From the NCBI RefSeq assembly GCF_015207655.1, contig NZ_JADEWN010000009.1:1-64000 (forward strand): DNA of 64,000 nt. The letters are read 5' to 3'. A model generated the notes under the pieces. It made no database searches, was not told where the DNA came from, and was given only the letters and a program-made list of their open reading frames with translations. Source of the DNA: Gloeocapsopsis crepidinum LEGE 06123. Lineage in GTDB: Bacteria > Cyanobacteriota > Cyanobacteriia > Cyanobacteriales > Chroococcidiopsidaceae. Each line of letters opens with the position of its first letter. Position 1 is the first letter of the stretch. The position numbers and the translations under genes are program-made. This document shows, piece after piece, positions 1 to 64,000 of the stretch.

Positions 1-71
1 CTGATTGAGGTGTCACCTTGTGTGTATGCCTTAACTATTTTTTCTCGCAAGTCGAGCGAGTACGGTTTCAT
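1..71 (-). CDS. IS630-family transposase, N-terminal 23 codons (cut by window edge)
   Basis: Reading leftwards from the ATG at 71-69 gives an open frame to the window edge that starts MKPYSLDLREKIVKAY and continues TQGDTSI. This is the usual opening of IS630/Tc1-mariner type transposases in cyanobacteria (helix-turn-helix N-terminus). An AGGAG ribosome binding site lies about 12 bases upstream. The IS701-type transposase frame to its right breaks just before this element, near a TA dinucleotide at 119-120; TA is the normal IS630 target, so this element appears to have inserted into the IS701 copy. The catalytic domain lies outside the window. Confidence 0.75.
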   Translation of the reverse strand, partial: MKPYSLDLREKIVKAYTQGDTSI

Positions 72-118
72 TAGACTTCATTTGTGTACTCCTCTTACTG
101 TACCTCATAAACTTGCAA

Positions 119-1154
<1,036 letters not shown>

Positions 1155-1188
1155 CTCAGTGAGGTTTAGCATATCGACTCAAGGATAA

Positions 1189-1221
1189 CCTCACATTTTC
1201 CTCATACTCGCTTTCTAAGCT
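1189..1221 (+). promoter_or_regulatory. 11-bp direct-repeat promoter motif, hsp20 copy
   Basis: CCTCACATTTT at 1189 and CCTCATACT at 1200 are 11 bases apart. A TAAGCT hexamer at 1216-1221 lies at the same 27-base offset as in the other copies. The hsp20 start codon is 95 bases downstream. Confidence 0.65.
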
Positions 1222-1316
1222 CAAAATAGAGTTCGTTTCTGCTTCGCAAGCGAGCGTCACCACAACTAAAAACTCATTAAAAACCGTTTTAAAAATTCAT
1301 ATCAGGAGAAACACGT

Positions 1317-1787
1317 ATGGCTATTACTCTTTGGAAACCTTTTCGAGATCTGCAACGTTGGGAACCTTCCCAGGAAATTGAAAGTTTGCAACGCGAGGTG
1401 AATCGCTTGTTTGAGCGCCTGATGCCTGGCGGCGGTGATGGCGGTACATCTGGCATGACTCTTATACCTTCGGCTGAAATGGCAGAAACGGCGGATGCAG
1501 TTCACTTGAAACTAGAAATTCCAGGAATGGAAGCTAAAGATTTGGATGTGCAAGTTACTGAAGATACTGTTTCTCTCAAGGGTGAGCGCAAGTCAGAAAC
1601 TAAGACTGAAGAAAAAGGCATAGTGCGTTCTGAATTTCACTACGGTAAATTCGAGCGAGTGATTCCTTTGCCTACTCACATTCAAACTGACAAAGTACAA
1701 GCTGAGTATAAAAATGGCGTTCTCATGCTAACTTTGCCAAAATCTGAAGGAGAAAAGCAGAAATTTGTCAAGGTTAATGTTGGTTAA
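1317..1787 (+). CDS. Small heat shock protein, Hsp20/alpha-crystallin family
   Basis: A 156-residue protein with an N-terminal arm (about 1-45), an alpha-crystallin domain (about 46-145) and a short tail. The domain shows LKLEIPGMEAKDLDVQV and the hallmark strand ending NGVLMLTLPK. Such proteins are cytosolic ATP-independent chaperones that form oligomers and hold unfolding clients; the cyanobacterial HspA/Hsp17 type also associates with membranes. Start chosen at ATG 1317 after AGGAG. It is followed 45 bases later by a PRC-barrel gene, probably in one transcript. The shared upstream repeat motif suggests co-regulation with fermentation genes rather than a classical heat-shock element. Confidence 0.95.
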   Translation: MAITLWKPFRDLQRWEPSQEIESLQREVNRLFERLMPGGGDGGTSGMTLIPSAEMAETADAVHLKLEIPGMEAKDLDVQVTEDTVSLKGERKSETKTEEKGIVRSEFHYGKFERVIPLPTHIQTDKVQAEYKNGVLMLTLPKSEGEKQKFVKVNVG

Positions 1788-1832
1788 CAATAGCGACTAA
1801 AAGCTGTCTTCCTACTTCCTAGGAGAAAGATT

Positions 1833-2585
1833 ATGCTAAATATTGTGCGTCGCAGTCAAATTATTGGGTTAATGGCGTTTGATAGTTCTATGACTGCGCC
1901 TTTAATTCAGGTAGAAGAAGTATGGCTAGATGAAACTGGACAGATCGCTTATTTATCAAATGGTAGGGAATATCTATCCCTAGAACAAGTTTCCAGTGTA
2001 GGAACCGAGGCGATCGCCACTTATGGTCATCTTACAGTGAATGCGCCTACGAATTTGCGTCGTCTCCATCAGCTTGCCGTACAATCAACTCAGGGAGAAA
2101 CATTAGGATGGATAGAAGATTTTCTCTTTGATTGGCAGACTGGAGAGATTGTCGCTTACATTCTAGGTGGAGAAATTACGCTTCCTTTGGGTAGCAGAGC
2201 AGTACTATATCCCGAAGATGTGCAAATTACTGCTCGCAAGGCAATCGTCCGCACCGACGTCCAAGACACACTCAAGAGCGAATCTGAAGGCTTGCAAGGT
2301 TTACTGAGCGAGAAGTCGCAGCAGGTGAGAAAGTTGGTTCAGATTATGAGCGATCGCCTCCACAATTTGATTTCGCCGCACGATCGCCCTGAAGCTGTGC
2401 GCGTCAAGATTAAGACAGTCAGCGATGAATTGGCATCTCACGAACGCGATCGCCACGCACTAAAGGAAGCGACTGAGTTCTTACACCAGCAATGGCACCA
2501 CTTACAGCAAAGCATCAGTCGGGCAGGCAGTCGTAGTAAGGCAGCGCTTGATTCTGCTTGGAGGCAATTGACTGGCAAAATCTAG
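1833..2585 (+). CDS. PRC-barrel domain protein
   Basis: 250 residues. Two PRC-barrel-like beta modules are visible: residues ~5-60 (VRRSQIIGLMAFD, then VEEVWLDETGQIAYL) and ~78-135 (STQGETLGWIEDFLFDWQTG, then GEIVAYIL). The C-terminal half (about 150-250) is charged and probably helical. PRC barrels bind partner proteins, for example in photosynthetic reaction centres and RNA processing; no enzymatic role is implied. An AGGAG ribosome site precedes ATG 1833. It lies 45 bases after hsp20 and about 145 before the phosphoribosyltransferase gene. The specific function is unknown. Confidence 0.8.
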   Translation: MLNIVRRSQIIGLMAFDSSMTAPLIQVEEVWLDETGQIAYLSNGREYLSLEQVSSVGTEAIATYGHLTVNAPTNLRRLHQLAVQSTQGETLGWIEDFLFDWQTGEIVAYILGGEITLPLGSRAVLYPEDVQITARKAIVRTDVQDTLKSESEGLQGLLSEKSQQVRKLVQIMSDRLHNLISPHDRPEAVRVKIKTVSDELASHERDRHALKEATEFLHQQWHHLQQSISRAGSRSKAALDSAWRQLTGKI

Positions 2586-2730
2586 CCTGATGGCAGGGTT
2601 GTAGGAACAGCAAATCCTGGATTAGCGAAGGCAGCTTAACAACTCCAAATATCACCAGGTAAGTGCGTGTCTGAGTATTTTCTAGAAGGGGAAGTTGCCG
2701 TACGGGCACGCCTAAAAGGAGGTGAGAACA

Positions 2731-3402
2731 ATGACAATGACGACACGATTCCGAAATCGCACTGCAGCAGGACAACGACTTGCACTTCGACTCAAAAACT
2801 ACAGCGATCGCTCTGATGTTTTAGTGTTGGGGCTTCCTCGTGGCGGAGTGCCTGTTGCTTATGAAGTAGCAAAAGCATTGAATGCTCCTTTAGATATTTG
2901 CTTAGTTCGCAAGCTGGGTGTACCAGGTCACAAAGAACTAGCAATGGGTGCAATTGGTTCAAATGGCGTACGGGTGTTGAACTATGATGTGGTAAGTTGG
3001 TTGGGCATTTCTAGCAAAACGATTGACGAAGTTGCTGCTAGAGAACTGCGGGAATTACAGCGCCGCGATCGCGCTTATCGGGGCGATCGCCCTTTGCCAT
3101 CTGCCACAAATAAAATTGTCATTCTAGTCGATGATGGATTAGCAACTGGGGCAACAATGCGCGCTGCTGTTGCCGTCATCAAGCAACAACAACCCCAGTC
3201 AATTATTGTTGCAATTCCTGTTGCATCGCGAGCAGCCTGCGATGAATTGAAAGCTGAGGTAGACAAGGTAGTAAGTGTAGCCACTCCAGAACCGTTTTAT
3301 TCTATAGGGCTTTGGTATGAGGATTTCTCGCAAACAACTGATGAAGAAGTACATCACTTACTAGAACAGTTAACTCGTGAGTACACAGCACCATTGCGAT
3401 AA
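2731..3402 (+). CDS. Phosphoribosyltransferase-family protein
   Basis: The type I phosphoribosyltransferase fold is shown by the PRPP loop VILVDDGLATGATMRAA (about residues 130-146) and by LGLPRGGVPVAYEVAKAL near the N-terminus. Length (about 223) fits the stand-alone family. ATG 2731 is preferred over the GTG at 2722 because a strong AAAGGAGG ends about 8 bases upstream of it. The substrate cannot be read from the sequence; proteins of this group are annotated only as phosphoribosyltransferase family. In related genomes an alpha/beta hydrolase often follows, and here its wreck lies directly downstream. Confidence 0.85.
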   Translation: MTMTTRFRNRTAAGQRLALRLKNYSDRSDVLVLGLPRGGVPVAYEVAKALNAPLDICLVRKLGVPGHKELAMGAIGSNGVRVLNYDVVSWLGISSKTIDEVAARELRELQRRDRAYRGDRPLPSATNKIVILVDDGLATGATMRAAVAVIKQQQPQSIIVAIPVASRAACDELKAEVDKVVSVATPEPFYSIGLWYEDFSQTTDEEVHHLLEQLTREYTAPLR

Positions 3403-3408
3403 CAACAA

Positions 3409-3854
3409 TGCGCTGATGTGTTGCAACAGGCAAGATTCGCAACTTTATTGCTTGACTTGCTAACCCCAGAAGAAGAGACATCGGTTACTTTGGTGCCAGT
3501 ACAGGCAGTGCTGCTGCCTTATTAGCTGCAACCAAACGTCCAAATGTTGTCAAGGCGATCGTTTCTCGTGGCGGACGACCTGATTTAGCTGGTTCAGTAC
3601 TGTTTTGTGTCCAAGCGCCGACAATTAAGAGTGTTGGCGGAGATGACTTTCCAGTGATTGGAATGAATCAGGATGCATTTGCCCAACTTTATGCGGAAAA
3701 ACAATTAAAGATTGTCTCTGGTGCAAGCCACTTATTTGAAGAACCAGGAACACTCGAAGAAGTAGCACGGTTGGCGAGTCAGTGGTTTCAGCGCTATCTC
3801 ACTTTTTCTGACAACAGTTCAGATACTAAAAAGCGCACATTTTATGTTGGTTAA
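3409..3854 (+). pseudogene. Alpha/beta (dienelactone-type) hydrolase remnant
   Basis: One frame encodes ADVLQQARFATLLLDLL up to TPEEE (about 3409-3480). After a frame change and a loss of roughly 40 codons, another frame continues GYFGASTGSAAALLAATKRP (nucleophile elbow G-A-S-T-G). It runs on through VVKAIVSRGGRPDLAG to GASHLFEEPGTLEEVA (catalytic His region) and the stop at 3852-3854. The N-terminal third of the family is missing. Intact relatives are about 220 residues and often sit next to a phosphoribosyltransferase gene, as here. The last 66 codons stay open from a GTG at 3654 but would not fold into the enzyme. Confidence 0.75.
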
Positions 3855-3903
3855 TAGTCAATGGCACTATCAACCATCAACTTCGACTTGATTCTTTTGC
3901 CAT

Positions 3904-3936
3904 GCTCACAACTTTCTCACATCTTTACACTATTCT
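3904..3936 (+). promoter_or_regulatory. 11-bp direct-repeat promoter motif, copy before the small Zn-ribbon gene
   Basis: GCTCACAACTT at 3904 is followed 11 bases later by TCTCACATC, and TATTCT at 3931-3936 sits in the -10 position. The nearest downstream gene starts 198 bases away at 4135, a longer leader than at the other copies. Confidence 0.5.
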
Positions 3937-4134
3937 CATAAATAACATCAGATCAACATACTAATTAAATGAGTAGGTGAAGATAAATGTGACTTAAGGG
4001 CTATTAATGGTTAATTGTTAACAGTTAATGGCTCAATAATCAACTATTAACCACGAACTAGCATAAAACGTGCGAGCAATAATTACGCCTACTTAACTTC
4101 AATCAATCATTGATTTTACAATCTTTAACAAGCT

Positions 4135-4377
4135 ATGAATAATTGTCCTTGCTGTTCCGATCAACTTTTACGGCATATTCACAATCATGAAGTTTATTTT
4201 TTTTGCCGCACTTGCTGGCAGGAAATGCCCGTACCGAGTGAAGAATATTATAGTTTATATCCAAAAAAGGTTATTAGAAAACTATCTACATTGCTTCACC
4301 AGCCAGAACAAAGAAACGCAAGCTATTGTGACATACGAAATAAAGAAAGTATACGCACAACATTAATTAGCGTTTGA
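4135..4377 (+). CDS. Small cysteine-rich (zinc-ribbon-like) protein
   Basis: 80 residues with two Cys pairs: CPCC at residues 4-7 and CRTC at about 24-27, separated by a His-containing segment, then a W-Q-E-M-P stretch. This spacing suits a single zinc ribbon. Similar small proteins are, from memory, common in cyanobacteria and without known function. The tail after residue ~50 is basic and probably disordered. It is probably a single-gene transcript from the repeat-type promoter at 3904. Confidence 0.7.
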   Translation: MNNCPCCSDQLLRHIHNHEVYFFCRTCWQEMPVPSEEYYSLYPKKVIRKLSTLLHQPEQRNASYCDIRNKESIRTTLISV

Positions 4378-4385
4378 TAGCAACC

Positions 4386-4607
4386 TTAATCTTCTTGCCA
4401 TTTCTCCTTGCTCAGTAGATCTATAATGCGATCTCTGAGCAAAAAATCATTTTCTTCTAGTTCAAGTTCTACACAAACCCAGCCACGCCCAGGAATATAT
4501 TTGCACAAAGCATAAATTGGCTGTTGACGATCAATAAGTCCTTTTTCGACGAGTTGACGAACTTCTTCTTTAATGGCAGCAATATCGTATTTAACTGTAG
4601 TAGCCAT
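4386..4607 (-). CDS. Hypothetical protein, 73 residues
   Basis: Start ATG 4607 is chosen because AAGGAGTG lies 5-12 bases upstream; the longer frame from 4634 lacks this. The protein begins MATTVKYDIAAIKEEVRQLV. It appears as a helical N-terminus followed by a beta segment (QPIYALCKYIPGRGWVCVEL) and an acidic helix. No family recognised. It is convergent with the zinc-ribbon gene, with only 8 bases between stops. Confidence 0.6.
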   Translation of the reverse strand: MATTVKYDIAAIKEEVRQLVEKGLIDRQQPIYALCKYIPGRGWVCVELELEENDFLLRDRIIDLLSKEKWQED

Positions 4608-5125
4608 AACGCACTCCTTCCTTTGGACAATCAAACAGATTGTATTGGTAACTATTACTATATATTTACATTCTTATTTTAATCCTAAAATCTCTAGCTT
4701 TAGTAAGTATTTATTTAAAGTAATGAATGAAGTTAAAAAGCAGTAATATTAATTGACACCATAAGCGAACTAGATACCTATTTTAGATACAATATTAAAT
4801 ATTTCAAACTATTTATAAGTTTTTAAAATTGTAATTTACTAGTTTCAAATGAACTAAAGACACTTGCAGAAGTGGTAAATATTGCGAATAAATCAAAGGT
4901 GCGTGACTGTTAATATCAATGCTATAGGTGATTAAGGAGTGATACACTAGACTTATAGTAAATCAGTTTAATGTGAATAGCAAAATTGAGTAGTTAGCGA
5001 CTAAAAAATCAATAATATTTTTGAAGATTTGTTGTAGAAAAAACAAGATAAGAAATGCTTTACTTGATGTACAAAAGTTACATCCACATTTAGAGAAGAT
5101 CGCTAGTTTAAACAAAGACAAAATT
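4608..5125. other. AT-rich intergenic region upstream of hoxE
   Basis: About 520 bases with no convincing gene. It separates a leftward hypothetical gene from hoxE, so it should hold the hoxE promoter. No copy of the 11-bp direct-repeat motif is seen here; hoxF has its own copy instead. Confidence 0.5.
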
Positions 5126-5649
5126 ATGCATTCTCCTTCTTCTGCAAAAGTACGAAGAAAAACGCAGCTAACACCAACACACCCCAGTGGTGACACGCGT
5201 TTTAAGGTGCTAGATGTTACAATTAAACGTTATCAATATCAGCAAGATGCTCTGATTGAAATTCTGCACAAAGCGCAGGAATTGTTTGGTTATTTAGATG
5301 ACCTTTTACTTTATATAGCCCGTAGCTTGAAACTGCCACCTAGCCGTGTTTATGGTGTAGCAACTTTTTATCACTTATTCTCCTTAGCCCCTCAAGGAGT
5401 TCACACCTGTACAGTTTGTACTGGCACAGCTTGTTATGTCAAAGGTGCAGCGCAAATACTAGCAACAGTTGAGAAATATACCAATATTCATGCTGGTGAG
5501 ACAACATCAGACTTTCGTTACTGACAGCCCGTTGTTTAGGTGCATGTGGTATTGCTCCTACTGTAGTTTTTAACGGTACTGTATGCGGACATCAAACCCC
5601 AGAGTCGGTGTGCGATCGCCTCAAAGAATGGCTCGAAAATAGTAAATAG
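5126..5649 (+). pseudogene. hoxE: Bidirectional hydrogenase diaphorase subunit HoxE, frameshifted
   Basis: HoxE is the thioredoxin-like [2Fe-2S] subunit of the NAD(P)-coupled bidirectional hydrogenase. The first frame (ATG 5126) covers [20 protein letters not shown] and the first cysteine pair, [13 protein letters not shown], but ends at a stop at 5522-5524. The expected C-terminus continues in another frame: [16 protein letters not shown] (second cysteine pair) through TPESVCDRLKEWLENSK to a stop at 5647-5649. The shift falls near 5507, where a glycine-lysine turn of the family is also missing, so a short deletion is likely. The two cluster-binding halves are separated, so the product should not bind its cluster. 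Confidence 0.85.
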
Positions 5650-5670
5650 ATCTTGTCTAACTAGCTATAA

Positions 5671-5703
5671 GTTCACAAGTTTCTCAAACTTCCTCTCTAG
5701 CTT
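5671..5703 (+). promoter_or_regulatory. 11-bp direct-repeat promoter motif, hoxF copy
   Basis: GTTCACAAGTT at 5671 and TCTCAAACT at 5682 are 11 bases apart; TAGCTT at 5698-5703 is at the -10 offset shared by the family. hoxF starts 44 bases downstream. The stretch TAGCTTCAAAGT is also found in the hoxW copy. Confidence 0.7.
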
Positions 5704-5747
5704 CAAAGTGGAACTTGAATAACTCGTTGCCAGGAGATAGCTAAAAG

Positions 5748-7347
5748 ATGGATTTGACTCAACTATTAGAGATTGCACAGCAAGAATGCGCGGCGAGAAA
5801 ACCTATACAAATTCATTGTTGTGTGCCTGCAGGTTGTCTATCTGCTGACTCCTTAGCCGTCAAGCAATGCCTTGAGAAAGCAGTCAAGGAAATAGGTTTA
5901 GAAGATCAAGTGCAGGTCTGTGGTGTTGGTTGTCTGCGCTTGTGCTGTCAAGGACCACTCGTACAAATCGAACCAGAGAAGATGCTTTATGAGAAAGTAA
6001 CTCTTCAAGATGCACCGTCAATTATTACTGCCCTCAATGGCGGAGAAACAACAGTACAACGTGGCAATCTGGCTCAGCCTTTTTTTACCCAACAAATGCC
6101 AATTGTACTCGAAAATAGCGGCAAGATTGATCCAGAACGAATTGCATCTTATATTGCTGCTCATGGTTATCAAGCACTGTATCACGTCCTGCACGAAATG
6201 CAACCTGATGAGGTGGTAGATGCGATCGCCAAAAGTGGTTTAAGAGGACGCGGCGGCGCTGGCTATCCTACTGGTTTAAAATGGGCAACGGTTGCCAAAG
6301 CAAAAGGAGAACGCAAGTATGTTATCTGTAATGCTGATGAAGGCGATCCTGGTGCATTTATGGATCGCAGCATTTTAGAAAGCGATCCGCATCGAGTGTT
6401 AGAAGGAGTGGCGATCGCAGCTTATGCTGTAGGAGCTAATCAAGGGTATATTTATATACGGGCTGAATATCCTACTGCGATCGCTCGTTTGCAACTTGCA
6501 ATCCGCCAAGCTCAACGCTTAGGTTTACTAGGTAGTCAAATTTTCGAGTCTCCTTTTGATTTTAAAATCGATATCCGCATTGGTGCAGGTGCTTGTGTCT
6601 GCGGTGAAGAAACTGCATTAATGGCATCAATTGAAGGTCAACGCGGTACTCCTCATCCTCGTCCACCTTATCCAGCTGAATCTGGTTTGTGGGGATATCC
6701 TACTTTACTTAATAATGTAGAAACCTTCGCTAATATTACACCGATTATTCGTAACGGTGCTGACTGGTTTGCCAGTATTGGTACAGAAAAAAGCAAAGGA
6801 ACTAAAGTCTTCGCTCTAGCAGGAAAAATCCGCAATACTGGTTTAATTGAAGTCCCTATGGGAACAACATTGCGACAAATAGTTGAAGACATGGGTGGTG
6901 GCGTACCGGATAGCGGTTCTGCTAAAGCTGTGCAAACAGGTGGACCTTCAGGAGGGTGTAATCCCAGCATTAGCTGTTGACACTCCTGTAGACTACGAAT
7001 CGCTGACTCAGTTAGGTTCAATTATGGGTTCCGGCGGTATGATTGTGATGGATCAAAATACCAATATGGTGGATGTTGCCCGCTTTTTCATGGAATTTTG
7101 CATGGATAAGTCTTGCGGTAAGTGCATTCCCTGTCGCGTTGGTACTGTACAGTTACATCGTCTGTTAACTAAAATTCGTCAAGGCGAAGCATCACTAGCT
7201 GATTTGGAACTCTTAGAAGAACTGTGTGACATGGTGAAGTATACCAGTTTATGCGGTCTTGGTCAGTCTGCACCAAATCCTGTTTTCAGTACTTTACGTT
7301 ATTTCCGCGACGAGTATTTAGCGTTAATTAATAGCACAACTCAATAA
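5748..7347 (+). pseudogene. hoxF: Bidirectional hydrogenase diaphorase subunit HoxF, single frameshift
   Basis: HoxF carries FMN, an NAD(P)-binding site and Fe-S clusters and passes electrons between NAD(P)H and the hydrogenase. The first frame (ATG 5748) holds the N-terminal thioredoxin-like Cys set (C24/C25/C30 and C58/C62). It also holds the FMN/NADH loop GRGGAGYPTG (167-176) and the CNADEGDPGAFMDR region. At about 6957, in GGA GGG TGT AAT, one extra base shifts the frame; the first frame stops at 6978-6980. The other frame continues [16 protein letters not shown], then the [4Fe-4S] ligands [10 protein letters not shown] and [11 protein letters not shown], to 7347. Joined, the length matches HoxF (about 530). 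Because only one base is involved, a sequencing or assembly error must be considered. Confidence 0.9.
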
Positions 7348-7466
7348 ACTTTCTGCATGAATGCTGGGTAAATAAATTCATAGCCAAACACAACTTTTTC
7401 CGTGTAATTACTGCAAAAAAATGTTAGAGAGTATGAACTAATACTTTATTTGGGTAGCCTCGACTT

Positions 7467-7483
7467 CAGTTGGTTTCCAACTG
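7467..7483. other. Hairpin after hoxF
   Basis: CAGTTGG-TTT-CCAACTG is a perfect 7-bp stem with a 3-base loop, about 120 bases after the hoxF stop and followed by a T-containing stretch. It may be a weak terminator separating hoxF from the next promoter. Confidence 0.35.
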
Positions 7484-7503
7484 TCATTCATCTTTTTGAT
7501 TCT

Positions 7504-7536
7504 CCTCACAAAATCTTCAATTTTCTTACTTAGGAT
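7504..7536 (+). promoter_or_regulatory. 11-bp direct-repeat promoter motif, oxidoreductase copy
   Basis: CCTCACAAAAT at 7504 and CTTCAATTT at 7515 are 11 bases apart; TAGGAT at 7531-7536 takes the -10 position. The oxidoreductase start at 7605 lies 68 bases downstream. Confidence 0.6.
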
Positions 7537-7604
7537 GAGCATGAAGTGTAAAAGAGTTCGTCAAAACTAAGAATCAGTCGATTGACAACTACAAACCACT
7601 GTAT

Positions 7605-8621
7605 ATGAGTTACAAAAAAATTTTGATTACCCGTCATGGTGGTTCAGAAGTTTTACAACTAAGTGAAGCTGAATTACCAGAACCTGAAGATGATGAAGTT
7701 CGGGTGCGAATTCTAGCGACGACAGTTGCTTTTACTGATATTCTTATTCGCGAGGGGTTGTATCCAGGTGTACCGCAAACACCGTTTTCTCCTGGTTATG
7801 CGATCGCTGGTGTTGTAGACAAGCTAGGCGTGGCAGTATCTACTCTTGAACTAAGACAGCGAATTGTTGCGCTAACAATTGTCGGTGGTTACAGTGAGTT
7901 TTTGTGTTTGCCCGCAACAGAACTAGTACTCATACCAGACGCAGTTGATGCTGTTGAAGCGGTTTGCTTGGTACTGCAATATGTGAGTGCTTATCAACTA
8001 TTACATCGCATTGCTAAAGTTAAACCCAAAGAACGCATTCTCATTCACGGTGCAGCAGGAGGAGTCGGTACAGCACTATTAAAATTAGGTAAGCTGGCAA
8101 ACTTGGAGATGTATGGAACAGCCTCAAAACCAAAACATGAACTCGTTGCGAGTTTAGGGGGAGTTCCAATTGATTACAAACAAGAAGATTTTGTTAAACA
8201 AATTTATAACTTGACAGGTGATGGCGTAGACGTTGTTTTCGATGCGATTGGTGGCAGTCACTTGTTTAGTTCATACAAAGCACTACGCAACAAAGGACGA
8301 TTGATTAATTACGGTTTTTCTTCAGCTTTAGCTACCAAGCACAATCGAAAAGTGAAGCTAGCTGCAAGTTTACTTTTGTTATCGTTGTTGCAGTTGTTAC
8401 CAGATAGTCACCAAGCAATTTTTTACAACATTGCTGATAGTAAAAAGCGGCATTCAGAGTGGTTTCGAGAAGATTTAACCACACTTTTAGACTTACTTGC
8501 ACGCAAGCAAATTCAACCGATTATCGCCGATCGCCTACCGCTAGAAAAAGCAGCTGATGCTCACAAATTACTAGAAACTTCCGCTGTCAGTGGTCAGCTA
8601 GTCCTGATGTGCAGCAATTGA
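7605..8621 (+). CDS. Medium-chain dehydrogenase/reductase, quinone-oxidoreductase (zeta-crystallin) type
   Basis: 338 residues: GroES-like N-terminal domain (about 30-110) and Rossmann domain with the NADPH-binding signature ILIHGAAGGVGTALLKLGKL at about 145-164. The catalytic zinc ligands of alcohol dehydrogenases are not evident, so an NADPH:quinone or enone reductase is more likely than a zinc alcohol dehydrogenase. A hydrophobic leucine-rich stretch near residues 250-265 is longer than usual. The gene lies between hoxF and hoxU and has its own repeat-type promoter, implying expression with fermentation genes. Substrate unknown. Confidence 0.8.
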   Translation: MSYKKILITRHGGSEVLQLSEAELPEPEDDEVRVRILATTVAFTDILIREGLYPGVPQTPFSPGYAIAGVVDKLGVAVSTLELRQRIVALTIVGGYSEFLCLPATELVLIPDAVDAVEAVCLVLQYVSAYQLLHRIAKVKPKERILIHGAAGGVGTALLKLGKLANLEMYGTASKPKHELVASLGGVPIDYKQEDFVKQIYNLTGDGVDVVFDAIGGSHLFSSYKALRNKGRLINYGFSSALATKHNRKVKLAASLLLLSLLQLLPDSHQAIFYNIADSKKRHSEWFREDLTTLLDLLARKQIQPIIADRLPLEKAADAHKLLETSAVSGQLVLMCSN

Positions 8622-8729
8622 AGTCATTATATTATGCCTAACTCAAATCATTCCTTTGATTGTTTATACCGAGCACTTGCTTTTAATTTTAAAAATTGTA
8701 GAAGCTGTGACAACATAGAGGACACCTCA

Positions 8730-9617
8730 ATGCAACGAAAACCCCTTAATCGACTGGTTTGGATGGTGGTATCCGCTTTAATCGCCATTCTCATCTCAGC
8801 AACTGTTTCAGCACAAACCGATATTAATATCAATGACAGAAATCTTATTCGGGTTGGGGGTGATGTCATCGTTCCTGCCAATCAGGTTATTGAAAACGCC
8901 CATGCAATTGGTGGAGATGTCACGATTGAGGAGGGTGCAAGAGTTACCCAAACAGCGATCGCAATTGGGGGCGATGTCATTTTGGCAGAAAATGCCCGTG
9001 TCGATGGAGATGCTTATGCCGTAGGCGGCGATATTGTCAGAGCAGAAGGAGCTACGATTGGAGGATCATCGCAAATCTTCACTGAACAGGGGCGTTGGGG
9101 AATGCGTGGTTCCAGGAGGAGGGGCATCGATGGCTTCTGGTTTCACTACTTATCGAGTGTTGCTGCGCATCTGCTGACAGTATTGCTGAGTGCAGTCGTG
9201 GGCATTTTCATCCTGCGTTGGCGACCTAATTTCTTACTAAACCTAGCAGAAACGGTTCGCGAGTACCCAGTTCAATGTGCATTATGGGGGTTAGGAGGTA
9301 TAGTCGCCGTTATTTTACTCGTCATTCTTTTAGCAATCAGCTTGATTGGTATTCCACTGTTGCCCTTGGTTGGTTTGAGCGTTGCTATTGTTGTGCTATT
9401 AGGAACGCTGGGTGTGGCGCTGTGGATTGGTGAAAAAACGCGGGCGAAGTCAGAACATACTCCAGTAGAAAAATTCCTGATGGGCTTGCTGATCTTAGGT
9501 TTAATCGGTTTAGTTCCAGGGCTTGGAGGATTGATTTTGTCTGTGGCAAATTTGGTTGGCTTTGGTGCAGTCTTAACATGGCTATTTAACAAGCGACGAC
9601 CACAGCTATCTAGATAA
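8730..9617 (+). CDS. Membrane protein with bactofilin-like beta-repeat domain
   Basis: Start set at ATG 8730 (MQRKPLNRLVW), 32 codons inside the longest frame, because a signal-peptide-like segment with an ASATVSAQ-type cleavage site follows at once. Residues ~35-115 contain three turns of a repeat (AIGGDVTIEEGARV, AIGGDVILAENARV, AVGGDIVRAEGATI), the short beta-helix of polymer-forming cytoskeletal proteins. Four hydrophobic segments follow (about 145-165, 185-215, 215-235, 250-285). The repeat part probably faces the periplasm. It sits among hydrogenase genes without an obvious functional link. Confidence 0.75.
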   Translation: MQRKPLNRLVWMVVSALIAILISATVSAQTDININDRNLIRVGGDVIVPANQVIENAHAIGGDVTIEEGARVTQTAIAIGGDVILAENARVDGDAYAVGGDIVRAEGATIGGSSQIFTEQGRWGMRGSRRRGIDGFWFHYLSSVAAHLLTVLLSAVVGIFILRWRPNFLLNLAETVREYPVQCALWGLGGIVAVILLVILLAISLIGIPLLPLVGLSVAIVVLLGTLGVALWIGEKTRAKSEHTPVEKFLMGLLILGLIGLVPGLGGLILSVANLVGFGAVLTWLFNKRRPQLSR

Positions 9618-9750
9618 TATGAGTAGTATTACTAAGCCTAAAGACCGCTGATCTTGGTTGTGGCTTGCGATCGCTGCCACATTATTACGATTTTTTGCCC
9701 TGGGGTATAGAACTATGTTGTCTAGCATTATTCATTAAATTCTTTGCCAC

Positions 9751-9783
9751 CGTCACAAATTCCTCAAACTCTTTGCTTATAAC
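9751..9783 (+). promoter_or_regulatory. 11-bp direct-repeat promoter motif, copy before the retinol-saturase-like gene
   Basis: CGTCACAAATT at 9751 and CCTCAAACT at 9762 are 11 bases apart; TATAAC at 9778-9783 is in the -10 position. The next start codon (9832) is 48 bases downstream, and hoxU and hoxY follow in the same direction. Confidence 0.65.
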
Positions 9784-9831
9784 TCAAGAGGAAGCACGGA
9801 GCAGCAATACATGGCTAGCTAGGTACTCAAA

Positions 9832-11433
9832 ATGTTTAATTCCAATCAATTTGACGTCATAGTCATTGGTTCTGGCATTGGTGGGTTAACAACTGCTGCC
9901 ATCCTTGCCAAGTTCAACCATAAAAAAGTGCTGATTCTAGAACAACATTTTATTGTTGGTGGCTTCACTCAAGAATTCAAGCACAAAGGCTTTCAGTGGG
10001 ATATCGGTGTCCAAGCTGTGACGGAAATGGCAAAAGGTGACATTGGAAGAATCATATTTGACTACATCACTGATGGCAAACTGCAATGGCAAAAGTTACC
10101 CAATCCATCTGATACACTTGTCTATCCAGATTTCACCTTCAACATATCTTCCAATCCGCAAGGAAATCTCTCTGATCTTGTGAGAATGTTTCCTCATGAA
10201 AAGGCAAGTCTCCGGCGATACTTTTCTGACTTAAAAAAAGTTACTATTTGGTATCGAATAAATTTAATTGCAAATTTTGCACCTCAATGGCTCAAGAAAA
10301 TTATTAAACCTTTCTTGCGTCAGCTAGGAAAAACTGCGCATTTAACAGCTAAGGAATACGTAGAGCGGAATTTTCACAACCCTCAATTGAAGGCTTTGCT
10401 CACTTCACAATGGGGAGCTTATGGCTTACCACCCTCGCAAATCTCCTTTGGTATTCATGCCGTAGCAATGACTAGTTATGGCAAGGGTAGTTGGTATCCT
10501 GTAGGAGGATCGCAAGCAATTGTTGAGTGTATTCTACCTACTATTACAAAAGTTGGCGGAAGAATACTTACCCAGCGCCAGGTGACAGAAATTATTGTGA
10601 AAAACGGTGTCGCCATCGGAGTCAAAGCTAGAAAAACTCACGATTCTACGGCTGAACCAGAGATATATCACGCACCTATAATTATTTCTGATGCGGGGGC
10701 ATTTAATACTTACACTAAGCTGCTTTCTGAAGAATATGCAACTACATACTGTCATCAAATTAAAGCATTTCCCAAGGGTTACAGTATGTTATTCCTATTT
10801 GTGGGATTGAAAGAATCCCCTGAAACTTTGAATTTAGGAACAGCAAATTATTGGATTTTTAATAGTTACAACCACGATCAAGCTCTTCAAGAACAGGTAG
10901 CTGCACCAGACAAAGTTATCAATAGCTGTATGCTATCTTTTCCATCACTGAAAAACCACACAACAGTGCGCCACACTTGTGAAATCATTGTTTATGCAGA
11001 CTATAATTACTTTGAAAAGTGGCAGAGTCAGCCTTGGAAAAAACGAAGCTCAGATTATTATAAACTCAAGGAGAAAATTGCCCAAAAAATCATTGGTTTT
11101 ATAGAAGAATACTATCCTGGTTTCAAAGAATTAATAGAATACTACGAGCTAGCTACACCACTAAGTGTAGAGTATTTTATTGCCAGCGATCGCGGCTCTC
11201 TTTATGGTATACCTGCGATTCCAAAAAGGTTTACACAAGAATGGATTAGTCCTAAAACTCCAATTAAAAATTTATATCTCTCTGGAACAGATGCCCTAAT
11301 TCATGGAATTGTAGGCGCAACAATTGCCGGAGTATTGACAACAGGAATAATTAATGGGTGGTTTGGCTTTTTCAAAGTTATGTTTGCCATCATCTTTGAA
11401 AATCAAAAATATTATAGAAAACAATGTCAGTAA
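9832..11433 (+). CDS. FAD-dependent oxidoreductase, phytoene desaturase / retinol saturase-like
   Basis: 533 residues. The N-terminal dinucleotide-binding motif is [20 protein letters not shown] (residues 8-27), followed by [12 protein letters not shown]. The C-terminal flavin-contacting region [21 protein letters not shown] is typical of the CrtI/CrtO/RetSat superfamily. The closest sense of identity is all-trans-retinol 13,14-reductase-like or carotenoid isomerase-like proteins. Its last 10 bases overlap the start of hoxU, so the two are translationally coupled. A carotenoid or polyene substrate is inferred from the family only; a role as an electron sink in the dark is speculation. Confidence 0.75.
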
Positions 11434-12149
11434 AAACATTAATAATCAATGAACAATTAGTCAGTGCTGGCGAAGAGCAAACTGTACTAGAAGCAGCGCA
11501 GGATGCTGGGATTCACATTCCTACATTGTGCTATTTAGAGGGAGTTTCAGCAGTTGGTGCTTGTCGGCTTTGCTTAGTTGAAATTGCTGGAAGTCATAAA
11601 CTACAACCTGCTTGCGTGACAAAAGTAGCTGAAGGTGTGGAAGTTTCCACAAATACCGAACGCCTGCAAAAGTATCGCCGCATGATTGTAGAAATGCTGT
11701 TTGCAGAAGGTAATCATATTTGTTCGGTTTGTGTTGCTAATGGTAACTGCGAACTGCAAGATTTAGCAATTGAAATGGGAATGGATCATGTGCGCTTAGA
11801 GTATCAGTTTCCCGATCGCCATGTTGATGGATCTCACGATCGCTTTGGCATTGATCGCAATCGCTGTGTTCTTTGCACTCGTTGTGTCCGTGTCTGCGAT
11901 GAAATTGAAGGGGCGCATACCTGGGATATGGCAGGTAGAGGGACAAACTCTCACGTCATTACCGATTTAAATCAGCCTTGGGGAACGTCACAAACGTGTA
12001 CTTCTTGCGGCAAATGTGTAAATGCTTGCCCAACAGGGGCGCTGTTTGATCGAGGCTCAAGTGTTGGGGAAATGAAACGCGATCGCGTAAAGTTAGAATT
12101 CCTCATGACAGCACGAGAACACAAGCAATGGTTTTACGACAGCATTTAG
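11424..12149 (+). CDS. hoxU: Bidirectional hydrogenase diaphorase subunit HoxU
   Basis: 241 residues, the normal HoxU length (about 238), with every Fe-S motif present. The N-terminal [2Fe-2S] ligands are [15 protein letters not shown] (residues 36-50). Next is the NuoG-type cysteine group [10 protein letters not shown], then two ferredoxin motifs, [11 protein letters not shown] and [14 protein letters not shown]. HoxU relays electrons from HoxF to the hydrogenase dimer HoxYH. It is the only structural hox gene in the window without visible damage. It overlaps the upstream oxidoreductase by 10 bases and is followed 24 bases later by the hoxY remnant. Confidence 0.95.
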
Positions 12150-12173
12150 TGCAGACAAAGGAGAAGTAAAAAA

Positions 12174-12885
12174 ATGCCTCGTTTGCAATTGGCAACAGTT
12201 TGGCTAGGTGGTTGTTCTGGCTGTCATATGTCTTTCCTCGACTTAGACGAATGGCTGTTCGAGTTAGCCGAACAAGTTGATTTAGTTTATAGTCCCTTTG
12301 TCGATTCAAAAGAATATCCCCAGGGGGTTGATGTGGTGTTAGTGGAAGGCGCGATCGCAATCTCAAACTCTTGTTTCTTTTGGTGATTGTGCTGTTACCG
12401 GAAATGTGAGTGCTTTACGCAATCCCTTGGCAAGTGCTGAACCTGTGCTACAGCGCTGTTACATTGAAGCAACTGATCTTCAGCCCCAAATCCCTACAGA
12501 AAAAGGAATTATCCCCAAGTTGTTAGATCGAGTACAGCCAGTCCATACAGTAGTACCTGTAGATATTTATCTACCAGGTTGTCCGCCACGCGGCACTTTG
12601 TTTCATCACTATAAAGTTGATGAAAATGGATTAATTCAAAAAGTGAATTTAATCATTGCTACGGGTCAAAATAATTTGGCAATGAATCGTACAGTCGCTC
12701 AAATTGCCCATCATTTTATTCACGGTTCAGAGATTCCTGAAGGGATGTTAAACTGCGTTGAAGCTGGAATTCGTGCTTTTGATCCGTGCTTAAGTTGTTC
12801 TACTCATACAGCAGGTCAAATGCCATTACATACTCAATTACTGGCAGCCAATGGCAACGTTATTAATGAAGTTTGGCGAAATTAG
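12174..12885 (+). pseudogene. hoxY: hoxY-hoxH deletion fusion (hydrogenase small and large subunit remnants)
   Basis: The 5' part encodes the HoxY N-terminus with the cluster motif [11 protein letters not shown]. Near 12355 about 14 codons are missing and the frame changes; the first frame stops at 12384-12386. A second frame resumes [15 protein letters not shown] (a further HoxY cysteine), then [10 protein letters not shown] and [12 protein letters not shown]. Directly after PGCPP (about 12589) the reading becomes the HoxH C-terminus: [32 protein letters not shown] and the L2 nickel motif DPCLSCSTH, ending at 12885. So roughly 40 HoxY codons and about 375 HoxH codons, including the L1 CxxC nickel ligands, were deleted in frame. 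No functional hydrogenase can be made from this locus. Confidence 0.88.
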
Positions 12886-12899
12886 TCAGTTGAGGTTAG

Positions 12900-13062
12900 T
12901 AGTCCACGGCAGTGGATATGGTTTATAAGACCTCTTGCATGAATCACAGATGCCCCTTCAGGGCTATCCAAGCAAAGTGTGCCTTCGTGTACTCAAAAGC
13001 CTTTTAGCAGTAAGTCCACCTCCGTGGACTTTGTTTATTTAGCTGGCGAATTCATTCGACCA
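12900..13062. repeat. Interspersed hairpin repeat, copy A
   Basis: Contains a 7-bp stem AGTCCAC-ctcc-GTGGACT (13013-13030), a linker TTGTTTATTTAGC, then a near-palindrome GCGAATTCATTCG from 13046. An upstream part with GCCCCTTCAGGGC (about 12952) is shared with copy B at 47.3 kb. It fills the place where the rest of hoxH should be. Confidence 0.7.
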
Positions 13063-13115
13063 GCATTCACGCAGGATGTCTATAGTGTGCGAATTTGCCA
13101 AGCGTTGTGGAATCT

Positions 13116-13148
13116 CCTCACAAGTTCCTCAAAATTTCACTTTAGCTT
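13116..13148 (+). promoter_or_regulatory. 11-bp direct-repeat promoter motif, hoxW copy
   Basis: CCTCACAAGTT at 13116 and CCTCAAAAT at 13127 are 11 bases apart; TAGCTT at 13143-13148 is the -10-like box. hoxW starts only 24 bases downstream and the compact hoxW-hypA-hypB unit follows. Confidence 0.7.
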
Positions 13149-13172
13149 CAAAGTAAAGCTTATCTGGTTAGC

Positions 13173-13643
13173 ATGAATTCCCACCCTATAGTCAAAAATG
13201 TCATATTTATTGGTTATGGCAATCGCCTACGCAACGATGATGGAGTTGGACAAGCGGTAGCTGATGCAGTTGCTGCATGGAAATTACCAAATGTACGAGC
13301 GATCGCGACTCACCAACTGACTCCTGAACTAGTAGAAATGCTGGCAACTGCCGATCTCGCTATTTTTAGCGACGCCTACTCGACAGACACACTCCAAATT
13401 CAAGTGCAGCTTCTCGAACCTGCACCATCTCGGATGATAACGGGTCACTGCTGCGAACCACAAATGTTACTGGCGATCGCACAGCTGCTTTATGGCTATT
13501 GTCCCTCTTCTTGGTTAGTCAAAATACCAGCAATTAATTTTAATTTAGGCGATCGCCTTTCAACTGTTGCTCAACATGGTATGGCGCAAGCTTTAAAGCA
13601 AATTGAGTTTTTGATTCTTCAGCAGGGAGTCACCTATGCATGA
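13173..13643 (+). CDS. hoxW: Hydrogenase maturation endopeptidase HoxW
   Basis: 156 residues, the normal size for the HupD/HycI/HoxW peptidase family. The nickel-sensing acid lies in FIGYGNRLRNDDGVGQAVA (residues ~12-30), with the second metal-binding Asp in AIFSDAYSTD and the His in GHCCEPQMLL. It cleaves the HoxH C-terminus after nickel insertion. Its substrate is deleted next door, so it is either a relic or serves a hydrogenase encoded elsewhere. It overlaps hypA by 8 bases, with its own repeat-type promoter just upstream. Confidence 0.88.
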   Translation: MNSHPIVKNVIFIGYGNRLRNDDGVGQAVADAVAAWKLPNVRAIATHQLTPELVEMLATADLAIFSDAYSTDTLQIQVQLLEPAPSRMITGHCCEPQMLLAIAQLLYGYCPSSWLVKIPAINFNLGDRLSTVAQHGMAQALKQIEFLILQQGVTYA

Positions 13644-13977
13644 AGTAGCAATTATGCAAAATGCTTTGGATATTGCCCTCCAGCAAACACGCTTAGCAGG
13701 AGGAAGTCAAATTCATGCACTCAAGCTGCGCATTGGTGAGTTATCGGGAGTCGTCCCAGAAGCGTTAGAGTTTGCGTTTGATGTCGTTGTCCAAGGAACG
13801 ATCGCTGCTGATGCGCACTTAGAAATTGATTACATTCCTGTTGTTTGTCACTGTTCCAACTGCGATCTAGATTTTCAACCAGCCAATTTGGTTTATGAGT
13901 GCTACCAATGTGACCAAATCAGCATTGATGTAGTCCGTGGTCAAGAATTAGAAATCGCTTCTTTGGAGGTGTCTTGA
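13636..13977 (+). CDS. hypA: Hydrogenase nickel incorporation protein HypA
   Basis: 113 residues, full length. The conserved N-terminus [15 protein letters not shown] carries the nickel ligand His2. The zinc site is two CxxC pairs, CSNC and CYQC, around residues 73-97. HypA with HypB loads nickel into the hydrogenase large subunit. A GGGAG site precedes the ATG, which overlaps the end of hoxW. hypB starts one base after its stop. Confidence 0.93.
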
Positions 13978-13978
13978 T

Positions 13979-14713
13979 ATGTGCCAAACCTGTGGTTGTG
14001 GCGATCGCGAATCAAGCGTAAATGGTGACTTAAAGCAAATTAATGTTGTGCAAGAAATTCTGCATAAAAATACCCAATTAGCTCAGCAGAATCGCGCCTA
14101 CTTCAAGTCTAAAGGTGTATTGGTATTAAATATCCTTTCCTCACCTGGTTCAGGAAAAACGGCACTGATTGAAAGGATGCTGCAATGTAGTCAATTCCGC
14201 ATCGGAGCTATTGTAGGCGATTTAGAAACAGATAACGATGCCAAACGCTTGCGATCGCATGGCGTACCCGCAGTCCAAATTACAACAGGTAACATCTGTC
14301 ATCTAGAAGCAGACATGATAGCACGAGCAAGCAAAAAACTCAATCTAGATGCTTTGGATTTATTAATCATTGAAAACGTAGGAAATTTAGTTTGCCCTGC
14401 GGCGTATGACTTGGGTGAAGATGTGCGTATTGTCTTGCTATCTGTCACCGAAGGAGAAGATAAACCGCTCAAGTATCCAACACTATTCAAAACTGCGCAA
14501 GTGGCAATTGTTAACAAAATCGATCTTGCCCAAGCGGTAGAATTTAACCGCGAACAGGCGATCGCCAATATTGAACGCATTGCACCACACGCCACGATTT
14601 TTGCAGTTTCAGCAAAGACAGGTCAAGGCATGGAAGACTGGTATACCTATCTCGAACAAAAGTATAGAGGAATCGGTAATGCAAGTTTTCAAGTCAAACG
14701 ATCCAGCTTATGA
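13979..14713 (+). CDS. hypB: Hydrogenase nickel incorporation GTPase HypB
   Basis: 244 residues. It begins MCQTCGCGD, the N-terminal metal site, followed by the P-loop [14 protein letters not shown] (about 54-67). The intersubunit nickel/zinc site is in [15 protein letters not shown], and the GTP-specificity motif is NKIDLA. HypB hydrolyses GTP to drive nickel delivery from HypA. There is no His-rich nickel-storage stretch at the N-terminus. Its last 35 bases overlap the start of the acyl-CoA synthetase-like gene, so the two are co-transcribed. Confidence 0.94.
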
Positions 14714-17435
14714 TATTCTTCGCCTTGAGCGCCAACCTTTGAATGCAATTTTTGCTCCGCAGACTGTAGCTGTCATAGGTGCTAGCGATCAGGCTAATAG
14801 TGTAGGACGGACTATTTTATGGAACCTGATCAGCCATCCTTTTGGTGGTACTGTATTTCCTGTAAATCCTAAACGACATAGCGTATTAGGAATCAAGACA
14901 TATGCCACAGTTAAGGATATCCCAGAATCTATCGATCTGGCGATTATTGCCACACCCGCGTCAACGGTACCAGATATCATTGCTGAATGTGTGGATGCAG
15001 GCGTTGAAGGTGCAATTATCGTTTCTGCTGGTTTTAGAGAAATTGGTACAGTCGGTGCTGAGTTAGAGCAGCAAATCAAACAGCAGTTACGTCGTGGCAA
15101 AATGCGTTTAATTGGACCTAATTGCTTGGGTGTCATGCACCCCCGCAACGGCATCAATGCGACTTTCGCAAGCGTCATGGCGCGTCCTGGTAATGTCGGC
15201 TTTATTAGCCAAAGTGGTGCGCTCTGCACTGCTATTCTTGATTGGAGTTTGCGAGAAAATGTCGGTTTTAGTGCCTTTATTTCGATTGGCTCAATGCTTG
15301 ATGTCAGTTGGGGCGATCTGATTTACTACCTCGGTGACGATCCGCACACTCATAGCATTGTGATTTATATGGAATCAATCGGCGATGCGCGTTCGTTTTT
15401 ATCTGCTGCGCGTGAGGTTGCATTGACTAAGCCTATTATTGTCCTCAAAGCAGGTCGAACTGAAGCCGCAGCTAAGGCTGCAACTTCGCATACGGGGGCA
15501 TTAACAGATAGTGATGAAGTCATTGATGCTGCTTTTCGTCGCTGTGGAGTTTTGCGAGTTAATAGTATATCCGACTTATTTGATATGGCAGAAGTGCTGG
15601 CAAAACAACCGCGTCCCAAAGGATCGCGATTGACAATTATCACGAATGCAGGAGGTCCAGGAGTTCTTGCCACCGATGCACTGATGACAACCGGCGGCGA
15701 ACTCGCAGAATTATCCGCAAGTGCGATCGCTGCCCTAAATCAACTGCTACCGCCTCACTGGAGTCATGGCAATCCAATTGATATTCTCGGTGATGCTGAA
15801 CCAGAACGTTATCTGCAAGCTTTAGAAATTGTTGCGACAGATCCGAGCAGTGATGGTATACTCGTGATTCTGACACCGCAAGCTATGACCGATCCCACGC
15901 TAACAGCTGAACGGTTGAAGTCATATATCGCGACGCACACCGCCTCTGCACGCAAACCTATTCTCGCAAGTTGGATGGGAGGAACTGAAGTCGCAACAGG
16001 CGAAATGATTCTTAATCGCGCCAGTATTCCAACTTATCCTTATCCAGATACCGCTGCCCGCGTATTTAATTATATGTGGCAGTATAGCTACAACTTGCGT
16101 GGCATATATGAAACACCGGTACTCAGTACTCATGCCGTTGATGGTGCTACGGCTCGTACTTTAGTAGAAACAACAATTGCCAAAATCCATCAGGCACGCA
16201 TGATTCTTACAGAAGTTGAATCTAAACAGATTCTAGCAGCTTATGGCATTCCGATTGTTGCAACTTGTGTTGCTAAAAGTGAAGCGGAAGCAATTAACTG
16301 TGCTGAAGGAATCGGTTATCCAGTTGTTCTCAAACTTTTCTCTGAAACAATTACTCATAAAACTGATGTCGGCGGCGTACAGTTGAATTTGCCCAATGCA
16401 GCAGCTGTGCAACGAGCATATCAAGCTATTGCTACATCAGTCAGCGACAAAGTTGGTGTTGAGCATTTCTTGGGCGTTACCGTGCAACCAATGGTGAGTA
16501 CAGATGGTTATGAATTAATTATCGGTAGCAGTCTCGATTTGCACTTTGGTCCAGTCTTGTTGTTTGGTTCAGGAGGGCAACTAGTAGAAGTCTTTCAAGA
16601 TCGGGCGATCGCTTTACCTCCCCTCAACACCACTTTAGCGCGGCGCATGATGGAACAAACTCGCATTTATAAAGCACTTTTAGGCTTGCGGGGTCGTCAG
16701 CCTATCGATATGAACGCCCTAGAACAGCTTATGGTGCGCTTTAGTCAGTTAGTCGTTGAACAACGTTGGATTAAAGAAATTGACATCAACCCGTTGCTTG
16801 CTTCTCCTCATGGACTGATTGCGCTTGATGCTCGAATCATTTTACACGAACCAAACATCACTGCAGATGAATTACCTAAACTCGCTATTCGTCCTTATCC
16901 AACTCAGTATGTCACTGATTGGACAATGAAAGATCGTACTTCAGTAACTATCCGCCCCATTCGTCCTGAAGATGAACCGTTGATGATCCAGTTCCATCAG
17001 ACATTATCAGAGCAAAGTATCTATTTTCGTTACTTTCATTTAGTGAAACTCAGTCAACGAGTTGCCCACGAACGCTTAATCCGCATATGCTTTATTGATT
17101 ACGATCGCGAAATGGCACTGGTGGCTGAATATCAAAATCCGCAGACAAAAGCCAGTGAAATTCTAGCATTAGGTAGGTTGAGCAAGTTGCATAGTACGAA
17201 TGAAGCAGAATTTGCCCTCTTAGTGAGCGATCGCTTTCAGTGCCAAGGCTTAGGTACAGAGTTATTGGAACGGCTACTACAAGTAGGTCGTCACGAACAT
17301 CTTAAGCGCATCCATGCAGAAATTCTTCGCGATAATCGAGTAATGCAACGTGTCTGTGAAAAACTGGGTTTCCAAATTCATCGCACAGAAGATCCCTCTG
17401 TCGTCAAAGCAGAAATTATTCTGTCTACAACGTAA
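14679..17435 (+). CDS. Bifunctional acyl-CoA synthetase (ADP-forming type) / GNAT acetyltransferase
   Basis: The start is ATG 14679 ([14 protein letters not shown]), 36 codons inside the longest frame, giving 918 residues. Order: CoA-binding domain (about 30-130, [17 protein letters not shown]), succinyl-CoA-ligase-like flavodoxin domains (to ~470), ATP-grasp (about 500-720, [21 protein letters not shown]), C-terminal GNAT (about 765-918). This is the Pat/YfiQ layout. However, the loop TSHTGAL keeps the histidine that is phosphorylated in ADP-forming acetyl-CoA synthetases and that, from memory, is lost in E. coli PatZ. So it may still make acetate and ATP from acetyl-CoA, a partner for PFOR; protein lysine acetylation is the alternative. 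It overlaps hypB by 35 bases and precedes hypF by 10. Confidence 0.88.
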
Positions 17436-17445
17436 CTAGGACAAG

Positions 17446-19770
17446 ATGCCAATCTTAAAACGTTTGCATATAACTATTCAAGGAGCCGTACAGGGGGTAG
17501 GCTTCCGTCCTTTCATCTACCGCTTAGCAACAGAATTAGGACTTGTAGGATGGGTGAATAATTTTGCTGGAGGGGTTGCAATCGAAGTTGAGGGAAGTCA
17601 AACACAGTTGCAGGCTTTTTTACTCCAGATTTACAAAGAATTGCCACCTCATGCGTCGATCCAAAGTTTGGAAACTTCATTTCTCGCTCCTGTAGGCTAC
17701 AAGCAATTTGAAATTCGTGCTAGTACTGGCGGTGAGAACACAGCGCTGATTTTACCCGATATTGCTACCTGCGCCGATTGTCTGCGCGAAATTTTTGATA
17801 AGTGCGATCGCCGTTATCTTTATCCTTTTACGAACTGCACTCACTGCGGTCCTCGCTTCAGCATTATCACTGCCTTGCCTTACGATCGCGCCAACACGAC
17901 AATGCAAAAGTTTGAGATGTGCGATCGCTGTCAAGCTGAGTATCATCATCCATTAAATCGCCGTTTTCACGCCCAACTAAACGCTTGTGCTGAATGCGGT
18001 CCTCATTTAGAGTTGTGGAATCAAGATGGTCATGTTCTCACATCTCATTATCAAGCACTCCAGCAAGCAGTTGAAGAAATTCGTAAGGGCAAGATTGTTG
18101 CTATTAAAGGTCTTGGTGGATTTCATTTAGTAGTCGATGCACGTCACCAACAAGCAGTTACTAAACTGCGCTACTGCAAGCAACGAGCAAAACCCTTTGC
18201 TTTAATGTATCCATCACTGCAACTCATTAAGGCGCACTGCGAAGTTTCAAATTTAGAAACTCAACTGCTACTTTCACCCCAAGCTCCCATTGTACTGCTG
18301 CGACGCAAATTTAAGTCTGGCATGGCGATCGCTCCTGCGGTTGCTCCCGACAATCCTTATTTAGGGGTGATGTTGCCATATACACCATTACATCACTTAC
18401 TCATGTCGCAACTTGGTTTTCCAGTCGTGGCGACTAGTGGAAATCTCACTGATGAACCTATTTGTACAGATGAGCGCGAAGCAATCCAGTATTTAAGTAA
18501 TATTGCTACAGTTTTCCTCATTCATAACCGACCAATTACTCGACCGATAGACGATTCTGTGGTGCGTGTCATCATGGAACGGGAATTATTGTTACGTCGC
18601 GCCCGTGGTTATGCACCCTTACCGATTGCCATTAACCTGTCACCCACAATTCAACAACCGCAATCTAAACTCCTAGCAGTAGGAGCACATTTTAAAAATA
18701 CGATCGCATTTTCGCTTTCTCAGCAAGTTTTTGTGAGTCAACACATTGGCGATTTAGCAACAGTAGCAGCACTCAAAGCATTCAATCAAGCGCTCGCTGA
18801 CTTTCAACAACTCTATCAATTGCAACCACTAACTATAGCTTGTGATGCTCATCCCGATTATGTTTCGACACAATTCGCTCAAAATTCTGGCTTACCAACT
18901 ATACCAGTGCAACATCATTACGCTCATGTTCTCTCATATATGGCAGAAAATGACTTACTTAGAAATGAGAATTCTATCTTAGGTATTGCTTGGGATGGTA
19001 CTGGTTATGGACTAGATGGCACAATTTGGGGAGGTGAATTTCTGCAAATTCAACCTTTGCGATCGCTAACAAGCGATCCAGAAACACCATTTCAACGAGT
19101 TGCCCACTTGCGCACTTTTCGACTTCCTGGTGGGGAAAAAGCAATTAAAGAACCAAGACGAGTAGCAATTGGCTTGCTTTACGAAATTGCGGGAGATGCA
19201 CTGTTTACAATGAATGACTTAGCACCTGTACAAGCTTTTAATGCTCAGGAGTTGAGGATTTTGTGGACAATGCTGCAAAGAAATATTAACACTGCGATAA
19301 CTTCGAGTGCAGGGCGATTATTTGATGCGATCGCCGCCATAATTGGGCTACGTCAGTATACTCAGTTTGAAGGACAGGCGGCAATGGAGTTAGAGTTTGC
19401 GATCGCCGAATTGAACACTGATGACTGCTACAGCTTTGAAATAACAACAATAGCAAATTCACCTTTGATTATTGATTGGATGCCAACAGTGCAAGGTGTT
19501 TTAGCAGACCTAAGTTGTGAGTTATCGCAGGGATACATTTCAGCAAAGTTTCACAATACATTAGTGGAAATGATGGTTGTTGTAGCCCAGCAAATTGGTG
19601 CAGAACAAGTGGTGCTGACGGGTGGCTGTTTCCAAAATAAGTACTTAATTGAACGCACCATTCAACGCTTAACTCAAGAAAGTTTTCACCCTTATTGGCA
19701 TCAACAAGTTCCACCTCATGATGGTGGTATTGCATTAGGACAAATTGTGGCAGCATTGCATGTCATCTAG
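17446..19770 (+). CDS. hypF: Carbamoyltransferase HypF (hydrogenase cyanide-ligand synthesis)
   Basis: 774 residues, full length. The N-terminal acylphosphatase domain has VQGVGFRPFIYRLA. Two zinc-finger-like CxxC pairs follow around residues 110-185 (CADC, CTHC, CDRC, CAEC), then a YrdC-like domain (about 200-390). The Kae1-like carbamoyltransferase domain follows with HHYAHVLSYMAEN and DGTGYGLDGTIWGGEF. HypF makes thiocarboxamide on HypE from carbamoyl phosphate for the CN ligands of NiFe hydrogenase. It lies 10 bases after the synthetase gene and 16 before hypC. No frameshift was seen. Confidence 0.95.
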   Translation: MPILKRLHITIQGAVQGVGFRPFIYRLATELGLVGWVNNFAGGVAIEVEGSQTQLQAFLLQIYKELPPHASIQSLETSFLAPVGYKQFEIRASTGGENTALILPDIATCADCLREIFDKCDRRYLYPFTNCTHCGPRFSIITALPYDRANTTMQKFEMCDRCQAEYHHPLNRRFHAQLNACAECGPHLELWNQDGHVLTSHYQALQQAVEEIRKGKIVAIKGLGGFHLVVDARHQQAVTKLRYCKQRAKPFALMYPSLQLIKAHCEVSNLETQLLLSPQAPIVLLRRKFKSGMAIAPAVAPDNPYLGVMLPYTPLHHLLMSQLGFPVVATSGNLTDEPICTDEREAIQYLSNIATVFLIHNRPITRPIDDSVVRVIMERELLLRRARGYAPLPIAINLSPTIQQPQSKLLAVGAHFKNTIAFSLSQQVFVSQHIGDLATVAALKAFNQALADFQQLYQLQPLTIACDAHPDYVSTQFAQNSGLPTIPVQHHYAHVLSYMAENDLLRNENSILGIAWDGTGYGLDGTIWGGEFLQIQPLRSLTSDPETPFQRVAHLRTFRLPGGEKAIKEPRRVAIGLLYEIAGDALFTMNDLAPVQAFNAQELRILWTMLQRNINTAITSSAGRLFDAIAAIIGLRQYTQFEGQAAMELEFAIAELNTDDCYSFEITTIANSPLIIDWMPTVQGVLADLSCELSQGYISAKFHNTLVEMMVVVAQQIGAEQVVLTGGCFQNKYLIERTIQRLTQESFHPYWHQQVPPHDGGIALGQIVAALHVI

Positions 19771-19786
19771 TCAGGAGCGATCAATT

Positions 19787-20038
19787 ATGTGCTTAGCAGT
19801 TCCAGGAAAAATCATCAGTATCAATCATCATGAAAACCCACTACTTCAAACTGGAAGAGTCAGCTTTGGAGGAGTCATTAAAGAAATGAGTCTTGCCTAT
19901 ATTCCTACTGCAAAAGTTGATGATTACGCAATTGTTCATGCAGGATTTGCGATTAGTCTACTCAATATTGAGGAGGCGGAAAGCACGCTGACGTATTTGC
20001 AACAGATAAGTGAGCGTAATATTTCTCGCAATCAATAG
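19787..20038 (+). CDS. hypC: Hydrogenase assembly chaperone HypC
   Basis: 83 residues beginning MCLAVPGKIISI, where Cys2 is the conserved iron-carrier residue. ATG 19787 is chosen because HypC must start at MC, and a CAGGAG site lies 9 bases upstream. HypC shuttles the Fe(CN)2CO unit with HypD to the hydrogenase large subunit. hypD and hypE normally accompany it but do not follow here: an unrelated methyltransferase begins about 100 bases later. Confidence 0.93.
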   Translation: MCLAVPGKIISINHHENPLLQTGRVSFGGVIKEMSLAYIPTAKVDDYAIVHAGFAISLLNIEEAESTLTYLQQISERNISRNQ

Positions 20039-20134
20039 GAGTGTAACAATAGTATGAGGACTGTAGTTGCATACACCTGCATAGCTAGCAGGTCGTTAAA
20101 ATACCCCGATTAAACCGTTGCATCCAACTTCTTC

Positions 20135-21118
20135 ATGAGTTTATTTTTTGCCCTAGGAATTCTGTTTATCTTGCTGATAGCTGCGATCACCCTCTATCTA
20201 TTTACTGCTCGTCGTTATCAATCGTCTGACTCGGTTGCCAACTCTTACGACCAATGGACTGAAGACGGAATTTTAGAGTTTTATTGGGGCGAACACATTC
20301 ACTTAGGACACTATGGTTCGCCACCACGACGCAAAGATTTTCTAACTGCTAAATCTGACTTTGTACATGAAATGGTGCGCTGGGGTGAGTTAGACAAGTT
20401 TCCCCCTGGCACAACTGTCCTGGATGTTGGCTGTGGTATTGGGGGAAGCAGCCGCATTTTGGCACAAGATTATCGGTTTGCTGTCACCGGAATTACGATT
20501 AGCCCCCAGCAAGTGCTTCGTGCCCAGCAGCTGACTCCCAAAGAACTAAATGTCCGGTTTCAGGTAGACGATGCTATGGCGATGTCGTTTCCTGATGCTA
20601 GTTTTGATGTAGTTTGGTCAATTGAAGCAGGTCCCCATATGCCTGATAAAGCAATCTTTGCCAAAGAGTTGATGCGAGTGTTAAAGCCTGGTGGCGTGCT
20701 AGTAGTTGCTGATTGGAATCAGCGAGATGCGCGTCAAAAGCCGCTCAATTTTTGGGAAAAGCCTGTCATGCGACAACTGCTAGATCAATGGTCTCATCCT
20801 GAATTTTCCAGTATTGAAGGATTTGCTGAGCTTTTGGCAGAAACAGGGTTTGTTGAAGGAGAAGTCATCACTGCTGATTGGACAGAACCAACTCTACCAT
20901 CCTGGATTGATTCTATTTGGCAAGGCGTGGCTCGACCTGAAGGCTTGGTACGGTTTGGTTTACCAGGATTGCTCAAGTCTTTACGAGAAGTCCCAACTCT
21001 ACTTCTGATGCGGTTAGCATTTGGCACAGGACTTTGCCGATTTGGTATGTTTCGCGCTATCCGAAACAATCAAGAAACAGCAAATGAGTTGCAAGCAGTG
21101 CATGCGAAGGCAAAATAA
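20135..21118 (+). CDS. MPBQ/MSBQ-type methyltransferase (tocopherol/plastoquinone pathway), Sll0418-like
   Basis: 327 residues. An N-terminal membrane anchor (about 2-25) is followed by YQSSDSVANSYDQWTEDGIL. The SAM-binding motif I is VLDVGCGIGGSSRILA (about 95-110), and the C-terminal half contains WNQRDARQKPLNFWEKPVMR. The whole length resembles Synechocystis Sll0418, which methylates 2-methyl-6-phytyl- and 2-methyl-6-solanyl-benzoquinol, as recalled. It probably acts at the thylakoid or inner envelope. It lies downstream of hypC on the same strand but belongs to a different pathway. Confidence 0.85.
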   Translation: MSLFFALGILFILLIAAITLYLFTARRYQSSDSVANSYDQWTEDGILEFYWGEHIHLGHYGSPPRRKDFLTAKSDFVHEMVRWGELDKFPPGTTVLDVGCGIGGSSRILAQDYRFAVTGITISPQQVLRAQQLTPKELNVRFQVDDAMAMSFPDASFDVVWSIEAGPHMPDKAIFAKELMRVLKPGGVLVVADWNQRDARQKPLNFWEKPVMRQLLDQWSHPEFSSIEGFAELLAETGFVEGEVITADWTEPTLPSWIDSIWQGVARPEGLVRFGLPGLLKSLREVPTLLLMRLAFGTGLCRFGMFRAIRNNQETANELQAVHAKAK

Positions 21119-21349
21119 TGCTACTAGATAAACAAAGTCTATCTCTGGCGAATGCGCATTATTAAGCAGCACATTGCTCATGACGTTCAGGAGATCTATC
21201 AAGAGCTATGGTTTCTGGTGCGCGATCGCTTTTTGGCTAGTGTTAGGGGAAACTGCAAGTATAATTACAACCGTTTAATAATATGAAAGCTGTTTTAATT
21301 TCACTTAAACAAATGTAAAACGGACATTAATAGAAAAATATACACAAAT

Positions 21350-21422
21350 CGGGATGACTGGATTCGAACCAGCGGCCCCTTCGTCCCGAACGAAGTGCGC
21401 TACCAAGCTGCGCTACATCCCG
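21350..21422 (-). tRNA. tRNA-Pro (anticodon CGG)
   Basis: On the minus strand the 73-nt sequence folds as a full cloverleaf. The acceptor stem is CGGGATG/CATCCCG, the D stem GCGC/GCGC and the anticodon stem CTTCG/CGAAG. The anticodon loop TTCGGGA gives anticodon CGG, and the T arm is GCTGG-TTCGAAT-CCAGT. The CCA end is not encoded. No integrase lies next to it. Confidence 0.95.
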
Positions 21423-21633
21423 CTACTACTTATAAGTAGTCAGATTCATTGACCCTAAAGCATTCTAACATACCTGTGTTCGCCCACTGAAATTTTGTAT
21501 TTTGTGTGGGTCAAAGATGGGTCAGAAACCGTAGGGCAGGTAACGATAGAAATGTTGAAAGTAGAGTGTTAGGTAGTCGGTTAGTAAACACATAAAGGGA
21601 AAGAGATCAAATATTCTTTCCCTTAATTGACCG

Positions 21634-24381
21634 CTAACGCCGAGGTAACAAAGCAATAGGATTAACTGCTCCTTTACCTGAAGGATGGACTTCAAAATGC
21701 AAGTGAGGACCTGTACTAAAACCAGTGCTACCCATCTCTGCAATATGTTGTCCTTGTTCTACTTCTTGCCCTGCACGCACTAAGATTCGGTTATTGTGAG
21801 CATAGCGAGTAAGAGAACCATTCGGGTGTCTAATATCGACTAAATTTCCATAACCTCCAGAGTTCCAGCCTGCCCTGACAACAACACCAGAAGCGGCAGC
21901 AAAAATAGGAGTCCCGACAGGTGCTGCAACATCAATGCCTCGGTGCATTCTTCCCCAACGCCAGCCATAGCCAGAAGAGAGAACGCCTTTTGCTGGCCAA
22001 ATATAACCGTTGAAAGGTGCTGACATGCCAGTTCTAGGCAAATACATATCTGCTGCACCTAACGGTGGTAGTTCTGGAGATACCTGTCGTCCTCGTAGCG
22101 AGTGTAGCGCTTCAGTCGGATCGACATCAGTAGGTGCAGTTGCTAGTCTAGCTCTAATTGTCTTGGAGTTAGAATTACTTGCCTGAGCAACGCGAAATTC
22201 TGGATTAACGGGTTCAGCTGTAATTGCGCGGGGGCGGCTAGGACTATTAGCTACAGAAGCTACTGGTTTAGTTTTCGCCAAAGGCGCAACAACACTTACA
22301 ATTTCTGTTGCTTTAGTTTGCTGCTCAGTAACAGCACCTGAAGAACTAGCAAGTTGAGTAGTGTATTTTTGTCGCAACTGTTCAATTTCTGCTTGCAATC
22401 CTCGAACGTAAAAACTCGGTGGATCAAGTGGCTCTTCATTAGATAAACTACCACCCATACCAGTTGAGTTGTTCACAACTTGGGGTGCAGGCTGCGTTGT
22501 TAGATTGTTATGAGCTAATGCGGGCGCTTGCCCTTCGCCGTTGTTGGTGATTGTCGCAGATACTACTGGCACAACTGCGATTTGCTGTAGAGGACGATCG
22601 CTGACACTTATATTTTGAGCAACAGCACCGTTGTATGCCGACGTCGGAATAGTAATGTTTTGGTTAATCTGGAGCCGATCGGGATTAGAGATTTGGTTAG
22701 CAGCGATCAATTCATGTAGTGGAATGTCATATTCACGAGCGATCGCAGTTAATGTATCTCCTTGTTTGACTTGGTATGCTGTTGATAACGCCGCTTGGAC
22801 ACTGACTGTAGCTGTGTCCTCGATGGCTTGAGAAATCACATAAACTGTGTCTGGCGTGTTTAAGTTCTCAGGGGCAACGACATTTTGGTTTTCTGCTGTT
22901 TGAGTTCGTAACCGCTGAGCAAGAGCTTGTAGTCTTGCAGTTTCTGTATCTTGAGCTACTGTATCCTGTGTAGAACTTGGTGTGACATTCTGTAGCTCGT
23001 TAGTAACTCCAAATTCTGCTGGTTTTGGCAATGTTGCACTAGCTGAATTTTGAGTAGAGTCAATTTGTGTCTCTTGTTTTTGCGCACTCGCACTGTTTAC
23101 ATTTACTTGCGGAATGACTTCCTCAGGTGTTGTTCCTACAGATTTCTTGATCTCAACAACGATACTATTGCTGCTGGGTTCAATTGCTGTTTGAGTTCTA
23201 GTAGTAGGCGCAATATTGAGCGGGTCTAAGCTGCGTATAGACTGTGGAGTATTAAAAATAGATGGCGATCCAATTTGTGGAACTTGAGTATTGACAATAA
23301 AACTTTGATTCCCGCCTACTGGCTGCGAGTCTACAGTTGCCTTTTTTTCTGGTGATACCACATCACTAGGTCTACTTGCCTGATTTTGACTTGGCACTTC
23401 ATAGTTAGACTGGCTAGGGACTGGTGTTGGTTGATTAAGCTGGATATTGCTGTTATTTGCATCTTGTCTAGCAGGTCCCACAATCTGTGGAGTTACTAGA
23501 CTGTTTGTAGACGAACTGAACTCCTCAGACCGCAACTCCGCCGCACTATTTATTGAGTGGTTCGATTGTTGCTTTAAGCGATTAACTAATAACTTTTGTC
23601 TAGCACTAACAGTATTGCTATCTTTCGTTGTTGCTGATGCTGTATTTTGCAGTTGATTGCGACCAGTATTGCTGACTGGCTGTGTAGATGAGTCCTGCTG
23701 AAGTGCAATCGACTGATTTACTTTATTCGCTGATTTTAATCTCTGTACCAAGCGATCTTGACGCTTTACAGCTTGTGTAGCTGTATTGGCTTGGTGATGA
23801 TTTACGGTAGTGATTTCTACTTGGCTTGGTGCTATTGATTTGGGTTTTGTGTTTGTGCTTGGACTTGCATCCATCACTAAATTTTGTTGCCGCTGTTCAA
23901 CTTGAATCGGAGTTGTGGCAGGCGTTTTTACTTGCACTGTGCTTTTCGCAGCAGGAGGACTCACTGGCTGAGACACATTACTCTTTACTGGTAACTCAGG
24001 AGCAGGTGCAATCGGCATAGGAACAGCAGTATCCACTGGCGCTGGTATAGCTTCTATGACTACTGACTTTGTCTGTGTTGGGGTGGTTGTTGCCACCGAC
24101 ACCTTACTAGCTGTTGGTTCTTCACCTTGTGGTATTTCAGCTGCCGGCGCGCGATCGTGTCGAGTCAGTAAAAGGTTGGGTCCTCCCATTGAAATCGCGA
24201 TCGCCATCATCGCGACCGAAGTGCGCACTCGCCGTTTGACCTTGGGCTGAACGGGCTGCAATTGTTCCTCCAAAACTGCTTTACTTTTTGCACTAGTAGG
24301 AACAGCCTTAACCTTTTTCATCCATGCTCTTTTCAAAAATGACCTCCTATGAGCAATAGGGCTTACCTGATCTCGATTCAT
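21634..24381 (-). CDS. LysM and M23 peptidase-domain cell-envelope protein
   Basis: 915 residues. The N-terminus is basic with one hydrophobic segment (about 53-68), then a very long Gln/Ser/Thr/Pro-rich linker of about 450 residues. One LysM domain follows (about 535-580, YQVKQGDTLTAIAREYDIP). A C-terminal LytM/M23 domain carries the zinc motifs HRGIDVAAPVGTP and HLHFEVHPSG (about 795-910). It probably acts in the periplasm on peptidoglycan, or as an EnvC/NlpD-like amidase activator. The zinc ligands in HxxxD and HxH look intact, favouring an active endopeptidase. Confidence 0.88.
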   Translation of the reverse strand: MNRDQVSPIAHRRSFLKRAWMKKVKAVPTSAKSKAVLEEQLQPVQPKVKRRVRTSVAMMAIAISMGGPNLLLTRHDRAPAAEIPQGEEPTASKVSVATTTPTQTKSVVIEAIPAPVDTAVPMPIAPAPELPVKSNVSQPVSPPAAKSTVQVKTPATTPIQVEQRQQNLVMDASPSTNTKPKSIAPSQVEITTVNHHQANTATQAVKRQDRLVQRLKSANKVNQSIALQQDSSTQPVSNTGRNQLQNTASATTKDSNTVSARQKLLVNRLKQQSNHSINSAAELRSEEFSSSTNSLVTPQIVGPARQDANNSNIQLNQPTPVPSQSNYEVPSQNQASRPSDVVSPEKKATVDSQPVGGNQSFIVNTQVPQIGSPSIFNTPQSIRSLDPLNIAPTTRTQTAIEPSSNSIVVEIKKSVGTTPEEVIPQVNVNSASAQKQETQIDSTQNSASATLPKPAEFGVTNELQNVTPSSTQDTVAQDTETARLQALAQRLRTQTAENQNVVAPENLNTPDTVYVISQAIEDTATVSVQAALSTAYQVKQGDTLTAIAREYDIPLHELIAANQISNPDRLQINQNITIPTSAYNGAVAQNISVSDRPLQQIAVVPVVSATITNNGEGQAPALAHNNLTTQPAPQVVNNSTGMGGSLSNEEPLDPPSFYVRGLQAEIEQLRQKYTTQLASSSGAVTEQQTKATEIVSVVAPLAKTKPVASVANSPSRPRAITAEPVNPEFRVAQASNSNSKTIRARLATAPTDVDPTEALHSLRGRQVSPELPPLGAADMYLPRTGMSAPFNGYIWPAKGVLSSGYGWRWGRMHRGIDVAAPVGTPIFAAASGVVVRAGWNSGGYGNLVDIRHPNGSLTRYAHNNRILVRAGQEVEQGQHIAEMGSTGFSTGPHLHFEVHPSGKGAVNPIALLPRR

Positions 24382-25132
24382 CGAGTTTATTACTAGTTAA
24401 TGAATTAGGCTACTACTTTTGATAGATTCACCTCGCACCCAGTAGACATACTTAAGCAAGATTACTAGGCATTTTTGATTTAGACAAGTTTACATCAACT
24501 CGTAACAATTGCAACTAGTGATTTTTTCGGCTTTTTCGCTTGTTGATTGCTATGACCATCAGACTGTAACAAGTAGCAGTTGCCACTATTATTAATGCGC
24601 GCGATCGCAATTGTGATGTAATTAATTTTTTTTACAAAATTAAATCTAGCTGTGCTCATACCCATTAATGCTGCTATTTTGCCCATCCGACCACTGATAC
24701 TTCATTTGATTGTTCTTGTGTCTTGTGCGCTTAGCGATTACTAAGCACTATGTTTGATCTGCCTTCTAACCGCAATTAGAAGAACTTTTAGGCAAGCACA
24801 ATAACTCAGCTTGTTGATTGTACTCGCTTTAATCAGGTTTGATCCTGAAAGACTTAACATATTTAGTCTATTTAGAATGAATAAAATCTATCGCTTTCTT
24901 CTGCGAAAAGCTCTTTTTTACTATAAAAATTTCTTATGAATAATGAGCATATGACATTGTTGAGCTAAGGTAAAGCTGCTTGTACTTCATTTCTTTAATT
25001 AACGTATAAATTGATGCTGATGACCTCAACTTTTTATATGACTATAAGCGTAAGTCATTAAATATTAATTCAAGCAAAAATACTTAAAATGTAGGAAAAT
25101 ACAAGCTGAGCGGCGCATCTTTAAAAACAAAC
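24382..25132. other. Long intergenic region upstream of the M23 peptidase gene
   Basis: About 750 AT-rich bases between trmL and the M23 gene, both leftward. One 63-codon open frame (24495-24686, minus) has no recognisable features and is probably noncoding. No tRNA, repeat family member or known riboswitch core (a c-di-AMP switch was specifically looked for) was seen. It should hold the M23 promoter and trmL-side noncoding DNA. Confidence 0.4.
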
Positions 25133-25594
25133 TCAGACCAGAAGTCCTAATTGACGCCGAGCTTCAAATAAACCTATAGCAACACTTACAGAGAGATTTA
25201 AGCTACGAACCTTTGGGTGTGGCATGGGAATATAAACTGTAGCGGTACATTCAGATATCATTTCAGGTGACAAACCTGTTGTTTCGCTACCAAAGAGTAG
25301 CCAATCATCAGCTTGAAACTGGAACGCAGCGTAATTGGTATTTCCCCTCACACTAAACCCAATCGTACGCCCACCGCGTTGTTTATAGTGAGTTTGAAAA
25401 GTATAAAGTGTTTCATGGTATTGCAGATTTACGTAGGGCCAATAATCTAAACCAGCTCGCTTCACATAGCGATCGCTAATCTCAAATCCCAGTGGTCCTA
25501 CTAAATGAAGCTCAGTACCTGTTGCCGCACAAGTACGAGCAATATTGCCAGTATTTGGGGGAATTTGGGGGTGAACTAAGACAATCTGAGGCAT
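25133..25594 (-). CDS. trmL: tRNA (cytidine/uridine-34 2'-O)-methyltransferase, TrmL/YibK family
   Basis: 153 residues, the usual length. SPOUT-fold motifs are present: VLVHPQIPPNTGNIARTCAA near the N-terminus (motif 1), LLFGSETTGLSPEM (motif 2), and the knot-forming VRSLNLSVSVAIGLFEARRQ at the C-terminus (motif 3). The enzyme methylates the wobble ribose of tRNA-Leu isoacceptors. Monocistronic in appearance. Confidence 0.92.
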   Translation of the reverse strand: MPQIVLVHPQIPPNTGNIARTCAATGTELHLVGPLGFEISDRYVKRAGLDYWPYVNLQYHETLYTFQTHYKQRGGRTIGFSVRGNTNYAAFQFQADDWLLFGSETTGLSPEMISECTATVYIPMPHPKVRSLNLSVSVAIGLFEARRQLGLLV

Positions 25595-25763
25595 TTGTTC
25601 TTGATCCGACTTAGAACATCATAATCGTGTAGGTTCCAGTCAGTACACGTCTATAGCTAAACTATAGGTTTTTTAAATAATAGAATGCCTAATAACATTG
25701 ATTAAATATTTTAAATTCTCCTCGTATTTTAAACTTTCATGCTTTTTTTTCGCTATCCCTCGA

Positions 25764-26915
25764 CTAGGCAGCTACAGGAGAACATAATTCAGATTCTAGT
25801 TCGCGTTCGCGTTCGCGCATTGCTAAGCTTGCTTGAGTTACTATTTGCCGAATATCAAAACCGCAAGAATGAAGTTGCAACCACTGCTGTGCTTCGTTAC
25901 CTTCGCGGAGAATTTTTTGGACTGGTGAAAGAAAACAGTTAAAGCCACTTTGTTTAGCGATCGCCCAAACATCTTGATAAATTTCAGCAATCCAATCTCG
26001 TGCTAAGATGCTTCTGCCATCTTGCCAATGCGTCAACTGAGCATTTAAACCGTAGTGTGCTGCGGCAGTTTCATTAGCTGTCGTAATTGCCAAAAGTTCT
26101 TCTGGAAGGTTTGTTGCAGGTAAAGTACTATTTTCCAGGGGATCGAGGCTGGGATCGGCAATAAGTTGTAAAAGCCGTGCTTCGAGTAAAGTAGCGATCG
26201 CAAGTAAACTAATTGGGTCACTTACAAGATCGCAAATGCGTAATTCTAAGCGATTTAGGTCATACGGGCGGCGATCGCCATTTGGTCGTACTGATACCCA
26301 CAAGTGACGTACGTTTTGCATCGTACCTGCTGCTAACTGTTCTTCTACCCAACGAATATGATGCGCGTGACTTTCAAATAAAGGTACGTGAGTAGGAGTT
26401 TGGGGAAATAATCCCCAGCGTGTTGAATGATAGCCTGTCGCTTTGCCATCCAGAAAAGGAGATGCGGCACTTAAAGCTAGATATAGTGGCGCTTCTACTC
26501 GTACCAAACGACACGCACGTAATAATGTTTCCGGATCTTTAATACCGATATTGATGTGAACGCTTGCAGTGACTACTTTAGTACCATAGGTTTGTTCAAT
26601 ATAGTCATGATAAGGATTACTCGGATCAGAGCGAAAAAAGCGATCGCTTCCACCTAAAGCCAGCGTACTTCCAGGTATCAGAGTATAGTTACCTAATTTT
26701 TGAAGAAATTCGCGTAACTGTAATCGCGGACGCAGCAAGGCACACAGTAAATCCTCATATTTCCACAAAGGTGGAGTCGTATATTCTACGTTGCGACTAT
26801 CTGGCTCGCGAACAAATCCATCCAAACCAGCTACAATTTTGTCTGAAAGACCGATAACATCACCCTGGGGCGTACCAGTGTACATTTCGACTTCAAAACC
26901 TTTTGATAGCAGCAC
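25764..26915 (-). CDS. gshA: Glutamate-cysteine ligase, cyanobacterial type
   Basis: 383 residues beginning at GTG 26915 (MLLSKGFEVEMYTGTPQG) with GAGGGA upstream. The family is the short GCS2-like ligase used by cyanobacteria for the first step of glutathione synthesis. Conserved parts include EVEMYTGTP, the central VTASVHINIGIKDPE and VSVRPNGDRRPYDLNRLELR. It is cytosolic. The C-terminal tail RERERELESELCSPVAA is charged and variable. It is transcribed leftward like trmL but separated by about 170 bases. Confidence 0.88.
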   Translation of the reverse strand: MLLSKGFEVEMYTGTPQGDVIGLSDKIVAGLDGFVREPDSRNVEYTTPPLWKYEDLLCALLRPRLQLREFLQKLGNYTLIPGSTLALGGSDRFFRSDPSNPYHDYIEQTYGTKVVTASVHINIGIKDPETLLRACRLVRVEAPLYLALSAASPFLDGKATGYHSTRWGLFPQTPTHVPLFESHAHHIRWVEEQLAAGTMQNVRHLWVSVRPNGDRRPYDLNRLELRICDLVSDPISLLAIATLLEARLLQLIADPSLDPLENSTLPATNLPEELLAITTANETAAAHYGLNAQLTHWQDGRSILARDWIAEIYQDVWAIAKQSGFNCFLSPVQKILREGNEAQQWLQLHSCGFDIRQIVTQASLAMRERERELESELCSPVAA

Positions 26916-27104
26916 GGTGTTCCCTCGAATTTGGATAGATTTTTATGTTTTTACAGTGTAAATCTGTGATTTTCACTACGCATCCGTCAAGAGTTTAGCA
27001 TCTCATCTATCGTGTTTTAAAAGCTGTGTCTTTATGCACTATTTAACGGCGAACATCTATCGAAGGGCATAATTAAATTATATAAATCACAAGGCTTGGT
27101 TGCA

Positions 27105-28019
27105 TCACCTGTAATGACGATAAACTTCACTAGCAGCTCGATGCAGTAAAGAGTGACGATAAACTAAACTTTTAAAATCATCTGCATAACCGCCACCAAT
27201 CACACAAGCTACCGGATAACCACTACTAACACAGGTACTTAAAACTTGCATTTCGCGGCGATAGATCCCAGCATCAGTTAAAGCTAATTTACCCAAGCGA
27301 TCGCCTGCGTGCGGATCGACACCAGCATCGTACAACACTAAATCTGGCTTCACTTGTGCAAGTAAATCAGGTAAGTAGCTTGCTAAAGTTTGCAAATAGG
27401 CATCATCTTCCATTCCCGCTGGTAAGGGAACATCTAAATCACTTTTTTGTTTAGTTCCAGGAAAATTAACCTCACAGTGCATCGAAAACGTAAAAACACT
27501 GGCATCATCCTGAAAGATATATGCAGTGCCGTCTCCCTGATGTACATCCAAGTCTACAATCAGTACTTTTTCAACAAGTTGCAACTTTTGTAAAACGCGG
27601 GCTGCGATCGCCAAATCGTTGAAAATACAAAAACCAGAACCATAACTTGGAAAAGCATGATGTGTTCCTCCCGCAGTGTTACAAGCTAAACCATGACCGA
27701 GGGCTAATTTAGCAGTCAGAATTGTCCCACCAACAGCAATACAAGTGCGATTGACTAGCGCAGAACTCCAAGGTAAACCAATACGTCGTTGGGCTTTAGC
27801 ATCGAGTGTACCTGTACAGTATGCTTGAACATACTCTGGAGTGTGAACCAATGTTATCCATTGATCTAACGGATACTCTGGAGCATAAAATTGTAAGGGA
27901 TGTGCTACTCCATCTGCTATGAGTAGTTCATAGAGTTGGCTAAACTTAGGCATCGGAAAGCGATGACCTGTAGGTAAAGGTGCTACGTAGTCAGGATGAT
28001 AAACAATTGGTAAGTCCAT
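27105..28019 (-). CDS. Histone deacetylase-family (AcuC/acetylpolyamine amidohydrolase-like) protein
   Basis: 304 residues. The zinc amidohydrolase fold is shown by GGTHHAFPSYGSGFCIFND (tandem catalytic His pair), VLIVDLDVHQGDGTAYIF (zinc Asp/His) and LVLYDAGVDPHAGDRLG (second zinc Asp). Length fits the bacterial class. The substrate is probably an acetylated small molecule or protein lysine. Such a deacylase could oppose the GNAT-containing protein at 14.7 kb, but this is only an inference. Confidence 0.87.
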   Translation of the reverse strand: MDLPIVYHPDYVAPLPTGHRFPMPKFSQLYELLIADGVAHPLQFYAPEYPLDQWITLVHTPEYVQAYCTGTLDAKAQRRIGLPWSSALVNRTCIAVGGTILTAKLALGHGLACNTAGGTHHAFPSYGSGFCIFNDLAIAARVLQKLQLVEKVLIVDLDVHQGDGTAYIFQDDASVFTFSMHCEVNFPGTKQKSDLDVPLPAGMEDDAYLQTLASYLPDLLAQVKPDLVLYDAGVDPHAGDRLGKLALTDAGIYRREMQVLSTCVSSGYPVACVIGGGYADDFKSLVYRHSLLHRAASEVYRHYR

Positions 28020-28205
28020 GTTTAGCTGTTAGCAGTTAGCTTTTAGCCATTAGCTATTCGGTAATTCGCAGTAATTGACTACGACTGCGGTAAGTGAACT
28101 CATTCAATTAAACATTATTTGTGGGGTAGGCATCTTGCTTGCCCTGAAGTGTCTAAAAAATCATACATAAAGTATTCTGCTAAATAGAAGCCTACGATAA
28201 ATTCT

Positions 28206-28721
28206 ATGGAAGGTAAAATACTTTGGCAGCAAGGTAACTCCAAACCAGAAAATCTCAACAATTTTGCGGTTATTAGTCAATGGTGGTCAAGCTTAGCAAA
28301 TAAACAAGTCATGCTGGCGCAGCGCATGATTCCCCAAACAGGGGAGGTTGACGAACTTGACTGGGAATTACAACGCTTTGATGAAGTTTTTGAAATCAAA
28401 AGCCCAGAAATTCGTGGTATTACGCTTTATTGGCAAAAACCCGACTCACCGCAAGTCCGTAACACCACACCGCATCAGTTAGTCCTCGATACTCGCCAAC
28501 AGCAGTTATATATTTTCCCACAGTCACAAAAACAACTCGTCATCCGTGTAGCCCTACGGGGAATAAGCTATGAAACTATTGAAGTTAAAAATCCTCACTG
28601 GCTATACCGTCGTGTAGGAGAAAACCACATTCTCACGCTACGAGACAATCAGCAACAACTAGAAGTGAAAATTACTCTCAATCCCAACAGTCTTAGTCAA
28701 TTGAAAGAACAACTTCCATAA
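28206..28721 (+). CDS. Conserved hypothetical protein, 171 residues
   Basis: No signal peptide or membrane segment. The sequence looks beta-rich and has a Trp-rich first half (ISQWWSSLANKQ, WELQRFDEVF). I do not recognise the family; similar proteins may be limited to cyanobacteria. It is isolated: its neighbour to the left is divergent, and dhaK follows after a repeat-containing spacer. Function unknown. Confidence 0.6.
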   Translation: MEGKILWQQGNSKPENLNNFAVISQWWSSLANKQVMLAQRMIPQTGEVDELDWELQRFDEVFEIKSPEIRGITLYWQKPDSPQVRNTTPHQLVLDTRQQQLYIFPQSQKQLVIRVALRGISYETIEVKNPHWLYRRVGENHILTLRDNQQQLEVKITLNPNSLSQLKEQLP

Positions 28722-28729
28722 GAGAGGTT

Positions 28730-28823
28730 TGAGTTTAAGAGAGTTATGAGTTAAGAAAATTCTTCTAATTCAAAATTCAAAATTCAAAACTAATCACTAG
28801 CCACTACTCTTTAGGATTCAAAA
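28730..28823. repeat. Dispersed repeat, copy in + orientation
   Basis: Contains GAGTTTAAGAGAGTTAT, AATTCAAAATTCAAAAC, TAATCACTAG and CCACTACTCTTTAGGATTC. The reverse complement of the same series occurs at 33771-33854. It begins 8 bases after a stop codon. AT-rich noncoding repeat of unknown function. Confidence 0.7.
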
Positions 28824-28884
28824 CTTTTGATGTGACTTGAAGTTACGTTTACACGTTTTAATAGTATTACCAGGAGTCACCGCG

Positions 28885-29958
28885 ATGAAAAAGTTGATTA
28901 ATCGACCGGAAGATTTTGTTCGTGAGAGTTTGATAGGTATGGCAAAGGCTCATCCTGATCTTTTAAAGGTACAATTTGAGCCAACGTTTGTCTACCGTGC
29001 TGTTGCACCTGTACCAGGGAAAGTTGCGATTGTTTCGGGTGGTGGTAGCGGACACGAACCAATGCACGCAGGGTTTGTTGGCTTGGGAATGCTTGATGCA
29101 GCTTGTCCTGGTGAAGTTTTTACTTCTCCAACTCCCGATCAAATGCTAGCAGCAGCAAAACAAGTTGATGGTGGTGGTGGAATTCTTTATATCGTCAAAA
29201 ACTATAGTGGCGATGTGATGAACTTTGAAATGGCAACTGAGTTAGCTCATGCTGAAGATCTGCGAGTATTGAGTATTTTAATTGACGATGATGTTGCTGT
29301 TAAGGATAGTTTGTACACCCAGGGACGGCGAGGTGTAGGAACAACAATATTAGCTGAGAAAATTTGCGGTGCCGCAGCCGAACAAGGATACGATCTACAG
29401 CAAATTGCCGATTTGTGTCGCCGAGTCAATCTTCATGGACGCAGTATGGGAGTTGCCTTAACTTCGTGTACTGTACCAGCAAAAGGAACGCCTACCTTTG
29501 AATTAGGTGCTAACGAAATTGAAATGGGAATCGGAATCCACGGCGAACCAGGCTGCGAAAGAATGTCGATTAAGTCTGCGGATGAGATTACTGAAATACT
29601 CGCAACGTCAATTTTTGAAGATGTAGCTTATAGTCGCACAGTACGAGAGTGGGATGAAAATAAAGGGGGATTTGTTGACGTACAATTAACTGATCCTGAA
29701 TGGGAAAAGGGCGATCGCCTTCTCGCTTTTGTTAATGGTATGGGTGGTACGCCATTGGCTGAATTATATATTATCTATCGCAAACTTGCTGAGCTTTGCG
29801 AGCAGCAAGGATGGCAAATTGTGCGTAACTTAATCGGTTCTCATATCACTTCGCTGGATATGCAAGGTTGTTCAATTACACTGCTGAAGTTAGATGATGA
29901 AATGATTCGACTCTGGGATGCACCCGTGAAAACAGCAAGCTGGCGATGGGGAATTTAA
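28885..29958 (+). CDS. dhaK: Dihydroxyacetone kinase subunit DhaK (substrate-binding)
   Basis: 357 residues from ATG 28885, chosen over an upstream in-frame start because CAGGAG lies 8 bases before it and DhaK proteins start at this [12 protein letters not shown]. The dihydroxyacetone-binding loop [16 protein letters not shown] is present, and GIGIHGEPG contains the histidine that forms the hemiaminal with the substrate. With DhaL it phosphorylates dihydroxyacetone. The DhaM partner at 37.3 kb indicates that phosphate comes from PEP rather than ATP. dhaL starts 2 bases after the stop. Confidence 0.95.
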
Positions 29959-29960
29959 TC

Positions 29961-30608
29961 ATGGTGACAAAAGAGCAAATTCTACAATGGTTGCAGCAAT
30001 TCGCCAGTGCGATCGCCCAAAATAAAGAATACCTAACACAATTAGATGCAGCGATCGGTGATGCTGACCACGGGATCAATATGGATCGTGGTTTTCAAAA
30101 AGTCGCAAATCAGTTATCAAATTTTGCAGCGCAAGATATCAGCAGTATTTTGAAAAGTGTAAGTATGACACTCATCTCTAGTGTCGGTGGTGCTAGTGGT
30201 CCATTGTATGGCAGCTTCTTTTTACGTGCTAGTACCGCAGTTATAGGAAAACAAGAATTGTCTAACGAAGATATGGTGAGTTTACTGCAAGCAGGGTTAG
30301 ATGGTGTCTTGCAACGAGGCAAAGCTCAACTTAGTGATAAAACAATGATTGATGCACTGTCTCCTGCAGTTACAACTTTTACCCAAATTATTAGGGAAGG
30401 AAAAACTACCACAGAAGCTATACAACAAGCTACAGTTGCAGCAGAACAAGGCATGAAAGCAACTATCCCAATGGTGGCAAAAAAAGGGCGGGCTAGCTAC
30501 TTAGGCGATCGCAGTATCAATCGTCAAGATCCTGGCGCAACATCCGTTTATTTGATGATCCAGAGTTTATCTGAAGTACTGGTTGAGTCACTAGTGACTA
30601 GTGATTAG
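29961..30608 (+). CDS. dhaL: Dihydroxyacetone kinase subunit DhaL (ADP-binding)
   Basis: 215 residues from ATG 29961 (MVTKEQILQWL); a second ATG at 29946 overlaps dhaK. The nucleotide and magnesium-binding motif DAAIGDADHGINMDRG is near residue 35, and SSVGGASGPLYGSFF and GRASYLGDRSINRQDPGA are conserved lid/phosphate regions. DhaL of PTS-type enzymes holds ADP permanently as a coenzyme that is re-phosphorylated by DhaM. It follows dhaK directly. Confidence 0.93.
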   Translation: MVTKEQILQWLQQFASAIAQNKEYLTQLDAAIGDADHGINMDRGFQKVANQLSNFAAQDISSILKSVSMTLISSVGGASGPLYGSFFLRASTAVIGKQELSNEDMVSLLQAGLDGVLQRGKAQLSDKTMIDALSPAVTTFTQIIREGKTTTEAIQQATVAAEQGMKATIPMVAKKGRASYLGDRSINRQDPGATSVYLMIQSLSEVLVESLVTSD

Positions 30609-30661
30609 TGGCTAGACAAAGCAATTACCTATTACCAATTACTAAGCATCGGCAATACTTT

Positions 30662-32179
30662 TCACGAATCAACTTTAAGCGGTTTAATCACACGCGCGAT
30701 CGCTTCTTGCGCAAAAACCTTAATAAATTCATCACGGCGGTTGAGTTGAAACTGACGTTGTACAACCTCAGTAATCCCACCATCACCCCAGTCTTGATCG
30801 TGGCGAAAATACTCAATAAAGCTTTTACCAGCAATCCGCGTGAGATACGCAGCAGTGACACCTTGAATTGCTTTACCAACAACAAAAGTCGCAACATGAA
30901 ATTGCAACGCCGTAGACAGAATTTGAATTGCACCTTTGACAATACCCAAACTTGCTAAAGTTTTTGCCAAGGAAAGTGCTAACTCTTTACCGCGTTCTAA
31001 ATTCAATTCACATCCGTAGATTCTGCCGATTTCTACTACCATTTGCGCATTGACAGCTGCTGTGGCGAGTAAGTCAACACCTGGCAATGGAGTCACAGAA
31101 ACAACACCTGCACTGATCCATTGAAAGCGTTCTACTACCTTGTCGGCTTGGCGGCGGCGTTGTGCATCAATAATTTGACGGGCTTCTTCTCCTAAGCGCT
31201 GCGATTGCAGTAAGATGTTGTCTGCTACTAATTCTTCACCTTCCGCACGTAACACAGCAGCCATGCGACGGAGTAACGGCATAATATTAGGTTCAGGGTG
31301 CAATACCTCACCATTTTCTGATGTCACAGGTTGAGGATTGGCAGCGATCGCCACAATATCGGTAGGTGCAATAAAGTTTTTTACTCGTTCGCGCAGTTGT
31401 GCGAGGATAGTCTCGCGGTCTTCGTCGGTATACAAATCAGTTTTATTCAAAACCAAAAGCGATCGCTTACCAATTTCTGCTAAAGTCTGTAAAGGTTCGT
31501 ATTCGGAACGCCGCAAATCATTATCAACAACAAACAGTAATAAATCGGCTTCTGTAGCTAATTGTCGCGCTAAGCGTTCGCGTTCAGTTCCGGCAACTCC
31601 TGCTTCTAAAATTCCTGGCGTATCGGTAATCAAAATCTTGCGTTCCATGCCTTTGAGTCGCAAGCTGTAAGTTTGTCCTTCTTGTGTTGTCCCCATTGGT
31701 GCAGCAACTTGTCCGACAATCCGCCCAAAAATAGCATTGACAAGCGAAGTTTTGCCTGCTGATCCTGTTCCAAAGACAACGACTTGCAATGCACCACGTG
31801 ATAAACTTGCTTCAATTTCCCGCGATCGCTCTAACAATGCTTGACGTGCCACTTCGTCTTGAATTTGTGTTAGTTGTTGTTGTATGGCACGCAGATTTTC
31901 TTCGGCTGCATCAGTACGTTCTTCAGGAATCCGAATTTGGCGTTGTGCCCGTCGCCGCGATCGCCGTTCGCCTCTTTGTACGATTGCAATGTAGTAAATG
32001 ACTACGCCGATCAGCAATACTACCAAAGCAATAATCAAAAATAGCAACACATCCGCAAGTAGCGGTGAAGTGTAAGACAGTTGCCACAACAACTGTGACA
32101 AGCTAGCAAATAACCACAGTAATAGCCCTAAAACAACAATTAGGGCGACAAGCAGGATGACAATGCGTGGAAAAGGCAT
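30662..32179 (-). CDS. Membrane-associated GTPase with DUF697 (YcjF-like) domain
   Basis: From ATG 32179 (MPFPRIVILLVALIV) the protein has about 505 residues; a longer frame reaches 32272 but its first 31 codons look unlike protein. Two N-terminal transmembrane helices (about 5-25 and 42-65) precede a charged coiled segment and an Era/dynamin-like GTPase domain. The latter has G1 VVFGTGSAGKTSLVNAIFG, G3 DTPG and G4 NKTD. A C-terminal DUF697 region follows (about 340-480). It is likely an inner-membrane GTPase; the cellular role is unknown. It is convergent with dhaL. Confidence 0.85.
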   Translation of the reverse strand: MPFPRIVILLVALIVVLGLLLWLFASLSQLLWQLSYTSPLLADVLLFLIIALVVLLIGVVIYYIAIVQRGERRSRRRAQRQIRIPEERTDAAEENLRAIQQQLTQIQDEVARQALLERSREIEASLSRGALQVVVFGTGSAGKTSLVNAIFGRIVGQVAAPMGTTQEGQTYSLRLKGMERKILITDTPGILEAGVAGTERERLARQLATEADLLLFVVDNDLRRSEYEPLQTLAEIGKRSLLVLNKTDLYTDEDRETILAQLRERVKNFIAPTDIVAIAANPQPVTSENGEVLHPEPNIMPLLRRMAAVLRAEGEELVADNILLQSQRLGEEARQIIDAQRRRQADKVVERFQWISAGVVSVTPLPGVDLLATAAVNAQMVVEIGRIYGCELNLERGKELALSLAKTLASLGIVKGAIQILSTALQFHVATFVVGKAIQGVTAAYLTRIAGKSFIEYFRHDQDWGDGGITEVVQRQFQLNRRDEFIKVFAQEAIARVIKPLKVDS

Positions 32180-32509
32180 TTCAGAGGAATGACAAGGAGA
32201 TGCTTTCGATCTTAATCTGCTTGCTATTAACTTGAATGCGCCAGCAGGAATACAGCAAATGGATGTTCGCAACTCAAATAGAAACGCTACACATTGCGAT
32301 CGCTGTATTTTCAGATTTTAGCAAAACGTAATATTACGTAAAAGTCTTACACAGATATCACTATGAGCTTAATGATTTAGGCTTCCATCTCCTAGATCGT
32401 CGATATCTATTAAGGAGGATTGCGTAGTAGAAAACATTCCGCTATATTACCCATAACTGATGAGTTATTAGCTTGGGAATCAAATATGCAAGTATTACTT
32501 ATCAGCAAC

Positions 32510-32650
32510 TTAGTGGGCAGCCTAATCTTCTTCCGTAAGCGGTTGAAGAACGGAGGAACCAACTTTTGGGGCAAATCTCAGTTGATGAGAGAGACACCTT
32601 CCAGTCTTAGCCCGTCAGCTAACTTCGTAGGCAATGGAAGGAGTACCTTT
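32510..32650 (+). ncRNA. c-di-AMP riboswitch (ydaO/yuaA type)
   Basis: The ydaO-motif landmarks appear in order: TTCTTCCG, then CGGAGGAACCAAC with TTTTGGGGCAAATCT, GATGAGAGAGACACCTTCC, and the highly conserved 3' part AGCCCGTCAGCTAACTTCG with TAGGCAATGGAAGGAG. CTTCC (about 32598) can pair with GGAAG at the 3' end. These match my recollection of the c-di-AMP-binding riboswitch, which usually turns off cell-wall hydrolase, osmolyte or potassium genes when c-di-AMP is high. The next gene is a 67-residue unknown protein 126 bases downstream. No covariance-model score was computed. Confidence 0.85.
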
Positions 32651-32775
32651 GGACGTCAGCTTCAAGCCAAGTATCCTAGGGTTCTCCCAGTAAATATCAC
32701 TGACAATATAGTTGTGTATATTTGCGAACATCTCGACCCACCTCGTCCACCGCTACAAGTAAACAGAGGTAAGGC

Positions 32776-32979
32776 ATGAAAAATTATTACAAACAATGGA
32801 TTCTACTTGCAAAACAAGAGCTGAATGGTATTGTTATAGACTACACCGATCCTGAAGGAAATCATTATAGCGAACCCTTCTGTTTTCAAACTATTGATGA
32901 AGCGATCGCTTACGGTCAAGCCTGTATTGACCGTTTGATTCGGATAAAATCTAAGTCTCCTATCCAAGCAGAGTCGTAA
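32776..32979 (+). CDS. Hypothetical 67-residue protein downstream of riboswitch
   Basis: MKNYYKQWILLAKQELNG opens the protein, followed by an acidic-aromatic middle (YTDPEGNHYSEPFCFQTIDEA) and a helix ending in a basic tail. No signal peptide or membrane helix. No family recognised. AGAGGTAAGGC precedes the ATG. Its place after the c-di-AMP riboswitch suggests osmotic or cell-wall regulation, unless the true target gene was lost and this gene moved in. Confidence 0.6.
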   Translation: MKNYYKQWILLAKQELNGIVIDYTDPEGNHYSEPFCFQTIDEAIAYGQACIDRLIRIKSKSPIQAES

Positions 32980-33210
32980 ATATAAGCTATTGGCTGTTAG
33001 CTATTAGCTTGGTATTCAGAAGAAAGGAGAGGAGAAAGAGTTTATGGTTTGGGAATTAGTAAATAACTATAAATTCCTAAGTTGAAAGCTGGCGCGATCG
33101 CGTCCTCTAACTCCCGATTCTTATGTCTTCAAATTTTTCTACTGTTAGCTAGAGGTCACTAACTTGATGAAATAGGGAAAATTGATGTTGCCCATAACTT
33201 GAGAAAACCC

Positions 33211-33756
33211 ATGAAACTTTTCGATCAAATTCTTGGTGCAATCAATAATCCTTCACAACAAGCAAGTTCTGGACAGCTAGCTAACATTCTAAACACAGTA
33301 CAGCAGCTCAGCAGTAGCTACAATACTAATCCTTCCACAATGCAAACGCTCATGTCTGTAGTAGGCAATTATGTGCGTTCAGGGCTACAGCAAAAGCGTT
33401 CTAGAGAAGGTTACGACCAAACACAAGCATATGTAAATCAATATAGTGGTGCCTCACCAAGTCCGCAAGCAGTTTCTGGGCTCTTTTCTCAGAACCAGGT
33501 TCAACAGCTAGCACAACTTGCCGCGCAACGGACAGGTTTAAATCCAAACATGATTGTGCAGATGTTGCCTATCTTAGTGCCAATTGTGTTGAATTTGTTG
33601 CAAAGTGGCAGCCGCGCGCAAAATGCCTCAAACGATCCTCAAACGAGTCAAAATACTGTACTAGACACTTTTTTGGATGCAAATGGCGATGGTGAAGTAG
33701 ACATTGCTGATGTTATGCAGCTTGCTGGACGCTATCTTGGTCAATCGCGCTTTTAA
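33211..33756 (+). CDS. DUF937-like protein with C-terminal Ca-loop/dockerin-like motif
   Basis: 181 residues from ATG 33211 (MKLFDQILGAINNP). Helical region with Gln/Ser-rich segments; a DUF937/YidB-like core (about 75-135, VSGLFSQNQVQQLAQLAAQ then MIVQMLPILVPIVLNLL) is followed by a linker. A final EF-hand-like loop, FLDANGDGEVDIADVMQLAG, has Asp/Asn at the calcium positions. Probably cytosolic or surface-bound; function unknown. A dispersed repeat starts 15 bases after the stop. Confidence 0.7.
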   Translation: MKLFDQILGAINNPSQQASSGQLANILNTVQQLSSSYNTNPSTMQTLMSVVGNYVRSGLQQKRSREGYDQTQAYVNQYSGASPSPQAVSGLFSQNQVQQLAQLAAQRTGLNPNMIVQMLPILVPIVLNLLQSGSRAQNASNDPQTSQNTVLDTFLDANGDGEVDIADVMQLAGRYLGQSRF

Positions 33757-33770
33757 AGGAGTTTTGAGTT

Positions 33771-33854
33771 TTGAATTGAATCCTAAAGAGTAGTGGCTAG
33801 TGAAAGAGTGATTAGTTTTGAATTTTGAATTAGAATAACTCTCTTAAACTCAAC
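33771..33854. repeat. Dispersed repeat, inverted copy
   Basis: Reads AATCCTAAAGAGTAGTGG, GATTAGTTTTGAATTTTG and ATAACTCTCTTAAACTCAA, the reverse complement of the repeat at 28730-28823. A short third relative (GTGGTTAGTTTTGAATTGTG) is at about 50865. It separates two convergent genes. Confidence 0.7.
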
Positions 33855-33906
33855 ACTTCACTACTCAGCACTCATAACTCATAACTTCTCTGCTTTCCCT
33901 ACCATA

Positions 33907-34779
33907 CTATCGAGAAGCAATTTGTTCTCCCGCCCAAAGTTGCATTTGTCGTAGACCAAAAACAACAGGTTGCTCTACACTTGTTGCAAGTGATGTTTGC
34001 CCATTCTCTGCCACTGTCCACATTTGCCATTGCTCATCACCTAACTCACCAACCCGAAAGACAACTTGACTGGGATCAGTTTGACTCCAACCCAATAAAA
34101 TTGACATGGCATGGTTGTTGAAGACTTGTGCAGGAGCAAGTGTTGTTGTACGGTTTTGATATCGATGCCAAACGACAGCATAATCAGAAACATCAGAAGT
34201 ACTAAAGAAGCCTTCAAATTGACGTGCAAGTAAGCGATCGCTTGACTTTGACCAACCAATGGGAGATAAAATCGAGATAACTCCTGGCGTCGCGGCTTTT
34301 CCTTGCGTCATCAAATGAAGCGCCAACGGAGACGAGGCTTTGACTTCTTGTAGCTGTCCAGTACGCAAGTTTTCTAAAAACATCACACTGCTGACTTGGC
34401 TACGATAAAGTTCTGGCTGTACTTGCATTTGAATGCGACTGTAAGCAGCATATTCGCCATCAGGAGATAGTAGTGAATGGCTGCGGTAATACCGCACTCC
34501 CGAACCTTCGCGGGCGCTGACATCCTCGTAAGTTTTCATCACCCAATTCCAAGGAACTGGATAAGGGCTATTTAGGGGATCGATTGATACTGAAGGCTGA
34601 TCGCCAGTTTGTTGTTCTAAAGGAATAGATTTTAATGACCTTGAAGCGATCGCTTCAAGAGATTGAGCCGAAGCAGACTGAATTAGTGTAACTCCAGTTG
34701 ACGGCATGAGTAACATAGCCATGAGCAACTTGAGGCATGGCTGTGGGCGAAACCATCCTGAGAAATAGCGTTGTAGCAT
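33907..34779 (-). CDS. Exported conserved hypothetical protein
   Basis: 290 residues with an N-terminal signal (hydrophobic LKLLMAMLLMPSTGVTLIQ, cleavage near ASAQS, residue ~38). The mature part has segments such as SLLSPDGEYAAYSRIQ and SPIGWSKSSDRLLARQFEG that resemble beta-propeller blades (WD40-like/TolB-like). Probably periplasmic. I do not recognise a named family. Convergent with the DUF937-like gene. Confidence 0.65.
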   Translation of the reverse strand: MLQRYFSGWFRPQPCLKLLMAMLLMPSTGVTLIQSASAQSLEAIASRSLKSIPLEQQTGDQPSVSIDPLNSPYPVPWNWVMKTYEDVSAREGSGVRYYRSHSLLSPDGEYAAYSRIQMQVQPELYRSQVSSVMFLENLRTGQLQEVKASSPLALHLMTQGKAATPGVISILSPIGWSKSSDRLLARQFEGFFSTSDVSDYAVVWHRYQNRTTTLAPAQVFNNHAMSILLGWSQTDPSQVVFRVGELGDEQWQMWTVAENGQTSLATSVEQPVVFGLRQMQLWAGEQIASR

Positions 34780-34980
34780 TTATACAGTTTTAGGTAGGGC
34801 GGTGGCGAGGTAAGCAGCGCCTAAAGTAGGCATTTTGGCAGTGTGCTATTTCAGGTATAACAAGATAAGTAGTCAACTGAGAAGACCATTTTCATTAAAT
34901 TTTTCTACGGCTTGAGTTAGAAACATCAAAATTCAGATAAAGTGGCACAAGCATCCTGCCCGTGACAACCGTCGCTTTTA

Positions 34981-35985
34981 ATGAAAGTCGTATTTTTTGG
35001 AACTCCTGATTTCGCAGTACCTACTTTAAAAAGACTGCTACAACACCCAGCAATAGAAGTTGCTGCCGTTGTCACTCAACCCGACAAACGTCGCGGACGT
35101 GGGAATCAGTTAAATCCTTCACCAATCAAAACTTTAGCTTTGCAGCATGATATCGCTGTATGGCAACCGCAAAGGGTTAAAAAAGATGCAGAAGCTTTAA
35201 ATCAATTGCGACAATCTCAGGCAGATGTTTTTGTCGTCGTTGCTTATGGGCAAATTCTTTCCCAAGAAATTTTAAATATGCCTCGTTTGGGCTGTATTAA
35301 CGTGCATGGCTCAATCTTACCAAAATATCGAGGCGCAGCGCCGATTCAGTGGTGTATCTATCACGGCGAAACGGAAACTGGAATTACAACAATGCTGATG
35401 GATGCAGGCATGGATACAGGTGCAATGCTACTCAAAGCCTACACACCAGTTAATCTCCTTGATAATGCTCAAAACGTAGCGCAACGACTGGGGGAAATGG
35501 GCGCAGATTTGCTGATAGAAACGCTGTTGAAGTGGGAACATCAAGAAATTCAACCAATTGCGCAAGACGACACGCAAGCAACTTATGCGCCATTGATTAA
35601 AAAAGACGATTATATTTTAGATTGGTCAAAACCAGCGATCGCATTACATAACCAAGTACGGGGATTTGTCCCGAACTGCGTCACCAATTTTCGTGAAGAG
35701 TCTTTAAAAGTGATTGCCACACTTCCCCTTGGCGCTGCCTATTCGTCATTGCTACCAGAATTCAGTTTTTTAAAAGAGCATACTTTATCTTCTTTGTCAA
35801 CTTCTGCAATTCCAGGTGAAGTCGTCAGCATTGCCAAGGGAACGGGACCAATTGTGCAAACAGGCGAGGGATTATTATTATTACAACAGGTACAACTTGC
35901 GGGTAAACGTCCGCAATCAGGATGGGATTTTGCTAATGGTAGTCGTTTAACAGTAGGAGAAAAGTTACAGACTACAGCACTATAA
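34981..35985 (+). CDS. fmt: Methionyl-tRNA formyltransferase
   Basis: 334 residues, normal length. The N-terminal formyltransferase domain begins [20 protein letters not shown]. The folate-site signature [20 protein letters not shown] is present with the catalytic Asn-His-Asp set (N, H, and D in [15 protein letters not shown]). The C-terminal OB-like tRNA-binding domain covers about 210-330. It formylates initiator Met-tRNA. A gene of unknown function follows convergently after 8 bases. Confidence 0.97.
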
Positions 35986-35993
35986 TTGAGTTC

Positions 35994-36353
35994 TTAAGCT
36001 TCAGCAATTTCATAATAACGACAGCGATCGCATGGTCCTTCAGGATTCACGGCACAACGAATCAATTCTGAATGGGCATTGTAACGGCAGCTAGCATCTC
36101 CAATTACCCAACGCCCAGCAACAAGGCTTTTTTCACTCGGACGTGGCGCTGACTGTACGTAGATTGCCACCTTATGCAATCGATACCGTCCCGATTTTAA
36201 ATGGTAGCGGTGGCGACGCTCTAATACAGCGTAAGTTTTACCCTCAAGATCGAGATAGTTTCCTGGTTGGGGTGTCCAATCTAATTTCACGCTACCCAAA
36301 GATTGACGTGGGTGCGTCAGAATGATCTCCGTTGGTAGTGAATCTGACTCCAT
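35994..36353 (-). CDS. DUF6464-like cyanobacterial protein
   Basis: 119 residues. Basic central region (TYAVLERRHRYHLKSGRYRLHK) and a C-terminal cysteine group, CRYNAHSELIRCAVNPEGPC followed by DRCRYYE, that could bind zinc or a cluster (four Cys). From memory it matches a cyanobacteria-specific family annotated DUF6464; the role is unknown. Confidence 0.65.
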   Translation of the reverse strand: MESDSLPTEIILTHPRQSLGSVKLDWTPQPGNYLDLEGKTYAVLERRHRYHLKSGRYRLHKVAIYVQSAPRPSEKSLVAGRWVIGDASCRYNAHSELIRCAVNPEGPCDRCRYYEIAEA

Positions 36354-36421
36354 AATCTTGGCTCAATGTAAAGCTAACTACATTTGGATGGTATCGCGAT
36401 CGCACAGCTGGCGTGGCAAGT

Positions 36422-36991
36422 TTAGATTAAGCTTAAGGATTCAAACTCATCTTTATTTAGCGCGTGGATGACTAAATCGTTACCCAATTCATCTAAAAAT
36501 CTTTTTTCTCTTTTTAATCCTATTTTTTCCATAACTCGAATCGAAGGCGCGTTCACCGTCAAAGCAACCGTAAAAACACGGTGCATTCCTAACTCACGAA
36601 AGCCTTTCCAAATCAGTGCTTTAGCCCCTTCTGTAGCATAACCTTTTCCCCAAACAGCTTTGCACAATCGATATCCCAATTCAATGTCATCGTGACCGGC
36701 GAGTTGAGGATTGAAGTAAGCTGCATGAATTGCTGGACGTAAGTAGAACCAACCAATGAATGCTTGGCTTGACTTTTCAACGGCTGCCCAGCAACCGTAA
36801 CCATCGTATAGTTCGTAGTAAGCTAGATATTGTGGTAGCGTTTTTGTTTGAATTTCTGTGTAATTGGGCTGACCGACATCAGGTGTCAAACGGGTGACTT
36901 CGGGATCGCTATTAAGTTCAAACAAATTATCTGCATCATCTTTCGTGAATTGCCGCAAAATCAATCTTTCTGTTTCTAAAAATATCGTCAT
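36422..36991 (-). CDS. GNAT-family acetyltransferase (RimJ/RimL type)
   Basis: 189 residues from ATG 36991 (MTIFLETERLILRQFTKDD). The longer frame to 37036 adds a hydrophobic leader unlike the family. GNAT motif A is seen as ELGYRLCKAVWGKGYATEGAKAL, followed by ALTVNAPSIRVMEKIGLKREKRF. Such enzymes acetylate small molecules or protein N-termini with acetyl-CoA. Substrate unknown. Confidence 0.88.
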   Translation of the reverse strand: MTIFLETERLILRQFTKDDADNLFELNSDPEVTRLTPDVGQPNYTEIQTKTLPQYLAYYELYDGYGCWAAVEKSSQAFIGWFYLRPAIHAAYFNPQLAGHDDIELGYRLCKAVWGKGYATEGAKALIWKGFRELGMHRVFTVALTVNAPSIRVMEKIGLKREKRFLDELGNDLVIHALNKDEFESLSLI

Positions 36992-37253
36992 CTTCAAAAG
37001 AAAAACCAAAGCTGTAACACTTATAGCAACGGTCAATTATAGTGAGAACATTGTAGAAGCTCAGAATTATTGCTCTAACTAACTGTTAACCCTGACCCAT
37101 GACCCCTGCTATTGTACAAAATAGTTAAATGTGTTTTGGTTGCTTGAGCCTGAACTAAGTTGCTGTAGCATTGATCTAATTAAATTGCTAGCACAAGTTC
37201 CTATTGATCGCGCTGGCAATATTTAAGTACAAGCTTCTCATCATGGTGTTGCA

Positions 37254-39719
37254 GTGGTAGGAATTGTTCTTGTCTCTCACAGTAAACAGCTAGCAGCAGG
37301 TGTACGAGAACTTGCCGCGCAGATGGTTGGTGATGACGTTTCTTTAGCTGTCGCCGCAGGTATTGACGATCCAGTTAATCCCTTGGGAACAGATACCATG
37401 CAAGTTTATCAGGCAATTGAGTCAGTTTATAGCGCAGATGGTGTCGTTGTTTTGATGGATCTGGGAAGTGCTTTGTTAAGTGCGGAAATGGCGCTAGAGT
37501 TTTTATCTGAGGAACAGCGCGAGAAAATTCATTTATGTGAAGCACCATTTGTTGAAGGTGCGATCGCTGCAACAATTTCAGCTGCATCAGGAAATTCTAT
37601 TGCACAAGTCATTGCAGACGCACAAGGGGCATTAACAGCCAAAGCCACACAACTAGGAATCGCTGTCGTTACTACCCAACAATCACAAGATACCTCCCAT
37701 ACAGCCCAAGTTCAAACAACAGTTTCTAATAGACTAGGATTGCACGCACGTCCCGCAGCAAAGTTTGTGACAACAGCAGCCAAGTTTCAAGCGCAGATTC
37801 AAGTAAGAAATATTACAAGAGATACAAACTTTGTCAGGGCTGATAGTATCAATCAAGTTACTACATTAGGAGTTCGTCAAGGACACAAAATTGCCATTAC
37901 TGCATCTGGAAATGATGCAGAAGCAGCTTTAGCTGCATTGCAAAACTTAGTTGCAAATAACTTTGGTGAAGGCGACAGCGATATAGTACCTGTAGAAATT
38001 GATACGAGTGATTTCGCTGGAGAATTGATTGGAATTCCTGCTTCTTCGGGAGTGGCGATCGCCCCTATATTTCAATATCGTCCGATAACTGTACGAGTAG
38101 AAGAATACATCGTTGAGGATACAGCAATCGAATGGCAACGGTTACAAAGGGCAATTCAAACTGCAACGCAGGATCTTCAAGCTTTGCAAACAACACAACT
38201 TGGCGACGAGGCGGAGATTTTTAGTGCACAATTACTTGTTTTACAAGATCCCGCATTACTTGAACCCGTACACCAACGAATTTTTACCCATCACCAAAAT
38301 GCAGAATTTGCTTGGAAAAGTACAATTGATGAGTTAGCAAACAATTTTTACATTCTAGATGATGCTTATTTGCAAGAACGTGCCAGCGATCTCATTGATG
38401 TTGAACAAAGAGTATTGCGATCGCTGCGTGGAATGACATCATCGACAATCGAACTGACGCAACCTAGTATCGTAGTCACTACCGATTTAACTCCTTCAGA
38501 TACTGCGCAACTAGACACAACAAAAGTACTAGGTATCTGTACAACCCGTGGTAGTGCAACTTCACACACGGCAATCTTGGCACGTACGCTTAATATTCCA
38601 GCAGTCGTTGGTGTTCCTGCCACAATTTTAAATCTGACAAACGATACACTTTTGGCAATTGATGGGACAAGTGGTAAAGTTTGGCTAGAACCGGATACAA
38701 AAACCATAACAACGCTACAAGCTAAGCGTCATGTGATATTGCAACAACAAGCGCCAATGATTGCACATCAACCTGCAATGACTCGTGATGGAAAGTGCAT
38801 TAGTATCATGGCTAATATTGGTAGTGTTGCTGATGCGAAAACAGCAATCAAAAATGGTGCTGATGGCGTCGGATTACTCCGTACCGAGTTTCTTTATCTC
38901 AATCGCACGACTGCGCCTACTGAAGAGGAACAATTTACAGTTTATCAAGCGATCGCCCAAGTTTTAGAGCGCCGCCCTTTCATCATTCGCACTTTAGACG
39001 TTGGCGGTGACAAACCACTACCTTATGTGAAATTGCAACCAGAATCTAATCCTTTTTTAGGCAAACGCGGTATTCGTTTTTGTTTAGACAATCAAGATAT
39101 TTTTAAAACGCAGTTACGCGCAATTCTTCGCGCCAGCCACAAACATCAAATTAAACTTATGTTTCCCATGATTGCAACTGTGCAAGAAGTGCAAGCTGCG
39201 AAGGCAATTTTTATGGAAGTCCAAACAGAAATGCAACAAGCAAATATTCCTTTTGATGCAACAATGCAAGTAGGAATTATGGTGGAGATTCCGTCGGCAG
39301 TTGCGATCGCCGATCAATTAGCAACCGAGGTAGATTTTTTTAGTATCGGTACGAATGACTTAAGTCAGTATGTTATGGCAGCAGATCGCACTAATCCTGA
39401 TGTCGCCATGCTTGCGGATGCTTTACATCCCTCAGTGTTACGCACAATTGCGCAAACTGTAAAAGCTGCACATCAAGCAGGAATTTGGGTAGGTTTGTGT
39501 GGAGAATTAGCAGCCGATTCTATTGCTACGCCAATCTTAGTAGGGCTAGGACTAGATGAACTCAGCCTTAATTCGCAAGCGATACCAATAATTAAACACA
39601 CTATTACTAAGTTAAAAAGATCTGAATCTGAAGCGATCGCGCAAACAGCTTTAACTCTAAATTCGCCACAGGGTGTTAGAACATTAGTTGCAACTACAAT
39701 GAACCATGAAGTCAGATGA
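37254..39719 (+). CDS. dhaM: DhaM-HPr-Enzyme I fusion (PTS phosphoryl donor for dihydroxyacetone kinase)
   Basis: 821 residues. DhaM (mannose-EIIA-like) domain, residues 1-130, has His9 in VLVSHS. The HPr domain (about 155-240) has His164 in NRLGLHARPAAKF. Enzyme I (about 255-815) has His438 in GSATSHTAILARTLNIPAVV, the PEP-site parts LLRTEFLYL, DVGGDKPLPY, MVEIPSA and GTNDLSQYVMAADR, and the Cys in GLCGELAAD. Phosphate thus flows from PEP through all three modules to ADP on DhaL. The start is GTG 37254: an in-frame TAA at 37224 excludes longer forms, and no strong ribosome site is visible. dhaK-dhaL lie 7 kb upstream. Confidence 0.92.
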   Translation: MVGIVLVSHSKQLAAGVRELAAQMVGDDVSLAVAAGIDDPVNPLGTDTMQVYQAIESVYSADGVVVLMDLGSALLSAEMALEFLSEEQREKIHLCEAPFVEGAIAATISAASGNSIAQVIADAQGALTAKATQLGIAVVTTQQSQDTSHTAQVQTTVSNRLGLHARPAAKFVTTAAKFQAQIQVRNITRDTNFVRADSINQVTTLGVRQGHKIAITASGNDAEAALAALQNLVANNFGEGDSDIVPVEIDTSDFAGELIGIPASSGVAIAPIFQYRPITVRVEEYIVEDTAIEWQRLQRAIQTATQDLQALQTTQLGDEAEIFSAQLLVLQDPALLEPVHQRIFTHHQNAEFAWKSTIDELANNFYILDDAYLQERASDLIDVEQRVLRSLRGMTSSTIELTQPSIVVTTDLTPSDTAQLDTTKVLGICTTRGSATSHTAILARTLNIPAVVGVPATILNLTNDTLLAIDGTSGKVWLEPDTKTITTLQAKRHVILQQQAPMIAHQPAMTRDGKCISIMANIGSVADAKTAIKNGADGVGLLRTEFLYLNRTTAPTEEEQFTVYQAIAQVLERRPFIIRTLDVGGDKPLPYVKLQPESNPFLGKRGIRFCLDNQDIFKTQLRAILRASHKHQIKLMFPMIATVQEVQAAKAIFMEVQTEMQQANIPFDATMQVGIMVEIPSAVAIADQLATEVDFFSIGTNDLSQYVMAADRTNPDVAMLADALHPSVLRTIAQTVKAAHQAGIWVGLCGELAADSIATPILVGLGLDELSLNSQAIPIIKHTITKLKRSESEAIAQTALTLNSPQGVRTLVATTMNHEVR

Positions 39720-39808
39720 CGTTAAAACTCGCTTGCTTGAGTAGCGCTATAATTATAGCTAATGATCAATGAAAATTTTGTGAGTTCGATCAATTTTGCT
39801 ATGGAAAC

Positions 39809-39963
39809 ATTGGTTGCGATTTCATAGCTAGGTAAAACGAAATAGGCGATCGCGGTTGTATCTACAAGCCAGACTACTTTGAACTCATTTTCATCATTTT
39901 CTCCTGTCAGGCTTCTAATACTGTTTTTAGCAATTCAGTGTGTGATTTTTTGTTAGCAGTGGC
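39809..39963 (-). pseudogene. Remnants of a vapBC-type toxin-antitoxin pair
   Basis: On the minus strand the tail of an antitoxin-like frame (KKSHTELLKTVLEA, stop at 39909-39907) is followed by CAGGAG and an ATG. A few codons later, after a stop, comes a PIN-domain opening, VWLVDTTAIAYFVLPSYEI, which then decays. Only about 22 toxin codons remain. The rest of this 330-base gap before the Crp-like gene holds nothing I can identify. Confidence 0.5.
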
Positions 39964-40049
39964 TAACTAACATTCATGAGGAGTCAGTGCTTAACTCTTC
40001 TTGTGCTGCCAGGTTTATATAAACCAGAATCACATTCAAGGATTTGCTA

Positions 40050-40766
40050 ATGTCAGTTTATCATTCACCTGAGCTACAAATAGAAAATCAGCTGCTTGCA
40101 GCCTTACCAACTGAAGATTATCAACGCCTGCTTCCGTACATGGAAACAGTTAGCCTATCACACAGTCAAATTCTTTGGAATGCGGAAGAATCAATTGAGT
40201 ACGTGTATTTTCCTAATCGGGCATTGATTTCTTTAGTCACTATTATGGAAAGTGGTGAGATAGTCGAAGTCGGTATAGTGGGTAGGGAAGGTATGGCAGG
40301 TCTTACGGTATGTTGGGGAGGGGACACTAATACGCTACAGGCGATCGTTCAAATTCCTGGAACTGCCATCAGGATGAGTGCAAAACATCTGAAATCTGAG
40401 TTTGATCAATGTAGTACGCTGCATCGTTTATTACTGCGCTATACACAAGCATTGTTTACCCATACCGCACATACAGCAGCTTGTAACCGTCTGCATACAA
40501 TCGAGGCTCGATTTGCTCGTTGGTTACTCATAGTTCAAGACCGCGTACAATCAAACGAGCTTCCTTTGACTCAAGAATTTCTCTCTCATATGCTTGGCAC
40601 ACGCCGTTCTGGTGTTACAGAAGCTGCTAGTCATCTCAGCAAAGCAGGAACAATCCGTTATAGTCGAGGTAAAATCATTATTCTCGATCGAGAAGCGTTA
40701 GAGTCAACTTCTTGCGAGTGCTATCAAACAGTTAAAAAAGAGTTTGCTCGTTTGCTAAAAAACTGA
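40050..40766 (+). CDS. Crp/Fnr-family transcriptional regulator
   Basis: 238 residues from ATG 40050. Cyclic-nucleotide-binding-like domain (about 10-130) with GEIVEVGIVGREGMAGL, and a C-terminal winged helix (about 150-225) with FLSHMLGTRRSGVTEAASHL as recognition region. The residues that bind cAMP in CRP (RxSxE pattern) are not present, so the effector is probably different or absent. No FNR-type N-terminal cysteine set. Targets unknown; it is monocistronic. Confidence 0.85.
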   Translation: MSVYHSPELQIENQLLAALPTEDYQRLLPYMETVSLSHSQILWNAEESIEYVYFPNRALISLVTIMESGEIVEVGIVGREGMAGLTVCWGGDTNTLQAIVQIPGTAIRMSAKHLKSEFDQCSTLHRLLLRYTQALFTHTAHTAACNRLHTIEARFARWLLIVQDRVQSNELPLTQEFLSHMLGTRRSGVTEAASHLSKAGTIRYSRGKIIILDREALESTSCECYQTVKKEFARLLKN

Positions 40767-40940
40767 ACGTGATTAGGCTGCAATCAATTTTATTCAACTT
40801 GGTATTTATGCCCGAAACCGTACAGATCAATTGGGTAAACATATCTATGCTTTATTGAGTAGGTCGTCAAATCCTTTGTAGTAGCTTTGATCTGGAATTA
40901 GTAATTACAAAAGATTTACTGAAATTCATAAAGAATGTAT

Positions 40941-41078
40941 ATGAAAAAGTACAAATCTGTTGTTACCGTCTCTAATCCTACAACTCAGACAATGATAAAT
41001 CTGTGGGGTAACAGTTGGCAGAAACTTAATCCGATACAACAGCAATTAGTAAGTCAAATCCTAACTGAGTTTAAATAA
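40941..41078 (+). CDS. Possible small protein, 45 residues
   Basis: An open frame MKKYKSVVTVSNPTTQTMIN continuing through a Trp-containing segment (LWGNSWQKLNPIQQQ) to ILTEFK and TAA. The composition is protein-like with an amphipathic end, but the ribosome site is weak and no family is recognised. The rest of the gap 40767-41141 shows nothing else. Confidence 0.35.
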   Translation: MKKYKSVVTVSNPTTQTMINLWGNSWQKLNPIQQQLVSQILTEFK

Positions 41079-41141
41079 GTGACTTCACTTAGCTGTTTGC
41101 ATCAAAATGATTAAAGCACCTTCTAAAAATAAATTTGATTA

Positions 41142-42575
41142 CTAACAACTTTCTTCAAAAGCTTTTAGTTGTTCATCATTAATTCTACCAGCTTTATATA
41201 AGGTTTCTGTAATTTCTGAAAGTGTCAATACAGAATGTGCACGATAACCATTTTGGTGCAATCGATCTTTTACTCCCTGTTCGTGATCGATAAAGACAAC
41301 AATATCTTCTACATTTAATCCTGCTGATTCAAGTTTTGCGGCTCCTTCCATTGCACTTTTGCCACTAATTAAAATATCATCAACGACAACAACAGTTTCA
41401 CCAGGATAAAACAGTCCTTCAATCAGTCGCCGCGTACCATGCGCTTTAACTTCTTTGCGCGGAAAGATCATTGGTTTATTGAGATGCAATGATAAACCTG
41501 TAGCAGTAGGTAAAGAACCGTAAGGAATTCCTGCAATTCGTTCAAAGTTTAGGTTCTTAAGAATATCAGCATACGCTAAAAGAATTTGATGAAAAACTTG
41601 GGGATTAGAAATAATTTTGCGTAAGTCTATATAGTAAGAAAACGTTGCTCCAGAAGCTTGAACAAAATCACCAAACAAAATACATTCAATGTCGTAAAGT
41701 TGTAGAATTAAATCAAAATGAGGGTGTTTGTCGAGTAAGCAAACATCAGGCAGCCAAACAGAACAGTTAGATTCTTCTCTAACATTTTCTGTACGAATTT
41801 GATTGACTTTTTGGCAAAGTGAATAAATTTCTTTTGCTGGATTATCTTGACTTAAAATATCTTGAGGAACAGGAATTAATAAACCATTACCATTTGCATT
41901 CAATCCAGCAGTTAAAAGCTGGTTAACATTTCCTCCCTCTGCCCAAATACTGCGTGCTAAAATCAGTCTTTCAGGGGCGATCGCCCGAATTTGACTGAAA
42001 ACTTCAGGACTTGACGTTCCTACTTCAAAACCAAGTTGTTCTGGAGTTCCCCAAGTTTTTGCTTCTTTCGCTAAATGCAGGTAAAAAGGTGATTCGTGTT
42101 GAGGATATTGTTGTAAGGCGATCGCACCAGGGTTAGAAGTACAACACAAGACAAATACAGCTTTATCAGGATGAACTAAAAACGAGGCTGCATGATCTTG
42201 CCCTGCGTAACCATTAATTGTCAGTGCATCAACTTGCCAGTTTTGAAAAACAGTACGCGCAAAGGTTGTACTTGTATTTAAGTCACTATGTTTAGCATCT
42301 AAAATAATGGGAATATCGCTAGGAATCGCTGCTAAAGTTTGCTCAAGAAGTTCTAAGCCTCGGCTACCTAAAGCTTCATAGAAACCAAGTGTTGGTTTAT
42401 AAGCGCAAACTAAATTAGCTGTTTGGGCAATCAGAAATTGTAGCCACGTCCATAAGTCTTCAATGATATCTCCAGTTTTGTGCTGAGGCATCATTTCTGG
42501 ATTAGGATCGAGTCCTAAAAATAGCAAGCTATCATTGCGCGCGATCGCTGTATTCAATTTATCAAAAAAGGTCAT
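41142..42575 (-). CDS. pyrF-pyrE: Bifunctional orotidine-5'-phosphate decarboxylase / orotate phosphoribosyltransferase
   Basis: 477 residues. The N-terminal decarboxylase (about 1-270, PyrF subfamily 2) shows FLGLDPNPEMMP and IILDAKHSDLNTS with the catalytic Lys-Asp pair. The C-terminal OPRT (about 285-477) has the PRPP loop VVVVDDILISGKSAMEGAA and the glycyl loop region FPRKEVKAHGTRRLIEG. The fusion carries out the last two steps of UMP synthesis, in the order decarboxylase-then-OPRT seen in cyanobacteria. Monocistronic. Confidence 0.95.
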   Translation of the reverse strand: MTFFDKLNTAIARNDSLLFLGLDPNPEMMPQHKTGDIIEDLWTWLQFLIAQTANLVCAYKPTLGFYEALGSRGLELLEQTLAAIPSDIPIILDAKHSDLNTSTTFARTVFQNWQVDALTINGYAGQDHAASFLVHPDKAVFVLCCTSNPGAIALQQYPQHESPFYLHLAKEAKTWGTPEQLGFEVGTSSPEVFSQIRAIAPERLILARSIWAEGGNVNQLLTAGLNANGNGLLIPVPQDILSQDNPAKEIYSLCQKVNQIRTENVREESNCSVWLPDVCLLDKHPHFDLILQLYDIECILFGDFVQASGATFSYYIDLRKIISNPQVFHQILLAYADILKNLNFERIAGIPYGSLPTATGLSLHLNKPMIFPRKEVKAHGTRRLIEGLFYPGETVVVVDDILISGKSAMEGAAKLESAGLNVEDIVVFIDHEQGVKDRLHQNGYRAHSVLTLSEITETLYKAGRINDEQLKAFEESC

Positions 42576-42679
42576 AGCTACTTTCTCGACTAGTTATGTG
42601 GCAAGCTAGAGTAGCGATCGCCTCTGGAAATCCTCATTTATCCCAGATTCTGCAATTGCTTAAGTAACTAAAGTGTAAA

Positions 42680-42814
42680 CTAGCCGGACAATACAACAGG
42701 AAATTTACAACTCTTAATCACAACATGACTGCCCGTTTGCCGAACCTGTACAAATCCTAGACGCTCTAAAGCTTTGATTGCCTCTCTGCTTGAAATCCGT
42801 GGCAACCTAGGCAT
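42680..42814 (-). pseudogene. HicA-like toxin, truncated to 44 codons
   Basis: Begins MPRLPRISSREAIKALERLG and reaches GFVQVRQTGSHVV, which is the normal HicA N-terminus with the catalytic His (GSH). The family then continues to about 70-75 residues; here an unrelated 10-codon tail ends at a stop. The ATG overlaps the hicB stop, as in intact hicBA pairs. Toxin activity (mRNA cleavage) is doubtful because the second half of the RNA-binding fold is missing. Confidence 0.75.
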
Positions 42815-43016
42815 AGTTGACTTCTATAGTAGTCACATATCTGGGTGTTGTTTCCGGTAGGGAAAACTCCTCTAAATAAAGCCTCGTAGCTTCTTGCAGG
42901 TTAGCAATTGCCTGTTCTATTGTTTCTCCCTGATCGACAGTACCGACTTCAGGACACTCGGCAACATACATATCATCTTCTCGATAGACAACAACTGTAA
43001 AACTCCGAGTTTTCAT
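42807..43016 (-). CDS. hicB: HicB-family antitoxin
   Basis: 69 residues: MKTRSFTVVVYREDDMYVAE then CPEVGTVDQGETIEQAIANL, the HicB partial RNase-H-like fold without a C-terminal DNA-binding domain. It normally neutralises HicA. The partner downstream is truncated, so the antitoxin may be a leftover or protect against HicA made elsewhere. The two reading frames overlap. Confidence 0.85.
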   Translation of the reverse strand: MKTRSFTVVVYREDDMYVAECPEVGTVDQGETIEQAIANLQEATRLYLEEFSLPETTPRYVTTIEVNYA

Positions 43017-43083
43017 CCAGTTATCTCATACAGCTTTACTTAGGAGAATAGCAAAAATATTTTAACATGCTGTGCGATTTCAC

Positions 43084-43120
43084 GAGCGATCGCACTTCCT
43101 CACTCGAAACTTTAGACTAG
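43084..43120. repeat. 37-bp direct repeat, left copy
   Basis: GAGCGATCGCACTTCCTCAC followed by TCGAAACTTTAGACTAG. 36 of 37 bases match the copy at 44035-44071. The two copies bracket the vapBC-type pair. Confidence 0.85.
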
Positions 43121-43210
43121 CGCGATCGCTGTTTTCAGTGACAGTTAAGTGAGAGTAATTAAGCAATTAAAAAAAAGAGCGATCGCGTCTTTGGTTGGAG
43201 GTGATCGTCT

Positions 43211-43612
43211 TTAGCAAGCTGACTGCAACAAACGTACAAAACCCTCCTGCTCAAAGTGTCGGTCAGTAGTTAGTGCTTCAGTAATTCCACGTTGGCGCAT
43301 TAACACAAAGCTGACTGCATCACACAAAGAATAAGTCTTATCTTGTCTCATCATCAATAACTTAACTGCTGCTCGATGTAAAAACTCGTCAACCCAAACA
43401 GTTTCTATATCTGGACTATCTAACAGATCGACCACAAAGGCAAGAACCGATGAACGAGAGAAACGCCTCGCATTTGCTAGTGCAACATACTCAGCAATGA
43501 CATAGCTGTGAGTCAAGCGACTGGTAGCTTTCTTGTACGCAGCAATAGCTTGTGTATGAAGAGGTTCAGTTTGATAGTGCAGACAAAGCAATCCCGAAGT
43601 ATCGAGGAGCAT
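43211..43612 (-). CDS. vapC: PIN-domain toxin (VapC-like)
   Basis: 133 residues. Starts MLLDTSGLLCLHY with the first acidic residue (Asp4). The further acidic residues of the PIN active site are seen in HSYVIAEYVALAN, in SLCDAVSFVLMRQRG and in LTTDRHFEQEGF. It likely cleaves tRNA or mRNA. Its ATG overlaps the antitoxin stop (TAATG), so the pair is translationally coupled. Looks intact. Confidence 0.85.
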   Translation of the reverse strand: MLLDTSGLLCLHYQTEPLHTQAIAAYKKATSRLTHSYVIAEYVALANARRFSRSSVLAFVVDLLDSPDIETVWVDEFLHRAAVKLLMMRQDKTYSLCDAVSFVLMRQRGITEALTTDRHFEQEGFVRLLQSAC

Positions 43613-43899
43613 TACTCATCCTCATGGGTGTTTATATACTCCCTAGCTAAGTCGGCATCAATACTTTCGTTATCTAAAGTCGTTGCATTGTCAAGACTAA
43701 GTGTCCCGAAGTGACGCTCGAACCTTGCTCGTGCTACCTCCCGATCGGCTTCACCCACAGGCAACTCGGATATTTGAGAAAACCGCTGCTCTATCAAACT
43801 GGCAGCTAAACGCTCTGGAGCAATACCAATCACTGCTGCCTGCCGCTGAATAGCCACGAAAACCTGTTCGCTTATTTCCAGAGTCAGAATTTGGCTCAT
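43612..43899 (-). CDS. Antitoxin of the VapC-like toxin
   Basis: 95 residues from ATG 43899 (MSQILTLEISEQVFVAIQRQ). The first ~45 residues look like a ribbon-helix-helix or AbrB-type DNA-binding dimer unit; the acidic C-terminus (NESIDADLAREYINTHEDE) should bind the toxin. A longer frame starts at 43917 but lacks support. It is upstream of and overlaps the toxin gene, the usual order for such modules. Confidence 0.75.
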   Translation of the reverse strand: MSQILTLEISEQVFVAIQRQAAVIGIAPERLAASLIEQRFSQISELPVGEADREVARARFERHFGTLSLDNATTLDNESIDADLAREYINTHEDE

Positions 43900-44034
43900 G
43901 AGAGTACTGCAACACAACCAAAGACTTTTAATATTATATCTGTTAAGGCACAGGCATTTCTATTGGGTTTCATCTTCGAGTTTTTCCAGAATTATTCGGC
44001 GATCGCCTTCTGCTGACTGGCATGATTTTCAATT

Positions 44035-44071
44035 GAGCGATCGCACTTCCTAACTCGAAACTTTAGACTAG
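44035..44071. repeat. 37-bp direct repeat, right copy
   Basis: Same sequence as 43084-43120 with one C-to-A change. Lies 136 bases upstream of the antitoxin start. Confidence 0.85.
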
Positions 44072-44123
44072 TACTATTGCTCTCTCATCTTTCTTATCTA
44101 AAATTTTAAATACCTCAACAAAT

Positions 44124-44795
44124 CTATTCCCAACTAAGGTCTGCATCATCAAGCATCAAATATGTATTACTTGAATCAAACCAGCGTATCTCAACTCTTA
44201 CGTAGCCGCCAGTTTTTCTATCCCCTGACACAGTAATTGGTTTCCAGTTTGTAGTAACCTTCTGCTTGCCACTATTGCCGATTAATTCATGGTTGTCCCA
44301 TAGCTCTAACTGAACTTCTCTAGGTGTTTCACGTCGATTTTTAACCCATATAGAAAAGTTTAAACGACTAGGATAATTCACATAACCAATATCCTGAAAC
44401 ACACTAGGATCGGTAAAATGTCCTCCTCCATTATGAGCAGCAAGATAACACTTTCCAGTTCGAGCACTGTTTTCTGAAATAGCAAAATGTCTTAGTACAA
44501 TAGCCCGTGTGACCCGCTCTTTCTTCCATGGAAAAAAACCTTCCTCAAAACTAGGACTCAGAAGCCTTGCATCTAGATTATACAGCGAGCCATTGTCCTG
44601 CCTCTTGATTAGAGGATCTTCCATCTCTTGTGCCAACCTCTCATCACAAGTATCTATTTCTAGGGGAAAAAGTCCAAGCTCTTCACGTATGTCTGGACTG
44701 ACCCAAAGTCCTGCAATAACAGCGCTGACAGCACCTATGATTGCTGCCCAACCTACTAAAGTTTCATACTTACTTTTGTTCTCACGTTTGCTCAT
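44124..44795 (-). CDS. Membrane-anchored protein with carbohydrate-binding-like domain
   Basis: 223 residues. Short basic N-terminus, one transmembrane helix (about 13-32, LVGWAAIIGAVSAVIAGLWV), then an extracytoplasmic region. The latter has LLSPSFEEGFFPW, YLAAHNGGGHFTDPS and a beta-rich end with SIWVKNRRETPREVQLELWD and YLMLDDADLSWE. This resembles jelly-roll carbohydrate-binding modules, but the family is not certain. No neighbour suggests a role. Confidence 0.55.
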   Translation of the reverse strand: MSKRENKSKYETLVGWAAIIGAVSAVIAGLWVSPDIREELGLFPLEIDTCDERLAQEMEDPLIKRQDNGSLYNLDARLLSPSFEEGFFPWKKERVTRAIVLRHFAISENSARTGKCYLAAHNGGGHFTDPSVFQDIGYVNYPSRLNFSIWVKNRRETPREVQLELWDNHELIGNSGKQKVTTNWKPITVSGDRKTGGYVRVEIRWFDSSNTYLMLDDADLSWE

Positions 44796-45163
44796 AGAAA
44801 TTAATCAAATTCATTAACCTTTGAATGAATAAACTTATTTTGATAGTATTGTTTAAAAAAAACAGTAAGGAATAGTTAGTTATATGCTTCAGAAGCTATT
44901 GGATTATGTTTTATATAAACTGAGTTTCTGAAGGAATTTTTTGGGGTATAAATATATCTCTGATGTAAATTTTATTGTTAATATTTGCTCTAGTTCTACT
45001 TACTGGCTTGACATATATTTAAATTTCGTCAAGCATTTTAATCGAGAATTCTAAAAAAAATATTAATAAAGTTAGCAAAGACCAGAAAAAGTTAGGATGA
45101 ACTTGATGCTTAATCTTAAGAAAGTAAGATTGTAGATTAGGCTGCTGCCGAGGAGAGATCGTG
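44796..45163. other. AT-rich intergenic region
   Basis: About 365 bases between two divergent genes, strongly AT-rich with runs of A and T. No gene, tRNA or repeat family member recognised. Presumably the promoter region of both neighbours. Confidence 0.4.
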
Positions 45164-46538
45164 ATGTCCTCCGATGAAGTTATTACTTTAATCGCTCAAC
45201 TGCTTGAACCCAACTCACTCACTTTCCTGCAAGCAGCAGTGTTGCAAGGTACTTGGGAAGGAAAAAGCTACTCTGAAATTGCTCTAGAGACTAACCACGA
45301 TCCCGATTATCTCAAGCAGGTAGGGCAAAAACTCTGGCAACTTCTTTCCGAAGCACTAGGACGCAAAGTAACGAAACTCAATCTGCGTGCGTCACTCCAG
45401 CGATATGCCAGCCAAGCTACTACTCATAAGCTCGCTCAAATAACTCAAGAGGATACACTAGCTAATACCTTCGTGCGATCGCTGTCAAATTCCCCTCACT
45501 CCCTGGCAAGATCGGGATGAAGTTATTGATATCTCGCGTTTTTATGGACGAGGAAACGAACTTGCCACTCTCCGACAATGGATTCAGAAAGAACGCTGTC
45601 GCCTGATTGCCATATTGGGTATGGGTGGTATAGGTAAAACTGCTCTTGCCGTAAAAATGGCAGAAATACTACAAACGGACTTTGAATATTTAATTTGGCG
45701 TTCTTTAAAGAACGTACCACCTCTTTCTAAGTTGCTTTCGGAATTTATGTTGTTTTTGTCTGAGCAACATAAAATCACTTTATTAACTACAGCAGAAGAC
45801 CAAATCTCTCATTTAATGCACTACTTACGGCAATACCGTTGTTTGCTGGTACTAGACAATGCCGAATCCCTTTTGCATGTCGGCGAACTTGCAGGACACT
45901 ACCGACATAACTGTGAAGACTACGACTATCTGCTACGTCGCGTAGCTGACGAACGGCATCAAAGTTGCTTATTGCTCACCAGCCGCGAGCAACCAAGCGG
46001 ATTTGCTGGTAGAGAAGGTAAAGAGCTACCAGTCAAAATTTTACATTTAAAAGGAGTGCAGCTACCAGAAGCACAGGCAATTCTCCGCCGCAAAGGACTG
46101 AAAGTAACAGAAGCCGAGTACCAAACACTAATCGAACGATATGGGGGAAATCCTTTAGTTTTAAATATAATCGGTAGTGCGATCGCCTCTTTATGGGATG
46201 GCAATATCTCTCTGTTTCTTTCCCAAGGCACACTCATCTGTGAAGATATTCAGCAACTGTTAGATCAACACTTTGAGCGCCTCTCACTTCTAGAAAAGCG
46301 GGTGATGTGTTGGCTTGCGATCGCGCAAAAAGAAGTATCACTATCACAACTACAGGCAGTTATTATCCCCACTGTCTTTTATAGTGAGTTACACAGAGCC
46401 TTGGAATCCCTACAAAGACGCTCATTAATCGAGACTCACTCAGGTTACTTCACCCAAAAACCTATAGTTATGAAGTATGTAAAAGAACAACTCACCGATC
46501 AATTTTATCCGGAAATTTCCAGTAAAATTGAACTATGA
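45164..46538 (+). pseudogene. NB-ARC ATPase (HTH + STAND) gene, frameshifted and shortened
   Basis: From ATG 45164 the first frame gives an N-terminal helix-turn-helix-like region, SSDEVITLIAQLLEPN and GKSYSEIALETNHDPDYLK, and stops at 45520. Near 45485 the homologous frame shifts by one base: QIPLTPWQDRDEVIDISRFY, then the Walker A loop ILGMGGIGKTALAVKMAEIL and Walker B CLLVLDNAESLL. It ends at 46538. Relatives I know continue with WD40 or other repeats after the VMKYVKEQLTDQ motif; here none follow, and the stop overlaps the next gene's ATG. STAND ATPases of this kind act as sensors or signal hubs. Probably inactive. Confidence 0.75.
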
Positions 46539-47270
46539 AAAAGCTGATTGTAATTACAGGTGTCAGTCGCGGTTTAGGACTGGCAATGACTGAAGCATTC
46601 ATTCAAGCAGGACATACTGTTATTGGTTGTGCGCGTTCAGAAACTGCAATAGAAAAACTACGTCAACAATTTGGTTCACCTCATGACTTTACTGCCGTTG
46701 ATGTTGCCGAGGATCAACAAGTTGCAAACTGGGCAAAACGCATACTTGCACAATACGAACCCCCCAATTTATTACTAAATAATGCAGGTGTCATTAATCA
46801 ACTAGCACCATTATGGAAAGTACCTGCTGAGGAATTTAATCATTTGATCAATGTCAATATTATTGGCGTGACTAACGTCATCCGCCATTTTGTGCCAGCA
46901 ATGATTCAGAAAAATCAAGGCATCATTGTCTTGAAAAATCCCCCTCCGCAGGGAAACCCTGCTATAGGGGTTTTTCGCTGTTAATTTTAGTTCGGGTTGG
47001 GGACGCTCGACTTCGCCAGAAGTTGCACCCTACTGCGCTTCTAAGTGGGCAATTGAGGGATTAACGCGATCGCTTGCCCAAGAACTTCCTAATAGTATGG
47101 CAGCAATTCCCCTCAATCCAGGGATTATTCACACTGATATGCTGGAAATCTGTTTTGGAGAAGCAGCCGCTGACTATACACCTCTACAAGAATGGAGTCG
47201 CCAAGCTGTGCCTTTTTTGTTGCAACTGAGTCCACGACACAATGGTTCTCCGTTAACAGTCCCTCAATGA
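46535..47270 (+). pseudogene. Short-chain dehydrogenase/reductase interrupted by a 52-bp element
   Basis: The N-terminal Rossmann part is complete: VITGVSRGLGLAMTEAF (NAD(P) motif TGxxxGxG), LLLNNAGV, then FVPAMIQKNQGIIV at 46930. An insertion follows and the frame stops at 46984. Without 46931-46982 the reading would continue NFSSGWGRSTSPEVAPYCAS with the catalytic Tyr-x3-Lys, then NPGIIHTDML, to a stop at 47268-47270. The result would be a normal SDR of about 227 residues. The substrate is unknown. Its ATG overlaps the stop of the ATPase gene. Confidence 0.85.
46931..46982. mobile_element. 52-bp palindromic mini-element
   Basis: Two nested inverted repeats: outer GAAAAATCCCC/GGGGTTTTTC and inner GCAGGG-AAA-CCCTGC. 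It lies between codons for Val and Asn of the SDR gene, so the original reading frame is restored exactly if it is removed. The size and structure suggest a small dispersed repeat of the kind known in cyanobacteria. No second copy was noticed in the window. Confidence 0.7.
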
Positions 47271-47415
47271 GGGCTTATACCGCAGATACCCTCCCAGCAG
47301 TTTCCTTCGGGACTACATACACAAAATGTGCCTATGCACACTAAGACAAGCATTTTATCAGTCAGTTCACAAAGGTGAACTTCGTTTGTCTAGCAGCGAA
47401 TTTATTCGCTAAGCA
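47261..47415. repeat. Interspersed hairpin repeat, copy B
   Basis: Holds AGTTCAC-aaag-GTGAACT (47364-47381), linker TTCGTTTGTCTAGCA and the palindrome GCGAATTTATTCGC (47396-47409). Its upstream part (TTTCCTTCGGGACT and AAATGTGCC) is related to copy A. It also begins with the hairpin CCCTCAATGAGGG at the SDR stop. Confidence 0.7.
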
Positions 47416-47436
47416 TTCTCTTTACTAAGATGCTAA

Positions 47437-47673
47437 TTAGCATATAGTTGGTAGGGGAAATTCATCTCCGTATTCCCAAGCAGTCTCAATCCAGGCAACT
47501 TTGGCTTCTTGAATGTTATTAACTGCTTCTTCGAGACTATCGCCTTGAGAGATGCATCCTAGTAAGTCAGCAAGCATGACGGTGTAACCGCCATCGGGTT
47601 CGGGATAAAGCGTAATGGGGTAGCTTAGGTTGAGGTAGTCTTGCAATGTTTCGGGTTTAATCTGCGTTTTCAT
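47437..47673 (-). CDS. hicB: HicB-family antitoxin (second locus)
   Basis: 78 residues: SYPITLYPEPDGGYTVMLAD then LLGCISQGDSLEEAVNNIQE, typical HicB partial RNase-H fold with WIETAWEYGDEFPLP at the end. It follows its toxin gene by 4 bases (order toxin-antitoxin). Probably intact. Confidence 0.85.
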   Translation of the reverse strand: MKTQIKPETLQDYLNLSYPITLYPEPDGGYTVMLADLLGCISQGDSLEEAVNNIQEAKVAWIETAWEYGDEFPLPTIC

Positions 47674-47677
47674 TGCT

Positions 47678-47911
47678 CTAGTTCTCCAGATTCAGTAGTT
47701 TGACAATTTGTTGGACGTACACTCCTTTAACCATTTTGCCGCCCTTTTTCGGTACAGTAATTTTCAGACCCTCTGAATGATGGAAGGTGTGATGACTTCC
47801 TTTAAAGCGTTTTTCTTCAAACCCAAACAATTCCAAAAGATACTGGACATCATCAAACCGCACTTTGGGCGGTCTCAAGAACTACTCGATCAGCTTTTCG
47901 AGTTTACTCAT
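47678..47911 (-). pseudogene. hicA: HicA-family toxin with early nonsense codon
   Basis: From ATG 47911 the frame reads MSKLEKLIE, then TAG at 47884-47882, then FLRPPKVRFDDVQYLLE, KGSHHTFHH (catalytic His) and KKGGKMVKGVYVQQIVKLLN. The N-terminal codons before the stop match the usual start of cyanobacterial HicA, so the TAG is a likely mutation. Translation could restart at TTG 47878 and give 66 residues with the whole dsRNA-binding-like fold, so partial function is possible. Confidence 0.65.
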
Positions 47912-47968
47912 CCGTCGTCACCGCCTAGAAGCTTTCAAGCACTGCCTCAACCAATAACCTAAGCATGA

Positions 47969-48769
47969 CTATATTTCTACAGGAAATTGCACTTCTGTGA
48001 CGTAAGATTCGTCGTCTTGTTGATTGCCACCAACAATATACACTTCACGATTAGAACCCGCTATCTTGTAGCCATTAGCTTCAATCCAAACAGGTAACGC
48101 TGCGTAGGCACGGTTGATGGTATTGTAACTGCCATTGTGGACGACGCAAGCCATTTCGACACAGGGTAGTTCGTAGACTTTGATGCGATCGCTACTACAC
48201 ACTTGTTCTACTGCGATCGCAAATTCCCAATCAATATCTGTTTCTTTATATGCGGTGTCGTGCCAAATGCCTGCAAAGTAACGACTATCTTTCATTCCTT
48301 GTCGTTGCAAATACTCTAGTAACTCATCATAAAGCCCTGCTACAGCATGAAAGTTGGGTATGATTTCTCGAATTGCAGCAACTTTGATCGGGGCAACGGT
48401 TTTGAGAACAACATCATAATCAGATATTTTATCTTCCTGTTCAATCTGCTGTAGTCGTGCTGCAACACGCTGTAATCTTGCTTGTTCTTGTGCAACTAAT
48501 CGTTGTAGTTCAGCTTGCTTCAATTGCAACGTTCCTTGAATTTGTGCTGGTGAAATTTCATCTAGTAGTTTGGAAATTTGTTCTAGCGAGAAACCTAAAT
48601 CTTTGAGTGCCAAAATGCGATTAAGTCGGGGTAACTGGTGGGCTGAGTAATAGCGATAGCCAGTAAACTTATCTATATGTACTGGTTTAAGTAATTCCAT
48701 TTGGTCGTAGAGACGCAATGCTTTAATTGATACGTGGCTGAGTTTGGAAAAGTCGCCGATTTTTAGCAT
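47969..48769 (-). CDS. MerR-family regulator with GyrI-like effector domain
   Basis: 266 residues. MerR winged helix at 1-70 (LKIGDFSKLSHVSIKALRLY then FTGYRYYSAHQLPRLNRI), a dimerisation coiled coil (80-125), and a C-terminal GyrI-like/BmrR-type small-molecule domain (about 125-266) with VEMACVVHNGSYNTINRAY. Such proteins sense hydrophobic or cationic compounds and activate drug-efflux genes. The VOC gene upstream is in the same orientation, about 105 bases away. Confidence 0.88.
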   Translation of the reverse strand: MLKIGDFSKLSHVSIKALRLYDQMELLKPVHIDKFTGYRYYSAHQLPRLNRILALKDLGFSLEQISKLLDEISPAQIQGTLQLKQAELQRLVAQEQARLQRVAARLQQIEQEDKISDYDVVLKTVAPIKVAAIREIIPNFHAVAGLYDELLEYLQRQGMKDSRYFAGIWHDTAYKETDIDWEFAIAVEQVCSSDRIKVYELPCVEMACVVHNGSYNTINRAYAALPVWIEANGYKIAGSNREVYIVGGNQQDDESYVTEVQFPVEI

Positions 48770-48874
48770 TTTACCTTTACTGGGTAATAGATAATGGGTA
48801 ATTCTAAATAAGTATGTTTTTCAATCACTCATTACCAGTCACCAATGACCAAATAGTACTTACCAACAGTGAAC

Positions 48875-49282
48875 TTACATGACTGACCAAGTAGGTGTAT
48901 GTGCTAACTCCAATTTGATACCATCGGGATCGAGAAAGTAGACAGCATAGTAACCTGGTAGATACTCATATTCAGCAGGTGGATCGAGTATTGTGACTTG
49001 CTGCTGGATCAGTACTTGGTAGAGTTTGTCTACATCTTCTCGACTATCAGCACTAAATGCTAGATGATGCAAACCTGGAGAATAGCGATCGCATTTTTGA
49101 TTTGATTGTGAGTTCGCTCTTGAAATCGTAATCGCACTGTGAGAACTTGCCCAGAGAATTAATTGTTCTGTCTTTTCGCCTTGTTCATAACCCATAAATC
49201 CGAGTAGTCGATTATAAAAAGCTTCCGATCGCTTCATATCAGATACAGTCAAGGCAATATGATGAATAGCTCCTAGTTTCAT
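48875..49282 (-). CDS. VOC-family (glyoxalase-like) protein
   Basis: 135 residues: IHHIALTVSDMKRSEAFYNR at the N-terminus and YAVYFLDPDGIKLELAHTP at the C-terminus, with the metal-binding His and Glu of the two beta-alpha-beta-beta-beta modules. The family includes glyoxalase I, fosfomycin-resistance and dioxygenase proteins; the substrate here is unknown. Possibly controlled by the downstream MerR-type regulator. Confidence 0.85.
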   Translation of the reverse strand: MKLGAIHHIALTVSDMKRSEAFYNRLLGFMGYEQGEKTEQLILWASSHSAITISRANSQSNQKCDRYSPGLHHLAFSADSREDVDKLYQVLIQQQVTILDPPAEYEYLPGYYAVYFLDPDGIKLELAHTPTWSVM

Positions 49283-49413
49283 AGTCTTATATCACCTCTG
49301 TTGCATTTGATTCACAGTAAACACTCTTCCCCAAGGGTAGAGTCAAGCTTTGCATCGATATTGATGAATAAATTCTGATATGATTTGCGTCGTGCAATGT
49401 AACACAATCAACA

Positions 49414-50340
49414 ATGTCTCATTCTGCCTCTGTCTCGGTTCCCGCTACAACTGCTAACTTAGGTCCTGGTTTTGATTGTATTGGTGCAGCGTTGACGTTG
49501 TATAACCAGTTCAAGTTTACGTATCAAGCGGAAGTAGAGATTTGCGTGACAGGGATAGAAAGCGATCGCGTCCGTACTGATGAGAGTAATTTAGCATATC
49601 GTTCGTTTGTAAAATTATATGAATATTTAGGACAAATGCCACCATCTGTGCGTATAGACATCGAGTTGGATGTACCTTTGGCGCGGGGTTTGGGAAGTTC
49701 TGCAACGGCAATAGTTGGGGGTTTAGTTGGCGCAAATTTACTTGCAGGCGAACCACTTGATACAACTGGGGTGATGGAGTTGGCGATCGCTTTAGAAGGA
49801 CATCCTGATAATGTTGTTCCGGCGTTGTTGGGGGGGTGTCGATTAGCAGCGAGTGTTGAAACGCTAAGTCGCCAACGCTGGGAAATTTGTGATGTACCTT
49901 GGCATGAGAGTGTTGTACCTGTAGTGGCGATTCCTGATTTTGAGCTTTCGACGGCTGAGGCGCGGCGGGTGTTACCGAGTGAAGTGAGTCGGGCAGATGC
50001 AATTTTTAATACGGCGCATTTGGGGTTATTGTTGCGCGGGTTGGAGACAGGAAATAAAGATTGGCTTTGGGCGGCGTTGCAGGATCGGTTGCATCAACCT
50101 TATCGTCAAGCTTTGATTCGGGGATACGAAGCGGTACAGCAAGCAGCGGTGGATGCTGGGGCGTATGGTTTAGTTATTAGTGGTGCAGGTCCTACTTTAC
50201 TTGCTTTGACAAACCCCAGACAAGCTGAGGCTGTGATTGAGGCGATCGCTCAAACTTGGCAGCAAGTAGGTGTGAAAGCACAAGTGCGATCGTTGGAAAT
50301 TGACAATCAGGGTGCGCGTAGCTCTAATGAGGTAGCCTAG
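49414..50340 (+). CDS. thrB: Homoserine kinase
   Basis: 308 residues, normal length. GHMP-kinase motifs: [20 protein letters not shown] (motif 1), the ATP loop [20 protein letters not shown] (motif 2), and [17 protein letters not shown] (motif 3). It phosphorylates homoserine in threonine synthesis. The only close neighbour on this strand is a small coiled-coil gene 5 bases downstream. Confidence 0.95.
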
Positions 50341-50345
50341 TAAGT

Positions 50346-50843
50346 ATGATGAATGACATTCAAGCAGAAATTACGGCTATTCAAACTCAAATTGAGGCAC
50401 TACGTCAGGAACGTACTTCACTGACAACTGATCCGATAGATTTAGAAAGTGCGTCTCCAGAAGAGATTGCAAATGCTTACCGTCGCCGTGCTAAAGAAGA
50501 TTTACAATTATTTGCAGAAGTTAAAGGTATTGACGATGCGATCGCAGCTTTAGAAGCGCAACTTATTCAAAAAATTGAGTTAGCATCGCAACCACAAAAT
50601 GACTCTCTAGAACAGCGCGTCGTTGCTGGTAAAAGACAGGCTTTAGCCCAAGCTGAACGTATTAATCAACTTGCCGCTGAACTTGCTGCTGAACTACAGT
50701 CACTCAAAGCAACTGCGGATGAACTCAGTCCTAGTTATTGGCAGGTATACTATAAACCTTTAATTACTGGCTTTAGATCGATCTCAGTTCCCTATGTGCG
50801 TACTGATAGCGATGTGTTAACGATTGTAAATCGCATCGTGTAA
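50346..50843 (+). CDS. Hypothetical coiled-coil protein
   Basis: 165 residues, highly helical and acidic with heptad-like segments: IQAEITAIQTQIEALRQER and a second coil around residues 60-125 (IDDAIAALEAQLIQ, LAQAERINQLAAELAAELQ). The C-terminus ends VPYVRTDSDVLTIVNRIV. No domain recognised. It is 5 bases after thrB and probably co-transcribed. Function unknown. Confidence 0.65.
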   Translation: MMNDIQAEITAIQTQIEALRQERTSLTTDPIDLESASPEEIANAYRRRAKEDLQLFAEVKGIDDAIAALEAQLIQKIELASQPQNDSLEQRVVAGKRQALAQAERINQLAAELAAELQSLKATADELSPSYWQVYYKPLITGFRSISVPYVRTDSDVLTIVNRIV

Positions 50844-50919
50844 CTATAGAAGGAACTAGGAGCGAGTGGTTAGTTTTGAATTGTGAATTGTAAATTAAGC
50901 GTCTTCTGACCTCTGCTAT

Positions 50920-50965
50920 AGTCCACGCAGGTGGGCTTTGTGTATTTAGCCGCGAATTTATTCGC
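50920..50965. repeat. Interspersed hairpin repeat, copy C
   Basis: AGTCCAC-gcag-GTGGGCT (50920-50937), linker TTGTGTATTTAGCC, then GCGAATTTATTCGC (50952-50965). Short version of the repeat at 13.0 and 47.4 kb. It lies between two convergent genes. Confidence 0.75.
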
Positions 50966-50975
50966 TAGGCTCACA

Positions 50976-51815
50976 TCATAATATTCTTTGAACAACCTGA
51001 AGCACGGAGAGATAACAAACTGAAATACTCTCAATACCGTTTCTTTCCAAAACTTTCCTTATCCCTACAAACAAAGCCTCTCGCCTCTGTGGTTCTAACC
51101 TGATGTACGGTGACAGTGTACCTAAAAGCGTCAAATAGTCATCAACACTATGAATCGCTTCCCAAGTCAATTGTTCGGACATCAAATCCTTAAATAGCCC
51201 TGAATCAATCACCGCTTGTCCAAACCCGTTGAGGCTTTCTTCCTGAGTGCTTCTTGCTTCATATCGCGCAAGCGACGGCGCGTGCGTCTGATACACCTCC
51301 TGCAACAATTGATAAATATCGTAAGGCGGTTGAATCGGGATCGCGTTCCACAGCAAAATTAGCGAACCATTATCTTGCAACGCAGCAGCGGCTTTTGAAT
51401 ACCCCATCTCAGGTGAAATCCAGTGAAAAGAAGTTGCAGCAAGTACAGCATTGAATTTCCCCGCCTCTAACTGCCACTCTTCAAACGAAGTCTTGACAAT
51501 CTCTACATTTGGATACTGTATGCAGTTCTGCTGCGCTAAGTTGCACATTTCTTGGTTTGGTTCGAGGCAAATCATCGAGAAGCCAAGATCTGCAAACGCG
51601 ACTGTTGCATTCCCTGGACCGCAGCCTATTTCTAAAATAATCGCATCATCAGGCAGTTTAGCCCACTCTACAGCACGATTAATCAGATGTTGAGGATAGC
51701 GCGGTCTTACTCGGTTGTAAGCATCTGCTGCTGTACTGTACCAGTTTGTTCTTTGTTCTGAAGTGTAGACATTGGCTACTGTACTGTACCAGTCGTTAGG
51801 TTGTTTTGGTGTCAT
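50976..51815 (-). CDS. SAM-dependent methyltransferase (class I)
   Basis: 279 residues. Motif I is IILEIGCGPGNATVAFADLG (about 58-77), followed by CLEPNQEMCNLA and later FNAVLAATSFHWI. The first ~30 residues contain a partial duplication: NDWYSTVANVYTSEQRT then NWYSTAADAYNRVRPRYP. The underlying DNA repeats TACTGTACTGTACCAGT, so the N-terminus seems to have grown by a short tandem duplication. Substrate unknown. Confidence 0.82.
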   Translation of the reverse strand: MTPKQPNDWYSTVANVYTSEQRTNWYSTAADAYNRVRPRYPQHLINRAVEWAKLPDDAIILEIGCGPGNATVAFADLGFSMICLEPNQEMCNLAQQNCIQYPNVEIVKTSFEEWQLEAGKFNAVLAATSFHWISPEMGYSKAAAALQDNGSLILLWNAIPIQPPYDIYQLLQEVYQTHAPSLARYEARSTQEESLNGFGQAVIDSGLFKDLMSEQLTWEAIHSVDDYLTLLGTLSPYIRLEPQRREALFVGIRKVLERNGIESISVCYLSVLQVVQRIL

Positions 51816-52018
51816 GAGTTTAGAGGTTCTTTAAGTTACATATGGTTGGCGATCGCCACCTTATTTCCTGCTCTTAACCTTTATTCATTAAGATTTGTAA
51901 TATAAAACTGCACTAGGTATTTATTCTTAAAATGTCAATTGCCCTAAATATACCTTTTCAAAACTTCACGTAACTTAATAGAATATATGTCATAGGCAAT
52001 AGGTATTTATCCTCAGTC

Positions 52019-53632
52019 ATGCTTAGCACACAAATTCCTTGGTTAACAACCATTATTCTGTTACCGTTGGTGGCTGCCTTAGCCATTCCTTTGATTCCAG
52101 ACAATCAAGGTAAAACAGTTCGCTGGTACGCCTTAGGAGTAGGGATAGCGGATTTGATTCTGATGGTATACGCCGTTTGGCAGAATTACGATTTACAAAT
52201 CTCAACATTTCAACTAGCAGAAAGCTACCCTTGGATACCCCAGCTAGGCATGAACTGGTCGGTTGCGGTAGATGGCTTATCGTTACCGTTGGTGTTGTTA
52301 ACAGGTTTTATAACTACTTTGTCAATCTTGGCAGCGTGGAACGTTACGAAAAAGCCACGCTTGTTTTTCGCGTTGATGCTGATGATGTACAGCGCACAGA
52401 TTGGCGTATTTGTAGCCCAGGATATGCTGTTGTTCTTCCTGATGTGGGAACTTGAATTAGTACCCGTTTACTTGCTGATCTCGATTTGGGGAGGACAAAA
52501 TCGCCGTTACGCCGCAACAAAGTTCATTCTCTACACTGCTGCAGGATCGATATTTATCTTAGTAGCCGCTTTTGCAATGGCAATGTATGGCGATGTCGTT
52601 ACCTTTGACATGGCAACTTTGGGTATTAAGCAGTATCCTAGAGCGTTTGAACTTTTGGTTTATGCTGCGTTACTTATTGCTTTTGGTGTCAAGTTACCAA
52701 TCTTCCCATTACATACTTGGCTGCCAGATGCACACAGTGAAGCTTCTGCACCCGTTTCAATGATTTTGGCAGGAGTGTTACTCAAAATGGCAGGCTACGG
52801 GCTAATTCGCATGAATATCGAAATGTTGCCCAATGCCCATGTTTCTTTTGCTCCCATACTGGCAATTTTGGGTGTAGTCAACATTGTCTACGGTGCATTA
52901 ACCGCGTTTGCACAAACTAATCTCAAGCGCCGCTTGGCATATTCTTCGATCGCCCACATGGGTTTTGTCTTAATCGGTATTGCTTCATTTACCGAACTCG
53001 GTATCGGCGGTGCAGTATTACAAATGGTATCGCATGGTTTGATTGCGGCTAGCTTATTCTTCTTATCTGGAGTTACCTACGAGCGTACTCATACACTAAT
53101 CATGGAGAAAATGGGTGGTATGGCGCAAGCGATGCCCAAAGTTTTCGCACTATTCACTGCTGGGGCAATGGCTTCTTTAGCGCTACCTGGTATGAGTGGC
53201 TTTGTTGGCGAATTAACAATCTTTTTGGGAATTACCACAAGCGATGCTTACAACCCTATGTTTAAGGTTGTAGTCACTCTCTTAGCTGCGGTGGGAGTCA
53301 TTTTAACTCCAATTTACTTGTTGTCGATGTTGCGCCAAGTATTTTACGGGAACGAGAATTCTGGAATTGTAATTGAAGAGTATCTTGGTGATGCGAAGCC
53401 ACGCGAGGTATTTATTGCAGCTTGCTTACTATTGCCAATTATTGGTATTGGGATGTATCCTAAATTGGCAACTCAGACGTATGATGTCAAAACAGTTGCA
53501 GTTGCGGCACAAGTACGCCAAGTGTTACCAACAGTTATCGCGCAAAAGCAGCGATCGCCTCTCTATTCAACTGCATTAGTCGCACCACAGCTAGCTGTAC
53601 CTGAATCACAAGTACTCATCGCTAGCGAATAA
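52019..53632 (+). CDS. ndhD: NAD(P)H-quinone oxidoreductase chain 4 (NdhD)
   Basis: 537 residues with about 14 hydrophobic helices. It begins [20 protein letters not shown]; the proton-channel region has [18 protein letters not shown] (conserved Glu) and [19 protein letters not shown] (conserved Lys), plus [20 protein letters not shown]. The sequence resembles Synechocystis NdhD1/NdhD2, the respiratory and cyclic-flow NDH-1 subunits in thylakoid membranes. ndhF, its usual partner, is not adjacent. Confidence 0.95.
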
Positions 53633-53654
53633 ATTAAATTCCACTGTCAACCTA

Positions 53655-54449
53655 ATGAAGATCTTACGCTCATTTCTGCTTGCTCCTATTTTTGCTTTAG
53701 CATTTAGTACTGTTGCTCAAGCCGCAATTCAAACACAAATTGTGGAATACAAGCAAGGCAACACAGTATTAGAAGGATATCTTGCCTATGATGATGAAAT
53801 TCAAGGTAGGCGTCCTGGTGTCATGATTGTTCATGAGTGGACGGGAATTGGTCCTTATGTTCAACAACGTGCCCAGCAATTAGCAAAACTAGGATATGTT
53901 GCGTTTGCAGCAGATATTTATGGCAAAGGAATCAGACCAAAAAATCCCGAAGAGGCAGCAGCACAGGCTAAAATTTACAGATCTGATCGTCAGTTGATGC
54001 GCGATCGCGCTTTAGCAGGATTACAAGTCTTACAAAAAAATTCTTTAACGGATGCCCAACGCATTGCTGCTATTGGATATTGTTTTGGTGGTGGCACTGT
54101 GTTGGAACTCGCCCGTAGTGGGGCAAATGTTGCTGGCGTTGTCAGTTTTCACGGTAATTTAGATACACCAAATCCCAGTGATGCGAAGAATATTAAGGGT
54201 AAAGTACTTGTACTACATGGTGCTGAAGATCCTTTAGTACCACCCGAACAAGTTTTAGGCTTTGCTGAGGAGATGGGCAATGCTGACGTTGATTGGCAAC
54301 TAATTGCTTATGGTGGTGCAGTCCACAGTTTTACAAATCCTGAAGCGGGTAATGATAAATCTCAAGGGACAGCATATAATCAGTTAGCTGATCGCCGTTC
54401 TTGGCAAGATATGCGGCAGTTTTTCGCGGAGATTTTTGGAGTAAGATAG
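53655..54449 (+). CDS. Dienelactone hydrolase-family protein, exported
   Basis: 264 residues with a signal peptide (hydrophobic SFLLAPIFALAFSTVAQA, cleavage near residue 23). Alpha/beta hydrolase with the nucleophile Cys in AAIGYCFGGGTVLELARS (G-x-C-x-G), Asp in VLHGAEDPLVPPEQV and His in GGAVHSFTNPEAG. Cysteine triads are typical of dienelactone hydrolases. The substrate in the periplasm is unknown. It starts 22 bases after ndhD. Confidence 0.87.
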   Translation: MKILRSFLLAPIFALAFSTVAQAAIQTQIVEYKQGNTVLEGYLAYDDEIQGRRPGVMIVHEWTGIGPYVQQRAQQLAKLGYVAFAADIYGKGIRPKNPEEAAAQAKIYRSDRQLMRDRALAGLQVLQKNSLTDAQRIAAIGYCFGGGTVLELARSGANVAGVVSFHGNLDTPNPSDAKNIKGKVLVLHGAEDPLVPPEQVLGFAEEMGNADVDWQLIAYGGAVHSFTNPEAGNDKSQGTAYNQLADRRSWQDMRQFFAEIFGVR

Positions 54450-54463
54450 CGAACCGCAAACAA

Positions 54464-54658
54464 ATGAGTGAACAAGATCTTGTAGCTATTGCAGAGTTGG
54501 AGAAAAAATTAGATGCTACTTTGCAGGTAGTGTCTAAACTAGTGACTGCTTTGGATTCCATGCGCAGTGGCGATCCTAAGTTTATTTTTGAGATGGACTT
54601 AGTGAAGCACTCTTTGTGTGAAATGGGGTATTTTGAAAACAAGCCTTTAGAAGAGTAG
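54464..54658 (+). CDS. Hypothetical 64-residue protein
   Basis: Begins MSEQDLVAIAELEKKLDATL; mostly helical, acidic, with two Cys-free amphipathic stretches. It is 14 bases after the hydrolase stop; a longer frame overlaps that gene and is not favoured. No family recognised. Confidence 0.5.
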   Translation: MSEQDLVAIAELEKKLDATLQVVSKLVTALDSMRSGDPKFIFEMDLVKHSLCEMGYFENKPLEE

Positions 54659-54739
54659 GCTTAATGAGAAGCATTATTTTGATATGAAACCTGGGCATTT
54701 GTAATCTGTTGGCGTTCTCTTGCCCAGAGAGGAAATTTC

Positions 54740-55492
54740 ATGCCTGTTACCTTTAGTGACATTATCACGGCTTGTAATTCTGAAGAAAACTTTCTCCAAA
54801 TTTTTCAAAACGCCTTCTCTCAGGTTGATCAGCCGCTTCTCCAAGAGCATCGTATAATTTTAACAGCTTGTTATAGAAATCCAGGACTTTCTCCAACTCT
54901 AAAAGGAGACACACCAGAATTCTTAGCTCAGTCTTGGTTGCAAAATTATTGTTATAGCTTCGAGAACAGAATCTCAAGACGAATCTCTCAACCTCCGAGA
55001 ACAGTTGCTGATCCAATCGTCGATACAATTATCAAGGCTAGATTAACAGGATTAACTGAAAAACATCTTGAGCAGATTAAGTATGCTCATAGATTGTCCA
55101 TGTCAGCAGAAAATATTCAAGGCTTACTTCTTGAAGAATTTCTAGCTGAACAACTAGCTGACTATGGTTGGTACTGTTGTTGGGGAGAAGTTATCCGCCA
55201 CGTCGATTTTTGCCACATAGATGGCTCCCTTTTACAAGTAAAAAACCGTAGTAATTCAGAAAATAGCTCCTCTTCTAGGGTCAGGATTAATCAACCAATT
55301 GAAAAATGGCACAGGGTTGATGCAAAAACAGGACTATACAAATGGTCATACTTTAATACGAAATATAATACAAATCGCTTCTGCGAAGAAAACTTTATTC
55401 TTTTTGTTCAGAAAGTTTTATTATCAAATCCAAGTGCTTTAGCACTAGAAGCAAATAATCCTTGGCAATCTTTGTCTCAGTCTTCAGACTAA
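54740..55492 (+). CDS. SinI-family type II restriction endonuclease
   Basis: 250 residues. The C-terminal half holds HVDFCHIDGSLLQVKNRSNS followed by ENSSSSRVRIN. This looks like the PD-(D/E)xK-type core and the asparagine/serine-rich signature I recall from the SinI family (R.SinI cuts GGWCC). Its companion m5C methyltransferase lies convergently with a 9-base overlap of the 3' ends, which supports the call. The GGWCC specificity is inferred from the family only. It starts after AGAGAGGAA. Confidence 0.75.
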   Translation: MPVTFSDIITACNSEENFLQIFQNAFSQVDQPLLQEHRIILTACYRNPGLSPTLKGDTPEFLAQSWLQNYCYSFENRISRRISQPPRTVADPIVDTIIKARLTGLTEKHLEQIKYAHRLSMSAENIQGLLLEEFLAEQLADYGWYCCWGEVIRHVDFCHIDGSLLQVKNRSNSENSSSSRVRINQPIEKWHRVDAKTGLYKWSYFNTKYNTNRFCEENFILFVQKVLLSNPSALALEANNPWQSLSQSSD

Positions 55493-56911
55493 ATTCAAGG
55501 AAAGTTGTTTTACAGATGGTTCCAGAGAGCCTAAAGTTTCAATAGTCCAACTTACATCATCAGTCTTGTGATACCGCGAGTAGGGAAAGTCGGGGTAAAT
55601 AGTTGGTGTTTCGCCCTTGAGGTGGTTTAGTAACATTCTGGCGATCGCTCTTCCTAAAGAACAGGGCACAGCATTTCCAACTTGTCGATATTGATCGAGT
55701 AAACTTCCTGTAATTACCCAATCATCGGGGAATTCTTGGATTCGCTTGTACTCTTCAATACTCAGCGGTCGATTTTCTTCTGGATGTGCCAAATCCGTTG
55801 CAGGCATTGCAGGATGCGTCACGAGCGTTGGAGAAGGCTTATCCCAGGCTAATCTTCGATAAAAACCTGTTTTTCCGCCTCCTGCGTGATAAGAAGCCCC
55901 AAGTGCTTCTTGGTGCAACTCTACTGGCAAATCTCGCCAACATTGTCCAGGTTTCAAAAGTTTATAATATTTAAGTCGTTTCTCAGGAAACTTGATGAAG
56001 TGATGTCCATCTTTAGGAAGCGCTTCTAGCGCATCTCTCAATGTTCGCCAATGAGGAAGTCCATACAAACCTTTCTCCGAATGAGTTGGTGTGAGATAAG
56101 GAAGTTTTTCTCCGTCACGGCTGCAAGCAATTACAACTCTTTCTCTTTGTTGTGGCGAACCAAAATTGGCAGCGTTGTACAAGTTGAAGGAAACACTATA
56201 ACCAGCTTCTTTGAGCTTCCGAGTGATGAAAAGTAGTGCACCTCCCCGTTGTTCATCCTGAGATAATGATGGGTAGTTATTTCCTCTCATCTCATGTGGT
56301 CTGTGCTTTAACGGAGCAGATAATAGTCCTCGGACGTTTTCGATTACTGCGAACCTCGGTTTGAGTTCGACGATCAAATCAATGAAAGTTAAAAAGACAT
56401 TTCCTCGTTCATCATTGAACCCTTGTCGCTTACCTGCACTGCTGAAAGCTTGGCACGGGGGACCACCAACAATTACATCAATCTCTTCTTCAGAACTTAA
56501 TCCCGCCTTTTCCCGAATTGCTGTAGCTGAGTAGTCTCTGATATCTCCAATTAGCGCGATATCCGGTCGATTCGTTTCAATCGTTTTTCGGGCTGCTGAA
56601 TCTATTTCACAAGCGAGAATTACTTTGATTCCTTCCTTTTCCAGTCCTAAATCTAAACCCATGCATCCAGAGAAAAAACTTAATGCTTTTAGGGGTGGTT
56701 TACTAAAGGATCTCCTTGCATGATCTGGAACAAATCCGCTTGTATCCTCCTCTTTAGATCGATACTCATCAACAGATTCCGCAGCAACAATCCATCGGCT
56801 GCTAATCCTTTCTCCGCTGATGTCACCGTAGCGGAGCAATTTGCGAACATATTGCTCAGAGCAATTCAACACTTCCGAAGCTTCTTTCACAGAAAGGTAT
56901 TGAGCAGACAT
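55484..56911 (-). CDS. DNA cytosine-5 methyltransferase with N-terminal helix-turn-helix
   Basis: 475 residues. An excisionase/MerR-like DNA-binding helix (about 1-50, SVKEASEVLNCSEQYVRKLL) precedes a complete m5C methyltransferase. Motif I is LSFFSGCMGLDLGLE, the catalytic loop IV is GGPPCQAFSSAGKRQGFND, VI is ENVRGLLSAP, VIII is QQRERVVIAC and X is QVGNAVPCSLGRAIA. It should protect host DNA from the adjacent endonuclease. The extra domain may let it bind its own promoter and time expression, as some methyltransferases with added helices do; this is inference. Confidence 0.93.
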   Translation of the reverse strand: MSAQYLSVKEASEVLNCSEQYVRKLLRYGDISGERISSRWIVAAESVDEYRSKEEDTSGFVPDHARRSFSKPPLKALSFFSGCMGLDLGLEKEGIKVILACEIDSAARKTIETNRPDIALIGDIRDYSATAIREKAGLSSEEEIDVIVGGPPCQAFSSAGKRQGFNDERGNVFLTFIDLIVELKPRFAVIENVRGLLSAPLKHRPHEMRGNNYPSLSQDEQRGGALLFITRKLKEAGYSVSFNLYNAANFGSPQQRERVVIACSRDGEKLPYLTPTHSEKGLYGLPHWRTLRDALEALPKDGHHFIKFPEKRLKYYKLLKPGQCWRDLPVELHQEALGASYHAGGGKTGFYRRLAWDKPSPTLVTHPAMPATDLAHPEENRPLSIEEYKRIQEFPDDWVITGSLLDQYRQVGNAVPCSLGRAIARMLLNHLKGETPTIYPDFPYSRYHKTDDVSWTIETLGSLEPSVKQLSLNLV

Positions 56912-57006
56912 AGATTTCGGACACGAAACTAAAACTGAGTACCCAACTTCAATCTAATTATAGTGTCTTTTCCTACTAAGTGCTGTTTGATGTTTGTGCA
57001 GGCGAC

Positions 57007-57165
57007 TTATTTAGAAAGAATAATCCAAACCGCATGAACAATTCCTGGAATGTAGCCAAGTAAAGTTAAAAGCACATTGATCCAAAAGTCTCTACCAAAA
57101 CCTACTTGCAAAAATACACCAAGAGGTGGCAAAAAGATTGCGCATATTAGGCGAAGAATATCCAT
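57007..57165 (-). CDS. Pmp3/YqaE-family small membrane protein
   Basis: 52 residues from ATG 57165: MDILRLICAIFLPPLGVFLQ then VGFGRDFWINVLLTLLGYIP and HAVWII. Two transmembrane helices with the PPLGVF motif and the LLGYIPGIVHA end identify the UPF0057/Pmp3 family, linked to salt and cold stress and membrane potential. It is monocistronic and leftward like the flanking genes. Confidence 0.93.
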   Translation of the reverse strand: MDILRLICAIFLPPLGVFLQVGFGRDFWINVLLTLLGYIPGIVHAVWIILSK

Positions 57166-57270
57166 TTTCTCTTTTGATTTAACAACAATTTATCAGCTCA
57201 ATTATTAATAACAGTAGAAGCTGATTCCTTAAGAAAGTCTTAATTATGTGTATCTATGCTAACACAGAGC

Positions 57271-57618
57271 TTAGCCACCACTAATTTTTGCTTTGTAACC
57301 TTGTTGAGTAAGAATTTCAATAATTTTTTGCTTATGATCGCCTTGAATTTCAATTTCGTTGTCTTTAACAGTTCCGCCACTACCGCACTGTGATTTGAGT
57401 TGTTTTACCAAAGCTGTTAAAGTCTCTGGTGTGGATTGAAAACCACTAATTACAGTCACTGTTTTACCCTTACGTCCTTTACGCGAAGCTTGGACGCGGA
57501 GATTTTGTTGCGCAGGCGGTAAGTCTTGAATTCCGCGTTCTAGGGCTGGAGAATTATCGCCGCCAAACTCGCGGTAAACAAAAGGACTATCAGAAGATTT
57601 ACGATTTGCAGCAGCCAT
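57271..57618 (-). CDS. SUI1/YciH-family translation initiation factor
   Basis: 115 residues: disordered N-terminus, then the eIF1 fold (about 40-112) with VQASRKGRKGKTVTVISGFQ, LKSQCGSGGTVKDNEIEIQG and DHKQKIIEILTQQGY. The family is related to eIF1 and is thought to check initiation fidelity in bacteria. Divergent from trpB with about 67 bases between starts. Confidence 0.92.
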   Translation of the reverse strand: MAAANRKSSDSPFVYREFGGDNSPALERGIQDLPPAQQNLRVQASRKGRKGKTVTVISGFQSTPETLTALVKQLKSQCGSGGTVKDNEIEIQGDHKQKIIEILTQQGYKAKISGG

Positions 57619-57685
57619 AGTGAAAGTTGAAAGCCTGAGTTTAATTTATAATTAGTTAACTGTATTCTGTTATTTTAGCCAGTCT

Positions 57686-58921
57686 GTGACTACTACTCCT
57701 TTACCTACACAATCTCAAGCTGAACAACGCCCCGACACCCTCGGACGCTTTGGGCGCTTTGGTGGTAAATATGTTCCTGAAACGTTGATGCCTGCTTTGA
57801 GTCAATTAGAAGCAGCATATCAGCAGTATCGCAACGATCCAGAATTTATTGCTGAATTACAACAACTGCTACGGGATTATGTAGGAAGGGCTACACCGTT
57901 GTATTTCGCAGAACGCCTCACAGCGCATTATGCTCGTCCAGATGGCACAGGCGCACAAATTTATCTAAAGCGCGAGGATTTGAATCATACCGGCGCACAC
58001 AAAATCAATAATGCCCTGGCGCAAGTATTATTAGCGAAACGCATGGGTAAGCAAAGGATCATTGCTGAAACAGGTGCAGGACAACACGGTGTTGCAACAG
58101 CTACAGTCTGCGCGAGATTTGGATTAAAATGCGTCATCTACATGGGCGTTCAGGATATGGAACGTCAAAGTCTTAATGTGTTTCGGATGCGGTTAATGGG
58201 TGCAGAAGTCAGCCCTGTATCGACGGGAACAGGAACACTTAAAGATGCAACCTCCGAAGCAATTCGCGATTGGGTGACGAATGTTGAAAATACTCACTAC
58301 ATTTTAGGTTCTGTTGCAGGACCGCACCCGTATCCGATGATTGTACGTGACTTTCATGCTGTAATTGGAATTGAAACTCGCGCCCAGTGTTTAGAAAAGT
58401 GGGGCGGATTACCTGATATTCTTCTGGCGTGTGTCGGTGGTGGTTCTAATGCAATGGGTTTATTCCATGAGTTTGTGAATGAACCATCTGTGAGGTTGAT
58501 TGGTGTTGAAGCAGCAGGGGAAGGCGTCAATACTGAAAAACACGCAGCTACACTAACTCAAGGACGTGTTGGTGTCTTACACGGGGCGATGAGTTATCTC
58601 TTACAAAACGATGATGGTCAAGTTTTAGAGGCACACTCGATTAGTGCAGGGCTAGATTACCCTGGGGTGGGGCCCGAACATAGCTACTTAAAAGATCAGC
58701 AACGGGCGGAATATTACAGTGTTACTGATGAAGAAGCTTTAGCAGCATTTAAACGCACAGCGCAGCTAGAGGGAATTATACCTGCACTTGAAACTGCTCA
58801 TGCGATCGCTTATCTCGATACTTTATGCCCCCAACTCGAAGGTAGTCCGCGAATAGTGATTAACTGTTCAGGGCGCGGTGATAAAGACGTGCAAACTGTT
58901 GCGAAGCATCTTCAAGATTGA
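57686..58921 (+). CDS. trpB: Tryptophan synthase beta chain
   Basis: 411 residues from GTG 57686. The PLP lysine is in [20 protein letters not shown], the phosphate-binding glycine loop is [12 protein letters not shown], and the C-terminal serine region is [18 protein letters not shown]. It converts indole and serine to tryptophan. Standing alone without trpA, as is usual in cyanobacteria. Confidence 0.97.
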
Positions 58922-59021
58922 GGTGATGGGTAATAGGTAATTGGTAATAGCTTTTAAGAGGACATATTAATTACTCATGAGAAATTGCTTGTTTAGAGGT
59001 TATTAAACAGTAATTGCTAAA

Positions 59022-59555
59022 ATGCAAAACCATTTTTCAAGCATAGCTTTAAGCTTGCTTGTCGGGGGTGGAATTATTAGTTGTGATGCTGTATCGATTG
59101 CGGAAAGAATTGTACCGGAACAAGAAATGTCACGCACACCATCATCTCCTGCATCAAGTTCCAGCTTTGCAACTTTGGAACAATCTATCCACAAGCAAAT
59201 TAACGAGTATCGGCGATCGCGCAACTTACCACCATTAACTCTCAATTCCCAAATCAGCGCCCAAGCACTAGCTCATAGTCAAGCAATGGCAAGTGGTAAA
59301 GTACCTTTTAGCCACGATGGTTTCGATCAGCGGGTTCAAATCATTCGCCGTAGCATACCATATCGTGCAGCAGCTGAAAATGTTGCATTTAATCAAGGCT
59401 ATAGTAATCCAGACGTGCAAGCTGTCCAGGGTTGGATTAAAAGTGCAGGACATCGCGTTAATATCGAAGGCCAATATGACTTAACTGGTATTGGTATTAG
59501 TCGAAACTCTAAAGGCGAATATTACTTCACTCAAATCTTCATTCGCAGCCGCTAA
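59022..59555 (+). CDS. CAP-domain (SCP/PR1-like) exported protein
   Basis: 177 residues with a signal segment (about 1-20, SIALSLLVGGGIISC; the Cys could be a lipobox: VGGGIISC). The CAP domain (about 55-175) shows INEYRRSRNLPPLTLNSQIS, AQALAHSQAMASGKVPFSHD, AAENVAFNQGYSNPD and the C-terminal GHRVNIEGQYDLTGIGISR. Bacterial CAP proteins are secreted or envelope-bound; activity unknown. Confidence 0.9.
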   Translation: MQNHFSSIALSLLVGGGIISCDAVSIAERIVPEQEMSRTPSSPASSSSFATLEQSIHKQINEYRRSRNLPPLTLNSQISAQALAHSQAMASGKVPFSHDGFDQRVQIIRRSIPYRAAAENVAFNQGYSNPDVQAVQGWIKSAGHRVNIEGQYDLTGIGISRNSKGEYYFTQIFIRSR

Positions 59556-59602
59556 TATCAAAATCAATTATTCTGAGTCTACCCTGACCCCTGAACCCTA
59601 AT

Positions 59603-60232
59603 ATGGAATTAACCGATTTTCAAGTTTGCGATCGCGACATCAGCGATGAAATCTTAGCAGAATATATGAATGCGGAGGCGATCGCCGTAGATACCGAAAC
59701 AATGGGTTTGTTACCCTGGCGCGATCGCTTGTGTCTTGTGCAACTGTGCGATCCTCAAGGGCGCGTAACCGCAATTCGGATTACCAAAGGACAAGAATCT
59801 GCTCTAAACTTACAAACTTTATTGGAAGCAAGTAGCATTCTAAAAGTTTTTCACTTTGCACGGTTTGATATTGCTACTTTAAGTTATCATCTTGATATTC
59901 AGGTATCGCCAATTTTTTGTACTAAAATTGCTAGTAAACTAGCCCGTACTTATACAAACCGACACGGGCTAAAAGACTTAATCCAAGAACTGGAGCAAGT
60001 TGAACTCGATAAAAGCGCCCAAAGTTCTGATTGGGGAAACGCTGCTTCATTAAGCGAACAACAACTCCGCTATGCAGCCAACGATGTCCGCTATTTACTT
60101 TCTGCACAACAGAAACTCATTACAATGCTTGAGCGCGAAGACAGATTAGAGTTAGCACAAGCCTGTTTTGAGTGTTTGCCAACAATTGTCACGCTTGACT
60201 TACTACAATTCAAAGATATTTTTGAACACTAA
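59603..60232 (+). CDS. 3'-5' exonuclease, ribonuclease D-like
   Basis: 209 residues, shorter than E. coli RNase D (about 375) because the HRDC domains are absent. DEDD exonuclease: Exo I AIAVDTETMGLL, Exo II KVFHFARFDIATLSYHL, Exo III YAANDVRYLLSAQQ, which carries the Tyr of DEDDy types. It probably trims tRNA or other RNA 3' ends. Single-domain forms are common in cyanobacteria. Confidence 0.92.
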   Translation: MELTDFQVCDRDISDEILAEYMNAEAIAVDTETMGLLPWRDRLCLVQLCDPQGRVTAIRITKGQESALNLQTLLEASSILKVFHFARFDIATLSYHLDIQVSPIFCTKIASKLARTYTNRHGLKDLIQELEQVELDKSAQSSDWGNAASLSEQQLRYAANDVRYLLSAQQKLITMLEREDRLELAQACFECLPTIVTLDLLQFKDIFEH

Positions 60233-60488
60233 TATTTAATCTGCTTGATTAGTGATGATAGAAATGGTAAAGAGTAACTAGTGACTGGTGACTAACCACT
60301 AACAAAAGCGTAACGATACTGATAGTCTGGTTATTTAACCGGAGATCGTATAAACAATGAGAATTCAGGATCTGTGGAGGAACTTTTTTAAGTTTTCTCA
60401 ATCATTTGATAAAAATCGTTAACTTTGCTGTAATTAACGAAGTTAATTGATACTCTAAGCGTGCAAAAACTTCTCACGGTAGAATTCA

Positions 60489-60848
60489 ATGAGCAAACTT
60501 CTACTGACTTTCCTCTGAAGTCCTACAATTCTTAGTTCTGCATTATCTTTCCTACTTAGTGTTAATGTCGCTAATGCTACTGAACCTGTTACCCAGGTGA
60601 CGAGATTAGAATGTCAACGGACTTCTTATACACAGCCTTTAACTTGTCAGAGAGTTTCCCAGACATCTAACGGTTCTAGGTTTACGACGATCTCAACTAC
60701 TGTTGAACCTACTCAACAATCTGACGAAGTTCCGATGCTTGAGTTCACCGATGAAGAAAGCGATACCGCAGTTAGGTTATTTGGCTGTGACTGTTTAATT
60801 TGTATTAATGCTGTCCGCCAGTCCCGTGGTTTACCTCCTGTTCCCTGA
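60489..60848 (+). pseudogene. Exported hypothetical protein with in-frame TGA in its signal peptide
   Basis: The ATG at 60489 reads MSKLLLTFL, TGA (60516-60518), then SPTILSSALSFLLSVNVANA, a clear signal peptide in the same frame. The mature part is TEPVTQVTRLECQRTSYTQP through CDCLICINAVRQSRGLPPVP. Six cysteines suggest disulfides or metal binding. Translation from the GTG at 60597 would give 83 residues without export. Either a nonsense mutation or readthrough explains this. Family not recognised. Confidence 0.6.
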
Positions 60849-60877
60849 TCGTTAAATTGAGGGAGTGTTACTGCAAA

Positions 60878-61834
60878 CTAATCTTGCTGCGAACTAGCTG
60901 GTTTTTGCACTGTAGCACTCATTTTTTGACCCCAACCTAAACTGCGAAAATAAACGCTACCAATCATCAATAAAAATGCGATGTACGCTACAGCTTGCAC
61001 CAAAAAGAGGTTTTGTCGGTAGCCAAACAAAGCTTTGAGAATAATTCCAGGAAAGCGATTGTCAGGCAAAATCTGTGAAGTATCCCACACTCTTGGTCCT
61101 AAAATACAAGAAGGATTTCTGACAAACTGTTCGTGATAGAAACACAACGACTCTGAGGCGGGATTTATACTTGCAAGGGCAGCAACAGCAGCATCAAAAT
61201 GCTTTAATGCAGATACCACTAAACCTGCAACAATTAAAAGTAATAGAACTCCCATCACTTGGAAAAAGCGGCGGATATTAAACTTGACACCCCATTTAAA
61301 TAGCATCACGCCAATCAAAACAGCACCGACCAAGCCGAATGCTGCACCTAAAGCAGGAAATAAACCTTGTTGAAAATTAGCAGCAATAAAAATAACTGTT
61401 TCAAAGCCCTCACGGAGAACTGCGATAAAAATTAAGCTAAAAACTCCCCAACCCGCAGCTTGGTTTTGTTGCAACGTGTCAGTTAGTGTCCCTTCAATAT
61501 CTGCTTTGAGATGCTTCGCCTGTTGTGTCATCCAAATCAGCATCCAACTCAGCATGACAATTGCGATCGCGCTAAATATCCCTTCCATGAGGGGTTTAAT
61601 CACAGGCGTATATTCAGGATTTGCGTTACTGATAACAGGAATAATCCAACTAAACAGCAAACCTACCAACGCACTCGCACCAATTCCCGCGCCTACACCT
61701 GCATAAACCCAAGAATTCAATTGAGTTTGCTGTGCTTTTTTGAGACACGCTAGTACAATTCCTACGACTAAAGCCGCTTCAACGCCTTCGCGGAGGGTAA
61801 TCACAAAAGTTGGTATCGCAGCACTAATACTCAT
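60878..61834 (-). CDS. FTR1-family iron permease
   Basis: 318 residues with about seven transmembrane helices. Two iron-channel motifs, LREGVEAALVVG (about residue 15) and LREGFETVIFIAANF (about residue 140), carry the conserved REGxE. A periplasmic loop near the C-terminus has two Cys (SLCFYHEQFVRNPSCILGP). It belongs to the EfeU/FTR1 iron transporters. The ferritin-like gene starts 9 bases before its ATG in the same direction, so the two form an operon. Confidence 0.92.
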   Translation of the reverse strand: MSISAAIPTFVITLREGVEAALVVGIVLACLKKAQQTQLNSWVYAGVGAGIGASALVGLLFSWIIPVISNANPEYTPVIKPLMEGIFSAIAIVMLSWMLIWMTQQAKHLKADIEGTLTDTLQQNQAAGWGVFSLIFIAVLREGFETVIFIAANFQQGLFPALGAAFGLVGAVLIGVMLFKWGVKFNIRRFFQVMGVLLLLIVAGLVVSALKHFDAAVAALASINPASESLCFYHEQFVRNPSCILGPRVWDTSQILPDNRFPGIILKALFGYRQNLFLVQAVAYIAFLLMIGSVYFRSLGWGQKMSATVQKPASSQQD

Positions 61835-61843
61835 AAATGTTTT

Positions 61844-62290
61844 TTAGATGGCACTACCACTAAAGTCGCGCAACATCTTTTTAATTTCAATATTGTGTAA
61901 TTCTTCTTGTCCGATCATAGTGCGGGCAAATTCTTCTAAATAGATACTTGCATCGTTCACTGTTTCTAGAAGGGTTTTATATAATTCCAAAGCTTTTTTT
62001 TCGTGATTCAAGCTTTCTTCTAAAATATCTCGCACTGTGTGCTTGTAAGTCTCTTCCATTGGTGCAATCCGCAGACTGGGGTGTCCTTCTAAGCCAGTCA
62101 GAATTTCCCCAACTTGTTGGGCGTGGAGTAGCGATTCGTTTGCCTGTGCTTTAAAAAAATCCACGATCGGAATTCGATTTGGTCCTGTAACCATGAGTGA
62201 ATAATGTGTATAACGCACTACACCGGCAAGTTCAAACTCCATAATGGTGTTTAGCAAGTGAATCGCCTTTTCTTGGTCAAGCTCTTTCAT
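61844..62290 (-). CDS. Ferritin-like (bacterioferritin-type) protein
   Basis: 148 residues, a four-helix bundle with di-iron ligands in IMEFELAGVVRYTHYSLM (Glu), ANESLLHAQQVGEIL (Glu, His) and the second pair in ESLNHEKKALELY and IGQEELHNIEI. Probably stores or buffers iron entering through the FTR1 permease encoded just downstream. Start ATG 62290. Confidence 0.88.
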   Translation of the reverse strand: MKELDQEKAIHLLNTIMEFELAGVVRYTHYSLMVTGPNRIPIVDFFKAQANESLLHAQQVGEILTGLEGHPSLRIAPMEETYKHTVRDILEESLNHEKKALELYKTLLETVNDASIYLEEFARTMIGQEELHNIEIKKMLRDFSGSAI

Positions 62291-62479
62291 AAGTATTTTA
62301 AGTATGTATTGTTCTGAACGCGCTATTTTCTAGATTAGCGCTGTTGCTGTAACTTGTTTATTTTGCAAAACTTTCTCATTCTATCCTAAAAAATCTCAAG
62401 ATTTACTTAAAACAAAAAGCAAGTAAGTCGATCAATAATGAGTGTTAGTTGATTTTTACTTGCAATAAACAGGTGAGCA

Positions 62480-63610
62480 ATGCGTTTTCATTTGCAGCAA
62501 AGGACGTGGGTAGCAGTCTTCGCGGGGATACTCTTGAGTGCGAGTGCTTGTCAAAATCAAACTTCAACAATAGCAAACACAACCTCCTCCAATACGACTT
62601 CAGCAGCGAGTACTAGTCAATTTAGCGATCGCCAGATTGTCAGCGACTTTGCCGATCAAGTTGTGATTCCTACTAATCAGTTATTTGCTCAAAAAGCAGC
62701 ACAACTATCAAAAGCAATTGACACTTTTGTGCGAAATCCCAATGAGCAAACGCTTGCAGCAGCACGGAATGCTTGGCGCGATGCGCGATCGCCTTGGGAA
62801 CAGAGTGAAAGCTTTACTTTTGGACCAGCAGATTCTTTAGGATACGATGCAGCCTTAGATTCATGGCCAGTCAACGAAACCGACTTAACGGCTGTACTGC
62901 AAAGTAATGACCCTTTAACTGTAGAAACAATTCAAAAGCGTCAAGATACAGAAAAAGGATTTCATGCGATCGAGTTTTTACTCTTTGGTACAGAAAACAA
63001 CAAACAAATCAGTGATTTCAACCAACGAGAACTCGAATACTTACAAGCTTTAGGTCAAGACTTTAGCCGCGTGGCGAATGAATTAGTTGCTAGTTGGACA
63101 ACAGGAGTTGAAGGTCAACCTGCGTACCGAGAAGTACTTGCTACTGCGGGTGAAAGTAGTAATAGCAACTATCCAACATTACCTTCTGGAGCAGCAGAAA
63201 TTACTCAAGGAATGATCGACAGCTTGGATGAAGTTGCTAATGAGAAGATCGGTGAACCATTAGCGCAAAAAGACACTAAATTACTCGAAAGTCGATTTAG
63301 CTTTCATACCCTTGAAGACTTAAAAAGCAACGTCAAAGGTGCAGAAAACGTTTATTTAGGTCGTTTTTCAGATGCTAATACCAATGGGAAGGGAATTAGT
63401 AATTTTATTGCCCAGGTTAACCCTGACTTAGACGCCAGAATTAAAAGTCAATTTCAGTCATCAATGACAGCGTTAGAGAAAATTCCTGCACCTTTAGAAA
63501 CTGCAATGGCTAATCCGCAAGCAGTACCACAAATTCAAGCCGCACAAACTGCAATTGATAGTCTTCAACAAACTATGAGACAAGAAGTTTTGCCATTAGT
63601 ACAGAACTAA
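62480..63610 (+). CDS. Imelysin-family iron-regulated lipoprotein
   Basis: 376 residues with a lipoprotein signal (FAGILLSASAC, lipobox Cys at about 24). The imelysin domain (about 55-365) has the GxHxxE motif in KGFHAIEFLLFG. Imelysin/EfeO-M75 proteins bind iron in the periplasm and hand it to permeases. It is divergent from the FTR1 operon, sharing a 190-base promoter region, and is followed by a di-heme oxidoreductase gene 11 bases later. Confidence 0.9.
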   Translation: MRFHLQQRTWVAVFAGILLSASACQNQTSTIANTTSSNTTSAASTSQFSDRQIVSDFADQVVIPTNQLFAQKAAQLSKAIDTFVRNPNEQTLAAARNAWRDARSPWEQSESFTFGPADSLGYDAALDSWPVNETDLTAVLQSNDPLTVETIQKRQDTEKGFHAIEFLLFGTENNKQISDFNQRELEYLQALGQDFSRVANELVASWTTGVEGQPAYREVLATAGESSNSNYPTLPSGAAEITQGMIDSLDEVANEKIGEPLAQKDTKLLESRFSFHTLEDLKSNVKGAENVYLGRFSDANTNGKGISNFIAQVNPDLDARIKSQFQSSMTALEKIPAPLETAMANPQAVPQIQAAQTAIDSLQQTMRQEVLPLVQN

Positions 63611-63621
63611 GCTGTAATAGT

Positions 63622-64000
63622 ATGAACTCCTCAGTGCATATTCACAGAAAACAACTAAAATTTCTAGTGATTTTTGCTGTAGCGATCGCCGCAGGAATTG
63701 CTTTATCAATTTTCTGGGGTCAAGATTGGTCTTTACCGCGATCGCCAATGTCAGGAGGCGCTACAACCGTCATTAATCGGACTTCACGTGGTTTTGAACA
63801 GCCTGCACCAAATTTAAGTGAAGCTGAGTTACAAGATCATTTAGAAGGCGATCGCGCATTTGAAGCTGTTTTTGTCACACCGCCAGCGCCTGTGAATTCA
63901 GGATTGGGACCATTATTTAATAATGCTTCTTGTGCAGGTTGTCACATCCGTGATGGAAGAGGGATGCCTGTGAAAGGACAAATGCTTGTCCGAGTCAGTT
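63622..64000 (+). CDS. Di-heme cytochrome oxidoreductase (DUF1111 type), cut by window end
   Basis: Starts MNSSVHIHRKQLKFLVIFAV with one membrane/signal helix (about 12-32), then a periplasmic part. The first heme site is CAGCHIRDGRG (about residues 105-115), in the context GLGPLFNNASC typical of thiol-oxidoreductase-like di-heme proteins (MauG relatives). The reading is open to the window edge. Together with the imelysin gene it matches iron-uptake clusters in which a cytochrome partner accompanies imelysin. Confidence 0.88.
   Translation, partial: MNSSVHIHRKQLKFLVIFAVAIAAGIALSIFWGQDWSLPRSPMSGGATTVINRTSRGFEQPAPNLSEAELQDHLEGDRAFEAVFVTPPAPVNSGLGPLFNNASCAGCHIRDGRGMPVKGQMLVRVS

Follow-up and report, generated by a model that had tools for sequence, protein, structure and literature searches.

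What does a c-di-AMP riboswitch control when the first gene behind it encodes an uncharacterised protein of only 67 residues? The question is raised by a locus in a 64,000-nucleotide stretch of the genome of Gloeocapsopsis crepidinum LEGE 06123 (contig NZ_JADEWN010000009.1, positions 1 to 64,000; hereafter the window). The original prediction for this locus, made from the letters alone, had proposed a well-preserved aptamer ahead of the small gene, and had suggested that the gene either belongs to the osmotic/cell-wall regulon or took its place after the usual target had been deleted. The locus consists of two features:

32509..32648, + strand: c-di-AMP riboswitch aptamer (RF00379; 76.7 bits against a gathering score of 38, E 4.8e-16)
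32776..32979, + strand: gene for the 67-residue protein, the likely target of the switch (open reading frame, dN/dS, linkage, AlphaFold model)

By its sequence, this is an unexceptional aptamer of RF00379, the c-di-AMP (ydaO/yuaA leader) family, and is predicted to bind c-di-AMP. The match found by cmscan is not cut off but spans the full model (1–134), and the core AGCCCGTCAGCTAACTTCG lies at 32609–32627 of the window. A covariance-model search with the ydaO-yuaA family had been named in advance as the check on the riboswitch call; with a full-length score above the curated threshold that call is confirmed, and the start of the feature had been placed correctly to within one base. The whole genome holds three RF00379 matches (85.3, 76.7 and 59.1 bits) and one diadenylate cyclase domain (PF02457, 136.2 bits), and at the level of gene presence c-di-AMP appears to be made in the organism. 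The aptamer ends 127 nt ahead of the ATG of the small gene on the same strand, which is the position of a 5′ leader. An overlapping frame of 119 residues (32420–32779) that runs through the aptamer is taken as a product of chance, because its counterparts in three loci vary in length (98, 74 and 76 residues in L052, L053 and L054) and in L053 and L054 stop short of the small gene.

The small open reading frame, the next sizeable one on the same strand after the aptamer, is a real gene under strong purifying selection, to judge from its pattern of codon change. Five other genomes of the same family carry orthologues with 88–97% identity, which places the protein in 6 of the 19 family genomes searched. 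Among the non-identical family members, dN/dS over 52 codons lies between 0.013 and 0.047, with synonymous change of up to 0.73 (close to saturation in some pairs); against the copies from Coleofasciculus sp. S288 (L086) and Symplocastrum torsivum (L087) it is 0.07–0.11, a rough value because synonymous sites are saturated. That the protein is uncharacterised was borne out, as no family in either Pfam or NCBIfam matches it at E values up to 1. An AlphaFold2 model built from five sequences has four strands and one helix (mean pLDDT 85.8, pTM 0.72), and a Foldseek search with this model returned no match at E ≤ 0.001. In a VIA comparison the top row was 6d7k_D (Z 8.2, rmsd 2.3 over 61 residues), an inhibitory subunit of methane monooxygenase; the tool warns that the arrangement may be a common one, and we do not count this hit as a confident relative. 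A check for a dsRBD-like fold gave Z 5.3 (2l2n; rmsd 2.4 over 56 residues). Searches with sequences of the small-protein family found only unknown families in PHROGs (best E 0.00048, from L086), nothing below E 0.63 in the PDB, and no relatives in the viral contigs and plasmids searched. Weak and partial phage matches (E 0.08–0.09) inside lysin genes of Arthrobacter phages were taken as chance.

The pairing of switch and small gene is more than chance, and it is not local. A profile of the small-protein family, searched against 388 genomes of the order with up to 15 candidates per genome scored, picked out homologues at 13 places in 11 genomes, and at 12 of these places a switch lies directly upstream of the gene (six in the own family together with L194, L195, L196, L197, L198 and L200, where L194 and L086, on contigs of equal length, are counted as one locus). 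The sole unlinked place, L199, belongs to genome G441, where another copy does stand behind a switch. Of the linked copies, two seem degenerate: L200 contains an internal stop, and L198 is strongly diverged. The gene is also linked to a switch in S. torsivum, which came from a separate collection, so that the same leader arrangement recurs at 12 loci beyond the window and is common to genera g1 and g133 of the own family, to family f10 and to one genome of family f5. By chance, a same-strand switch within 250 nt upstream would be expected at about 1e-4 per locus, assuming four switches in 5 Mb.

A search of 388 genomes that belong to the class but not to the order yielded 22 further homologue places in seven genomes. 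No switch was found in the sequence flanking any of them, which for most covered 1.5 kb to either side and was shorter near contig ends; the small protein therefore does not need the switch. Six genomes of family f24, none of them among the genomes with an RF00379 match in the class-wide scan, account for 21 of these places, and the seventh genome (G263) has two switches elsewhere. The expectation that homologues would follow the same switch elsewhere thus held at all places but one within the order, and in S. torsivum, and failed outside the order. Of the two outcomes named beforehand as refuting the prediction, a covariance score below threshold and homologues that are never linked to the switch, neither came about. 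The switch itself is far more widespread, being present in 156 of 291 genomes of the class (up to 11 candidates per genome scored) against 11 of 388 genomes of the order for the small protein. The counts leave out two weak matches inside frames of about 700 codons (L005 in the own genome and L057 in G293) and one match with an internal stop and no switch nearby (L012 in G061, E 0.007). The genes beside unlinked copies gave no functional lead: MiaE at L088, and GUN4 and YflT at L199.

A survey of 150 cyanobacterial switches shows what else lies behind such aptamers. The set is neither a random sample nor the total of all matches: it comprises loci from the own genome and from searches, 80 more picked from search lists, and linked loci. 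Downstream genes were grouped by automatic BLAST clustering and labelled by us, and 6 of 145 switches without GTCAGC in the matched stretch were kept in this clustering. The commonest are genes for an ABC permease ('nrtB', 49), universal stress proteins (Usp, 36), slr0753-like proteins (31) and the small protein (13), followed by Na+/H+ exchangers (3), sucrose-type glycosyltransferases (3), YlmH-like S4 proteins (3), an unknown small family (3), M23 peptidases (2), cation ATPases (2) and others (5). The names 'nrtB', 'slr0753' and 'sucrose-type' are ones that we presume to fit. For seven of the kinds a single example was tested, and each is supported by Pfam (BPD_transp_1, Usp, Glycos_transf_1, Na_H_Exchanger, Peptidase_M23, E1-E2_ATPase and S4).

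When the 150 aptamers were placed in a tree, all 13 switches ahead of the small gene fell within a group of 30 with a support of 0.95; with other trimming the same 30 members came together at a support of 0.0. The group is made up of these 13, 16 switches ahead of usp genes, and L116. Within it the small-protein switches do not form one clade, the largest pure clade holding 7 of the 13. The usp label of the group comes from BLAST clustering, and the only Usp confirmed by PF00582 (30.8 bits), behind the switch L003 on another contig of the own genome, lies outside the group. At L116 (1306–1650, − strand, in genome G298 of the own family), a leader of the same class precedes a gene for a 2Fe-2S ferredoxin (Fer2, 64.2 bits), the first codons of which resemble those of the small gene.

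Several loci of the survey hold arrangements that deserve mention in their own right. About 290 bases past the small gene of S. torsivum lies a second c-di-AMP switch, followed by two small genes (L087:3501-4497) for proteins of 104 residues each, one with no Pfam match and the other with a sub-threshold match only. Another family of short proteins (about 70–100 residues) stands behind switches in three genomes, at L059, L075 and L083; the L083 member, the one tested, has no Pfam match. In three genomes, genes of one similarity cluster, represented at L178 by a YlmH-like S4 RNA-binding protein, are found 270–370 bases downstream of the switches at L178, L144 and L151. In the own genome, the gene about 390 bases behind the switch at L001 is one that we take to encode an slr0753-like permease. 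Between it and this switch, the strongest of the genome, a 53-codon frame (L001:1749-1910, contig C102) resembles the start of a switch-linked ABC-permease gene and looks like a remnant.

How the switch might act on the small gene is suggested by the leader between them, in which four elements stand out:

32513..32517, + strand: GUGGG, 5′ strand of a possible long-range helix (P0), just before the closing helix P1 (read from the sequence, motif count)
32640..32687, + strand: stem A, GGAG (32640–32643) with CUCC (32684–32687), and inner helices (RNAalifold, alignment)
32737..32744, + strand: CCCACCUC element with CCCAC (32737–32741, 3′ strand of P0) and ACCUC (32740–32744, anti-Shine-Dalgarno) (alignment)
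32766..32770, + strand: GAGGU, Shine-Dalgarno (SD) of the small gene, which can pair with ACCUC (helix 4, RNAalifold)

The SD ends five bases before the ATG, the 5′ strand of stem A lies inside the 3′ tail of the aptamer model, and CCCAC and ACCUC overlap by two bases in the CCCACCUC element, which is conserved in leader alignments. In an alignment of 14 leaders (13 ahead of the small gene and one ahead of the ferredoxin gene), 93.2% of cells in the drawn structure are paired. The stem A helices reach 94.9, 87.5 and 96.4%, with a compensatory cell in one pair, and the ribosome-binding-site (RBS) helix ACCUC:GAGGU reaches 92.9%, with one compensatory cell (A-U to G-C). Covariation is thin, at two compensatory cells over 20 pairs, and its score was matched in 1 of 500 shuffles, a control that ignores kinship for a structure drawn from the same sequences. 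Unaided, RNAalifold recovers most of stem A and the CCUC:GAGG hairpin at the RBS from the 14 leaders. The elements of this hairpin extend to the usp leaders of the aptamer group, 14 of 16 having CCACCUC and then GAGAGG near the start codon, with a one-base variant in L175 and neither motif in L185. The alternative helix GGGUC:GACCC did no better than shuffles, and the folding energy of the leader is unremarkable (z −0.99 and −0.41).

P0 was spotted by inspection before it was counted. The motif GUGGG(U/C) stands upstream of the core in 29 of the 30 members of the aptamer group against 19 of the 120 other switches, and together with a downstream CCCAC in 27 of 30 against 2 of 120; this count covers all 150 switches, 38 of which come from loci that hold fewer than 150 bases upstream of the core. 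Both motifs are present in 12 of 13 small-protein switches, in 14 of 16 usp switches and in L116, unlike the switches that we label slr0753 by assumption, where the pair occurs in 1 of 31. The most divergent leader (L087) lacks the exact motif; by eye, its aligned strands show one G-C pair changed to A-U, two G-U pairs and one broken pair. Shared ancestry of the group could by itself have retained both strands. The motif count replaces a first one based on a perfect complement of at least five bases to the six bases before P1, which had given 25 of 30 in the group (6.7 expected, with L181 matching by unrelated sequence) and 21 of 67 elsewhere (17.0 expected); there, 53 of the 150 switches could not be scored and four rows of the group (L050, L160, L181 and L198) looked mis-picked. 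In the 18 of the 30 leaders of the group that were computed, the SD was more open with P0 forced than with P0 barred in 16 and less open in 2, and even with P0 forced it was about 0.2–0.5 open and never fully so. In the predicted ensemble of the full window leader, G32768 and G32769 of the SD are 98% paired, mainly with an ACC further downstream and not with ACCUC.

The conserved RBS hairpin, together with a second possible helix that shares two bases with it, suggests translational control. From this hairpin, the pairing of the P0 motifs and the openness of the SD with P0, we infer a translational switch in which P0 acts as the releasing helix. Binding of c-di-AMP would shift the balance between the masking hairpin and P0 (GUGGG:CCCAC): with P0 formed the ribosome-binding site would be more open, and with P0 absent it would be masked. 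If P0 stacks on a P1 stabilised by the ligand, the result would be an on switch, while excerpts from work on Bacillus thuringiensis describe an off switch as precedent (PMC6488665); c-di-AMP may turn the gene either on or off. The computations bear out the aptamer, the selection on the small gene, the recurrence of the pair in differing neighbourhoods and the conserved potential for a GAGGU:ACCUC hairpin. We favour, with a probability of roughly 0.7, a model in which a c-di-AMP riboswitch of the ydaO/yuaA type regulates one gene, for a conserved cyanobacterial protein of 67 residues, and does so most likely at the level of translation.

A different mode of action, in which the switch works by transcription termination as in Bacillus and the RBS hairpin is incidental or a second layer, seems unlikely to us, although stem A does sit directly behind the aptamer. 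Cyanobacterial terminators can lack a U-run, and the failure to find a stem followed by a T run in 32200–33250 is a weak test, with 0.7 such sites expected by chance. The elements of the RBS hairpin, however, are kept in the small-protein leaders and in most usp leaders of the group (15 of 16 with the L175 variant), which speaks against this mode. As far as excerpts from the two papers go, termination has its precedents in the kdp switch of B. thuringiensis, where the ligand promotes it (PMC6488665), and in the TaRTLEt analysis, which reports it at loci of five families including ydaO-yuaA (PMC12121620).

The second reading offered at the outset, that this lineage lost the usual target by deletion and that the small gene merely landed behind an orphan switch, we consider very unlikely. 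The grouping of the aptamer with usp switches speaks for some loss of an earlier target, and targets do change behind this leader, as the ferredoxin gene in place of the small gene at L116 indicates. Against a deletion in this lineage stand the spread of the linkage over the genera and families named above, the conservation of the leader up to and including the start region, and the strong selection on the small gene; the suggestion is thus less supported. Since the aptamers nest among switches found mostly ahead of usp genes, a long-past exchange of the target accounts for the data better than its recent loss. On the premise that the usp arrangement came first, at least two changes of target would have taken place behind this leader.

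The neighbourhood of the pair is conserved in the own family, with a divergent GTPase gene upstream and a DUF937-like gene (33199–33756, below the Pfam cut-off) downstream. That the real target is a longer operon including this DUF937-like gene, with the small frame as a leader gene, is most improbable: in each of the six own-family genomes with the small gene it does follow on that strand, but in the window it begins after a gap of 219 bases, and in Coleofasciculus sp. S288 and S. torsivum other genes follow and yet switch and small gene are not parted. Because the pair persists at these two loci despite different neighbours, the small gene is what the switch is likely to control. The C-terminal part of the DUF937-like protein resembles a dockerin calcium loop weakly and below threshold. 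Elsewhere in the window, 28837–30608 and 37254–39719 look like genes for what we take to be dihydroxyacetone kinase subunits and a phosphotransfer fusion protein, together a dihydroxyacetone kinase of the PTS type.

Beyond the reading that we favour there is a wider proposal, which we hold tentatively, at a little under even odds: that these leaders form a distinct cyanobacterial class that acts on translation through pairing of CCCACCUC with the strand before the aptamer or with the RBS, that the class is portable and has had its target swapped (usp in many lineages, the small protein here, ferredoxin in one relative), and that the 67-residue protein acts in stress as a new effector under c-di-AMP control. 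Within RF00379, the window switch is set apart not by its aptamer, a full-length match above the curated cut-off with a conserved core, but by a first downstream gene whose product has no Pfam or NCBIfam family and by a leader with RBS-hairpin elements and no terminator-like site found in 32200–33250. From the usp switches, with which it shares an aptamer group and, in 14 of 16, the P0 motifs, it differs in target, which there is a Usp-type protein. Nelson et al. 2013, the paper likeliest to list cyanobacterial c-di-AMP switch targets, lay outside our literature search, and the excerpts that the search covered do not pair this switch with this protein. As far as the searches reach, the target and the class of expression platform are new and the aptamer itself is ordinary. 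Excerpts from two studies offer the nearest parallels: the slr0753 switch of Synechocystis is likewise a cyanobacterial c-di-AMP switch, with another target, a putative chloride efflux protein (PMC10117731), and the nlpC switch of Corynebacterium glutamicum is likewise suggested to act on translation, in an actinobacterium and on a cell-wall peptidase (PMC9960051).

As to function, the small gene may plausibly belong to the osmotic/cell-wall regulon, given that the other targets of the switch include transporters, a Na+/H+ exchanger, a sucrose-type glycosyltransferase, an M23 peptidase and Usp. In the excerpts consulted, c-di-AMP switches of cyanobacteria are said to concern osmoprotectants as well as a putative chloride transporter, and c-di-AMP switches at large a range of transporters, statements that the surveyed targets fit (PMC5986932, PMC10117731, PMC3766115). 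According to similar excerpts, cyanobacterial c-di-AMP is linked to salt stress and night survival (PMC5986932, PMC5897029), and few of its effectors are known in these organisms (PMC10117731). The 67-residue protein probably serves a salt or osmotic response tied to c-di-AMP in cyanobacteria and is perhaps, as a guess from its regulation and size, a small binding or adaptor protein.

In summary, the protein is probably a genuine, little-known part of the c-di-AMP stress-signalling network. A conserved switch with a dedicated small gene offers a direct handle on a new c-di-AMP effector, and the leader elements shared across the aptamer group provide a testable model both of how such a switch may work and of how its target may change in evolution.
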